A DNA stretch of 37,963 bases, taken from NCBI RefSeq assembly GCF_005405185.1, contig NZ_BJDO01000024.1:1-37963 (forward strand), given 5' to 3'. The DNA is from Secundilactobacillus hailunensis (GTDB lineage: Bacteria; Bacillota; Bacilli; Lactobacillales; Lactobacillaceae). A model generated the notes under the pieces. That model was not told where the DNA came from. It did not search any database and saw nothing but the letters and a program-made list of their open reading frames with translations. Of this stretch, positions 1-37,963 are shown piece after piece. A program made the position numbers and the translations under genes. Position 1 is the first letter of the stretch, and each line of letters begins with the position of its first letter.

Positions 1-54
1 CGTATTTTTTTGGAACGCGTCTGGTTCAAACCATTGTCCAAAAAACTGCCAACT

Positions 55-85
55 AAAAAAGCACCTAGACCAATTGAGGTCTAAG
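55..85 (-). terminator. possible weak terminator left of the alcohol dehydrogenase
   Basis: On the minus strand an 8-bp stem (CTTAGACC paired with GGTCTAGG, one G-U pair) with a 6-nt loop is followed three bases later by six T. It lies downstream of the minus-strand alcohol dehydrogenase and of the large palindrome, and could be the real end of that transcript. The stem is short, so this is tentative. Nothing else was recognised in positions 1-144. Confidence 0.35.
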
Positions 86-144
86 TACTCCTATAAATCT
101 AAATCAACTCTACTTGACGAAGCGCCATGTTTTCTAGCCGAAAC

Positions 145-257
145 GCGCACTTAAAAGCAGCTCCCGGCCACATAAACAAATAAGGACTTGAACCCCAAGT
201 TCAGGGTTCAAGTCCTTATTTGTTTATGTTCTGGGAGCTAAACGCTTTTAATTGCGC
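145..257. repeat. large nested palindrome directly after the alcohol dehydrogenase stop codon
   Basis: Three nested inverted repeats share one centre. The inner arms, 171-195 and 204-228, are perfect over 25 bp with an 8-nt loop. The middle arms, 159-165 and 233-239, are AGCTCCC/GGGAGCT. The outer arms, 145-158 and 244-257, match at 13 of 14 positions. Read on the minus strand it begins four bases after the stop codon and folds into a stem of about 46 bp. No T-tract follows it, so it is not a simple intrinsic terminator; it could protect the 3' end, block polymerase, or be a MITE-like element. The inner arm contains GGTTCAAGTCC, which resembles a tRNA T-arm, but no tRNA is present. Confidence 0.8.
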
Positions 258-260
258 TCT

Positions 261-1430
261 CTACTTTTGGTCATACGCTTCCTGGAACAATTTAACGATA
301 TCTTCTTTAGTACCCTTACGTGGGTTCGAAGGTGCGTTACCATCTTTCAACGCATTTTCAGCCATCAATTCGAAGTCTTCTGGCTTTGCACCAATTGACT
401 TGATTGAACGTGGAATGCCGCAATCGTCACACATCTGACGCATTGCCTTGATCGACAATTCAGCAGCGTCACGCGTTGACAGACCATCAGTGTTTTCGCC
501 CATGATCTTAGCTAATTCAGCAAAACGTTCTGGGCATGCTGGAATGTTATATTCTTCAACGATTGGTAACAGCATTGCACAGCAAACACCATGAGGGGCA
601 TCATATTGACCACCCAATTGGTGAGCCATAGCGTGAACGTAACCGAGGTCAGCGTTGTTAAAGGCCATCCCACCTAACATTTCAGCTTCAACCATCTTAG
701 TACGGGCTTCGAGGTTGTGACCGTTAGCAACGGCTTCACGAAGGCTCTCTTCAACTAACTTGATTGCTTCAACACATTGGCCGTCAGTGATTTCGTTACG
801 GTTGGTTGAAACGTATGGTTCGATTGATTGAACAAAGGTATCCATACCAGTTGCGGCAGTTAAGCCCTTAGGAATATCTAATTCAAGCATTGGGTCATTG
901 AAGGAAACCAGTGGAATGTTACGCCATGAAACAACAACGAACTTCAACTTAGTTTTTTCGTTAGTAATTACACAGTGACGGGTCAATTCTGAAGCAGTCC
1001 CGGCAGTGGTGTTAACGGCCATCAATGGTGGCAATGGGTTTTCAAGTGTTTCGATACCGGCTAACTTAGTGATATCATCACCATTAGTTAAAATGATACC
1101 AGTCCCCTTACCACAATCATGAGACGAGCCACCACCAACAGTGATGATACTGTCACAATTGTTATCCAAGTACACCTTTTTGGCAGCTTGGATGTTACGA
1201 ATCTTAGGGTTTGGTTCAACGCCGTCAAAGATAACGTAATCCACACCAGCAGCTTTCAATGAATCTAAAGTTTGAGTAACTGGACCATTTTCCATACCTT
1301 CTAAGACTTTACCAGTAACGATTAATGGTTTTTTCATGTTTAGCATCTTGGCACGGTCACCAATTTTCTTGATGACGCCTTTACCGAAGAAGTTGACACT
1401 AGGCATTAAGAAATCAAAATTTTCCTTCAT
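261..1430 (-). CDS. iron-containing alcohol dehydrogenase, 1,3-propanediol dehydrogenase type
   Basis: The 389-residue protein is close to Klebsiella DhaT over its whole length, as recalled: FDFLMPSVNFFG start, EPNPKI, the NAD-binding TVGGGSSHDCGKG (97-109) and NTTAGTASE (140-148). DhaT-type enzymes reduce 3-hydroxypropionaldehyde or other aldehydes with NADH in the cytosol, reoxidising cofactor. Of the four Fe ligands (Asp, His, His, His), D197, H266 and H280 are present, but the second is Gln (Q201, in GMDTFVQ, where DhaT has GMDALTH). The ATG at 1430 has a TAGGAG ribosome binding site about 10 nt upstream. It is monocistronic, with a candidate -10 and two cre-like boxes upstream. Family assignment is firm; the substrate is inferred. 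Confidence 0.93.
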   Translation of the reverse strand: MKENFDFLMPSVNFFGKGVIKKIGDRAKMLNMKKPLIVTGKVLEGMENGPVTQTLDSLKAAGVDYVIFDGVEPNPKIRNIQAAKKVYLDNNCDSIITVGGGSSHDCGKGTGIILTNGDDITKLAGIETLENPLPPLMAVNTTAGTASELTRHCVITNEKTKLKFVVVSWRNIPLVSFNDPMLELDIPKGLTAATGMDTFVQSIEPYVSTNRNEITDGQCVEAIKLVEESLREAVANGHNLEARTKMVEAEMLGGMAFNNADLGYVHAMAHQLGGQYDAPHGVCCAMLLPIVEEYNIPACPERFAELAKIMGENTDGLSTRDAAELSIKAMRQMCDDCGIPRSIKSIGAKPEDFELMAENALKDGNAPSNPRKGTKEDIVKLFQEAYDQK

Positions 1431-1451
1431 GATCTACGCTCCTAATTTAAA

Positions 1452-1555
1452 ATTATACGTGACTTTGTTAACTTTTTAATATTAACACTGATACAAAATA
1501 GTGTAAACGTTTGACCTGACGTTTTTCCCAATCTTAAAAACTGTAAGCGTTACCG
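1452..1555 (-). promoter_or_regulatory. promoter region of the alcohol dehydrogenase with two cre-like boxes
   Basis: A TATAAT -10 sequence reads on the minus strand at 1457-1452; no good -35 is seen. Two boxes beginning TGTAA(A/G)CGTT lie upstream at 1502-1515 and 1542-1555, spaced 40 bp apart. Both match the left half of the CcpA cre consensus well and the right half poorly. CcpA control would suit a fermentation gene but is inference. The rest of the 312-bp gap 1431-1742 is AT-rich; apart from the terminator at 1713-1736, nothing was recognised in it. Confidence 0.4.
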
Positions 1556-1712
1556 TTATATCAATGTTTTAAGGCTTTATTAAACAAGCTTCATAACTTT
1601 CAGTAGCTTTTAAATGACTCGTTTCCCATGAATAACTAAATAAATTACTTCACAAATAAAGGAGTTAACCCGATTAATTATGGTCGCCATTACAATTGCC
1701 AGCCCATATTAA

Positions 1713-1736
1713 AAGCCTTACCATTCGGCAAGGCTT
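1713..1736 (-). terminator. terminator of the 127-residue unknown gene
   Basis: Minus-strand AAGCCTT, 10-nt spacer, AAGGCTT, then TTTTAATAT. The 7-bp stem lies just after the stop codon at 1743. The T-tract is short, so termination may be incomplete. Confidence 0.6.
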
Positions 1737-1742
1737 CAGAGA

Positions 1743-2126
1743 TTAATTTGTAATATCGTGTTCGATTTCGTCCAGATTACCATCGATAATCTTGTCACCC
1801 AAAACTTCACCCAACTTCTTAAGCGCATCGGTACGGGTCTTGACTTGATCCATATCGAAAATAATGTCAGCGATATCCCCGCCAGCATAGTCAAAGTCTT
1901 CATGGTAGATATAACGGCCGGCATTTTTATTATTAAAATACTTGTCGACTTTTTCACCCAATCCGTAAGCCCAGTCCAAATCTTTCATTTCTGGAATGTC
2001 CTTGCGAGTGACATAACCTTGCTTGACAATCAGGTCGGCAGCCTTTTGAATCATTTCATCAGTATATTCAAAAGCTGGCTTGGTTGCTTCCTTATCCTTA
2101 TCCTTGTCTGCACTTTTTGTTGCCAT
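1743..2126 (-). CDS. small acidic protein of unknown function
   Basis: 127 residues starting MATKSADKDKDKEATKPAFE. The ATG at 2126 was chosen because an AGGAG box lies 9 nt upstream; a longer frame to 2180 has no ribosome binding site. The first 20 residues are a charged Lys/Asp linker. The rest looks like a compact acidic, mostly helical domain with a central aromatic stretch (NAGRYIYHEDFDYAGGD) and an acidic C-terminus. There is no signal peptide or membrane segment, so it is probably cytosolic. It stands alone, with its own terminator. I do not recognise a family; the codon use and clean start signal argue it is a real gene. Confidence 0.7.
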   Translation of the reverse strand: MATKSADKDKDKEATKPAFEYTDEMIQKAADLIVKQGYVTRKDIPEMKDLDWAYGLGEKVDKYFNNKNAGRYIYHEDFDYAGGDIADIIFDMDQVKTRTDALKKLGEVLGDKIIDGNLDEIEHDITN

Positions 2127-2386
2127 AACTAAGATCTCCTTTGATTTGTGTTGCAATTTTATTTTAGCACTATTTTCCAAAAGGTGTGTGATTATGCTGT
2201 TTAGAAGCCGAACTGATGGGCCCTATTGAGCGAAAATGAAGACCTAAAAAACGCCTTTTAGCTTTTTAAAGCGTGCGTTATCATCGGATAAACCGCCTCC
2301 CACCCGGCATTGCTAATTCATGGTAGAATTAACTATGTATCCGCTATCATTTAATTAAAAAGAATTTTAAAAAAGGAAGTTATCAC

Positions 2387-4288
2387 ATGGCAAACGATAA
2401 GCAAACATTTAAACCAGGCAAGTATACCGTTTCGGCTCAGGGTCACAACGGAACATTTTCCATGAGCGTTACTTTTTCAGCTAACCGCATTGAAGCCATC
2501 ACGGTCGACCAAAAATCGGAAACGGCTGGCATCAGTGACGTGGTTTATGACCGGATTCCAGACGCAATCGTTGATGGTCAAACCCTCAACGTGGATGTCG
2601 TTACTGGCGCTTCTGAGACTAGCCGGGGCATTATGGCCGGTGTGGCTGAAGCCATCAAACAGGCCGGTGGGGACGCCCAAGAGTGGCAAAACCGGGATAA
2701 GTACGTGCCGAAGGTTGCTGAAAATACTGACCTACAAACCGATGTTGTGATCATCGGTGGCGGTGGTGCTGGATTAGCAGCTGCCGCAACGGTATTAGAT
2801 CAGGGCCGCAAAGTCGTCCTATTAGAAAAAGCCCCTGCTTTAGGCGGTAATACCATCCGAAGCGGCGGACCAATGAACGCGGCTGATCCCGACTGGCAAA
2901 ACCAGTTTGACGCGTTACCGGGTGAACACCAAGCCCTGCAAAACCTACTGGATATGAAGGTCGCCGATATTGATTCAGAATATCAGGCTGATTTTAAAAC
3001 CTTACAGTCACAGATCAAGGCTTATTTTGCTGATACGAAAGACAACAAGCCTTATCTCTTCGATTCTGTCGAGCTCCACCGTATTCAAACCTATTTAGGC
3101 GGTGTCCGGACTGATTTGAAGGGTCACCGGATCTATGGTAACTATGATCTGGTCAAGACGTTAACCGATAATGATCTGGCAGCCCAAAAATGGCTCGCCA
3201 AGATTGGCGTTAAGTTCGATACCTCGGACGTGGCCATGCCAGTCGGTGCCCTGTGGCGACGGGGACATAAACCCGTGGAAAGCGCTGGCTACGCTTATAT
3301 TTCAGCACTCAGCGCCTACGTTAAACACAATGGCGGTATCATCTTAACCGACAGTCCGGTCACCCGGTTGCTGTACGCTAAGGGTCATTTAAGCGGTGTC
3401 CTGGTTGAGAAACCCGGCGACCACACCTTTACGGTTCAATCAAAGGCTGTGATCTTAACTTCTGGCGGTTTTGGTGCCAACACGGCATTAGTTCAAAAAT
3501 ACAATACCGCTTGGCAAAAAATTGCTGACAATATCGCTACCACTAACGCCCCAACCATCACTGGTGACGGAATCAAATTAGGTCAGCAGGCCCACGCCGC
3601 TTTAACGGGAATGGGCTTCATTCAAATGATGCCCGTCTCCGATCCGCAGACCGGTGAACTCTTCTCCGGTATCCAGTGTCCGCCTGCCAACTTCTTAATG
3701 GTCAATCAGCAGGGTAAGCGGTTCGTTAACGAGTATGCCGAACGTGACGTTTTGGCAAAAGCGGCCTTCGATAACGGCGGTCTGTTCTATCTGATTGCCG
3801 ATAATGAGATCAAGAAAACCGCTTATAATACCAGCGAAGACCAATTGGAACAGCAGGTCAAAGACGGCCGACTATTTAAGGCCGACACGTTGGCTGATCT
3901 GGCTACTCAAATTGGCATGGATCCAAAGACGCTTGAAAAAACGGTTGCCACTTATAATTCCTATGTGGACCAAGGCAGCGACCCCGACTTCGGTAAGAGC
4001 GTCTTTGATTTGAAGGTTGAACAAGCGCCCTTCTACGCGACACCAAGAAAGCCTGCCATTCACCACACCATGGGCGGCTTGACGATTGATGCTGGTGCCC
4101 ACGTACTGGATACTGATGGTAACCGCATTAATGGCCTTTACGCAGCTGGTGAAGTGGCTGGTGGCATTCATGCCGGCAACCGTCTCGGTGGTAATTCACT
4201 GGCGGATATCTTTACGTTCGGTCCGATTGCTGCTAAATCGGCAACCAACGAAATCGTGGATACGGTCACCTCTGCATCCATGCATTAA
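2387..4288 (+). CDS. soluble FMN/FAD reductase, fumarate/urocanate reductase family
   Basis: 633 residues. Residues 6-92 form an FMN_bind domain ending in [11 protein letters not shown]; in this family ApbE attaches FMN to the last Thr of such a motif (T78 here). Residues 118-625 form a FAD_binding_2 domain: [13 protein letters not shown] at 121-133, [23 protein letters not shown] and [18 protein letters not shown]. Compared with Shewanella fumarate reductase Fcc3, the catalytic Arg (R453), a carboxylate-binding His (H560) and R599 are kept. The residue matching Fcc3 His365 is Met415 (QMMP instead of QAHP), so the substrate may be another 2-enoate such as urocanate or a hydroxycinnamate. There is no signal peptide, so a cytosolic electron sink is likely. 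No apbE or flavin reductase partner is adjacent. ATG preceded by AAGGAAG. Confidence 0.88.
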
Positions 4289-4457
4289 CACCATTTCAGA
4301 ATTTCTTGTAAATTGCTACAAGCACTGATATGATTGACTTCTCTACTAATCAGTAGTCAATAATCTGCCCGATAGCAGTTAAAAAAGAAACCGACAAGCG
4401 TTATAATGAAGGATAATGTTTAAATGTTGATTTTATTAAGAAATGAGGAATGAATTC

Positions 4458-5834
4458 TTGGATAGTGGTCAGATAATTATCAATTTGATTGTCATATTAA
4501 TCACTTTCTTCGTCGCAGCTTTCTTTGTGGCTTGCGAATTTGCTTTAGTTCAATCTCGTCCTAGTGCCCTTGAAGAGGCCTTGGACAACGGAGAAGGATC
4601 CAAAAAAAGGTTAAAGCGTTCGTTAAAAATGGTGACGAACTTAAACGAGTACCTTTCAACCACTCAAGTGGGGGTTTCAGTTGCGGGTATTATCTTAGGC
4701 TGGTTAGGTGAGTCGACGATTTCGACGATTTTACTTGACCTGCTGAACATCACCCACACTAATCCGGGTGGCGCAACTGCTCACGCGATCGGTGCCGTGC
4801 TCGGTGTTCTTTTATTGACTTACCTAGAAGTGGTCTTTACTGAAATTGTGCCTAAAAACATTTCTATCGATATGCCGTTAAAGGTTCTCCGTTTCGTGAC
4901 GACTCCGTTACACTACTGTCACATCATCTTCTACCCCTTCGTCTGGTTGCTCAATACTTCCGCTAGCGGGGTAGTGAAATTACTGGGATTCCCAGTTGCT
5001 AACGAGAGTGAAGAAGTCTACTCACAAGCTGAAATTCTAAGCCTGTCCCGTAATGCCGTTGCCGGTGGTGAATTGGAGAAAAACGATTACGTCTACATGC
5101 AGCGGGCCTTTGAACTGAACGATAAGGTGGCCAAGGATATTATGATCGACCGAACCGCTTTGATCGTGATCGATATCACCGCCGACGTCAAAGAAGCCAT
5201 TAATATGTATCTGCAAAAGAAGTTCTCGCGCTTACCAGTTGTGGCTCACGGTGATAAGGATAAGATCTTAGGCTACATTTACAACTATGACTTAATCCGT
5301 CAGCAGCAAGTCGACCCAACGATTCGCATCGATCGTCTGTTGCGGCACATTTCAACCACGCCTGAATCAACACCGATCACTGAGGTGCTTCAACAAATGA
5401 TTCGCAAACAGACACCAATCGTGGTCGTGGTCGATGAATATGGTGGTACCTCAGGAATCATTACTGATAAGGATATTTACGAAGAGCTTTTTGGCACCGT
5501 CCGCGATGAAATCGATGATTCTTCTAACGAAGATATCTTCAAACAGCCTAATGGCACTTACCAAGTCAGTGGTAAAATGACAACTTATGATTTCGAACGT
5601 TACTTCGATGTTGATATTAAGGAATTTGAAACCAACGACGTAGTCACGCTGGCTGGTTCAATTCTGGATAATTATCCCAACGTTAAGCAAGGTACCGTGC
5701 TTCACATTGATAACTTTGATTTTAAAGTAGTAGATTACGAAAACTCATTTATCAACTGGTTTGAAGTTACCGTGAACGAACCTGCGCCTGCTGACGATGA
5801 TGACGATGATGATAACGAAGATAATGATGAATAA
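4458..5834 (+). CDS. CNNM/CBS-domain membrane protein (hemolysin C family, HlyC/CorC type)
   Basis: 458 residues from the TTG start. Residues 1-190 form a DUF21/CNNM transmembrane domain with hydrophobic segments near 5-30, 75-95 and 105-130 and the EIVPKN motif. Residues 205-335 are a CBS pair (GYIYNYDLI, DEYGGTSGIITDKDI). Residues 345-430 are the CorC_HlyC domain, followed by a run of Asp/Glu. Family members are linked to Mg2+ or other metal-ion efflux; the hemolysin name is historical. I chose TTG at 4458 because GAGGAA sits 8-9 nt before it; the in-frame ATG at 4443 has no ribosome binding site. The gene ends at a strong terminator and stands alone. Confidence 0.88.
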   Translation: MDSGQIIINLIVILITFFVAAFFVACEFALVQSRPSALEEALDNGEGSKKRLKRSLKMVTNLNEYLSTTQVGVSVAGIILGWLGESTISTILLDLLNITHTNPGGATAHAIGAVLGVLLLTYLEVVFTEIVPKNISIDMPLKVLRFVTTPLHYCHIIFYPFVWLLNTSASGVVKLLGFPVANESEEVYSQAEILSLSRNAVAGGELEKNDYVYMQRAFELNDKVAKDIMIDRTALIVIDITADVKEAINMYLQKKFSRLPVVAHGDKDKILGYIYNYDLIRQQQVDPTIRIDRLLRHISTTPESTPITEVLQQMIRKQTPIVVVVDEYGGTSGIITDKDIYEELFGTVRDEIDDSSNEDIFKQPNGTYQVSGKMTTYDFERYFDVDIKEFETNDVVTLAGSILDNYPNVKQGTVLHIDNFDFKVVDYENSFINWFEVTVNEPAPADDDDDDDNEDNDE

Positions 5835-5848
5835 TTGATCAAACTAGA

Positions 5849-5894
5849 AGAAGCCTGATTACCAGTCAAAACTGATAATCAGGCTTCTTTTTTT
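5849..5894 (+). terminator. strong intrinsic terminator
   Basis: A perfect 13-bp stem (AGAAGCCTGATTA with TAATCAGGCTTCT, 5849-5861 and 5876-5888) is followed by a run of T. It closes the CNNM gene and sits between convergent genes, so it may also stop menA transcripts, though the T-tract on that side is poor. Confidence 0.9.
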
Positions 5895-5906
5895 GGTTCT
5901 TCTTAG

Positions 5907-6800
5907 TTAAAAGATTAACGCTAAGCCGCCAACAACAACGGTAGTAACTAGGATGATCTGCGCGTTAATGATCGAATACAGAAAAGTTGTCTCTTTCTTA
6001 GGGTGTCTACTAAAGCGCTGCGTATTGCGCCAAACAATTGGGATCGTCAGCATAACGAGTAAGGTTGCGGTTGGTAAATAGCCCAAAATAACGGCTGCCA
6101 AGATCCCAATGTAGGCCATGACGAAACTCACTTGCCACAATAATACACCGCCCTTTTTACCCCAATAATAAACGATGGTTTTCCGTCCCAATGACGGATC
6201 CTCATGGCGATCGGCAATATTATTGGCCAGCATGATGTTACTGATCGTAAAAATTGCTGGTATGGCGACCACCAACGTTTTATACCACATACCACGCACA
6301 TCGATCAGCTGATACATATTTACGTAGGTGGCTAAATAGGTGATGTTATATCCCATCGTCAGGCCTGAGATCAATTCGCCAAACGGGGTCTTCGAAATCG
6401 GGTATGGCCCGCCGGAATAGAAATAGCCAGCGGCAAAACTAACGATGCCAAACCACAGAACTGGCTGTCCTGTACGATCAACGAGGATCAGCCCAATGAT
6501 CATTGAAAATAGGGCTAAACCCACGATCACTGTCCGTGCTTGTCTGGGGGTAATTGCAAAGTTTTTCAAAATGTTATTATGGCTATCTTGGCCTTTAAAG
6601 TGCTCATAATCTTTATATTGGTTGTGTGCATTCACAGCCAGATGAAACGCCACCACACTAATGGTGATCATCAGACTGTTAGCTAACTGGAAACTATGGT
6701 AATAACTTGCTGCAAATAAGATGCCTAACAAACAAGGCATTAGTGACGTCACAACGGCCTTGGCTTGAACGAGCGCGTTGGCTTTTTTTAATAATGACAC
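5907..6800 (-). CDS. menA: 1,4-dihydroxy-2-naphthoate prenyltransferase (UbiA family)
   Basis: 297 residues. MenA attaches a polyprenyl chain to dihydroxynaphthoate in the membrane, the penultimate step of menaquinone synthesis. Both Mg-prenyl-diphosphate motifs are present: NQYKDYEHFKGQD (about 60-72) and NNIADRHEDPSLGRKT (about 193-208). Eight or nine hydrophobic segments fill the rest. The GTG at 6800 was chosen because AAAGGAGAG lies just upstream; the open frame extends 8 codons further but only to a non-standard ATT. No other men gene is in the window; many lactobacilli carry an incomplete menaquinone pathway and respond to supplied quinone or precursors (known in general, not shown here). 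Confidence 0.88.
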   Translation of the reverse strand: MSLLKKANALVQAKAVVTSLMPCLLGILFAASYYHSFQLANSLMITISVVAFHLAVNAHNQYKDYEHFKGQDSHNNILKNFAITPRQARTVIVGLALFSMIIGLILVDRTGQPVLWFGIVSFAAGYFYSGGPYPISKTPFGELISGLTMGYNITYLATYVNMYQLIDVRGMWYKTLVVAIPAIFTISNIMLANNIADRHEDPSLGRKTIVYYWGKKGGVLLWQVSFVMAYIGILAAVILGYLPTATLLVMLTIPIVWRNTQRFSRHPKKETTFLYSIINAQIILVTTVVVGGLALIF

Positions 6801-6881
6801 GATTACTCTCCTTTGGTTGGTCAATAATTTTTAATTTGGCTGAGTACAACCAGCCGATTTTTAATTAAACTGATCTTATGC

Positions 6882-8318
6882 TTATGAAAGCTGATCTGAA
6901 ATGAGCTCAGCAACGACTTTAATCCCGCGTTCAAACGCTGCTTCATCCGCGAACGCATATGACAGACGCACATTATGCTGGGCATTTTTACCATAAACTG
7001 AACCCGGATTTAGTAGGACCCCCAGCTGACCCGCTGAGTTAAATAAGCGCTGAACGTTTATTTTTGCATCTAACGTTAGCCAAATATAGAACCCGCCAGC
7101 TGGTATTTTCCAAGTAGCCATACCACTGAGTTCTCTTTTCAAGACGGTTATTGCGTAGTCGCGTCGCCGTTTAAGCTGCTGACGTAAATGGTCTAAATAA
7201 CGATCATAATCCGGATCATTTAACACCTCCGTCAGCACCATCTGGGATAGTGAACTGGCACCATAATCCGTCTGCATCTTCACGTCCGCCAACCGTTTAA
7301 TGATCGACTGCGGACCCACGATCCAGCCAATCCGCATTCCGGGTGCCAATGATTTAGAAATCGAGCCCAGATATAAAACGTTACCCGCGGTATCTAAGGC
7401 TTTTAACGGCTGCGGTGGCCGCTGATTCAGCCACAGATCCTGATAAGCGCTATCTTCGATAATCGGCAGCTGCTGTTTTTGAGCATACTGCATCAAATCT
7501 TCGCGACGCTGCTGGGTCATGACTTCACCATCCGGATTATCAAAGGTGGGAATGACGTACAACAGGCGTTGCCGGTCTTTAGCTGTGATGTGCCAGTACT
7601 GAACCCCCTCATCATCCGTGGGTAAGGATTTAAACTGGGCATGAACGGATTGCAGCACCCGTAAGGACTTGAGATAACTCGCCGGTGTGGTGTAAACGAC
7701 TGATCCCTGTGCCAGCAGTGAAACCGCAATTAACTGCAGTGACTGCAGCGATCCTGAAGTAATCAGTATGTTGTCAGCGGTAGTTTTGATGCCCCACTTC
7801 GCTAACCGGCCCGCAATAACGGCTCGCAATGTCTGAGAACCCATTGGCGGTAAATAATTTAAATTCGTTAATTTTGCCGCCGCCCGTTTCATAGCCTTTT
7901 GAACCAATTCAACTGGGAATAGTTCTGGTCCGATTTCTCCGGTACCCAGCCGAATTTTCGCCTGCGTCTCAACTTCATTGATCTTTTGAATGGTCTGCTG
8001 GTTTGCAACAAACTCACCTGAGTCAATGTAATGCTGCCAATCTACCGGCTGCCGGATCATGGTTGACCAACTGTTACTTGCAATTCGCGTGCCACCGCCA
8101 AATGCCGTGGTCAAAACACCGTCAGCAAGCAGTGTGTCCATCGCTTTACTGACGGTACTGCGGTTGACATGAAACTGCTCAGCCAGTTGCCGCTGTGCCG
8201 GTAACTGGCCGCCAATTGGCCAGTCACCTGCTTGAATATGCTGGATAAAGGTATTAATGATCTGCTGATATACCGGTACGGCACTAGTCATATCAGGCTG
8301 CCAATCTAGTCGAATCAT
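6882..8318 (-). CDS. MocR/PdxR-type regulator (GntR helix-turn-helix fused to an aminotransferase-like domain)
   Basis: 478 residues. An N-terminal winged helix (about 12-80, PVYQQIINTFIQHIQ and QLAEQFHVNRSTVSKAMDTL) is joined to a fold-type I aminotransferase domain. The PLP lysine motif SISKSLAPGMRIGW is complete, with K322 as the Schiff-base residue, as is the EDSAYQDLW aspartate region. Such proteins use PLP or an amino acid adduct as effector and usually act as regulators, not enzymes. The ATG at 8318 (MIRLDWQPD) is preferred; a TTG at 8366 would add 16 residues but overlaps the divergent promoter space. It is divergent from a LysE-type exporter 48 bp away, a frequent MocR arrangement, so that gene is its probable target. 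Confidence 0.88.
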   Translation of the reverse strand: MIRLDWQPDMTSAVPVYQQIINTFIQHIQAGDWPIGGQLPAQRQLAEQFHVNRSTVSKAMDTLLADGVLTTAFGGGTRIASNSWSTMIRQPVDWQHYIDSGEFVANQQTIQKINEVETQAKIRLGTGEIGPELFPVELVQKAMKRAAAKLTNLNYLPPMGSQTLRAVIAGRLAKWGIKTTADNILITSGSLQSLQLIAVSLLAQGSVVYTTPASYLKSLRVLQSVHAQFKSLPTDDEGVQYWHITAKDRQRLLYVIPTFDNPDGEVMTQQRREDLMQYAQKQQLPIIEDSAYQDLWLNQRPPQPLKALDTAGNVLYLGSISKSLAPGMRIGWIVGPQSIIKRLADVKMQTDYGASSLSQMVLTEVLNDPDYDRYLDHLRQQLKRRRDYAITVLKRELSGMATWKIPAGGFYIWLTLDAKINVQRLFNSAGQLGVLLNPGSVYGKNAQHNVRLSYAFADEAAFERGIKVVAELISDQLS

Positions 8319-8366
8319 GTCGATCTTTCTTTCGCTTTTAATTTTACTTCTAAAGGAGTTTTTCAA

Positions 8367-8984
8367 ATGTTCAATTTACTCAAGGGGCTCTTGTTTGGTC
8401 TCGCGTATGTGGCCCCAATCGGCATGCAAAACTTATATGTCATCAACACGGCACTGGATCAGCCCAGACACCGAGCTTACTTGATTGCTGGTATCGTCAT
8501 CTTCTTTGATATTTCGTTATCGCTGGCCTGTTTTTTTGGTGTCGGTCAGCTGTTAGCGACCGTCCCCCTATTAAAGCTACTACTGTGGGCGGGTGGCGGC
8601 TCCTTTATCACCGTACTGGGCATCCAGCTGATTCGTTCTACAACTACACCCTTAGATGTGGGTAATCCACACAAAACCTTTCATTATCGTGCCGCCATTC
8701 TAGCCGCTTTTTCAATTGCTTGGCTAAACCCGCAGGCCATTTTGGACGGAACCATGCTGCTCGGTGCCTTCCGAGCTTCACTGCCAGGCGTCAAAGGCGA
8801 TTTATTTGTCAGCGGTGTCGCGATTTCTTCTTTCCTGTGGTTTACCAGTCTGACAACCATTGTCAGTTTGTTAAAATCACAATTGAATGCCAAGGTCCTC
8901 ACCTGGATCAACCGGGTCTGCGGCGTCGTCATGTTAGGCTATGCCGTTAAACTCTTAAGCCAGTTTATCGGCGCGTTGCTGTAG
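8367..8984 (+). CDS. LysE/ArgO-family amino acid exporter
   Basis: 205 residues with six predicted membrane segments. The start MFNLLKGLLFGLAYVAPIGMQN carries the LysE/ArgO signature (small-residue-rich helix, then P-x-G-x-Q-N). The central NPQAILDG motif is also typical. Members export lysine, arginine or other amino acids, driven by the proton motive force. The ATG has AAAGGAG upstream. It is divergent from the MocR-type regulator and ends 7 bp from the convergent TetR gene. The exported amino acid cannot be read from the sequence; the MocR link suggests control by an amino acid or PLP-related ligand (inference). Confidence 0.85.
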   Translation: MFNLLKGLLFGLAYVAPIGMQNLYVINTALDQPRHRAYLIAGIVIFFDISLSLACFFGVGQLLATVPLLKLLLWAGGGSFITVLGIQLIRSTTTPLDVGNPHKTFHYRAAILAAFSIAWLNPQAILDGTMLLGAFRASLPGVKGDLFVSGVAISSFLWFTSLTTIVSLLKSQLNAKVLTWINRVCGVVMLGYAVKLLSQFIGALL

Positions 8985-8991
8985 GTTTGTC

Positions 8992-9567
8992 TTAGAGCCC
9001 CTCAGTCGGATTCAGCACAAATTCCTGCAACCGGTCGCCAAACTGAATGACGGAATCATTTTTACCGTGCCGTAATTGCCACAGTAAGAATAACATCACG
9101 TTGCTGGCATAAAGATCACTAAGATAGTCTAGCGGCAGTTGGAATTCGTCAGGTAATTCCACCCGTTGAAAATACGAGTAGGCCGTTGACCGTAAAATTT
9201 GTTTAAAATTCCGTTCAAGATCCGCGGTTTCCGTGTGGATCTCAAATAACTGCAATAAAATCTCGCGGTACTGAGTAAGTGCAATAATCAGTACTTTAAC
9301 GGTATTGGAGCCAATCTCTGGCGTATGTATTCTAAAACGCTGATCCACGATCTTACGAAAAACCTCCGTGTATTCCGTAACTAGTTTTTCTAAAAGATCG
9401 TATTTATCGTAATAATGACTGTAAAACGTTGATCGGCCAATCCGTGCACGTTTACTGATATCTTGCACCGTCATGGTCTTAAAGCCCTTTTCTTTGAGTA
9501 GACCAAAGAAAGCTTTCGTAATTTGTTCGTTCGTCCGCCGAACCCTTAAATCCTGTTTCTCTGCCAT
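8992..9567 (-). CDS. TetR/AcrR-family transcriptional regulator
   Basis: 191 residues. The N-terminal helix-turn-helix is clear: RTNEQITKAFFGLLKEKGFKTMTVQDISKRARIGRSTFYSHYYDKYDLLEKL (about 11-62). The C-terminal ligand domain is helical and is of the type found in many Firmicute TetR proteins. The ATG at 9567 is chosen because AGAGGTGAG lies just upstream; a longer frame to 9594 lacks this. It is divergent from the nrdI-nitroreductase pair with 175 bp between them, so it probably represses itself and that pair. The ligand is unknown; the neighbours suggest a redox-active or electrophilic compound. Confidence 0.87.
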   Translation of the reverse strand: MAEKQDLRVRRTNEQITKAFFGLLKEKGFKTMTVQDISKRARIGRSTFYSHYYDKYDLLEKLVTEYTEVFRKIVDQRFRIHTPEIGSNTVKVLIIALTQYREILLQLFEIHTETADLERNFKQILRSTAYSYFQRVELPDEFQLPLDYLSDLYASNVMLFLLWQLRHGKNDSVIQFGDRLQEFVLNPTEGL

Positions 9568-9630
9568 TTTCTCACCTCTGTAGTCTTTGCTCATTCCAAT
9601 TTTAGAACTTCAAAATGGTAATGCTGTTTC

Positions 9631-9677
9631 TTGCTTTCAAACCAATAGATAGTCTACAATTAAATAATAACACTATC
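9631..9677 (+). promoter_or_regulatory. candidate promoter and operator of the nrdI-nitroreductase pair
   Basis: TTGCTT (9631-9636), 18-nt spacer, TACAAT (9655-9660). An inverted pair GATAGT (9648-9653) and ACTATC (9672-9677) flanks the expected start site, and could be where the divergent TetR protein binds. Both arms are short, so this is a suggestion. Confidence 0.35.
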
Positions 9678-9742
9678 AGTATGTACCACGTCTACCACCA
9701 ACACAATATCTACCATTATAGCGATAATTGGAGGCAAAAACT

Positions 9743-10210
9743 ATGGAACCAATCCGAATTTTATTTATTTCAATTGAAGGTAATACGCGAAACTTCGTTG
9801 AACATTTGACTCACTACGCAATGGCACAGCACATCAAAAATAAGGGCTTACCAGAAATTGAAGCGACCGAAATTTCCGAGCAGACTGACTTTGCTGATGA
9901 AACCAAACCGTTCTTCTGCTTCGTGCCAACTTACTTGGACGGTGGTAACGGTATCGACAATGGTGTGAAGGAACTGATGACCAATGTGATGGGCGAATAT
10001 ATCGACTATCACGATAACGCCAACCAGCTCATTGGGGTCGTAGGCAGCGGCAATAAAAACTTTAACGAGCAGTATTGCCTCACCGCCCGGCGTTACTGCC
10101 AAAAATTTGACGCTCCCTTTATCGCCGACTACGAATTACGGGGCGTACCAGCCGATGAAACGCGGGTCTACAAAAAACTCGTCGAACAATTACAACTATT
10201 AAACTTATAA
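9743..10210 (+). CDS. nrdI: NrdI-family flavodoxin
   Basis: 155 residues. The FMN-phosphate loop ISIEGNTRNFVEHL (about 10-23) and the downstream VVGSGNKNFNEQYCLTARRYCQKFDAPFIADYELRG block are the two NrdI signatures. NrdI is the flavodoxin that helps assemble the manganese-tyrosyl radical cofactor of class Ib ribonucleotide reductase NrdF. The ATG at 9743 has TTGGAGG upstream. Unusually, nrdE, nrdF and nrdH are not adjacent. It is followed 12 bp later by a nitroreductase and preceded by a divergent TetR gene, so this copy may serve a redox role outside ribonucleotide reduction, or the nrdEF genes lie elsewhere. Confidence 0.83.
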   Translation: MEPIRILFISIEGNTRNFVEHLTHYAMAQHIKNKGLPEIEATEISEQTDFADETKPFFCFVPTYLDGGNGIDNGVKELMTNVMGEYIDYHDNANQLIGVVGSGNKNFNEQYCLTARRYCQKFDAPFIADYELRGVPADETRVYKKLVEQLQLLNL

Positions 10211-10222
10211 GGAAGTGAGCTT

Positions 10223-10972
10223 ATGTCTAACGATATTTTAACGCTGTTAATGCAGCACCGTAGTATCCGTCATTATACGGACCAGCCGCTAACTCAAACC
10301 GAGGTCTCAACCTTGGTCACGGCTGCCCAGCACGCTGCTACCAGTACGTTTGCACAGCAATATAGCATCATCAGCATTACTGATCCCGCCATTAAGCAGG
10401 AGCTAGGTGACATTACGGGTCACCACTGGCTAGAGAAAAGCGGCCATTATTTCATGCTAGTTGCCGATCAGCACCGTAACTTAAAAATTGCAGAAAAGGC
10501 CAATGCTGATACAACGATCCTGCGTTCTTTTGATAAGTTTCTGGCCAGCACCTTTGACGTTGCGATCGCCGCTGAAGCCATCGTGACAGCCGGCGAAAGT
10601 ATGGGCTTGGGCAGCACGATCATGGGCAGTATTTTAAACCATACCCAGCGGATCATTGACCTGCTCAACTTACCCGAACTCACTTTCCCACTACTGGGAA
10701 TCGCCATCGGACACCCAGCAGAACAGCCTGACTTAAAACCGCGCTTACCCCAACCGCTAATACACTTTAGTAATCAGTATGCGCTGCCAGGTGATTTTGA
10801 CACTCAGTTAGCCGCCTACGATGCTACAACGGCGGCCTATTATGCTAATCGTAACAGTCACTTAAAACAAACGACTTTCAGTCAGCATATTGTTCAAGAA
10901 CTCAAGCGTGCTCCGCAGTTACGTGCTGAATTGATCTCAGTGATTAAAAAACAGGGTTTTAACGTTAATTAA
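10223..10972 (+). CDS. NfsA-like FMN nitroreductase/flavin reductase
   Basis: 249 residues of the NfsA/FRP branch of the nitroreductase fold. The N-terminal LMQHRSIRHYTDQPLTQTEV binds the FMN phosphate (HRSIR). The middle AIAAEAIVTAGESMGLGSTIMGSI is the second flavin-binding block, and LLGIAIGHPAEQPDLKPRLP is the typical C-terminal motif. Such enzymes transfer two electrons from NAD(P)H to nitro compounds, quinones or free flavin. The ATG follows GGAAGTGAG, and the gene is co-transcribed with nrdI (12-bp gap). It could act as the reductase that feeds the flavodoxin, which is inference. Confidence 0.87.
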   Translation: MSNDILTLLMQHRSIRHYTDQPLTQTEVSTLVTAAQHAATSTFAQQYSIISITDPAIKQELGDITGHHWLEKSGHYFMLVADQHRNLKIAEKANADTTILRSFDKFLASTFDVAIAAEAIVTAGESMGLGSTIMGSILNHTQRIIDLLNLPELTFPLLGIAIGHPAEQPDLKPRLPQPLIHFSNQYALPGDFDTQLAAYDATTAAYYANRNSHLKQTTFSQHIVQELKRAPQLRAELISVIKKQGFNVN

Positions 10973-10984
10973 TCAAAGCAAAAA

Positions 10985-11026
10985 ATGAGCCAATTTCTCT
11001 AATTTGAGGGAAATTGGCTCATCTTT
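10985..11026. terminator. bidirectional terminator
   Basis: A perfect 13-bp stem (ATGAGCCAATTTC 10985-10997 with GAAATTGGCTCAT 11010-11022) has T-rich sequence on both sides. It separates the nitroreductase gene from the convergent MFS gene. Confidence 0.88.
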
Positions 11027-12184
11027 TTAGTTTACTAACTGTCGATTACTTAATAGGACAATGCCCAATGTGACGAGCATGGCTGCGCCGACACAGAGGA
11101 ACAATGCTTGATAACTGAAGAAGTCGATCATGAGACCACCAAACAGCGGCCCCACAGCTCGCCCAAGGGAAATCGCTACGTTATACATCCCTTGATACTT
11201 CCCTTTGCGCCCATTTTCCGCTAGACTGTCGATCCAAGCTGGCAGTCCTGGAAAGCCAATCATTTCACCAATCGTTAGCACGATCATAATGATCACAAAG
11301 GCGGAATACTGGCTGGCAAAGATCAAGCCGAAAAATGACAGTGCGAAGATCGACACGCCCAGACCAACCTGTGTCGCCAACTTATGGTTGGTAAATAGCC
11401 GGTTCATTAGTGGCTGGCCAAAAACGATCAAAAAACCATTCATGGTCCATAGTAGGCTGTAATCTTTAAACGCAATATGCAGGTTAGTCATGTGAACCGA
11501 AAGCACACTTTCCCACAGTGAGTAGCTGGTGTAAATGGCAAACACCATTAAACAGATACACCAGATAACCCTTAAATTCAGCTTGGGGACCCGGCCACCA
11601 GCTTGATGGTTACTCTGCGAACTATTAACATCGATCTTGAATTCAGTCACCATTAAAATAAATAACAGGATATAGCACAGGGTGGTCACTGAAAAGACGA
11701 GGGTAATCCCGTAATCTAGTAAATACCCCACTAATAACGTCCCGATAACTACACCAACATTTAAAGCAATGTACATCAGATTAAAGACTTTGCGAATGGG
11801 CGTCTGCGTAATCATGGCGGCAAAGGAATTGCCCACAGTGAGGCTGATACCGTCACCAAAACCCACGATCACCAGCAAGACCGCAAAGATCGGCCAGCCG
11901 TGGAAAAAGATCAATAAGATCATGGCAATCAGTGATAGACCAGCACCTAAGACCCCCGTTAAATAGGGCGACCAGCGATCAAATAAAACCCCGCCTACAT
12001 AGTTACCGACCATCATCATCACTGACATCAGCAGCATCACGGCACCGGCCATGGTCAGCGATTTACCGAGTGTTTTATTCATGTAAATCGTGGTTAACGG
12101 CCACATAAAAGCCGCCCCGGTATTGAGCATTAAGGTCGCAATAAACAGCGCGGGTAAGCGAACCTCTTTTTTAGTTGCAATCAT
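11027..12184 (-). CDS. MFS transporter, drug-efflux type
   Basis: 385 residues with about 12 hydrophobic segments. The loop after segment 2 (GNYVGGVLFDRWSPY, about 60-74) is MFS motif A. The ATG overlaps the upstream oxidoreductase stop as ATGA, so the two genes are translationally coupled. The neighbour suggests export of a small toxic or reactive compound, or of a drug, after its reduction. The substrate is not recognisable. Confidence 0.83.
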   Translation of the reverse strand: MIATKKEVRLPALFIATLMLNTGAAFMWPLTTIYMNKTLGKSLTMAGAVMLLMSVMMMVGNYVGGVLFDRWSPYLTGVLGAGLSLIAMILLIFFHGWPIFAVLLVIVGFGDGISLTVGNSFAAMITQTPIRKVFNLMYIALNVGVVIGTLLVGYLLDYGITLVFSVTTLCYILLFILMVTEFKIDVNSSQSNHQAGGRVPKLNLRVIWCICLMVFAIYTSYSLWESVLSVHMTNLHIAFKDYSLLWTMNGFLIVFGQPLMNRLFTNHKLATQVGLGVSIFALSFFGLIFASQYSAFVIIMIVLTIGEMIGFPGLPAWIDSLAENGRKGKYQGMYNVAISLGRAVGPLFGGLMIDFFSYQALFLCVGAAMLVTLGIVLLSNRQLVN

Positions 12185-13218
12185 TTATGAACGCTCCGAC
12201 TTTCTGGCGGCACGTTAAAGCCACCCGTTAATACTAGCTTACCGTGCACTTTCCCTTGGCCGACTAGCTCATGTGCCTGGGTTAAACTATCGGCATTGAT
12301 TCCACCTGTAACGGTTTGCGTCAACGTCGACGTCAACACACCCTGGTCTAAGAGCCGGGCAATCAATTGTAAAGTCTTACCCTGACTGTTGACGTCGTAA
12401 TCAACATCACTCTTCGCAAACATATACTCCCAGTCAAAACTGGCAGCCTTATTCTTAATTTTATATAGCGGCAGATCAACGGGACTGCCGACAATTGAGC
12501 CAATATGGCCAAACGGCGCAACTAATTCAGCTGCTAGATCAAAGTAGGCTGCCGGATTATACAAGATAGCAATGCCGTCAATTGAATCGTAGCCTAAGGT
12601 GTGGATGGCCTGTAATAAATCACCATGGTAGTCCAGGGGATGATCAACGTGGTTTTGTGTCAGCCAGTCAAAATTTTTCGGACTGCTGGTTGCCAGTACG
12701 GTTAAGCCGGCCCAATGCGCCAGCTGGGCCATAATGGAACCTACTCCGCCGGCACCATTGATGATCAGTAAAGTCCGTCTTTGATTCTGATTAGCTTTAG
12801 CAACAAACTGCATTTTTTCGAATAGTAGCTCATAAGCAGTCAATGATGTTAACGGCATGGCTGCAATTTCTGGTGCAGTCAACGTGCGCGGTGCCAGACT
12901 GGCTAAGCGTTCATCGACTAACTGATATTCAGCGTTGGCACCAGCCATCTGGGCACTACCAGCATAAAAGATCCGGTCACCGGCCTGAAATTTAGTGACC
13001 TCCTTACCAGTCTCAACCACTTTACCAACCGCATCATAGCCCAAGATTTTGGGCGCCGTCGTTTCATTGACCGCTGCCTTAATCTTAATATCCACTGGAT
13101 TAACTGAAACTGCCTCAATCTTAACGAGTACTTGATTAGAGCTGGCACTAGGTTTCGGCAACATTAAATCAACTAACTGATGGGTTGCGGTGGCACCAAT
13201 TGTCTTCATTTTTTCCAT
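12181..13218 (-). CDS. zinc-independent MDR-family oxidoreductase (quinone oxidoreductase-like)
   Basis: 345 residues of the medium-chain dehydrogenase fold. The N-terminal GroES-like domain has SVNPVDIKIK and LGYDAVGKVVETGKEVTKFQAGDRIFY. The NAD(P)-binding loop is INGAGGVGSIMAQLAHWAG (about 152-170). The zinc-binding cysteines of classical alcohol dehydrogenases are missing, as expected for the quinone oxidoreductase/enoyl reductase branch. The ATG at 13218 has GGAGGG upstream. A good promoter precedes it, and the gene overlaps the MFS gene by 4 bp. Probable role: NADPH-dependent reduction of quinones or reactive enones. Confidence 0.85.
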   Translation of the reverse strand: MEKMKTIGATATHQLVDLMLPKPSASSNQVLVKIEAVSVNPVDIKIKAAVNETTAPKILGYDAVGKVVETGKEVTKFQAGDRIFYAGSAQMAGANAEYQLVDERLASLAPRTLTAPEIAAMPLTSLTAYELLFEKMQFVAKANQNQRRTLLIINGAGGVGSIMAQLAHWAGLTVLATSSPKNFDWLTQNHVDHPLDYHGDLLQAIHTLGYDSIDGIAILYNPAAYFDLAAELVAPFGHIGSIVGSPVDLPLYKIKNKAASFDWEYMFAKSDVDYDVNSQGKTLQLIARLLDQGVLTSTLTQTVTGGINADSLTQAHELVGQGKVHGKLVLTGGFNVPPESRSVHK

Positions 13219-13251
13219 AAACTACCCTCCGTTTCCTGATAACCTGCATTA

Positions 13252-13279
13252 ATTGTACCAGACAGGCATTCGTAAGCAA
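13252..13279 (-). promoter_or_regulatory. promoter of the oxidoreductase-MFS pair
   Basis: On the minus strand TTGCTT (13279-13274), 16-nt spacer, TACAAT (13257-13252). It lies 34 bp before the oxidoreductase start codon. Confidence 0.55.
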
Positions 13280-13315
13280 ACGATTAAGGGGAGGCTAAAT
13301 TATTCTTTGCGGGCA

Positions 13316-13846
13316 TTAATCTTCATTAGCGTCATACTTTTGAATCAGTTCCTGACAAGCGGCAATAATCGCGTCACTGCTAGGCATCGGCAAATGAAAA
13401 ACTAAATCGTAATCAGCCGGTTTTTCCCGTATTTGGTTCACGCCGGTCACCAGTGATTTAGCGGGGACATCCTTGGTCACGATTGCCCCGGCACCAATCA
13501 CCGAATCATCCCCAATAATGATGGGGCCCAGTACCTTTGCGCCATCCGCAATAATCACATTCTGACCGATTACCGGACTGCCAACGTGTTCCCATGCCTG
13601 CGTTTTTAGGTTAAACTTCTGGTTTGAGCCAACCGTCACGTTCTGAAAAATCACCACACCAGCACTCAGCTTAGCAGCCGCAATCGTGCAGCCACGGCCA
13701 TGGTGTGCGAATTGTACGCTGGGATCCATCTGGACTGCAGTGACTTCGCAGTTAAATTGGGACTCAAGTTCTTTAGCAGCGACTTGCCGTACTTCTTGAT
13801 CAGGGTCAAAACAGTTTTGCTGCAGTATTTCTTTAAAAGTTTTCAT
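13316..13846 (-). CDS. CysE-like hexapeptide-repeat O-acetyltransferase
   Basis: 176 residues. Residues about 45-140 form a left-handed beta-helix of the serine acetyltransferase type (VVIFQNVTVGS, PVIGQNVIIADGAKVLGPIIIGDDSVIGAGAIVTKDVP), with the FAHHGRG segment where CysE has its catalytic His. The N-terminal part is only about 40 residues, much shorter than the roughly 140-residue helical domain of E. coli CysE. It therefore resembles the short CysE/EpsC or sugar acetyltransferase versions, and serine as substrate is not certain. The ATG has AAAGG upstream. It has its own promoter, overlapped by a large dyad, and lies behind the marR terminator. Confidence 0.75.
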   Translation of the reverse strand: MKTFKEILQQNCFDPDQEVRQVAAKELESQFNCEVTAVQMDPSVQFAHHGRGCTIAAAKLSAGVVIFQNVTVGSNQKFNLKTQAWEHVGSPVIGQNVIIADGAKVLGPIIIGDDSVIGAGAIVTKDVPAKSLVTGVNQIREKPADYDLVFHLPMPSSDAIIAACQELIQKYDANED

Positions 13847-13877
13847 GATTAGAAAATCCTTTCGTAGTTATCTTTAT

Positions 13878-13928
13878 TTTTGTTGCATTGGAAACATAAT
13901 ATCATATTTTGTTTCTTTGTCAACAAAA
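13878..13928 (-). promoter_or_regulatory. promoter covered by a 51-bp dyad, upstream of the acetyltransferase
   Basis: On the minus strand TTGACA (13923-13918), 16-nt spacer, TATTAT (13901-13896) is a strong promoter. The whole element has two-fold symmetry about position 13903: TTTTGTTG (13878-13885) with CAACAAAA (13921-13928), GAAAC (13891-13895) with GTTTC (13911-13915), and AATAT with ATATT around the centre. About 19 of 25 base pairs match at exact mirror positions. This looks like a compound operator that would occlude polymerase. The MarR gene next door is a candidate regulator; GGAAACA also occurs in front of that gene on the minus strand (about 14500-14506). Confidence 0.65.
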
Positions 13929-13932
13929 TTAA

Positions 13933-13974
13933 AAATAAAAAAAGAATCTCCGAACCAACTTGGTTAGAAATTCC
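13933..13974 (-). terminator. terminator of the MarR gene
   Basis: On the minus strand an imperfect stem around AACCAAGTTGGTT, extended by GAAT...ATTC, is followed by TTTTTTT and more T-rich sequence. It lies 22 bp after the marR stop codon and separates it from the acetyltransferase promoter. Confidence 0.7.
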
Positions 13975-13996
13975 GTTAATTTTAAATGATCACGCT

Positions 13997-14461
13997 TTAA
14001 TCGCCCTGTTTAGGTCGCTGAAGTTCATGATCCAAATGATCATTATAGGCTTGCAGGAACTGCAACGTCCCCGCAACCTGTTTTGGATCCGCTGAATCAA
14101 AGACCACCTGATCGCGCTGATCATGTTGCCGATCCATTGCTTCATGCTGTTCGTAGACCTCTTGACCAGCCGCCGTCAGCCGAAAATAGACCTCTTTTTT
14201 ATTTTCTACTGATTGGTACTTCTCAATCAGTCCCCGGCGGATCAAGCGCTTGGTCATCTTACTGACAGCACCGCGGGTGACATACATCCCAGCTGCAATC
14301 GCAGTGACGTTGGCCCCGATATGCTGACCGATGTATTGAATCGTATGCACTTCAGCCGGTTTAAAATCTGCCAGTTTGGCCTGCATTTCCGCCTGGTCCA
14401 GTAACTGCATCTTGTCCAGCAACGTTTTCAGACTCTTGTAAAATTGCTGCTGCGTGGTCAT
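13997..14461 (-). CDS. MarR-family transcriptional regulator
   Basis: 154 residues with the winged helix typical of MarR: HTIQYIGQHIGANVTAIAAGMYVTRGAVSKMTKRLIRRGLIEKYQS (about 38-83), then the wing with VENKKEVYFRLTAAGQEVYEQHE. The ATG at 14461 has GAGGGAG upstream. There is no cysteine, so an OhrR-type thiol switch is excluded. Transcribed alone, with a terminator behind it. Neighbouring targets could be itself and the acetyltransferase gene downstream, whose promoter lies in a dyad; that is inference. Confidence 0.87.
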   Translation of the reverse strand: MTTQQQFYKSLKTLLDKMQLLDQAEMQAKLADFKPAEVHTIQYIGQHIGANVTAIAAGMYVTRGAVSKMTKRLIRRGLIEKYQSVENKKEVYFRLTAAGQEVYEQHEAMDRQHDQRDQVVFDSADPKQVAGTLQFLQAYNDHLDHELQRPKQGD

Positions 14462-14534
14462 TTGACTCCCTCTTTCCTGTTATTTAGAGTATACCAAATA
14501 ATTGTTTCCAGTTCACGTATTAATTTACTTAAAT

Positions 14535-14570
14535 AAAAAGTAGGTCTCCAAATTAGGAAACCCACTTTTT
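14535..14570 (-). terminator. terminator of the secreted-protein gene
   Basis: A 15-bp stem with two mismatched (G-U) positions (14535-14549 and 14556-14570) ends in a T-run on the minus strand; the plus-strand side is also T-rich. It lies 47 bp beyond the stop codon at 14618. Confidence 0.8.
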
Positions 14571-14617
14571 AGTGTTATCTTCTGAAACCTACCGAGTTGT
14601 GTCCCGGTCTAATTTCA

Positions 14618-15448
14618 TTATTGTAAGTTAAACGTATAGTTGCCAGCTGGGGCTTTACCAACTGAGGTCTTAACAGCTTGGTTCTTGCTGTTAACTAACA
14701 CGAACTGCTTAGTACCCTTAAAGCGCATGTAGAAGGTCGTCTTAGCACCGCCCTTAGCAGTGGCGTTGATCTTCCAGAAGTTAACGGATTGTGGATCAAC
14801 ATTGTAAGTTGCGTTCTTCAATACGTGAGTCGTTTTCTTACCTTGGGTCACGTATTGGTTCAGACCCGTCTTTTGGCTGAAAGTAAACTTCATTGAAGCG
14901 CCCTTATAACTCGTTGACTGCCATGTACCAGTTGGCGTCTGTAATTTAGGACTCTTAGTTGTGGTCTTTTTTGAAGTGGTCTTCTTGGAAACAGTCTTCT
15001 TTGAAGTCGTCTTCTTTGCGGGTGCTTTTTTAGTAGTGACCTTTTTAGTTGCTGTCTTAGCTGAACCAGCAGCCTGCACCGTCATGATGCGGTAAAGGTA
15101 GTGACGGTTAGTGGTGTACCGTGCGTAAACGTAAAGCTTAGTCCCTGCTTTTTGCTTAGCTGGTAACTTAACGGTATACTTACCGGTTGTCTTAGATGCC
15201 ATTGAACTGGCAATTTGTTTTTGCTTGCTGTTTTCAACGGTGATCTTGGTCCCCTTACTTGCGGTACCAATTACTGATGTTGAATTTGAGTAAATTTTGT
15301 TGATGGATAAACTTGGGCTGCCTGCAACGATCGTTGTCTTAGTAGTCTTAGCTGTCTTAGCAGATGCCTGTGTTGTAGTTGCTGCGCCGAAACCAAGTAA
15401 ACCAAAGGCAGCAATCAAGCTGCTTGATAAAATGACCAATTTTTTCAT
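14618..15448 (-). CDS. secreted protein with Lys/Thr-rich linker, unknown function
   Basis: 276 residues. A signal peptide (1-30) has a Lys-Lys start, hydrophobic core and TTQASA cleavage site. Residues 42-110 look like a bacterial Ig-like beta domain (SLSINKIYSNSTSVIGTA, TKITVENSKQKQI, GTKLYVYAR). A linker of repeated KKTTSKK-type units (about 130-165) follows, very basic and likely extended against the cell wall. The C-terminal 110 residues (TGTWQSTSYKGASMKFTFSQ onward) look like a small beta-barrel, lipocalin-like in pattern. No LPXTG anchor is present. ATG with AAGGAGAG. It probably adheres to the wall by charge. Confidence 0.82.
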   Translation of the reverse strand: MKKLVILSSSLIAAFGLLGFGAATTTQASAKTAKTTKTTIVAGSPSLSINKIYSNSTSVIGTASKGTKITVENSKQKQIASSMASKTTGKYTVKLPAKQKAGTKLYVYARYTTNRHYLYRIMTVQAAGSAKTATKKVTTKKAPAKKTTSKKTVSKKTTSKKTTTKSPKLQTPTGTWQSTSYKGASMKFTFSQKTGLNQYVTQGKKTTHVLKNATYNVDPQSVNFWKINATAKGGAKTTFYMRFKGTKQFVLVNSKNQAVKTSVGKAPAGNYTFNLQ

Positions 15449-15585
15449 GTGTGTCTCTCCTTGTGTATGTTCGCTGTGAACCAGCGAATTATAATAGCAT
15501 TGATGAGTATAACCCGTTATTGGACAGGTGACTAGTAGTTAGCCAAAGGTTTTAGGACTTTTTAATCTCTTTTATAAAATAACGC

Positions 15586-15619
15586 AAAAAAAACGGTGAT
15601 TTAACCTTAAATCAGCCGC
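15586..15619 (-). terminator. terminator of the aromatic amino acid operon
   Basis: On the minus strand CGGCTGATTTA, short loop, TAAATCACCG, then eight T. It lies just after the stop of the 83-residue gene that ends the operon. Confidence 0.85.
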
Positions 15620-15625
15620 CTAAGT

Positions 15626-15877
15626 TCATCTAACCAGCGTTAACCGGTACTGTCTACCATTGGCCTCAAAGGGCTCGGAAATCAGTTGGTCAGGTTTAAA
15701 GTACACTTCAATTTTTTGATATACTTTGCCATCACTATTGACTAATTCTAAATGAACGCCGTACTGGTTTTGCCGGAAGGGACTTTTATTAACCAGATAA
15801 TTAATGCTCGTACCATCACCGTACCGCTGATGAATCATGTAATCCAATTTACGCAGTGAGATATTAATTAAATCCAT
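15626..15877 (-). CDS. conserved-looking 83-residue protein at the end of the aro operon
   Basis: Sequence starts MDLINISLRKLDYMIHQRYG and has a basic N-terminal helix followed by a beta-rich part (YGVHLELVNSDGKVYQKIEVYFKP). The ATG at 15877 has AGGTGG upstream, 11 bp after the aroK stop, and the operon terminator follows directly. It is therefore a real, co-transcribed gene. No signal peptide, membrane helix or metal motif is seen. I do not recognise a family; its place suggests some link to aromatic synthesis, or chance carriage at the operon end. Confidence 0.7.
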   Translation of the reverse strand: MDLINISLRKLDYMIHQRYGDGTSINYLVNKSPFRQNQYGVHLELVNSDGKVYQKIEVYFKPDQLISEPFEANGRQYRLTLVR

Positions 15878-15888
15878 GTTGAGACCAC

Positions 15889-16416
15889 CTATACCGCACC
15901 CTGACTGCCACTCTTGAAACGCACGTGGGCCAAAATGGCATCCACAACTTCGACTGGTGTCAGATCATCCGTGTCAATTTCAATATCACTGACGCCATGA
16001 TACTTCGCATCCCGTTGTACTTTCAAACCCAGTAACCCGTCAGCACCCAGTTTTTTAACCAGTGGCCGCTGACCATCATCCGCTAACCGGGCCAGCACCG
16101 TTGCCGGTTGCACGTTGAGTAAAATCACTGGCACGTTACTTTTACGCAGCAGGTCATAGTTCGCCGTTTGAATGGGCGTGCCACCTCCCGTTGAGAGAAT
16201 CCCTTCGCTATGGCGCAAGGTATCTGCTAAAACATCGTGTTCCAACTGACGAAAGGCGGTTTCGCCATCATCGTCAAAAATTTGCTGAATCGTTTTGCCG
16301 GCACGTTCAACGATCACGTCATCTAAATCCCGGTGCGTGAGGTGCAGCCGGTCAGCCAATAACTCACCGACCGTGGTTTTACCGCTGCCCATGAAGCCCA
16401 CTAAAATTGCTCTCAT
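15889..16416 (-). CDS. aroK: shikimate kinase
   Basis: 175 residues. Phosphorylates shikimate with ATP, the fifth step of the chorismate pathway, in the cytosol. The P-loop GFMGSGKTT (7-15), substrate-binding D30-L-D32-D, R56 (GETAFRQLE) and the GGG at 77-79 are all present, and the length is usual. The ATG overlaps the tyrA stop (ATGA at 16416-16413) and is preceded by AGGAGGGG. Confidence 0.95.
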   Translation of the reverse strand: MRAILVGFMGSGKTTVGELLADRLHLTHRDLDDVIVERAGKTIQQIFDDDGETAFRQLEHDVLADTLRHSEGILSTGGGTPIQTANYDLLRKSNVPVILLNVQPATVLARLADDGQRPLVKKLGADGLLGLKVQRDAKYHGVSDIEIDTDDLTPVEVVDAILAHVRFKSGSQGAV

Positions 16417-17279
16417 TGTGTCTCCCCTCCTTGGTCTAATCGTTCTCGAACCGTCTTGGCGTGTTCAAAGAATTGGTAGATTTTATCCGTATCATGTGCT
16501 TCAATCGCACTTTGAATTTCTTTTAACTGTGTCATATAAGTTGTGAGCTGCTCACTAATTGCTTCAGAGTTGCTCAGCATGATTGCCGTCCACATCGTTG
16601 GATCGGCACCGGCAATTCGGGTGGTACTCTTGAACCCACCGGCAGCCGCACTGAGTCCTACTGCATCATGTTTTAATTGGTGATCCGCGGTATTGACAAG
16701 GTTAGCGGCTAACACGTGCGGGACGTGGCTAATTTCGCTGACGAGGCCATCGTGGGCTTCAGCCGATACATTGACCCACCGTAATTGGGCCGGCTTAAGG
16801 CAGGCTTTAAACTGGGCTGTTTGCGCTGGGGTTTGCGACCCGTTCACGATGAAGTAAGTCGCGTGATCAAACAGGTCTTCTCGGCCGGCCCGACCGCCCG
16901 TCTTGTGTGAGCCAGCCATGGGATGACCGCCCATAAACGCGATCTGGTGTTTTTGCAGCTGCTTTGCGGCTGTCATCACCTGCATTTTAGTACTGCCCAC
17001 ATCCGTCACTAGCACATTCGGTTTTAACACCACTGCTGCCAGTTGATTCAATTGGTCAATAATCACTGAAACCGGGCCAGCGAGAACGATGATATCAGCG
17101 CGCGAAGCTGCCTTTAACAGCGTCACCCGTTCATCAATGATCCCCTGACCCAGCAGAAACTGGCCCGTATCGTCATTGGGGTCGTCCCCCAAAATTGTCG
17201 GCTGCACCGAACTTTGTTTCATGATCCGCGCAATTGAGCTGCCAATTAGGCCTAACCCACTTATCAATACCGTTGTCAT
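16413..17279 (-). CDS. tyrA: prephenate dehydrogenase
   Basis: 288 residues. Oxidatively decarboxylates prephenate to 4-hydroxyphenylpyruvate, the tyrosine branch. The NAD-binding loop LISGLGLIGSS is at the start; GGHPMAGSHKTG and EISHVPH are family motifs. It lacks the C-terminal ACT domain of Bacillus TyrA and is of the shorter type, so Tyr feedback may be weak. The ATG at 17279 has GAGGTG upstream; a GTG 9 bp earlier is less likely because it overlaps that site. It is 13 bp after aroA. No prephenate dehydratase gene is in the operon. Confidence 0.93.
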   Translation of the reverse strand: MTTVLISGLGLIGSSIARIMKQSSVQPTILGDDPNDDTGQFLLGQGIIDERVTLLKAASRADIIVLAGPVSVIIDQLNQLAAVVLKPNVLVTDVGSTKMQVMTAAKQLQKHQIAFMGGHPMAGSHKTGGRAGREDLFDHATYFIVNGSQTPAQTAQFKACLKPAQLRWVNVSAEAHDGLVSEISHVPHVLAANLVNTADHQLKHDAVGLSAAAGGFKSTTRIAGADPTMWTAIMLSNSEAISEQLTTYMTQLKEIQSAIEAHDTDKIYQFFEHAKTVRERLDQGGETQ

Positions 17280-17292
17280 ACCGATCACCTCA

Positions 17293-18579
17293 TTACAATA
17301 ATTGGTCTAAATCATCGAAAAATTCAGGGTAGGAAATCCGAACGCTATCAGCACCCTTCAACTGTAAAGGCATCTCGACCAGCAAGGCTGCAATCCCTAA
17401 AACCATCCCAATTCGATGATCATCATGGGCATCTAACACGGAATCAACCACGTGCCAGGGCTGACGGCCATCAATCACAAAGCCGTCTGGTAACTCTTCG
17501 ATTGCAATCCCCAATTTTTTAAATTCCGTCACGATGGCGCTGATCCGGTCCGTTTCCTTGACCCTTAACTCTTCAGCACCAGTGATCCGGCTAATTCCGT
17601 TCGCTTTGGCTGCTAATAAGGCGACCAGTGGCAGTTCGTCAATCACTGCTGGAATCTGGTCCTTCCCGATAGTGATCGGCTTTAAATCAGCTGACTGAAT
17701 CGTTAGATCACCTAAAGGTTCTCCCGTGGTGGGTTCAGACTTAATTGAAACGTTGCCGCCCATGGCCTTTAAAATCTCCAATAACCCGGTCCGCGTCTGG
17801 TTGAGGCCGACATCCTTCAACGTGATTTTCGAACCTGACACCAGACTGGCTGCGGTCATGAAAAACGCCGCTGAAGACATATCACCGGGAACCGTCATCG
17901 ACTGACCCGTTAAGTGTGGCTGCGGTGCAACGGTAATCGTTACCCCATCCGTCGCCGTTTGAATGTCTCCGCCAAAGGCCGTTAACATCCGCTCCGTATG
18001 GTCTCTGGTGGGTAATTTTTCGATTAACGTCGTGGGGCCATCCGCTTGCAAGGCCGCTAAAATCAGCGCACTTTTGACTTGCGCGCTGGCAACCTTGAGC
18101 TGGTAATGAACGGCGTGTAATTTTTGCCCCGTCACCGTCACTGGTAAATGACCATCAGTGGTCGTCATCTTAGCGCCCATAGTGGCCAGCGGTTCACTGA
18201 CCCGGCGCATCGGCCGCGTTGAGAGGGAATCATCGCCAATTAACGTTGTTTTAAATGATTGACCCGCTAATAACCCCATTATCAGCCGGGTAGTGGTCCC
18301 AGAATTTCCCATATCAAGCGGTTCAGAACTCGATTTCAGGCCGTGCAGGCCAACACCGTGAACGGTAACGGTCGTGCCATTACGCTCAATCGGCACCCCC
18401 AGTTGCTGAAAGGCAGCCAAAGTCGACAGACAGTCCGCTGAAGTCAGAAAATGCGTCAGTGTAGTTGTTCCTTCACTGATAGCGCCTAACATAATGCCCC
18501 GGTGGGAGATGCTTTTATCGCCAGGCACGGTGAGTTCACCATGTAACCCCTGGGCTGGTTTAGTTTTAAGTGTTCTCAT
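17293..18579 (-). CDS. aroA: 3-phosphoshikimate 1-carboxyvinyltransferase (EPSP synthase)
   Basis: 428 residues from the ATG at 18579, which has AGAGGAAG just upstream; the frame extends 12 codons further into aroC without a ribosome binding site. Transfers the enolpyruvyl group of PEP to shikimate 3-phosphate. PGDKSISHR (19-27), GNSGTTTRL (91-99), RPMRR and LRVKETDR are conserved. The GNSGTT and RPMRR wording is closer to the Bacillus-type enzyme than to the E. coli type. It is 13 bp after the aroC stop. Confidence 0.95.
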   Translation of the reverse strand: MRTLKTKPAQGLHGELTVPGDKSISHRGIMLGAISEGTTTLTHFLTSADCLSTLAAFQQLGVPIERNGTTVTVHGVGLHGLKSSSEPLDMGNSGTTTRLIMGLLAGQSFKTTLIGDDSLSTRPMRRVSEPLATMGAKMTTTDGHLPVTVTGQKLHAVHYQLKVASAQVKSALILAALQADGPTTLIEKLPTRDHTERMLTAFGGDIQTATDGVTITVAPQPHLTGQSMTVPGDMSSAAFFMTAASLVSGSKITLKDVGLNQTRTGLLEILKAMGGNVSIKSEPTTGEPLGDLTIQSADLKPITIGKDQIPAVIDELPLVALLAAKANGISRITGAEELRVKETDRISAIVTEFKKLGIAIEELPDGFVIDGRQPWHVVDSVLDAHDDHRIGMVLGIAALLVEMPLQLKGADSVRISYPEFFDDLDQLL

Positions 18580-18592
18580 ATGCAATCTTCCT

Positions 18593-19759
18593 CTAGTAGT
18601 TTTTGAGTTCTTCACGGTAAGCCTTTAGCTGAGCCTTCAAACGATCCATGTTACTACCGTCGAAGGTGTCGGTGATTGCCTTAGCTAACTCAATAGCAAC
18701 CACGCTTTCGATTACGATGGAAGCCGGCACGATGGCTGTCGTGTCAGAGCGTTCAACGCTGGCCTTCTTAACTTCCTTAGTTTCAACGTCAACGCTTTGC
18801 AGTGGCTTGTACAACGTTGGGATGGGCTTCATCGCCGCCTTAACAATGATTGGCATCCCGTTAGTCATCCCACCTTCAAAACCGCCTAAATGATCCGACT
18901 CACGGGTGAAGCCTTCACCTGCATGCCAGTCGATTTCATCCATCACTTGACTGCCGAAACTAGTGGCGGCCTTGAAGCCATCACCGATTTCAACCCCCTT
19001 CATGGCATTGACACCCATGACGGCCGCGGCAATCTTACCATCTAATTTCGTATCCCAGCTGATGTAACTGCCCAAGCCAGCGGGCACGTTGGTGGCGACT
19101 ACCCGGACAATGCCGCCCAGTGTATCGCCATCCTTCTTTGTTTGATCGATCAGATTATGAATGGCTTCAACCTTATCGCCTTGAACCACCCGCAGATCAT
19201 TTTGGCTGATCAGCTGATTAATTTCATCTACATCCAATGGCGCTTGGTCATCCGCTGCTATTGAACCGATCTGCTGTACATAGCCCACAATATCAATACC
19301 TAACTGCTGCAATAGCTGTTTTGAAATGGCACCAATAGCCACCCGCATGGCAGTTTCCCGGGCACTTGAGCGTTCCAAAACGTTCCGTAGGTCGCGGTGA
19401 TTGTATTTCATCCCGCCAACCAGATCAGCATGCCCTGGTCGTGGCCGTTCAACTTTACGCAGGGAATTCTCCGCGGTTTCATCGGCGATTGGGTCCATGA
19501 TCTTACCCCAGTGGGCGTGATCACGGTTATTGACGACTAATGCAATCGGTGAACCCAGTGTTTTCTTGTGGCGAACACCACCGACAATGGTGACTTCATC
19601 ATGTTCGATTTTTTGCCGGCTGCCCCGACCGTAGCCGCCTTGGCGGGCTGCTAATTGCGCATTAATGGCATCAATGTCCAGTAGTAAGCCAGCCGGTAAG
19701 CCTTCAATGATCCCGGTGAGCTGCGGTCCGTGTGATTCGCCTGCAGTTAAGTAATTCAT
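18593..19759 (-). CDS. aroC: chorismate synthase
   Basis: 388 residues. Converts EPSP to chorismate with reduced FMN. The family signatures are present: GESHGPQLTGIIEGLPAG near the start, GGYGRGSRQKIEHDEV, RPGHADLVGGMKY, SSARETAMRVA and RSDTTAIVPA. The ATG has AGGGGAT upstream and lies 16 bp after the chorismate mutase stop. In Firmicutes the enzyme needs a separate NAD(P)H-dependent flavin reductase, and none is in this operon. Confidence 0.95.
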   Translation of the reverse strand: MNYLTAGESHGPQLTGIIEGLPAGLLLDIDAINAQLAARQGGYGRGSRQKIEHDEVTIVGGVRHKKTLGSPIALVVNNRDHAHWGKIMDPIADETAENSLRKVERPRPGHADLVGGMKYNHRDLRNVLERSSARETAMRVAIGAISKQLLQQLGIDIVGYVQQIGSIAADDQAPLDVDEINQLISQNDLRVVQGDKVEAIHNLIDQTKKDGDTLGGIVRVVATNVPAGLGSYISWDTKLDGKIAAAVMGVNAMKGVEIGDGFKAATSFGSQVMDEIDWHAGEGFTRESDHLGGFEGGMTNGMPIIVKAAMKPIPTLYKPLQSVDVETKEVKKASVERSDTTAIVPASIVIESVVAIELAKAITDTFDGSNMDRLKAQLKAYREELKNY

Positions 19760-19775
19760 AGTTTTAATCCCCTTT

Positions 19776-20099
19776 TTAGTGAGTCCGTTTCATCTTCGTT
19801 AAGTAATCTTGGTAGTCTCTGGAGTTCTTCATGATGGTTGCAAAAATATGGCGCATATAGGCTCTGGTTTCCGGATTCGGATCGTTTCCCGTTACGCGGT
19901 CAAGCACCTGATCTTCCCGACCGTGATCCATAATTGGCAAGTTGGCTGTCTTTTTAGCTTCATTCACCTTCGTCACCGCTTCAAACCGTTGGGCTAAAAG
20001 CGTGACGAGCTGATCATCAATATCATTGATCTGCTGCCGGGCAGCCGTTAATTCGTTGGGTTGCCACGCACCTGTTGCATTATCCTTTGTTTCCATCAT
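19776..20099 (-). CDS. chorismate mutase (AroQ-class, monofunctional)
   Basis: 107 residues, all helical, with the AroQ pattern: LTAARQQINDIDDQLVTLLAQRFEAVTKVNEAKK (about 18-51), REDQVLDRV and the C-terminal helix IFATIMKNSRDYQ. It rearranges chorismate to prephenate, the branch point toward Tyr and Phe. The ATG at 20099 has AAGGAG 8 nt upstream; a second ATG follows directly. As the first gene of the operon behind a leader terminator, it and everything downstream would be subject to attenuation. Its product feeds tyrA in the same operon. Confidence 0.9.
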   Translation of the reverse strand: MMETKDNATGAWQPNELTAARQQINDIDDQLVTLLAQRFEAVTKVNEAKKTANLPIMDHGREDQVLDRVTGNDPNPETRAYMRHIFATIMKNSRDYQDYLTKMKRTH

Positions 20100-20125
20100 T
20101 TAAATCACTCCTTATTTGTGGTACG

Positions 20126-20157
20126 AAAAAAGCCAGCTAGACGATCTAGCTGGCTTT
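20126..20157 (-). terminator. attenuator terminator in front of the chorismate mutase gene
   Basis: Perfect 13-bp stem (AAAGCCAGCTAGA 20157-20145 with TCTAGCTGGCTTT 20141-20129 on the minus strand), 3-nt loop, followed by T to 20126. It lies 27 bp upstream of the start codon and after the promoter, so it terminates in the leader and not at an operon end. Confidence 0.92.
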
Positions 20158-20281
20158 CATTATTCCCTTTACGGAATCAACGTAGTCCAGCTAGAAACTT
20201 CACGTCTAGCTGGCACGACAAATTGACGGCTTGCTTTAGACGCGAACGCGATTTTGGCGTCCGCATTTAAAGTTGCGGACG

Positions 20282-20344
20282 CTAACTAAAGTAATAACCG
20301 TACCAATACGCATTAACTTGAGCTAACTGTGTCTTCATTGTCAT
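20282..20344 (-). CDS. aromatic-rich leader peptide of the aro operon
   Basis: A 20-codon frame reads MTMKTQLAQVNAYWYGYYFS and then TAG. Six of the last eight residues are aromatic: four Tyr, one Trp, one Phe. AGAAGGGA lies just upstream of the first ATG (spacing 4-5 nt) and at 10 nt from the in-frame ATG at 20338, so either start is possible. It begins about 20 nt after the predicted transcription start, and hairpin 1 starts at its stop codon. The composition matches the end products of the operon it precedes, which is the hallmark of a control peptide for ribosome-mediated attenuation. Confidence 0.82.
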   Translation of the reverse strand: MTMKTQLAQVNAYWYGYYFS

Positions 20345-20371
20345 TGATCCCTTCTCATTTAGATTGTTTTC

Positions 20372-20400
20372 ATTAAAACATATTGAGAAATTTTAGTCAA
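20372..20400 (-). promoter_or_regulatory. promoter of the aro operon
   Basis: On the minus strand TTGACT (20400-20395), 17-nt spacer, TTTAAT (20377-20372). The start site would be near 20365, giving a leader of about 265 nt. It lies only 48 bp beyond the folP stop. Confidence 0.65.
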
Positions 20401-20447
20401 CATTTATTCTTTTCTCACTTTAAAATAACCACTGCTACGCGTCTTTT

Positions 20448-21593
20448 TTAGACTAACCAGTAGCCCTGATTAATGCGGTCTAGCAGCGTTACCATTTGCC
20501 GGGTCTCTTTAACATCGTGCACCCGAATAATTTTACCGCCCTTTTGCATCATGGCCACTTCGCTGACCAGCGTCATTGGCAGCCGGTCATCCTTTTTGAG
20601 CCCCAGCAGGTTATGCAGGTAGCCCTTCCGTGAAACGGCCACCATCATTGGCCGGTTAAGGTCGTTGAACTGGTTAGTGTTGTTCATGATAGCGTAATCC
20701 TGATCATCATGTTGGACTTTATCATTAGCATAGCCTAATCCTTGATCAATAGCGATACGATCACGATCAATACCAGCTGCGGTCAGGGCATTTAAATTAC
20801 CCTCGAAGAACTGGTGAGCCTCATCCGTCATCACCTGAAAATCAAAATCTCGCCCGTTTAGCATGGTCAGCAGGCCCACGTCAGATTGCGCCATCAGCTT
20901 CACCTTGGCCGGATCATCCGTGAAACTGTTGATGTCATTAATAATGGCCACGCCAGCATCAATGGCTGCTGCCATCACTGGTACCTTATAGGTATCAATC
21001 GCCAGTACTGCCTCTGGGAAACGACTCTTAATGGCCTTGATATACGGAATCGTCCGCTCTAGTTCAACTTTAGGCGTCACTTCGGTGTAACCTGGCCGAG
21101 TAGTCTGACCGTTAACTTCGATCACGTCAGCCCCGGCTTCTATCATCTGTGATACGTGCGCTAAAACGGTATCCATAGTCGTATAACGGCCCCCATCATA
21201 AAATGAATCCGGCGTAATGTTCATAATACCGTAGATCATTGACGTATCACGGAGTTCAAACCGTTTGCCAGCCACTTGCCAGTCTAATGCATGAGCAGCC
21301 AAAATTTGTTTTAATGATGATTCAACTGCCTCTTCGGCTGAAAACCAATCTGGCCAGTGCTGAACTAATAGCCGCAATGCTGGCAACGTGAGCAGCCCCC
21401 AAACGGTGTCCTGGTTAACACTGACAACGGCATCTAGTTGGCGGAGCCGTTTTTGCAACTGGGACGTTTCCGAAGTGGTAACTGCCGTGAACTGCAGGGC
21501 AACTAATCGTTGTTGCTGTGCCAATTGGTATAACGCCTGGCTTTGAAAATCAGTGGCGTGTTGAAACTGGTTGGTCATCTCTTGAACTTGCAT
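20448..21593 (-). CDS. folP: dihydropteroate synthase
   Basis: 381 residues. Joins dihydropterin pyrophosphate to p-aminobenzoate. The catalytic domain starts near 116: GIMNITPDSFYDGG (122-135), AIDTYK (198-203), INDINSF (218-224), VSRKGYL and a C-terminal IIRVHDVKET. A helical N-terminal extension of about 115 residues, absent from E. coli FolP, has no recognised function. The loop that usually reads D-V-G-G-E-S-T-R-P-G is EVNGQTTRPG (159-168) here, which may affect sulfonamide or pABA binding. ATG at 21593 with GAGAGGAG. Last gene of the fol operon; no terminator follows. Confidence 0.93.
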   Translation of the reverse strand: MQVQEMTNQFQHATDFQSQALYQLAQQQRLVALQFTAVTTSETSQLQKRLRQLDAVVSVNQDTVWGLLTLPALRLLVQHWPDWFSAEEAVESSLKQILAAHALDWQVAGKRFELRDTSMIYGIMNITPDSFYDGGRYTTMDTVLAHVSQMIEAGADVIEVNGQTTRPGYTEVTPKVELERTIPYIKAIKSRFPEAVLAIDTYKVPVMAAAIDAGVAIINDINSFTDDPAKVKLMAQSDVGLLTMLNGRDFDFQVMTDEAHQFFEGNLNALTAAGIDRDRIAIDQGLGYANDKVQHDDQDYAIMNNTNQFNDLNRPMMVAVSRKGYLHNLLGLKKDDRLPMTLVSEVAMMQKGGKIIRVHDVKETRQMVTLLDRINQGYWLV

Positions 21594-21595
21594 CT

Positions 21596-22177
21596 TTAAA
21601 CTCCTCTCAATTCTGCCGCTAATTGCTTGGCTGCTAGTCCGCGATGGGTCAGTGGCAGCCGTTGTGCGTCAGGTAATTGCGCTAATGTGTGTTGCTGGTG
21701 GGGCAGGATAAACAGTTTATCAAATCCCGTGGAATAAGTCCCCTGAGTCTGTTTCGCTAAGGTGCCGCTCACACGGCCGCTAACCGTCACTGGCGACTGT
21801 CCCGGTGCAATGGCCACCAGCGTACTGATCATGGTTGCCCGCCGATCCAAGCGTCCCTGCATGGCGTTTAAAATAGTTTGGTTATCACTGTGGGCAACAT
21901 CTTGGTGCAGTTCGCGTTTAGTTGTCACGCCCAGGTGTTTGCCAAGCACGGGAATTTCAATCCCGCTATCGTCAGCAATGACCCCCTTAGTCGTCAAACC
22001 CGCTACAAATTGGGCTTTCCGTAATGCATTAGCGGCGTAACTGACCGTTTGTTCCGTTGGAAACGTGACTTTGGGCAATTCAGCCGTATAGGAAACCGCC
22101 TGAATGCCGTAGAATGCCAAACACTTGATTAAATCTTGCGTTTTATACTGATTATTTGATGCAATTAACCATTTCAC
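21596..22177 (-). CDS. HAM1/RdgB-family nucleoside triphosphate pyrophosphatase in the fol operon
   Basis: 193 residues. WLIASNNQYKTQDL at the start and VIADDSGIEIPVLGK (about 66-80) are HAM1 signatures. The usual role is hydrolysis of ITP, XTP and dITP. Its place between folC and folP, as in the fol clusters of other lactic acid bacteria, suggests it removes pyrophosphate from dihydroneopterin triphosphate, the FolQ step that is otherwise missing here. That assignment is inference. The GTG start at 22177 overlaps the folC stop (TAGTG), and folP begins 2 bp after its stop. Confidence 0.85.
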   Translation of the reverse strand: MKWLIASNNQYKTQDLIKCLAFYGIQAVSYTAELPKVTFPTEQTVSYAANALRKAQFVAGLTTKGVIADDSGIEIPVLGKHLGVTTKRELHQDVAHSDNQTILNAMQGRLDRRATMISTLVAIAPGQSPVTVSGRVSGTLAKQTQGTYSTGFDKLFILPHQQHTLAQLPDAQRLPLTHRGLAAKQLAAELRGV

Positions 22178-23496
22178 TATAGACCACCACCCATTGCTGC
22201 CAGTTCGCGGACCACGTAAAATGAACCGCCGACCACGATCATGCCGTTTTCGGGCAACGTTTGGCGAGCCATCTGCATGGCTTGCGACATATTCGCCATA
22301 GGCTGGACGTTAGCTGTCGGTGAAAGTTCCTGGATCTGACTGGCTAACTGCGTCCCAGATAATGCCCGTTGTGGATTATCCGGAGTCACGGTCAGCACGC
22401 GTTCAGCTAGTGGTAACAGTAATTTCAGCATTGGCGTCACCGCTTTGTCAGCCAAGAAACCAACGATCCACGTTACTGAAAACTGTTTGATCAGTGGTCT
22501 TAAACTGTTCGTCAACGCTGCCATGCCATCTGGATTATGGGCAACATCCACCACAATCAGCGGGTGCTGTGAGATCACGGTCAGTCGTCCCGGTAGCTGA
22601 ATTCGTTGCAGACCAGTTTTAACGGCTTCATCGGATAACGTCACCATTTGTTTTCTTAAAACGACCACTGCCGTCAGAACTAACGTGACGTTTTCGCTTT
22701 GAAAATCTCCCGCGACGTTTAGGGTCAACGCCGGCCAGTCAAACAGCTCACTGTGAAGCTGAACCGTCATGCCAGTAAAACTGCGCTTTAAGATCGTCAC
22801 TTTCGTTTGAGGTGCCACCAGAGAAACATCCTGTTTTTGCGTCTCTTTTTGCAGGACATTTAAGGCTTCAGGTGCTTGATCAGACAGCGTCACCACCGTC
22901 GTCCCCGGTTTAATAATTTTCGATTTTTGCGTCGCAATTTTAGTCAGCGTATCGCCTAAGATCTGCATATGATCCATGGCAATGCGCGTAAAGATGGTCA
23001 GTTGCGGGGCACTGATGGCATTGGTCGCATCCGTCAGGCCGCCCAACCCGGCTTCTAAGATCACGTAGTCCGCCCGTTGATTGCGATACCAGATCAGACT
23101 GATCAAAAACTGCCATTCAAAAATTGAAACATCCGTTGTTTTCAGCCCAAGCCGCTTAATCACCGGTTTGATTTCGTTATAGCTATCAATAAAAGCCGCT
23201 TCCGTGATCCACTGATGGTTAAACTGAATCTGCTCACGGTCATTTAAAATGGCGGGACTGTTGAACCGGCCAACCTGATAACCCTGCGCCTCCAAAATTG
23301 CGCTTAACATGGCGCCAGTTGACCCCTTGCCGTTGGTGCCGGCAATGTGGATCACGTGGTAGTGCTGATCCGGATGATCCAGTGCTGCCACAATCTTTCG
23401 CAGTAAGGGGACCCGGTTATTATCGCCCACCAAGCGCGCCTGGTTAAACTGGTCAACCAGTTGTTGGTACATTTCATGTATCGTTTGTTGATTCAC
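22177..23496 (-). CDS. folC: folylpolyglutamate/dihydrofolate synthase
   Basis: About 439 residues. Adds glutamate to dihydropteroate and folates with ATP. The P-loop HIAGTNGKGSTGAML is near 53-67, EAGLGGLTDATN near 149-160, and AMDHMQILGDT is the second family motif. The mur-ligase C-terminal domain follows (VDVAHNPDGM). The start is uncertain: GTG at 23496 has GGGTGAT upstream and is preferred; GTG at 23505 overlaps the folE stop as GTGA and would add three residues. Lactobacilli often carry a second folC elsewhere, so this may be the cluster-specific folC2. Confidence 0.9.
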   Translation of the reverse strand: MNQQTIHEMYQQLVDQFNQARLVGDNNRVPLLRKIVAALDHPDQHYHVIHIAGTNGKGSTGAMLSAILEAQGYQVGRFNSPAILNDREQIQFNHQWITEAAFIDSYNEIKPVIKRLGLKTTDVSIFEWQFLISLIWYRNQRADYVILEAGLGGLTDATNAISAPQLTIFTRIAMDHMQILGDTLTKIATQKSKIIKPGTTVVTLSDQAPEALNVLQKETQKQDVSLVAPQTKVTILKRSFTGMTVQLHSELFDWPALTLNVAGDFQSENVTLVLTAVVVLRKQMVTLSDEAVKTGLQRIQLPGRLTVISQHPLIVVDVAHNPDGMAALTNSLRPLIKQFSVTWIVGFLADKAVTPMLKLLLPLAERVLTVTPDNPQRALSGTQLASQIQELSPTANVQPMANMSQAMQMARQTLPENGMIVVGGSFYVVRELAAMGGGL

Positions 23497-23501
23497 TATT
23501 A

Positions 23502-24071
23502 TCACCCGTTAATTCGCTGTAAGAATTCCTGCTTAAGGTCGCGGTCGGACTTGAATACCCCAGTGTAATAACTGGTTTCAGTCTGACTGCCCGTTTTTTC
23601 AACTCCGCGCATTTCCATGCACATATGGCGGGCTGAAACGGAAATCGCGATGCCCTTTGGATCTAAGATGCGCGTCAGTTCCTTAGCAATATTCACGGTC
23701 ATGCGTTCCTGAACGTTGGGCCGCTTAGCACAATAGTTGATCAGCCGGGGAATCTTGCTGAGCCCCATGACCCGCTGATGATTAGGAATATAAGCCACAT
23801 CCACCGTTCCAAAAAACGGCAGTAAGTGGTGTTCGCACATGGAGTAAAACGAAATATCTTTGATCAGCACCATTTCGGTGGTCTCGTCCACCGGAAAGAG
23901 TTTGTAATTATCAAACGCTGGGGCCTTCACTGAAGAAAATACTTCGTTATACATTCGGGCGACTCGCGCCGGGGTTTCAACTAGGCCTTCGCGATTAGGA
24001 TCTTCACCCACCGCCTCTAAAATCATTTTGACTGCCTGTTCGATTTTTTTCTGATTTGCGTCATCTATCAT
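23502..24071 (-). CDS. folE: GTP cyclohydrolase I
   Basis: 189 residues. Converts GTP to dihydroneopterin triphosphate, the first step of folate synthesis. The zinc ligands C79, H82 (CEHHLLPF) and C151 (SARHMCMEMRG) are present, as is the usual VGEDPNREGLVETPARVARM start. The ATG at 24071 overlaps the folK end by 11 bp, and GAAGGAG lies about 11 nt upstream. Confidence 0.96.
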   Translation of the reverse strand: MIDDANQKKIEQAVKMILEAVGEDPNREGLVETPARVARMYNEVFSSVKAPAFDNYKLFPVDETTEMVLIKDISFYSMCEHHLLPFFGTVDVAYIPNHQRVMGLSKIPRLINYCAKRPNVQERMTVNIAKELTRILDPKGIAISVSARHMCMEMRGVEKTGSQTETSYYTGVFKSDRDLKQEFLQRING

Positions 24072-24567
24072 ATTTTATAGCGGCTCCTTCTACTTTTTTG
24101 ATCCAACTTGTATCTGCCTTTTCTGCCAAGGCAGCGTCTACTTGTGGTTTAACCTGCGAATCGTCACCAGCAATTTCCTGTACCGGTAACAATACAAAAT
24201 TCCGCTCGTGGGCGTGTGGGTGCGGCACGGTCAACGTTGCCGTGTTGATCTGCCGATTACCCCAGTACACGATATCTAAATCAATGGTCCGCGGTCCCCA
24301 ATGCTGCAACCGCCGTCTGTGACCGGCCTGTTCAATATCGTGAAGCACGTCTAATAAACGCTGCGGTGTCAGTGTGGTGGTTATTGAAACGGCAATGTTA
24401 TAAAAATTAGCCTGGTCTAAATTGCCCCACGGTTGCGTTTCGTAGACTGAAGAAACGGCTTGGATTTGCACGTTGGCATTGTTTTGAAGCAGCTTAACCG
24501 CCTGAGTCAGGTTGGCAATCCGCTCACCAATGTTCGAACCAATACTTAAATAAACTTGCTCACTCAT
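24061..24567 (-). CDS. folK: 2-amino-4-hydroxy-6-hydroxymethyldihydropteridine diphosphokinase
   Basis: 168 residues from the ATG at 24567 (MSEQVYLSIGSNIGERIANL), which has GGGTGA upstream; the frame runs 19 codons further back into folB without a start signal. It pyrophosphorylates the pterin alcohol. YETQPWGNLDQANFYN, RRRLQHWGPRTIDLDIVYWG and PHPHAHERNFVLLP are the classical motifs. It overlaps folB by 8 bp and folE by 11 bp. Confidence 0.95.
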   Translation of the reverse strand: MSEQVYLSIGSNIGERIANLTQAVKLLQNNANVQIQAVSSVYETQPWGNLDQANFYNIAVSITTTLTPQRLLDVLHDIEQAGHRRRLQHWGPRTIDLDIVYWGNRQINTATLTVPHPHAHERNFVLLPVQEIAGDDSQVKPQVDAALAEKADTSWIKKVEGAAIKYDR

Positions 24568-24925
24568 GATTTTCACCCGAAACTTCAATTTCCACGTTAT
24601 CAAAGATTCCCGGCATCGGCACACTATACTTACGGATTTTTAGCGTGATTTTAGTGGCCATGGGAAACGTTTTTAAGAGCTTTTTTAGCACTTCATTTGC
24701 CAGTGATTCAATTAATTTATAGGAATGAGTATGAACGAACTGATCAATAGTCGCGTTCACATCCGCATAACTGATGGTTTCGTCCAAATCATCGTGCTGC
24801 ACTCGCTTTTCAATTGGATAGTGCAGTGCGACATCAATGGCCAATTGCTGACCATTTTTACGTTCTTCAGGAAATACACCATTAAAGGTATGAAACTTGA
24901 GATTATTAATACGAATAACGCCCAT
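24560..24925 (-). CDS. folB: dihydroneopterin aldolase
   Basis: 121 residues. Cleaves dihydroneopterin to 6-hydroxymethyldihydropterin and glycolaldehyde. FHTFNGVFPEERKNGQQLAIDV (12-33), the ISYADV motif, the HTHSYKLIESLANEV helix and the KIRKYSVPMPG catalytic segment are all present. The ATG has GAGGAGG upstream. It is the first gene of the fol operon, divergent from pgpA; no riboswitch was recognised in the 126-bp gap. Confidence 0.95.
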   Translation of the reverse strand: MGVIRINNLKFHTFNGVFPEERKNGQQLAIDVALHYPIEKRVQHDDLDETISYADVNATIDQFVHTHSYKLIESLANEVLKKLLKTFPMATKITLKIRKYSVPMPGIFDNVEIEVSGENHE

Positions 24926-25051
24926 GGTGGCATTCCTCCTCTAATATGGAAATAAATTGTTTCTATTTTACCATCATCTCTAGGTTTAAACATCTATAAT
25001 CCACGATTTTTGGTACACTAGAACTAATGTCTGTTTGAAAGGATGATGAAG

Positions 25052-25555
25052 TTGAACAACCGAAACTTTAAGTATCCAGATACGGCCGCCTACGACTGTA
25101 TCATGGCCTACTTCAAAACCAAAGATATTAAGATCGATGATATTGCGTCTATTACTTATAAAATGCAGCTGCAATTCATTCCTGAACTGACGGAAGAAGA
25201 AGCTACGTCAGCTGTGATCGACGTGCTGCATAAGCGCGAAGTTATGAATAACGCGATGGTGGGCATTGCGCTGGATCAGATGGCGACCAAGAAGGCCCTG
25301 CCCGAACCGCTGCAAAGCATTGTCGAAAATGATGCTGGTGTTTTTGGCGTTGACGAATTACTAGCTGAAGGGGGCATCTCTGGGATCTACGGTAAGATTG
25401 CCACCACTAACTTTGGCTATTTAGACCGTGTAAAGCATGGTATTCTAAAACGTTTAGACACCGTTCAAGGCAAGGGCGTCAACACCTTTTTAGATGATAT
25501 TATCGCAGCCATTGCGGCAGCTGCTGGCGCTAAGCTAGCTCATAAGTACGCTTGA
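25052..25555 (+). CDS. pgpA: phosphatidylglycerophosphatase A
   Basis: 167 residues, similar throughout to Bacillus YutG/PgpA as recalled: RNFKYPDTAAYD start, IDDIASITYKMQ, LTEEEA, VLHKREVMNNAMVGIALD, LPEPLQSIVENDAGVFGVDE, TNFGYLDRVKHGIL and VNTFLDDIIAAIAAAAGAKLAHK. The family dephosphorylates phosphatidylglycerophosphate; this Gram-positive form has no obvious membrane span. The TTG at 25052 is preferred because AAAGG lies 9 nt upstream; the ATGs at 25043 and 25046 sit too close to it. Confidence 0.85.
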   Translation: MNNRNFKYPDTAAYDCIMAYFKTKDIKIDDIASITYKMQLQFIPELTEEEATSAVIDVLHKREVMNNAMVGIALDQMATKKALPEPLQSIVENDAGVFGVDELLAEGGISGIYGKIATTNFGYLDRVKHGILKRLDTVQGKGVNTFLDDIIAAIAAAAGAKLAHKYA

Positions 25556-25576
25556 TTACGAAAAAAATTGCTAACC

Positions 25577-25628
25577 AAAACTAGGCAGCTAACTATCATG
25601 ATGAAATGATAGTTAGCTGCCTAGTTTT
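25577..25628. terminator. long bidirectional terminator
   Basis: Perfect 23-bp arms (25577-25599 and 25606-25628) with a 6-nt loop, ending in TTTT on both strands. It separates pgpA from the convergent Rrf2 gene. Confidence 0.88.
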
Positions 25629-25656
25629 GTGATTACCGTATTGAACCTGACTTTAA

Positions 25657-26094
25657 TTAATCCGTAGCTTTACGCTGTTCGCGTACGAGGATGTCGTCAA
25701 TGATGGCTTGCAGATCAACCTTTTGCATAGCGACTTTAGTCTCATTTTGAATTTCCGCATACACGTTATCCAAAGTTTCCTGAATGTTGCCACCCACAAT
25801 ACACTTAGGGTTAGTTTTTTCATCAACGTGCAGCAGTTGCTGATGATCTTCAACTGCATGGTAAATGTCCAGTAAACTGATTTCAGCTGCAGGGCGAGCT
25901 AGCGCCGGCGCAATGGTCCCAGGCTGACTATTTAGTAAGCCGGCTTTAACCAGTTTCGACATTAACCGGCGAATTAGGCTCGGATTAGATTCGATACTGG
26001 CAGCAATGGCCTGGCTGGATAGGTCACCATCATGGTAAATATTGACGTAAGCCAAAATATGCACGCCATCGCTCAATTTATGTGAAAATTTCAT
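25657..26094 (-). CDS. Rrf2-family transcriptional regulator
   Basis: 145 residues. The winged helix is MKFSHKLSDGVHILAYV ... SSQAIAASIESNPSLIRRLMSKLVKAGLL (1-54), the Rrf2 pattern with a long second part. There is only one cysteine (C98, NPKCIVGG), so the three-Cys Fe-S cluster of IscR/NsrR is absent; this matches the YwnA-like branch, which may sense through one thiol or bind a ligand. The ribosome binding site is weak (GAGAAAATAAT). It lies 59 bp after the small MerR-like gene on the same strand, so they may share a transcript. Confidence 0.86.
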   Translation of the reverse strand: MKFSHKLSDGVHILAYVNIYHDGDLSSQAIAASIESNPSLIRRLMSKLVKAGLLNSQPGTIAPALARPAAEISLLDIYHAVEDHQQLLHVDEKTNPKCIVGGNIQETLDNVYAEIQNETKVAMQKVDLQAIIDDILVREQRKATD

Positions 26095-26153
26095 ATTATT
26101 TTCTCAACTTTCGGTTGACTCATCGTACTGTGAGTCGAGGCGATATTCCAAAT

Positions 26154-26372
26154 TTACATCTCCACCTTTGATTCACATAGTGGCAGTAATGTTTTGAGGT
26201 CTTCTACCGACGAACCGTTTTCAACAAAACAGTTCACCATATCTAACCAGTAGAGGTCCTGGTCTGAATAAGCACCAGTCTCATCCTTACAGGGTAGCAG
26301 TCCAGCTCGAGTGAACGCGGTAATTTGTTCTGGTTCGAGGCCTGACTGCACTGCAATCTCGCTCAAAGTCAT
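26154..26372 (-). CDS. stand-alone MerR-like DNA-binding domain protein
   Basis: 72 residues: MTLSEIAVQSGLEPEQITAF, then GLLPCKDETGAYSDQDLYWLDMVNCFVENGSSVEDLKTLL. The helix-turn-helix and wing follow the MerR layout (IAVQSGL, AGLLP, GAYSDQDLYWLDMVNCF), but the long dimer helix and effector domain are missing. It carries three Cys. The ATG at 26372 has AAAGGATAGG upstream. With the Rrf2 gene just downstream, it may be a mini-regulator or an anti-regulator that dimerises differently. The family call is by pattern only. Confidence 0.68.
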   Translation of the reverse strand: MTLSEIAVQSGLEPEQITAFTRAGLLPCKDETGAYSDQDLYWLDMVNCFVENGSSVEDLKTLLPLCESKVEM

Positions 26373-26843
26373 CAGCTTTACCTATCCTTTCAATGATTAT
26401 CAAAGATATTTTACACTGTCTATCCATAAATGCAACAGCCCTATTATTGATGTCCAATTACCAGCCATATACTAACTAGTTTGAAAAAAACTTGAAGCAG
26501 TCAATAAATACCGGTATCCTAATAAGGAACTTTAAACCACTGCGTTGTAAATTGGCTAGTTAGGTTCTTTTCGTTTGAAAAATTAAAATTTAACCGTCTT
26601 TTTTAATTTTACACAGTTTTCTTTCAAAATTGTCGTTTTACATGAAAGCTTTTTTCATATAGGTTTGTAGCTATTTACTGAATAAATTTACAATCTGATT
26701 GAAAAAAGTTTTCTTAATTCCCTTTATTTACTGTGAATTTGTTATATAATAATTCCGACACGAGTGGTCTAGACGATATTAGTTTGCCTAAGACGCACTC
26801 GTCATTGACTACTTTACCTCACAAAATTTAAGGAGTGACTGTA
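26373..26843 (+). promoter_or_regulatory. 470-bp AT-rich region with the zwf promoter
   Basis: There is a clear TATAAT at 26745-26750 but a poor -35 (CTTTAT at 17-bp spacing). An inverted pair CTAACTAG/CTAGTTAG lies about 75 bp apart in the left part, and ATGAAAGC..TTTTTTCAT is a small stem near 26642. No coding frame of note is present. The length of the gap suggests regulator sites upstream of zwf, but none is recognised. Confidence 0.5.
26760..26802 (+). promoter_or_regulatory. 5' leader hairpin of zwf
   Basis: Stem ACGAGTG-GTCT with AGAC-G-CACTCGT, 11 bp with one bulged base and a 20-nt loop, directly after the predicted transcription start and 41 nt before the TTG start. No T-tract follows, so it may stabilise the message. 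It matches no riboswitch I know. Confidence 0.5.
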
Positions 26844-28316
26844 TTGGCTGCAGAAAGAACCTCACTATTTATCTTCTTTGGCGGGACTGGTGACCTAGCT
26901 TACCGGAAACTTTATCCTTCCATGTTTAACTTATACAAAAAAGGTACTTTAAGAGAACACTTTGGTGTTATCGGTACTTCTCGTGAAAAATTAACTGACG
27001 AACAATTTCAACAAAACGTTCTAAAATCTCTTGGCACTGCCAAAACTGATAAGGAAGCGCTCAAATTCGTTTCCCACTTTGGTTACGAAGCCCACGACGT
27101 TACTGACAAGGCACATTACCAAGTCATGAAAAAACGGGCCGATGAAATGGACAAGAAGTTCAAGTTGAATGGTAACCGGATCTTCTACTTATCACTTGCC
27201 CCATCATTCTTCGGCACTGTTGCCGGTTATTTGAAGTCTGAAGGCTTGACTGACACTGATGGTTTCGACCGGGTTGTCATCGAAAAGCCATTTGGCCGCG
27301 ACTATGATTCCGCACAACAATTAAACGATGCCTTAAGCAAGTCATTCGATGAAAAGCAAATCTTCCGAATCGACCATTACTTAGGTAAGGAAATGATTCA
27401 AAACATCGAAGCTGTTCGTTTCGGTAACACACTGGTTGAATCCCTCTGGAACAACCGTTACATCGATAACATCCAAGTTACTTTATCCGAAAAACTGGGT
27501 GTTGAAGAACGGGCTTCATACTATGACAATTCTGGTGCCTTACGTGACATGGTTCAAAACCATATTATGCAAATCGTCAGTCTACTTGCCATGGAACAAC
27601 CCGTTTCATTCACCGACGTTGATATCCGGGCTGAAAAAGTGAAGGCTTTACGTTCATTACGGGTTTACAACGTAGCCGAAGCTTCAACTAACTTCGTCCG
27701 TGGTCAATATGGCCCTGGCGACGACCAACGTGCTTATCGTGATGAAGATAATGTCCCTCACGATTCAAACAACGATACCTTCGTTGCTGGTAAGTTATTA
27801 TTTGATAACTACCGTTGGTCAGGCACCCCATTCTACATCCGGACTGGTAAGATGTTAGCTGACAAGTTCACCCGCGTGGACGTTGTCTTCAAGAAGCCGT
27901 TGATCGACATCTTCTCCTTCCCACAAAACCATAACGCACCATTGGAAGCTAACGTTTTGACGATGTACATCGAACCACATGCTGGTTTCTCACTACGTCT
28001 GAACGCCAAGACTAATGGTCAAGGTTTCCAAACTGAACCAATCAATTTGGACTACTTCGTTGATGCTAAGGATTCCAAGGCTACTCCAGAACCATACGAA
28101 CGTTTGATCCACGACGTTATGAAGGGTGACGGTACCAACTTCTCAAGTTGGCAAGAAGTTTCCTACGCATGGCGCTTCGTTGACCAAATTCGCAAGGTTT
28201 GGGACTTACAAAAACCAGAGTTCCCTAACTACACTCCAGGTTCAATGGGTCCTGCAGCCGCTGACGAATTGATCACCCGTGATCACCGTCAATGGGTATA
28301 CCGTTTAAACAAGTAA
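26844..28316 (+). CDS. zwf: glucose-6-phosphate 1-dehydrogenase
   Basis: 490 residues. Oxidises glucose 6-phosphate to 6-phosphogluconolactone with NADP, opening the oxidative pentose phosphate or phosphoketolase route. FFGGTGDLAYRKLYP near the start binds the nucleotide; EKPFGRD (147-153) and RIDHYLGKE (175-183) hold the catalytic residues. The TTG at 26844 has AAGGAG 8 nt upstream; a GTG at 26835 overlaps that site and is unlikely. Codon use is of the highly expressed type (CGT, GGT, AAC, TTC), stronger than in the neighbours. Strong terminator behind. Confidence 0.96.
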   Translation: MAAERTSLFIFFGGTGDLAYRKLYPSMFNLYKKGTLREHFGVIGTSREKLTDEQFQQNVLKSLGTAKTDKEALKFVSHFGYEAHDVTDKAHYQVMKKRADEMDKKFKLNGNRIFYLSLAPSFFGTVAGYLKSEGLTDTDGFDRVVIEKPFGRDYDSAQQLNDALSKSFDEKQIFRIDHYLGKEMIQNIEAVRFGNTLVESLWNNRYIDNIQVTLSEKLGVEERASYYDNSGALRDMVQNHIMQIVSLLAMEQPVSFTDVDIRAEKVKALRSLRVYNVAEASTNFVRGQYGPGDDQRAYRDEDNVPHDSNNDTFVAGKLLFDNYRWSGTPFYIRTGKMLADKFTRVDVVFKKPLIDIFSFPQNHNAPLEANVLTMYIEPHAGFSLRLNAKTNGQGFQTEPINLDYFVDAKDSKATPEPYERLIHDVMKGDGTNFSSWQEVSYAWRFVDQIRKVWDLQKPEFPNYTPGSMGPAAADELITRDHRQWVYRLNK

Positions 28317-28334
28317 CTTATTACATTTAAAATC

Positions 28335-28378
28335 AAAACGACCCGCATTCCGAATAACGGAATGCGGGTCGTTTTTTT
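28335..28378. terminator. terminator of zwf
   Basis: An 18-bp stem (AAAACGACCCGCATTCCG paired with CGGAATGCGGGTCGTTTT) with a 5-nt loop and nine T. The A-run on the left side makes it usable for the convergent MerR gene too. Confidence 0.92.
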
Positions 28379-28391
28379 TACGATAGAATCA

Positions 28392-28844
28392 TTACTTTGA
28401 CAAAATCGTTTGTGCATAGGGATTTGGTAACTGGTTAGCTAACTTTTCCTGTTGAACAAACTGCTGCTCCTTAGTCACCGTTGCAACCGCATCCGGCGAC
28501 TGATAAACGTTTAGTTTGTAATCAATTTCCTGCAGGTTTTCAGCAATTTTTCGTTGCTGTGCTTCCACCGTTTTCCGATGCGCTAATAGCATGGCTTCGC
28601 GCTGTTTGATCGTAGCCGGTCCCTGCATCACGTAATCAATGTATTGGCGAATAGTCTTAATCTTCATCCCGGTATTTTTTAAACAGTTAATCGTGTGTAT
28701 TAGGCTTAAATCACCGTCCGTAAACGCCCGGTACCCAGATGAATTCCTGGCTACAAAAGGTAACAGCCCCTGTTTATCATAGAAGCGCAGAGTATATATG
28801 GATAAGCCAGTTTTTTCTGAAACTTCTTTAATTGAGTAAGTCAT
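28392..28844 (-). CDS. MerR-family transcriptional regulator
   Basis: 150 residues. The MerR DNA-binding domain MTYSIKEVSEKTGLSIYTLRFYDKQGLLPFVARNSSGYR is followed by a long coiled helix (KTVEAQQRKIAENLQEIDYKL). The single Cys (C58) is in the helical part and no metal-binding cluster is present, so it resembles regulators of aldehyde or electrophile stress. ATG at 28844 with AAGGAG 9 nt upstream. It is divergent from an SDR reductase whose promoter carries a MerR-type operator, so that gene is the likely target. Confidence 0.88.
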   Translation of the reverse strand: MTYSIKEVSEKTGLSIYTLRFYDKQGLLPFVARNSSGYRAFTDGDLSLIHTINCLKNTGMKIKTIRQYIDYVMQGPATIKQREAMLLAHRKTVEAQQRKIAENLQEIDYKLNVYQSPDAVATVTKEQQFVQQEKLANQLPNPYAQTILSK

Positions 28845-28866
28845 TATCAAAAACTCCTTTTTGCGC

Positions 28867-28897
28867 TTGCCCTAGAGTGATGTCTAGGGTTTAGTAT
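28867..28897 (+). promoter_or_regulatory. MerR-type operator inside a 19-bp promoter spacer
   Basis: TTGCCC (28867-28872), 19-bp spacer, TAGTAT (28892-28897). The spacer contains the dyad CCCTAGA (28870-28876), 6 nt, TCTAGGG (28883-28889). An over-long 19-bp spacer with a central dyad is the hallmark of MerR-activated promoters, which the regulator untwists. It drives the SDR gene and lies 23 bp from the divergent MerR start codon. Confidence 0.72.
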
Positions 28898-28947
28898 AGT
28901 CATACTAACTTAACGCCCTCAAAAACACAAGCAAAGGATGATCATTA

Positions 28948-29991
28948 ATGAAGAATAACAACTTAGTATTAGTCACTGGTGGTAACGGCTTTTTGGCCAT
29001 GCACATTATTAAACAACTACTCACTGCAGGCTACCCGGTTCGCGCAACTTTACGGCGTTTAAATCGCCAGGACCAGGTTAAAACGACGTTAGCTAACACC
29101 GATACCCCGAATTTAAATCAACTGAGTTTTGTCCAAGCTGATTTAACCAAAGATGCCGATTGGCCGGCTACCATGACTGATGTCACCTACGTCATGAGCG
29201 TGGCTGCACCGGTCTTTGTTAACGGCAATCAAGGTTCTGAAGCCATGGCTCAGGTCGCTACTGAAGGAACTTTACGCATTATCAAAGCTGCGGAAAAAGC
29301 TGGCGTTAAACGGGTCGTGATGACCGCTAACTTTGGTGCTGTCGGCTTCAGTAATAAGGATCCAAAACGAGTGACCACCGAAGCCGATTGGACTGATCCT
29401 GATGAACCAGGACTGTCACTGTATGAACGGTCCAAATTAATTGCTGAAAAGCAAGCTTGGGACTACCTCAAAAAGACTAACAGTTCCTTAGAATTCACGA
29501 CGGTTAACCCTGGCGCCATGCTTGGACCTTCATTGGATAACCACGTTTCCGGCAGCTTTGGCATCGTCAAAAACCTTTTGGATGGTTCGCTGAAAATGGT
29601 GCCAAACATTCACGTCAACGTGGTCGATGTCCGCGATGTAGCTGACATCCACGTCCGCGCAATGACCACCCCTGAAGCTAACGGTCAACGTTTCTTAGCT
29701 ATCGAAGATGGTGATGCACTTTCGATGATGGACATGGTGGCGGTCATCCGTAAAAGCCGCCCAGAATTGGCAGCAAAACTGCCAACTAAGACGTTACCGG
29801 ATTTTGTCCTCAAGCTTGGTGCCCTGTTCAATAATAGCGCTAAAGAAGGTCGGCTAATGCTGTCACTCAGCCCCCACGTCAGTAATCAAAAGGCCAAACA
29901 AGTTCTTGGCTGGAAACCTATCAGTTCAAGCAAAACTGCAATTTTAAAAGCAGTCGATTCCTTGATCGCAGCGGGCGAAATTAAAGCATAA
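28948..29991 (+). CDS. NAD(P)-dependent aldehyde/ketone reductase, extended SDR (dihydroflavonol reductase-like)
   Basis: 347 residues. The nucleotide-binding motif LVTGGNGFLAMHIIKQLL (8-25) and the catalytic YERSK (Y and K of the YxxxK pair) are clear; the usual Ser is in the segment TANFGAVG. NPGAMLGPSLD and the DVRDVADIHVRAM stretch are typical of yeast Gre2-type and dihydroflavonol reductase-like enzymes. They reduce small aldehydes, including methylglyoxal, which agrees with control by the divergent MerR protein. The ATG has AAAGGATGAT upstream. Confidence 0.86.
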   Translation: MKNNNLVLVTGGNGFLAMHIIKQLLTAGYPVRATLRRLNRQDQVKTTLANTDTPNLNQLSFVQADLTKDADWPATMTDVTYVMSVAAPVFVNGNQGSEAMAQVATEGTLRIIKAAEKAGVKRVVMTANFGAVGFSNKDPKRVTTEADWTDPDEPGLSLYERSKLIAEKQAWDYLKKTNSSLEFTTVNPGAMLGPSLDNHVSGSFGIVKNLLDGSLKMVPNIHVNVVDVRDVADIHVRAMTTPEANGQRFLAIEDGDALSMMDMVAVIRKSRPELAAKLPTKTLPDFVLKLGALFNNSAKEGRLMLSLSPHVSNQKAKQVLGWKPISSSKTAILKAVDSLIAAGEIKA

Positions 29992-30029
29992 CTCACCTCA
30001 ATCACAAAACACATTAAGTTGAACATAAC

Positions 30030-30063
30030 AACGTGGTCACGAACAAAGTGGCGGCGTTTTTTC
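30030..30063 (+). terminator. terminator of the SDR gene
   Basis: An 11-bp stem with two G-U pairs and one mismatch (AACGTGGTCAC with GTGGCGGCGTT), a 7-nt loop and a T-run. Confidence 0.7.
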
Positions 30064-30090
30064 TATTTCAGCCAAATACTACTCATCAAC

Positions 30091-30120
30091 TTGTTTAGTT
30101 TAAATTAATGGCGCTATAAT
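30091..30120 (+). promoter_or_regulatory. promoter of the small secreted protein
   Basis: TTGTTT (30091-30096), 18-nt spacer, TATAAT (30115-30120), 27 bp before the ATG. Confidence 0.65.
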
Positions 30121-30147
30121 TAAAGCATTAAAAGGAGGCAGTTAAAT

Positions 30148-30588
30148 ATGAAACTGTGGAAAAAATGTCTGATTGGCGCTGCTATCGCGGTTGGTCTAGT
30201 AGTTGGTATTGGCCAATCCACAACTGTCAGCGCATCTTCGTGGCATCATGGAACACCGAAAGCTTTGAGAGGTAAGTATCAGGGTAAACTGCCTAAACAC
30301 AGTGCCCTTGGGTTTGGTCCAATCAGTATCATTAGTGCCAATCACACCGTTGATCAATCTTCAGGTATGCCGCAGATCTACGTTAAAAACGTCAAATATA
30401 AAAAGTACGGTCATTATTACCGCATCATAGGACATGGGGTAAAAAGTGGGATGTATCGCGGTGGTCAGGAAGATACTATGTATTACAAAAAAGGCCGTGC
30501 GTTAAAGGAACAGTCAACCTCCCAATACAAACAACATCATCACAGCTTTAAATGGATCACTAAAAGCCAAACGCTTTATAAGAAATAG
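30148..30588 (+). CDS. small basic secreted protein, unknown function
   Basis: 146 residues. A signal peptide (1-31) starts KLWKK, has the hydrophobic core AAIAVGLVVGIG and a cut after VSA. The mature part is rich in Lys, His and Tyr (YKKYGHYYRIIGHGVKSG, YKQHHHSFKW) and likely very basic and beta-rich. AAAAGGAGG lies upstream. It has its own promoter and terminator upstream of it. No known domain is recognised. Basic secreted proteins of this size are frequent in lactobacilli and may bind the wall. Confidence 0.78.
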   Translation: MKLWKKCLIGAAIAVGLVVGIGQSTTVSASSWHHGTPKALRGKYQGKLPKHSALGFGPISIISANHTVDQSSGMPQIYVKNVKYKKYGHYYRIIGHGVKSGMYRGGQEDTMYYKKGRALKEQSTSQYKQHHHSFKWITKSQTLYKK

Positions 30589-30674
30589 TTTTTAAGTTAA
30601 TCGCAGTAAAATGGCGCAAATTTAGCCTAAATATTGCAACTATCTATTTAATTAAACACTCTGTTTCACAAGTA

Positions 30675-30730
30675 AAGTGCTTGCGAAGTCTTTCTTGCTT
30701 TCAAAGTCAATAATTTATTTGAAAGCACTT
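30675..30730. repeat. overlapping inverted repeats upstream of gnd
   Basis: Perfect GCTTTCAAA (30697-30705) and TTTGAAAGC (30718-30726) share their right arm with a second pair, AAGTGCTT (30675-30682) and AAGCACTT (30723-30730). They lie 60-115 bp before the gnd -35 and after the secreted-protein gene, with no T-tract. Regulator binding is possible; a poor terminator is the alternative. Confidence 0.5.
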
Positions 30731-30790
30731 CATTTCAATCAGTCATTAACTTTTCAACTTACTATTTATTCTTTAAATTGGCGCTATTTC

Positions 30791-30819
30791 TTCACATTTT
30801 CATTGTGAAATGTTAAACT
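30791..30819 (+). promoter_or_regulatory. promoter of gnd
   Basis: TTCACA (30791-30796), 17-nt spacer, TAAACT (30814-30819). A dyad TTCACA-7-TGTGAA (30791-30809) covers the -35, so a repressor could block it. Confidence 0.6.
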
Positions 30820-30862
30820 AATATTGTGCTTCAACTAATATTTTATTAAAGGAAGGTTTGTA

Positions 30863-32299
30863 ATGGCAGATAAATTAGCAAACATTGGTGTTGTCGGAAT
30901 GGCTGTTATGGGCAAGAACTTAGCCCTTAACATCGAAAGCCGCGGCTTCACTGTTGGTATCTATAACCGTACAGCTTCAAAGACTGATCAAGTGATGAAG
31001 GATCACAGTGAAAAGAAACTGGTTCCAAGTCACACAATCGAAGACTTTGTTGACTCTCTAGAAAAACCTCGTCGGATTCTCTTGATGGTTAAAGCTGGTA
31101 AACCAACTGATGCTGTCATTGATGAATTAATTCCATTACTCGACAAGGGTGATGTTTTAATTGATGGTGGTAACACTAACTTCCATGATACGATGGCACG
31201 TAATGCTAAACTCGATAAATCAGGAATCAACTTTATTGGTATGGGTGTTTCTGGTGGTGAACTTGGTGCCCTCCAAGGTCCTTCACTGATGCCTGGTGGT
31301 CAAAAAGAAGCTTATGATTTGGTTGCCCCAATTCTTGAAAAGATCTCAGCTAAGGCTGACCAAGATGGCAAGCCATGTGTTGCTTATATCGGACCTAATG
31401 GTGCTGGTCACTACGTTAAGATGGTGCACAACGGTATCGAATATGGTGATGAAGAGCTGATCGATGAAAGCTACAACATCATGCGTAATGTCTTAGGCAT
31501 TTCCGTTGATGAAATGGCTGGTATCTTCAAGGATTGGAACAAAGGTGAACTTAACAGTTACTTAGTTGAAATCACTGCTGACATTTTGTCACGTAAAGAC
31601 GATCTTGGCGATGACAAGACCAAGCCAATCGTTGACATGATCCTAGACCGTGGTAACAACAAGGGTACTGGTAAGTGGAGTTCAGAAGATGCATTGAACG
31701 TTGAAGTACCACAATCCGTTATTACCGAAGCCGTTTATGCCCGTTACATCTCAATGATGAAGGACGAACGTGTTACTGCTTCTAAGACCTTAGCTGCACC
31801 AAAGGCTAATGAAGAAATCGGTGACAAGAAGGAAATGGTTGAAAAGATTCGTCAAGCCCTCTACTTCAGTAAGATCATGAGTTACGCTCAAGGCTTCGAA
31901 CAACTTCGGTTTGCTTCAGAAAACTACAAGTGGGACTTGAAGTTTGGTCAATTAGCTCAAATCTGGCGTGCCGGCTGCATCATCCGTGCACAATTCTTGC
32001 AAAACATTACCGATGCTTACGACAAGAAGCCTGATTTGACTAACTTACTGTTGGACGATTACTTCAAGGACATTGCTGCGAAGTATCAAGAATCAACTCG
32101 TGAAGTCGTTGCCTTAGCTGTTAAGATGGGTGTTCCAGTACCATCATTCAGTGCCGCAATTACTTACTACGATTCATATCGTTCAGAAGTATTACCTGCT
32201 AACTTATTACAAGCACAACGGGACTACTTCGGTGCCCACACTTACGAACGTACTGATCGTAAGGGTCTGTACCACTACACTTGGTACAAAGAACAATAA
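30863..32299 (+). CDS. gnd: 6-phosphogluconate dehydrogenase (decarboxylating)
   Basis: 478 residues. Converts 6-phosphogluconate to ribulose 5-phosphate and CO2 with [21 protein letters not shown] (7-23) binds the nucleotide, followed by the NRT of NADP enzymes; [19 protein letters not shown] and [16 protein letters not shown] hold the substrate and catalytic Lys. Length is normal. Codon use is of the highly expressed type, as in zwf 2.5 kb upstream. ATG with AAAGGAAGG. Its separation from zwf by three other genes means the two are controlled apart. Confidence 0.96.
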
Positions 32300-32325
32300 A
32301 AAATTTGGCAGTTATTTAGCCAATT

Positions 32326-32362
32326 AAAAAGCGGCTGGTCGAAATCGACCAGTCGCTTTTTT
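32326..32362. terminator. bidirectional terminator after gnd
   Basis: A 17-bp stem (AAAAAGCGGCTGGTCGA with TCGACCAGTCGCTTTTT, one G-U) with a 2-nt loop. It also serves the convergent vanZ-like gene. A smaller stem, TTGGC-9-GCCAA at 32305-32323, precedes it. Confidence 0.9.
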
Positions 32363-32373
32363 AGATTACACAC

Positions 32374-32916
32374 TTACGTTAACTGTTTTAACGAAAAATA
32401 GCTGACAATTCGTTTCAATGGAGAATGCTGCAAAAATAGGATGATCACATATCCAACAATAACCCCACCAGCGTTAGTGATAACATCATTGATATCAACC
32501 CACCGTGACAGCTGTAAAAAACTATCCAATAGGAATTGAGTACTTTCGATACCGATCCCAATCAAAAATCCTAAGCCAACAATTTGACGAAAATTAGCTT
32601 TACTCAGTAATTTAAGGTAGATCCCCATGGGCACCATCATTAAAATGTTCAGGTAAAAATCCATCTCGATTCCCCGAAATGGGATTGGGTTAGTTGGCGC
32701 ATTACCGACCCAGAATGGTTTCATAGTGGGCACGCTGCCAAAGGCATACGAGGTTGGCGTTAAGGTCAAATAACCCACGACGGCAAGGTAAAAGCCAAAG
32801 GTCACTATGGTCATCATTTGCCCTAAGGTTCTCTTTCGATCAACTAAGACCCCTATCCCGATCAGGACCATAAAAACGTAGGCCAGATAGGGCAGCCATT
32901 GCACATCACTTGTCAT
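32374..32916 (-). CDS. VanZ-family membrane protein
   Basis: 180 residues with five predicted membrane segments. The VanZ signature is present: MDFYLNILMMVPMGIYL, IESTQF and RWVDINDVITNAGGVIVGY. VanZ of Enterococcus gives low-level teicoplanin resistance, but most members have no known function, and no van gene is nearby. The ATG has AGAGGAG upstream, immediately after a long hairpin. Confidence 0.87.
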   Translation of the reverse strand: MTSDVQWLPYLAYVFMVLIGIGVLVDRKRTLGQMMTIVTFGFYLAVVGYLTLTPTSYAFGSVPTMKPFWVGNAPTNPIPFRGIEMDFYLNILMMVPMGIYLKLLSKANFRQIVGLGFLIGIGIESTQFLLDSFLQLSRWVDINDVITNAGGVIVGYVIILFLQHSPLKRIVSYFSLKQLT

Positions 32917-32928
32917 CCAAACGCTCCT

Positions 32929-32984
32929 CTTTCATAAATATTAACAACTATAGTCATTACTATAGTCGTTAATATTTATGAAAG
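32929..32984. repeat. 26-bp inverted repeat just upstream of the vanZ-like gene
   Basis: Arms 32929-32954 and 32959-32984 match except at one position, with a 4-nt loop. The inner part is two copies of the self-complementary octamer ACTATAGT around the loop. On the minus strand the stem ends at the ribosome binding site of the vanZ-like gene (GAAAG-AGGAG), 13 nt before its ATG. No T-tract follows, so it is not an intrinsic terminator. It is either an operator or an mRNA stem that affects translation or stability. Confidence 0.82.
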
Positions 32985-33003
32985 ATAGAGCCATTAGTGG
33001 TGC

Positions 33004-33645
33004 TTAAATATTTTTTAATGCTTCTGAAATCAAAGTGTCACCTGTCAGAATTGAAATCGTTTTATTGATGGTTTTGGTTTGTTGTAACGCAGCCACTACT
33101 GTGCTGGCTACGTCTTCGCGTGCGACCGAGCCACCAGTAACGCCACTGGTACTGATTTTGCCGGTTCCCTTATCAAAGGTCAGCGCACCGGGCTCAACGA
33201 TGGTGTATTTCAAATTGGTACGGTACCGCAGCCATTCATCCGCATAGAATTTAGCAGCGTAATATGGCCGGATAGCTTCAGGCCAGCGATTGCGATCTTC
33301 AGCCCATAGCGCGCTAACCATGATGTAACGCTTAACACCCGCAATCTGAGCGGCCTGCATACTTTTAACAGCACCATCCAGATCGACCAATAGCGTCATA
33401 TCATCGCCTGTTTTACCGCCGGAGCCCGCCGTAAAGATAACCGCGTCAAACCCGTCTAACGTCACGCCTAACACTTCTGGTTTGCCCAGTAAGTCAACGT
33501 GTGCGGTTTTAATCTGGTGATCCTCAAAAAAAGCCGCCTGTTCTGGCTTACGAATTCCCGCAACAACATCATCCCCATTTTCACTCAGCTGCTGGCTGAT
33601 CAGTCGACCAATATTGCCGTTGGCTCCAATAACAAATACTTTCAT
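33004..33645 (-). CDS. NAD(P)-binding atypical SDR protein
   Basis: 213 residues. VIGANGNIGRLISQQLSENG (5-24) is the nucleotide-binding turn; FDAVIFTAGSGG and YYAAKFYADEWLR are further SDR elements, with the YxxxK pair in altered form (YAAKFYADEW). TIVEPGAL is also typical. It resembles the YwnB/YlbE group of NAD(P)H-binding proteins; reactions are mostly unknown. ATG with TGGAGG. It lies on the same strand as the vanZ-like gene, separated by the long hairpin. Confidence 0.83.
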   Translation of the reverse strand: MKVFVIGANGNIGRLISQQLSENGDDVVAGIRKPEQAAFFEDHQIKTAHVDLLGKPEVLGVTLDGFDAVIFTAGSGGKTGDDMTLLVDLDGAVKSMQAAQIAGVKRYIMVSALWAEDRNRWPEAIRPYYAAKFYADEWLRYRTNLKYTIVEPGALTFDKGTGKISTSGVTGGSVAREDVASTVVAALQQTKTINKTISILTGDTLISEALKNI

Positions 33646-33729
33646 GCAACTACCTCCAGTTCAACGTACTCGGTTTATAATGCCTAATTATACTCATTAT
33701 GCTGATTCAACGCTATTATCATGTCATAA

Positions 33730-33768
33730 AAAAGCCGCTGCCCCTGTCTTCACAGAGGTCAGCGGTTG
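33730..33768 (-). terminator. terminator of the 116-residue unknown gene
   Basis: On the minus strand CCGCTG and CCTCTGT pair with ACAGGGG and CAGCGG across a 4-nt loop, then CTTTTTT follows. Confidence 0.85.
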
Positions 33769-33788
33769 ATTTACGTCAAAAGTTCTGA

Positions 33789-34139
33789 TTAAAGGCCTTT
33801 AGCGATTTCATCATATTTTTTTTGATACCATTCATCATATGATTGGTCAGCCATCACACCATTTTCCATGAATGACTGGTCCAGTGATGAAATAATCCGT
33901 TCAAAGAATTCACCATCGTTTTGATACAAGTAATCACGGAGCTGATCCGGATGGAAATTCGAATTTTGCTGAATATCATGATTAATCTGTTCCATTTCAT
34001 ACTGAATCGGATAATCAGTCAAAATTTCAAGACTTTTAGTCGAATTTTTTTTGAGGTAGAAATCAATAAAGTCATGAACTGCACGTGACTTAGCTTCATC
34101 ACTTAATTGATCGAATAACACGACGCCTGGTTGTAACAC
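33789..34139 (-). CDS. 116-residue acidic protein of unknown function
   Basis: Starts MLQPGVVLFDQLSDEAKSRA. The GTG at 34139 is chosen because AAGGAG lies 8 nt upstream; another GTG at 34148 lies inside that site. It is helical, acidic and rich in Asp, Glu, Tyr and Gln, with no Cys, signal peptide or membrane span (NHDIQQNSNFHPDQLRDYLY, FFERIISSLDQSF). It has a good promoter and a terminator of its own, so it is a real single gene. No family recognised. Confidence 0.72.
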   Translation of the reverse strand: MLQPGVVLFDQLSDEAKSRAVHDFIDFYLKKNSTKSLEILTDYPIQYEMEQINHDIQQNSNFHPDQLRDYLYQNDGEFFERIISSLDQSFMENGVMADQSYDEWYQKKYDEIAKGL

Positions 34140-34190
34140 AAAGATCACTCCTTATTTAATAAAAGCTCCTACGTTTTAGTCCGCACTTCC

Positions 34191-34219
34191 AGTATAGTTC
34201 TTTTGCCACTTTTTTGTAA
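34191..34219 (-). promoter_or_regulatory. promoter of the 116-residue unknown gene
   Basis: On the minus strand TTACAA (34219-34214), 17-nt spacer, TATACT (34196-34191), about 50 bp before the GTG start. Confidence 0.6.
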
Positions 34220-34339
34220 GGGAGATGCCTACTCAAAGCCTCATATTGCCCCTTTTGGACGGTTAATTTTAATCAATGATGACCTAAAAAAGTGTAAAAT
34301 AAAACTAGCATCAATCACACAGTCGAAAAGAGGAAAACC

Positions 34340-35365
34340 ATGTTACCTTTTGCAAATGATTATTCACGCGGCGCCCACCCTAAAGTGCTGCAAGCTTTAG
34401 TTAATACTAATCTAGAGGCTCAACCAGGATACGGCCAAGACGCCTACACCAAGCGGGCTGCTCAAAAGATTCAAACTGCCTGTCAGCTACCAGACGCTTC
34501 AGTCTTTTTCATTTCCGGCGGGACGCAGACCAACCAAGTGGTCATCTCCAACTTATTAGATGACGATGAAGGCGTGGTCGCCGCTGACTCTGGTCACATT
34601 AACTTTCACGAAGCAGGCTCGATCGAGTACACCGGTCATAAAGTGCTCACCTTACCTGGCGTTGACGGAAAGGTAACGGCGGAAAATCTCCAAACTTATT
34701 TAAACGACTGGCAAGCAGACGAAAATCACGGTCAAATGGTAGCACCGGGTGTGGTCTACATCTCGTTTGCCACTGAAGTTGGAACGTTGTATAGCAAGCA
34801 AGAATTAGCTGATCTCGCTTCAGTCTGCCATCAACATCACCTGCCATTATTTATGGATGGCGCGCGTTTAGGATACGGTCTAATGAGTCCAGCTAATGAT
34901 TTAACCTTAGCTGATATTGCCAAATACTGCGATGTATTTTACATTGGCGGGACTAAAGTTGGTGCCCTCGCCGGTGAAGCAGTGGTCTTCACCAAACATA
35001 ATGTCCCTAAGCGCTTTACAACGAAGATCAAGCGACAAGGCGCTATGCTGGCTAAGGGCCGGCTGCTTGGCGTTCAATTTGACGCGTTATTTACGGATAG
35101 ACTGTACTTTAAGATCAGTCAGCATGCCATCGATCTAGCCATGAAATTAAAGCGGGCGCTCAAAGATAAGGGCTATCAATTTTTAGTTGATTCACCAACC
35201 AACCAGCAGTTTATTGTGGTGACTAACGATCAGTTAGCATCACTAAAACAACACGTTGACTTCTCCTTCTGGGAAAACGTTGATGCTACCCATACCGCTA
35301 TTCGATTAGTCACCAGCTGGTCAACCACTGAAGCCGAAGTCGATGCGTTAGTTGCCCTCCTATAA
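34340..35365 (+). CDS. threonine aldolase-like PLP lyase (beta-eliminating lyase family)
   Basis: 341 residues. The family layout is intact: NDYSRGAHPKVLQAL start, FFISGGTQTNQ (57-66) for the PLP phosphate, SGHINFHEAG (84-93) for the stacking His, MDGARLGYG (172-180) for the Asp and Arg, and GGTKVGALAGE with K206 as the PLP lysine. Low-specificity L-threonine aldolases split threonine or allo-threonine into glycine and acetaldehyde. The ATG has AGAGGAAAA upstream. Monocistronic. Activity on threonine is by family; a different beta-hydroxy amino acid is possible. Confidence 0.85.
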   Translation: MLPFANDYSRGAHPKVLQALVNTNLEAQPGYGQDAYTKRAAQKIQTACQLPDASVFFISGGTQTNQVVISNLLDDDEGVVAADSGHINFHEAGSIEYTGHKVLTLPGVDGKVTAENLQTYLNDWQADENHGQMVAPGVVYISFATEVGTLYSKQELADLASVCHQHHLPLFMDGARLGYGLMSPANDLTLADIAKYCDVFYIGGTKVGALAGEAVVFTKHNVPKRFTTKIKRQGAMLAKGRLLGVQFDALFTDRLYFKISQHAIDLAMKLKRALKDKGYQFLVDSPTNQQFIVVTNDQLASLKQHVDFSFWENVDATHTAIRLVTSWSTTEAEVDALVALL

Positions 35366-35398
35366 GGTGGGAAACTAGTGACCTAACAAGCAGATAAG

Positions 35399-35427
35399 TT
35401 GTTATTTTTTGAAAAACCGGGTATACT
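35399..35427 (+). promoter_or_regulatory. promoter of the M-box riboswitch transcript
   Basis: TTGTTA (35399-35404), 17-nt spacer, TATACT (35422-35427), placing the start near 35434, directly before the riboswitch. Confidence 0.65.
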
Positions 35428-35439
35428 TAAATGTGGAAA

Positions 35440-35603
35440 TAGAATAAGCCGTTAGGTGAGGCTCCTATACTGAAAACGCTACTGCTCAGAAACGTCGAAA
35501 AACGCCAATGAGTCAGCTGTCCGAGTTAAAAAAAGGCTCGGTCTAATGTGGCTGTTATCCATTAACTACGCCGTATAGTGCTAAAGCTCAACGATTGGCG
35601 AAA
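35440..35603 (+). promoter_or_regulatory. M-box (ykoK leader) magnesium riboswitch
   Basis: The conserved blocks of the M-box are in order: GTTAGGTGAGGCTCCTATA (35451-35469), AAACGCTACTGCTCAGAAACGTCGAAAAACGCCAATGAGTCAGC in the middle, the variable stem CCGAG...CTCGG (35521-35541), and GCCGTATAGTGCTAAAGCTCAACGATTG (35570-35597). M-box RNA binds Mg2+ and, in Gram-positives, usually switches a terminator on at high Mg2+ in front of mgtE, corA or other Mg transporters. A promoter and a terminator flank it properly. The match is by recall of the family; covariance search was not possible. Confidence 0.88.
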
Positions 35604-35639
35604 CGACCTGTATGGGTCATTTAAGTGTGCAAATTAGTG

Positions 35640-35671
35640 CGCTCAGTCAATTGTTGACTGAGCGTTTTTTT
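35640..35671 (+). terminator. expression-platform terminator of the M-box
   Basis: A perfect 11-bp stem CGCTCAGTCAA with TTGACTGAGCG, a 3-nt loop and seven T, 40 bp after the aptamer. Confidence 0.9.
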
Positions 35672-35710
35672 ACGCCTAACGCATGGCAACCATCATTGGA
35701 GGTGAGTCTT

Positions 35711-35803
35711 ATGTCAACTGAAACATATGATCCTGGATCGCAGTCTTATCACGCGCGCCAGGGAAAGCGAGCTGTCATAACTCATCTACACGGGAGAATG
35801 TAA
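35711..35803 (+). CDS. 30-codon frame directly behind the M-box
   Basis: ATG after TTGGAGGTGAG, an excellent ribosome binding site at proper spacing, then 30 codons (MSTETYDPGSQSYHARQGKR and 10 more) to TAA. It is hydrophilic and basic toward the end, without a membrane span. It is either a small Mg-controlled peptide or, more likely, the intact first part of a transporter gene that has since decayed. No homolog is recalled. Confidence 0.4.
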   Translation: MSTETYDPGSQSYHARQGKRAVITHLHGRM

Positions 35804-36270
35804 AATTAAATTTTGCTCCTTGGTCTGTGACACTGGCTTTCCCGGCCCTATATTTGGCGTTTTTTAAAATGATCGATAACTTGATTACGTACTGTATTAT
35901 TCTTCGTAACCAGCGTTGTGGCTGATTTTCAGCGAAGATCCTGAATGAATCCGTTAGTCCATCAAGTTATCATTCGATTGAATTGGGAAAGCAAGGGTTA
36001 ACAGTCTAAGTCTCGGTGCCCGGGTTGGCCAGTTGACAGTGATATGTCGGTCAGCTAAAATGTGCTTCACCACGTGGGGAACTGCGTGGGGAGATTTAAA
36101 TGCGGTTAACTTCCGCTGCAAAGCGTTAGAATTTCATTTTAGAACGTCAACCATCATCATAAAACTTACTATAACGCTGTCGATATTGTTAACGAAAATG
36201 ACCAGTATGGACCAGTATAGCTTGATGGGAATCAATCTTACTTGTCGTATCCAGCCAATTGAGACAGCAC
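35804..36270 (+). pseudogene. decayed region behind the M-box, possibly a corA-type Mg transporter remnant
   Basis: All three forward frames are broken by stops over the left 230 bp. In frame with 36033-36341 the peptide KLTITLSILLT...GINL (about 36161-36240) resembles the first C-terminal helix of CorA, where K-LT-xSIxLT-xPT leads to the GMN motif; here GIN stands for GMN. A 10-nt tandem repeat (GACCAGTAT twice, about 36200-36218) adds residues between these parts, as expected for decay. The second CorA helix is missing. The Mg riboswitch upstream agrees with this reading. The similarity is weak, and non-coding DNA is the alternative. Confidence 0.35.
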
Positions 36271-36272
36271 CG

Positions 36273-36308
36273 AAAAAGCGCCCCGGTTTTCTAACCAGAG
36301 CGCTTTTT
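36273..36308. terminator. bidirectional terminator
   Basis: AAAAAGCGC (36273-36281) pairs with GCGCTTTTT (36300-36308), with an inner GGTT/AACC pair. It ends the minus-strand symporter transcript and any transcript from the M-box promoter. Confidence 0.88.
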
Positions 36309-36333
36309 AAACGGTTATTTTTAATCTGCTTAA

Positions 36334-37632
36334 TTAATCAGTAGCAGAATTTTTTGGCTTATCGAAGGTTGCCGCAAATTCCGTGGCCTTCTTTTCATCA
36401 AATTCTTTTTCTGACTTAGCAATTATCACTGAAGCCAGTGAATTACCAACCACGTTGACGGACGTCCGGCCCATATCAACTAAACGATCAATTCCGGCAA
36501 TGAAGGTTAGGCCCTGCATTGGAACACCAATCGTTGACATGGTGGCTAACAGGACAACGAAGGAAGCCCCTGGCACCCCTGCCATCCCTTTTGAAGTAAT
36601 CATTAAGACAACTAGTAGGGTGATCTGTTGGCCGATGCTGAGGTGAATATGATAAGCCTGAGCAAGAAACAGTGCAGCTAACGATTGATAAATTGCTGAA
36701 CCATCCAAGTTGAAAGTATAACCGGTCGGAACAACAAATGAAACGATCCCCTGGCTGACACCAAACTTTTGCATTTTATCAATGATCCGTGGTAATACTG
36801 CTTCTGAACTGGCAGTTGAAAAGGCCAAAATAAATTCATCCCGGATAACCTTAAGCAAGGTGAAAATATTTAGCCCAAATATTCGACCGACACCGCCCAT
36901 GATAAAGAGAATAAACACGATCATAGTCGCATACGCTAGGAAAACAAAGTATCCCAGTGGTGCTAGTGCTGACAGCCCCATTTGAGCAACGGTGACACCA
37001 ATTAGCGCACAGACCCCAATTGGTGCAGCGTGCATGACCCAGTTAGTCACCTTAAACATGACCTCGGAAACAGCTTGCAGAAAATCAATGATAATTTGAC
37101 CCTGCTTGCCAATCGCTGCGGTTCCAAGACCGAAGAAAACGCTAAAGAAGATCACCGGCATCATATCGCCAGTACTAAGTGCATTAAAGAAGTTAGTGGG
37201 AATGATCCCCACTAATGTGGCCCAGATACCGCTGTGTGCTTTCGCCGTTCTAGCGGTGGCAACATACTGCCCAATATTTTGCGAATGCAACTGATGAATA
37301 TTGATGAAGTCACCAGGATGAAAGACGTTGCCGACTATCAGACCAAGAATAATAGCAATTGTCGTCATCAACTCAAAGTAAATGATCGTTTTGCCACCAA
37401 TCCGACCGAGCTTTTTGATGTCTCCCATATTAGCAATCCCAACCGTCAAACACGAAACCACAATGGGTAAAACAATCATTTGAATCATATTAATAAACAT
37501 GGTCCCAATGTTTTGCATTGCTGTAATCGCAGTCTTATTCTGATAGAAAATTACCCCTAGAATAATGCCTAGTACCAGACCAATCATAATCTGCCAACCT
37601 AAGGTTAAGCGATAACCTCGATAACGCTTCAT
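36334..37632 (-). CDS. dicarboxylate/glutamate:cation symporter (DAACS family)
   Basis: 432 residues from the ATG at 37632, which has TTGAGGGG upstream; a TTG 15 bp earlier overlaps that site. It has eight membrane segments and two re-entrant hairpins: FSTASSEAVLPR (hairpin 1) and GVPGASFVVLLATM (hairpin 2), plus the NLDGSAIYQ motif. In the last helix GIDRLVDMGRTSVNVVGN keeps the Arg that binds the side-chain carboxylate in GltPh, which points to glutamate or aspartate. The last Asp of the GltPh motif (NVTGD) is Asn here. It has a bidirectional terminator behind it and the rrn terminator upstream. Confidence 0.9.
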   Translation of the reverse strand: MKRYRGYRLTLGWQIMIGLVLGIILGVIFYQNKTAITAMQNIGTMFINMIQMIVLPIVVSCLTVGIANMGDIKKLGRIGGKTIIYFELMTTIAIILGLIVGNVFHPGDFINIHQLHSQNIGQYVATARTAKAHSGIWATLVGIIPTNFFNALSTGDMMPVIFFSVFFGLGTAAIGKQGQIIIDFLQAVSEVMFKVTNWVMHAAPIGVCALIGVTVAQMGLSALAPLGYFVFLAYATMIVFILFIMGGVGRIFGLNIFTLLKVIRDEFILAFSTASSEAVLPRIIDKMQKFGVSQGIVSFVVPTGYTFNLDGSAIYQSLAALFLAQAYHIHLSIGQQITLLVVLMITSKGMAGVPGASFVVLLATMSTIGVPMQGLTFIAGIDRLVDMGRTSVNVVGNSLASVIIAKSEKEFDEKKATEFAATFDKPKNSATD

Positions 37633-37755
37633 TTTCGAGCCCCTCAATCTAAATAATTATTACACTTCCTTATTATTTTATCATATTCTCATTAAGTCTG
37701 AGTGCTTCATTTTTAAATTCACAAGCTCAAGCCGTATAAACGCTGGTTTAACAAT

Positions 37756-37769
37756 GTTTACGAGTAAAC
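37756..37769. promoter_or_regulatory. 14-bp palindrome upstream of the symporter
   Basis: GTTTACGAGTAAAC, exact apart from the two central bases, 124 bp before the start codon in an AT-rich stretch. Possible operator of an unknown regulator. The rest of 37633-37824 shows nothing clear beyond a TAAAAT near the gene. Confidence 0.3.
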
Positions 37770-37824
37770 TTTTATTTTATTAATTTGTATTTCTATTCAT
37801 TTATACTGATTTATTTTATGCAAT

Positions 37825-37859
37825 TAAAAAAGCAGTCATCGATTACTCGATGACTGCTT
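37825..37859 (-). terminator. terminator of the rRNA operon
   Basis: On the minus strand AAGCAGTCATCGA, 4-nt loop, TCGATGACTGCTT, then a T-run. It lies a few bases after the 3' end of the 5S gene. Confidence 0.92.
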
Positions 37860-37865
37860 CGTTTG

Positions 37866-37963
37866 CGTGGCAACGTCCTACCCTCGCAGGGGGCGATCCC
37901 CCAACTACTCTTGGCGTGCTGAAGCTTAACTACTGTGTTCGGCATGGGAACAGGTGTATCCTT
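37866..37963 (-). rRNA. rrf: 5S ribosomal RNA, 3' part (gene continues past the window edge)
   Basis: The minus strand reads AAGGATACACCTGTTCCCAT, GCCGAACACAGTAGTTAAGC, TTCAGCACGCC, GGGGGATCGCCCCCTGCGAG and GGTAGGACGTTGCCAC, the 5S rRNA of lactobacilli. About the first 18 bases lie outside the window. The orientation means an rrn operon reads leftward into this window; 23S and 16S would be to the right. Confidence 0.97.

Follow-up and report, generated by a model that had tools for sequence, protein, structure and literature searches.

Lactic acid bacteria are generally taken to sense amino acid supply through T-boxes. The T-box riboswitch (RF00230) acts before the same kinds of genes as the leader described here, but it binds tRNA directly and needs no translation, and it has no match at this leader. 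In the enteric attenuators (trp, phe and his leaders) a stalled ribosome is the sensor, and the RNA combines a leader peptide, control codons, a hairpin adjacent to the stop codon and a mutually exclusive terminator and antiterminator. Our leader shares all these parts, but whereas the enteric attenuators have four segments, it consists of seven alternative pairings over about 130 nt, and one RNA serves different amino acids; sequence kinship to enteric leaders was covered by Rfam scans only. To our knowledge, the leader-peptide attenuators known in Firmicutes are single cases: the ilv operon of L. monocytogenes reportedly exemplifies this kind of attenuation of an amino acid operon in Bacilli, and an older Lactococcus ilv leader is also said to be a leader-peptide attenuator. 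The ilv-leu attenuator peptide of S. aureus likewise controls an amino acid operon in Bacilli, but, as far as the accessible text goes, it concerns one operon in staphylococci, the terminator stem stays intact, a motif released by an upstream stem pairs with its poly-U, and there is no relay (PMC5794164). The His leader peptides of hisZ/hisS* in bacilli resemble the present case in replacing T-boxes in Firmicutes, but they are confined to histidine, and the available portion of that report mentions no conserved relay RNA of this kind (PMC2965389); S. suis trpX, according to a source available in part, uses a T-box (PMC9382623). A relay attenuator is not described in the literature searched, in which subscription journals were little covered and which included the accessible parts of PMC2494555, PMC7724050, PMC7994832 and PMC10117718.

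The leader that served as the starting point lies in a 37,963-nucleotide stretch of Secundilactobacillus hailunensis DNA (contig NZ_BJDO01000024.1, called the window below), on the minus strand between the dihydropteroate synthase gene and the chorismate mutase gene. Its elements and the operon behind it are as follows, with the kind of evidence in brackets.

20372..20400, minus strand: sigma-A type promoter TTGACT-17-TTTAAT, with -35 TTGACT at 20400-20395, 17 nt and -10 TTTAAT at 20377-20372 (sequence)
20348..20353, minus strand: Shine-Dalgarno AAGGGA of the leader ORF (sequence and comparison with relatives)
20282..20338, minus strand: leader ORF, MKTQLAQVNAYWYGYYFS and stop, control codons Tyr/Trp/Phe (kept in 52 of 52 aro-set loci)
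20286..20299, minus strand: segment X, codons before the stop, partner Y (coevolution)
20282-20257, minus strand: first hairpin (sequence)
20274..20282, minus strand: segment A, 5' arm of the first hairpin, beginning at the stop codon, partner B (coevolution)
20257..20265, minus strand: segment B, partner A or C (coevolution)
20237..20250, minus strand: segment C, partner B (5' part) or D (3' part) (coevolution)
20228..20239, minus strand: segment Y, partner X, overlapping the 3' end of C (coevolution)
20213-20187, minus strand: second hairpin (sequence)
20201..20213, minus strand: segment D, partner C or E (coevolution)
20187..20195, minus strand: segment E, partner D or, as antiterminator, F (coevolution)
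20145..20156, minus strand: segment F, terminator 5' arm, partner E or G (coevolution)
20126..20141, minus strand: segment G, terminator 3' arm and T run (sequence and coevolution)
19776..20099, minus strand: chorismate mutase, first gene of the operon (TIGR01805, just over its cut-off)
18593..19759, minus strand: aroC, chorismate synthase (TIGR00033, over cut-off)
17293..18615, minus strand: aroA, EPSP synthase (TIGR01356, over cut-off)
16413..17288, minus strand: tyrA, prephenate dehydrogenase (prephenate dehydrogenase models with strong E-values, under their own cut-offs)
15889..16416, minus strand: aroK, shikimate kinase (shikimate kinase models with strong E-values, under their own cut-offs)

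The promoter, the ribosome binding site, the aromatic-rich frame, the two hairpins and the 13-bp terminator before chorismate mutase that the original prediction had listed are all present in the sequence. The terminator is perfect (arms AAAGCCAGCTAGA/TCTAGCTGGCTTT), its T run extends to 20126, leaving 26 nt to the start codon of chorismate mutase (ATG at 20099), and the 9-nt arms that it was said to share with the second hairpin are indeed identical. The leader is far more stable than shuffled sequences (z -5.35, 0/200), and a similar TTGAC / TTTAAT pair can be seen by eye upstream in most aro-type relatives; a simple promoter and terminator scan of the window listed neither the leader promoter nor the leader terminator. 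The ORF had been predicted to comprise 20 codons, a length that does not hold. The first ATG is absent in one relative (L006) and out of frame in another (L010), and the Shine-Dalgarno spacing of the relatives fits the second ATG (20338), which is the most likely start and gives 18 codons. The encoded peptide ends in YWYGYYFS, followed by the stop codon at 20284-20282. Elsewhere in the window, an M-box (magnesium) riboswitch lies on the plus strand at 35441-35606 (120.5 bits), and a 5S rRNA is cut off at the contig end (37865-37963).

Relatives of the leader were collected in several ways. A blastn search with the window leader found it in 44 of 397 genomes of the family, in 9 of 40 genera, and a pattern scan of named genomes returned 33 stretches from Secundilactobacillus, Lentilactobacillus, Lactiplantibacillus (including L. 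plantarum), Loigolactobacillus, Liquorilactobacillus and Bombilactobacillus; a fixed-loop pattern for the first hairpin, run on the 397 genomes, had the wrong loop length, missed the window itself, gave only noise and was discarded. The resulting aro set comprises 52 leaders, 47 from the blastn search (the window's included) and five new ones from the pattern scan, and the first gene after them encodes chorismate mutase, an MFS transporter, AroA or AroE. A covariance model of segments X to E (R1) matched in 79 of 395 Lactobacillales genomes at E<=0.001. A second model (R2), built from 59 diverse members, matched in 247 of these 395 genomes at E<=0.01; single genomes contained as many as five matches, and 62 of the 80 sampled genera were represented. 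Only a sample of the loci in these 247 genomes was inspected, and the weakest matches were not among them. At the level of the class, R2 matched in 35 of 388 genomes, five of them outside Lactobacillales. The ten loci retrieved from these five genomes all have aromatic leaders, placed before genes for transketolase, an aminotransferase, an MFS-chorismate mutase fusion, DAHP synthase, prephenate dehydratase and a TrpX-like protein. Together with the 52 aro-set loci, 60 R1 and 60 R2 loci from Lactobacillales and these ten form a table of 182 loci, which includes a few of the same or near-identical species. Two genomes with Lentilactobacillus-type leaders (G335 with L064 and L087, G363 with L068 and L083) carry the leader twice on a single contig, before an MFS gene and, at a distance of 6 to 9 kb, before chorismate mutase.

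In the aro set the leader ORF is 17 to 22 codons long, and 5 to 7 of its last 12 residues are aromatic. As the choice of ORF in this set favoured the frame with most aromatics, the constant position of the stop codon beside helix A, together with a shuffle control, provides the better evidence: when the RNA model sets the position of the stop, 59 of 60 later-set loci have an ORF that starts with ATG and ends in aromatic or aliphatic residues, vs 38 of 1200 shuffled upstream sequences. The Shine-Dalgarno sequence was judged across loci by a simple motif only. Overall, 181 of the 182 loci have a leader ORF. The stop codon lies 9 nt further in L202, L215, L217, L219, L226, L237, L239 and L252, where the peptide ends in FRNCL, FRCCL and the like and the ORF enters helix A, a variant of the usual geometry. 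L151 keeps the RNA but has no ATG-started leader ORF that could be found; an aromatic frame without ATG is visible by eye, and the ORF has perhaps decayed.

The control codons follow the downstream gene. An aromatic leader precedes an aromatic-type gene in 151 loci and an aliphatic leader a branched-chain gene in 17, 13 loci are unclear and one has no ORF, so that the codon class fits the gene in all 168 classifiable loci. The aromatic leaders precede a TrpX-family binding protein (77), an MFS or MFS-chorismate mutase protein (38), chorismate mutase (16), aroE (10), prephenate dehydratase (4), DAHP synthase (3), and aroA, aroC and an aminotransferase (one each); without the 38 MFS-type loci, of unknown substrate, and the aminotransferase, 112 aromatic matches remain. 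Sixteen aliphatic leaders stand before threonine ammonia-lyase, acetolactate synthase, a branched-chain aminotransferase or a branched-chain binding protein. The seventeenth, L205, appeared as a mismatch through an artefact of the ATG-only rule, as a GTG-started frame there ends in TQLLLNIIISIIR and the stop codon before ilvA. The 17 are spread over nine genera, and the association between codon class and gene, calculated before the L205 correction on loci that are not independent, has a Fisher p of 2e-21. Gene classes were assigned by BLAST to representatives, most of them named by HMM; L075, L211, L056, L061, L135, L158, L166, L205 and L213 were checked against the HMM-named protein or its homologue, and the TrpX assignment is based on NF041285 below its cut-off and Pfam ABC_sub_bind. 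A chorismate mutase domain is fused to 20 of the 38 MFS proteins (BLAST, whole table), and three of the other 18 are short, apparently broken frames. From this fusion we assume that the MFS proteins, whose substrate is unknown, handle an aromatic or related compound. MFS proteins with a C-terminal chorismate mutase domain occur at L107:4229-5677 (minus), L273:974-2431 (plus), L011-L013 and L060, with PF07690 and PF01817 detected in L107 and L273; the L107 protein has no NCBIfam match at E 1e-20. The 13 loci without a settled codon link include three before a DASS transporter, one before a D-2-hydroxyacid dehydrogenase, one before transketolase and several others. Leaders before DASS-type anion symporters, a D-lactate dehydrogenase-like gene, a member of the Na+/H+ antiporter family and a POT peptide transporter were noted at L171, L176, L227, L187, L153 and L151; roles of these genes in aromatic uptake or in keto or hydroxy acid metabolism are possible.

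Which amino acids are read can be narrowed by the same comparison. Attenuation by charging of Tyr, Phe and Trp tRNAs had been proposed, and the alignment of leaders from relatives, in which the ORF with its aromatic end is conserved and the stems covary, supports this in general, the regulation itself remaining inferred; Trp is not needed as a signal. Many leaders have no Trp at all, which rules it out as the only signal, and since L056, L057 and many others do without it, the sequences support Tyr and Phe as the putative sensed amino acids, with Trp not essential. Stems kept where aromatic codons are lost would have counted against the proposal; the opposite is seen, in that a change from aromatic to Ile/Leu/Val codons accompanies a change of the downstream gene.

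An alignment of 51 leaders shows nine segments that can form a chain of mutually exclusive pairings, X:Y, A:B, B:C, C:D, D:E, E:F and F:G. We compared the duplex energies of cognate and shuffled partners across 41 genus-by-gene clades (40 for E:F and F:G) and obtained z values of -11.8 for X:Y, -11.7 for A:B, -6.5 for B:C, -9.0 for C:D, -10.7 for D:E, -9.6 for E:F and -18.2 for F:G. For X:Y the cognate partner was better in 41 of 41 clades; in the wider set, for example, X reads TTAGC or ACAGC and Y reads GCTAA or GCTGT. All seven pairings hold separately inside the aro group (19 clades) and in the rest (21 or 22), with p 0.0031 or less. In a first aro-only test, which comprised 12 clades, B:C missed significance (p 0.056); X:Y, weak in the aro set when only a short segment was compared (p 0.02), became strong once the segment was extended. 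Alignment cells in which both partners changed also exceeded the shuffle mean for every pairing in 50 leaders: 25 vs 8.9 for A:B, 16 vs 5.0 for B:C, 15 vs 4.9 for C:D, 3 vs 0.4 for D:E, 5 vs 1.0 for E:F, 33 vs 10.1 for F:G and 9 vs 3.7 for X:Y. The number of pairs with change on both sides, in the same 50 leaders, was not above shuffles for C:D and X:Y. In 29 diverse leaders, both exclusive sets exceeded shuffles (0/500) in pairing, double-change cells and covariation score, while further pair types for A:B plus C:D did not (284/500). Across 59 leaders there were 143 double-change cells vs 38 shuffled for A:B plus C:D, in an alignment fitted to that set, and 86 vs 35 for B:C plus D:E, to which it was not fitted. 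A simple finder located an intrinsic terminator before the first gene in 85 of 86 cases, without a shuffle control; of 60 further leaders, 56 have a hairpin with a T run downstream of E, vs 3 of 60 shuffled. In one Lentilactobacillus-type leader (L078, genome G238) an ISL3-type transposase gene follows segment E at the expected place of the terminator, which seems to have been displaced by insertion. Many relatives have, by eye, a small hairpin-like stretch (CAAAG...CUUUG) and a GUCRU motif between Y and D (20214-20233 in the window); except for the part that overlaps Y, it has no role in the relay described here.

A ribosome-mediated attenuator is expected to have a Shine-Dalgarno sequence and short ORF upstream of the operon, control codons matching the operon's amino acid, an intrinsic terminator before the first gene, and a mutually exclusive terminator and antiterminator. 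The first three are present, and the fourth is met by the coevolution of both sets; equilibrium folds alone lack the terminator. The antiterminator that the original prediction held possible is supported, since E:F and F:G both coevolve, and the extra relay pairing that it suspected, 20238-20244 with 20201-20207, is real and conserved: it is helix C:D, the key link. A simple two-hairpin switch, already recognised as incomplete, can be dismissed, as D:E and F:G alone do not connect the ribosome to the terminator. B:C and X:Y are the links that such a switch lacks, and they explain how a stalled ribosome can select the antiterminator. We thus consider it highly probable that the leader is a transcription attenuator governed by the ribosome, in which mutually exclusive helices form a relay. 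The conserved ORF, the match of codons to operon, the coevolution of every pairing and the terminator are observed; that the leader regulates, with charging as the signal, the timing and a third state without translation, is inferred. When charged Tyr and Phe tRNAs are scarce, a ribosome would stall on the control codons, covering X but not A; A:B would form, leaving C free for C:D, the E:F antiterminator would follow, and polymerase would enter the aro operon. With the tRNAs charged, the ribosome would reach the stop codon and cover both X and A, leading to B:C, D:E and the F:G terminator. If the leader were not translated, X:Y plus A:B would keep C and Y off D, again favouring D:E and termination.

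Folding with and without a ribosome footprint, as the original prediction had suggested, agrees with this scheme in trend only. The footprint was assumed to begin at the first base of the A-site codon and to span 13 nt, so that a ribosome with its A site at codons -8 to -5 masks X partly or wholly and leaves A free, and one at the stop codon covers X and A. For the window leader (folded as L045, identical over this stretch) cut at the end of E, a ribosome at the stop codon, -1 or -2 gives D:E at 0.99, and one at -4 to -8 gives C:D at 0.94-0.98. Among 54 leaders folded to the end of F, E:F exceeds 0.4 in 12 without ribosome, 27-37 with the ribosome stalled at -8 to -5, 16 at -1 and 23 at the stop; the corresponding counts for C:D are 8, 27 to 37, 1 and 1. 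With A:B forced, as in the stalled state, E:F is above 0.5 in 39 of 50 aro leaders. With the ribosome at the stop codon, all 50 have D:E above 0.5 when folded to the end of E; when folded to the end of F, only 32 of 50 do, and E:F is above 0.5 in 18. In the window leader, E:F is about 1.0 at the end of F for all ribosome positions, and in its full-length equilibrium fold the terminator is never favoured: D:G with nested E:F wins, and F:G stays at 0.00-0.11 at every ribosome position tried. Given this absence of the terminator from equilibrium folds, the logic needs co-transcriptional kinetics. Without a ribosome, the window leader has C:D at 0.91 at the end of E, counter to termination in the absence of translation; this third state is the weakest claim, backed only by the modelled average over leaders.

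Other readings of the same RNA have to be weighed. One catalogued family overlaps it: RF02863, Enterococcus sRNA_2410, matches three of 20 wider loci (L245, L214 and L157; 212 bits in L245), begins at X and has X:Y, A:B and D:E in its consensus, and is thus a homologous RNA; it has no match at the window leader at gathering or at E up to 5. This family is typed in Rfam as gene/sRNA, annotated without a mechanism, and its RNA was detected as a 195-nt species by RNA-seq and as two transcripts in Northern blots (PMC5593968, available in part), all of which would suit a stand-alone, trans-acting small RNA ended by the terminator. We regard that as most unlikely, because a plain sRNA needs neither a translated ORF nor an antiterminator, and 168 of the 182 loci precede an amino acid gene matched by their codons. 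Neither 'attenuat' nor 'leader' occurs in the main text of PMC5593968, as far as it is accessible, and the Rfam model covers little of the leader ORF and, for L245, stops short of the terminator. The Enterococcus RNA, the only experimental trace of the family, is not simply the terminated transcript, as it starts at X inside the ORF and the L245 match ends just before the terminator hairpin.

A riboswitch that binds tRNA or a metabolite, with the short ORF incidental, might be considered for a highly structured RNA in a genome rich in T-boxes (40 matches, 11 over the cut-off), but none of the 40 lies on this contig. Neither a T-box nor any other Rfam family reaches its gathering score at the window leader, where E up to 5 yields eight matches, all far under their gathering scores, and the 19 aro-type loci scanned likewise have none over it. 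As the reading frame and its codons are conserved and track the downstream gene, this reading can hardly be maintained. Strongly conserved C-terminal residues, with Phe at codon -2 in 113 of 137 and Arg at codon -1 in 112 of 137, could also point to an arrest peptide, in which the emerging chain (YYFG..YF, closing with Arg or Ser) would stall the ribosome on binding free Tyr or Phe and not through slow decoding for lack of charged tRNA, much as TnaC reportedly does with Trp. The control positions, however, swap among Tyr, Phe and Trp, and to Ile/Leu/Val along with the gene, and the conserved codons near the stop lie in X, where X:Y pairing can account for them, for example GGC with AGCC (by eye). 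We judge an arrest peptide improbable and retain slow decoding of control codons, read out by the relay, as the preferred explanation.

The system is thus a new variant of ribosome-mediated attenuation, with regulation inferred, and larger than the original prediction suggested: a modular, codon-tuned family of an order and some relatives. On balance, we are inclined to think that in Lactobacillales and some other Bacilli a single conserved RNA relay serves as a general sensor of amino acids that is read by the ribosome. It would be retuned beside the T-box by swaps of a few codons (Tyr, Phe, Ile, Leu/Val) and act as a band-pass switch, opening only when the ribosome pauses within one interval, with short RNAs such as Enterococcus sRNA_2410 derived from it. 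A second, translation-read sensor of this breadth, placed upstream of aro, phe, ilv and transporter genes and able to change its amino acid by codon change, would give a new annotation to many leaders so far unexplained and to at least one sRNA already catalogued. Two questions become testable: what determines whether a lineage places a given gene under a T-box or under a peptide leader, and how the position of a ribosome is conveyed along an extended RNA relay to a far terminator. The relay leader also lends itself naturally, as a modular part, to amino-acid-responsive control in food-grade strains.
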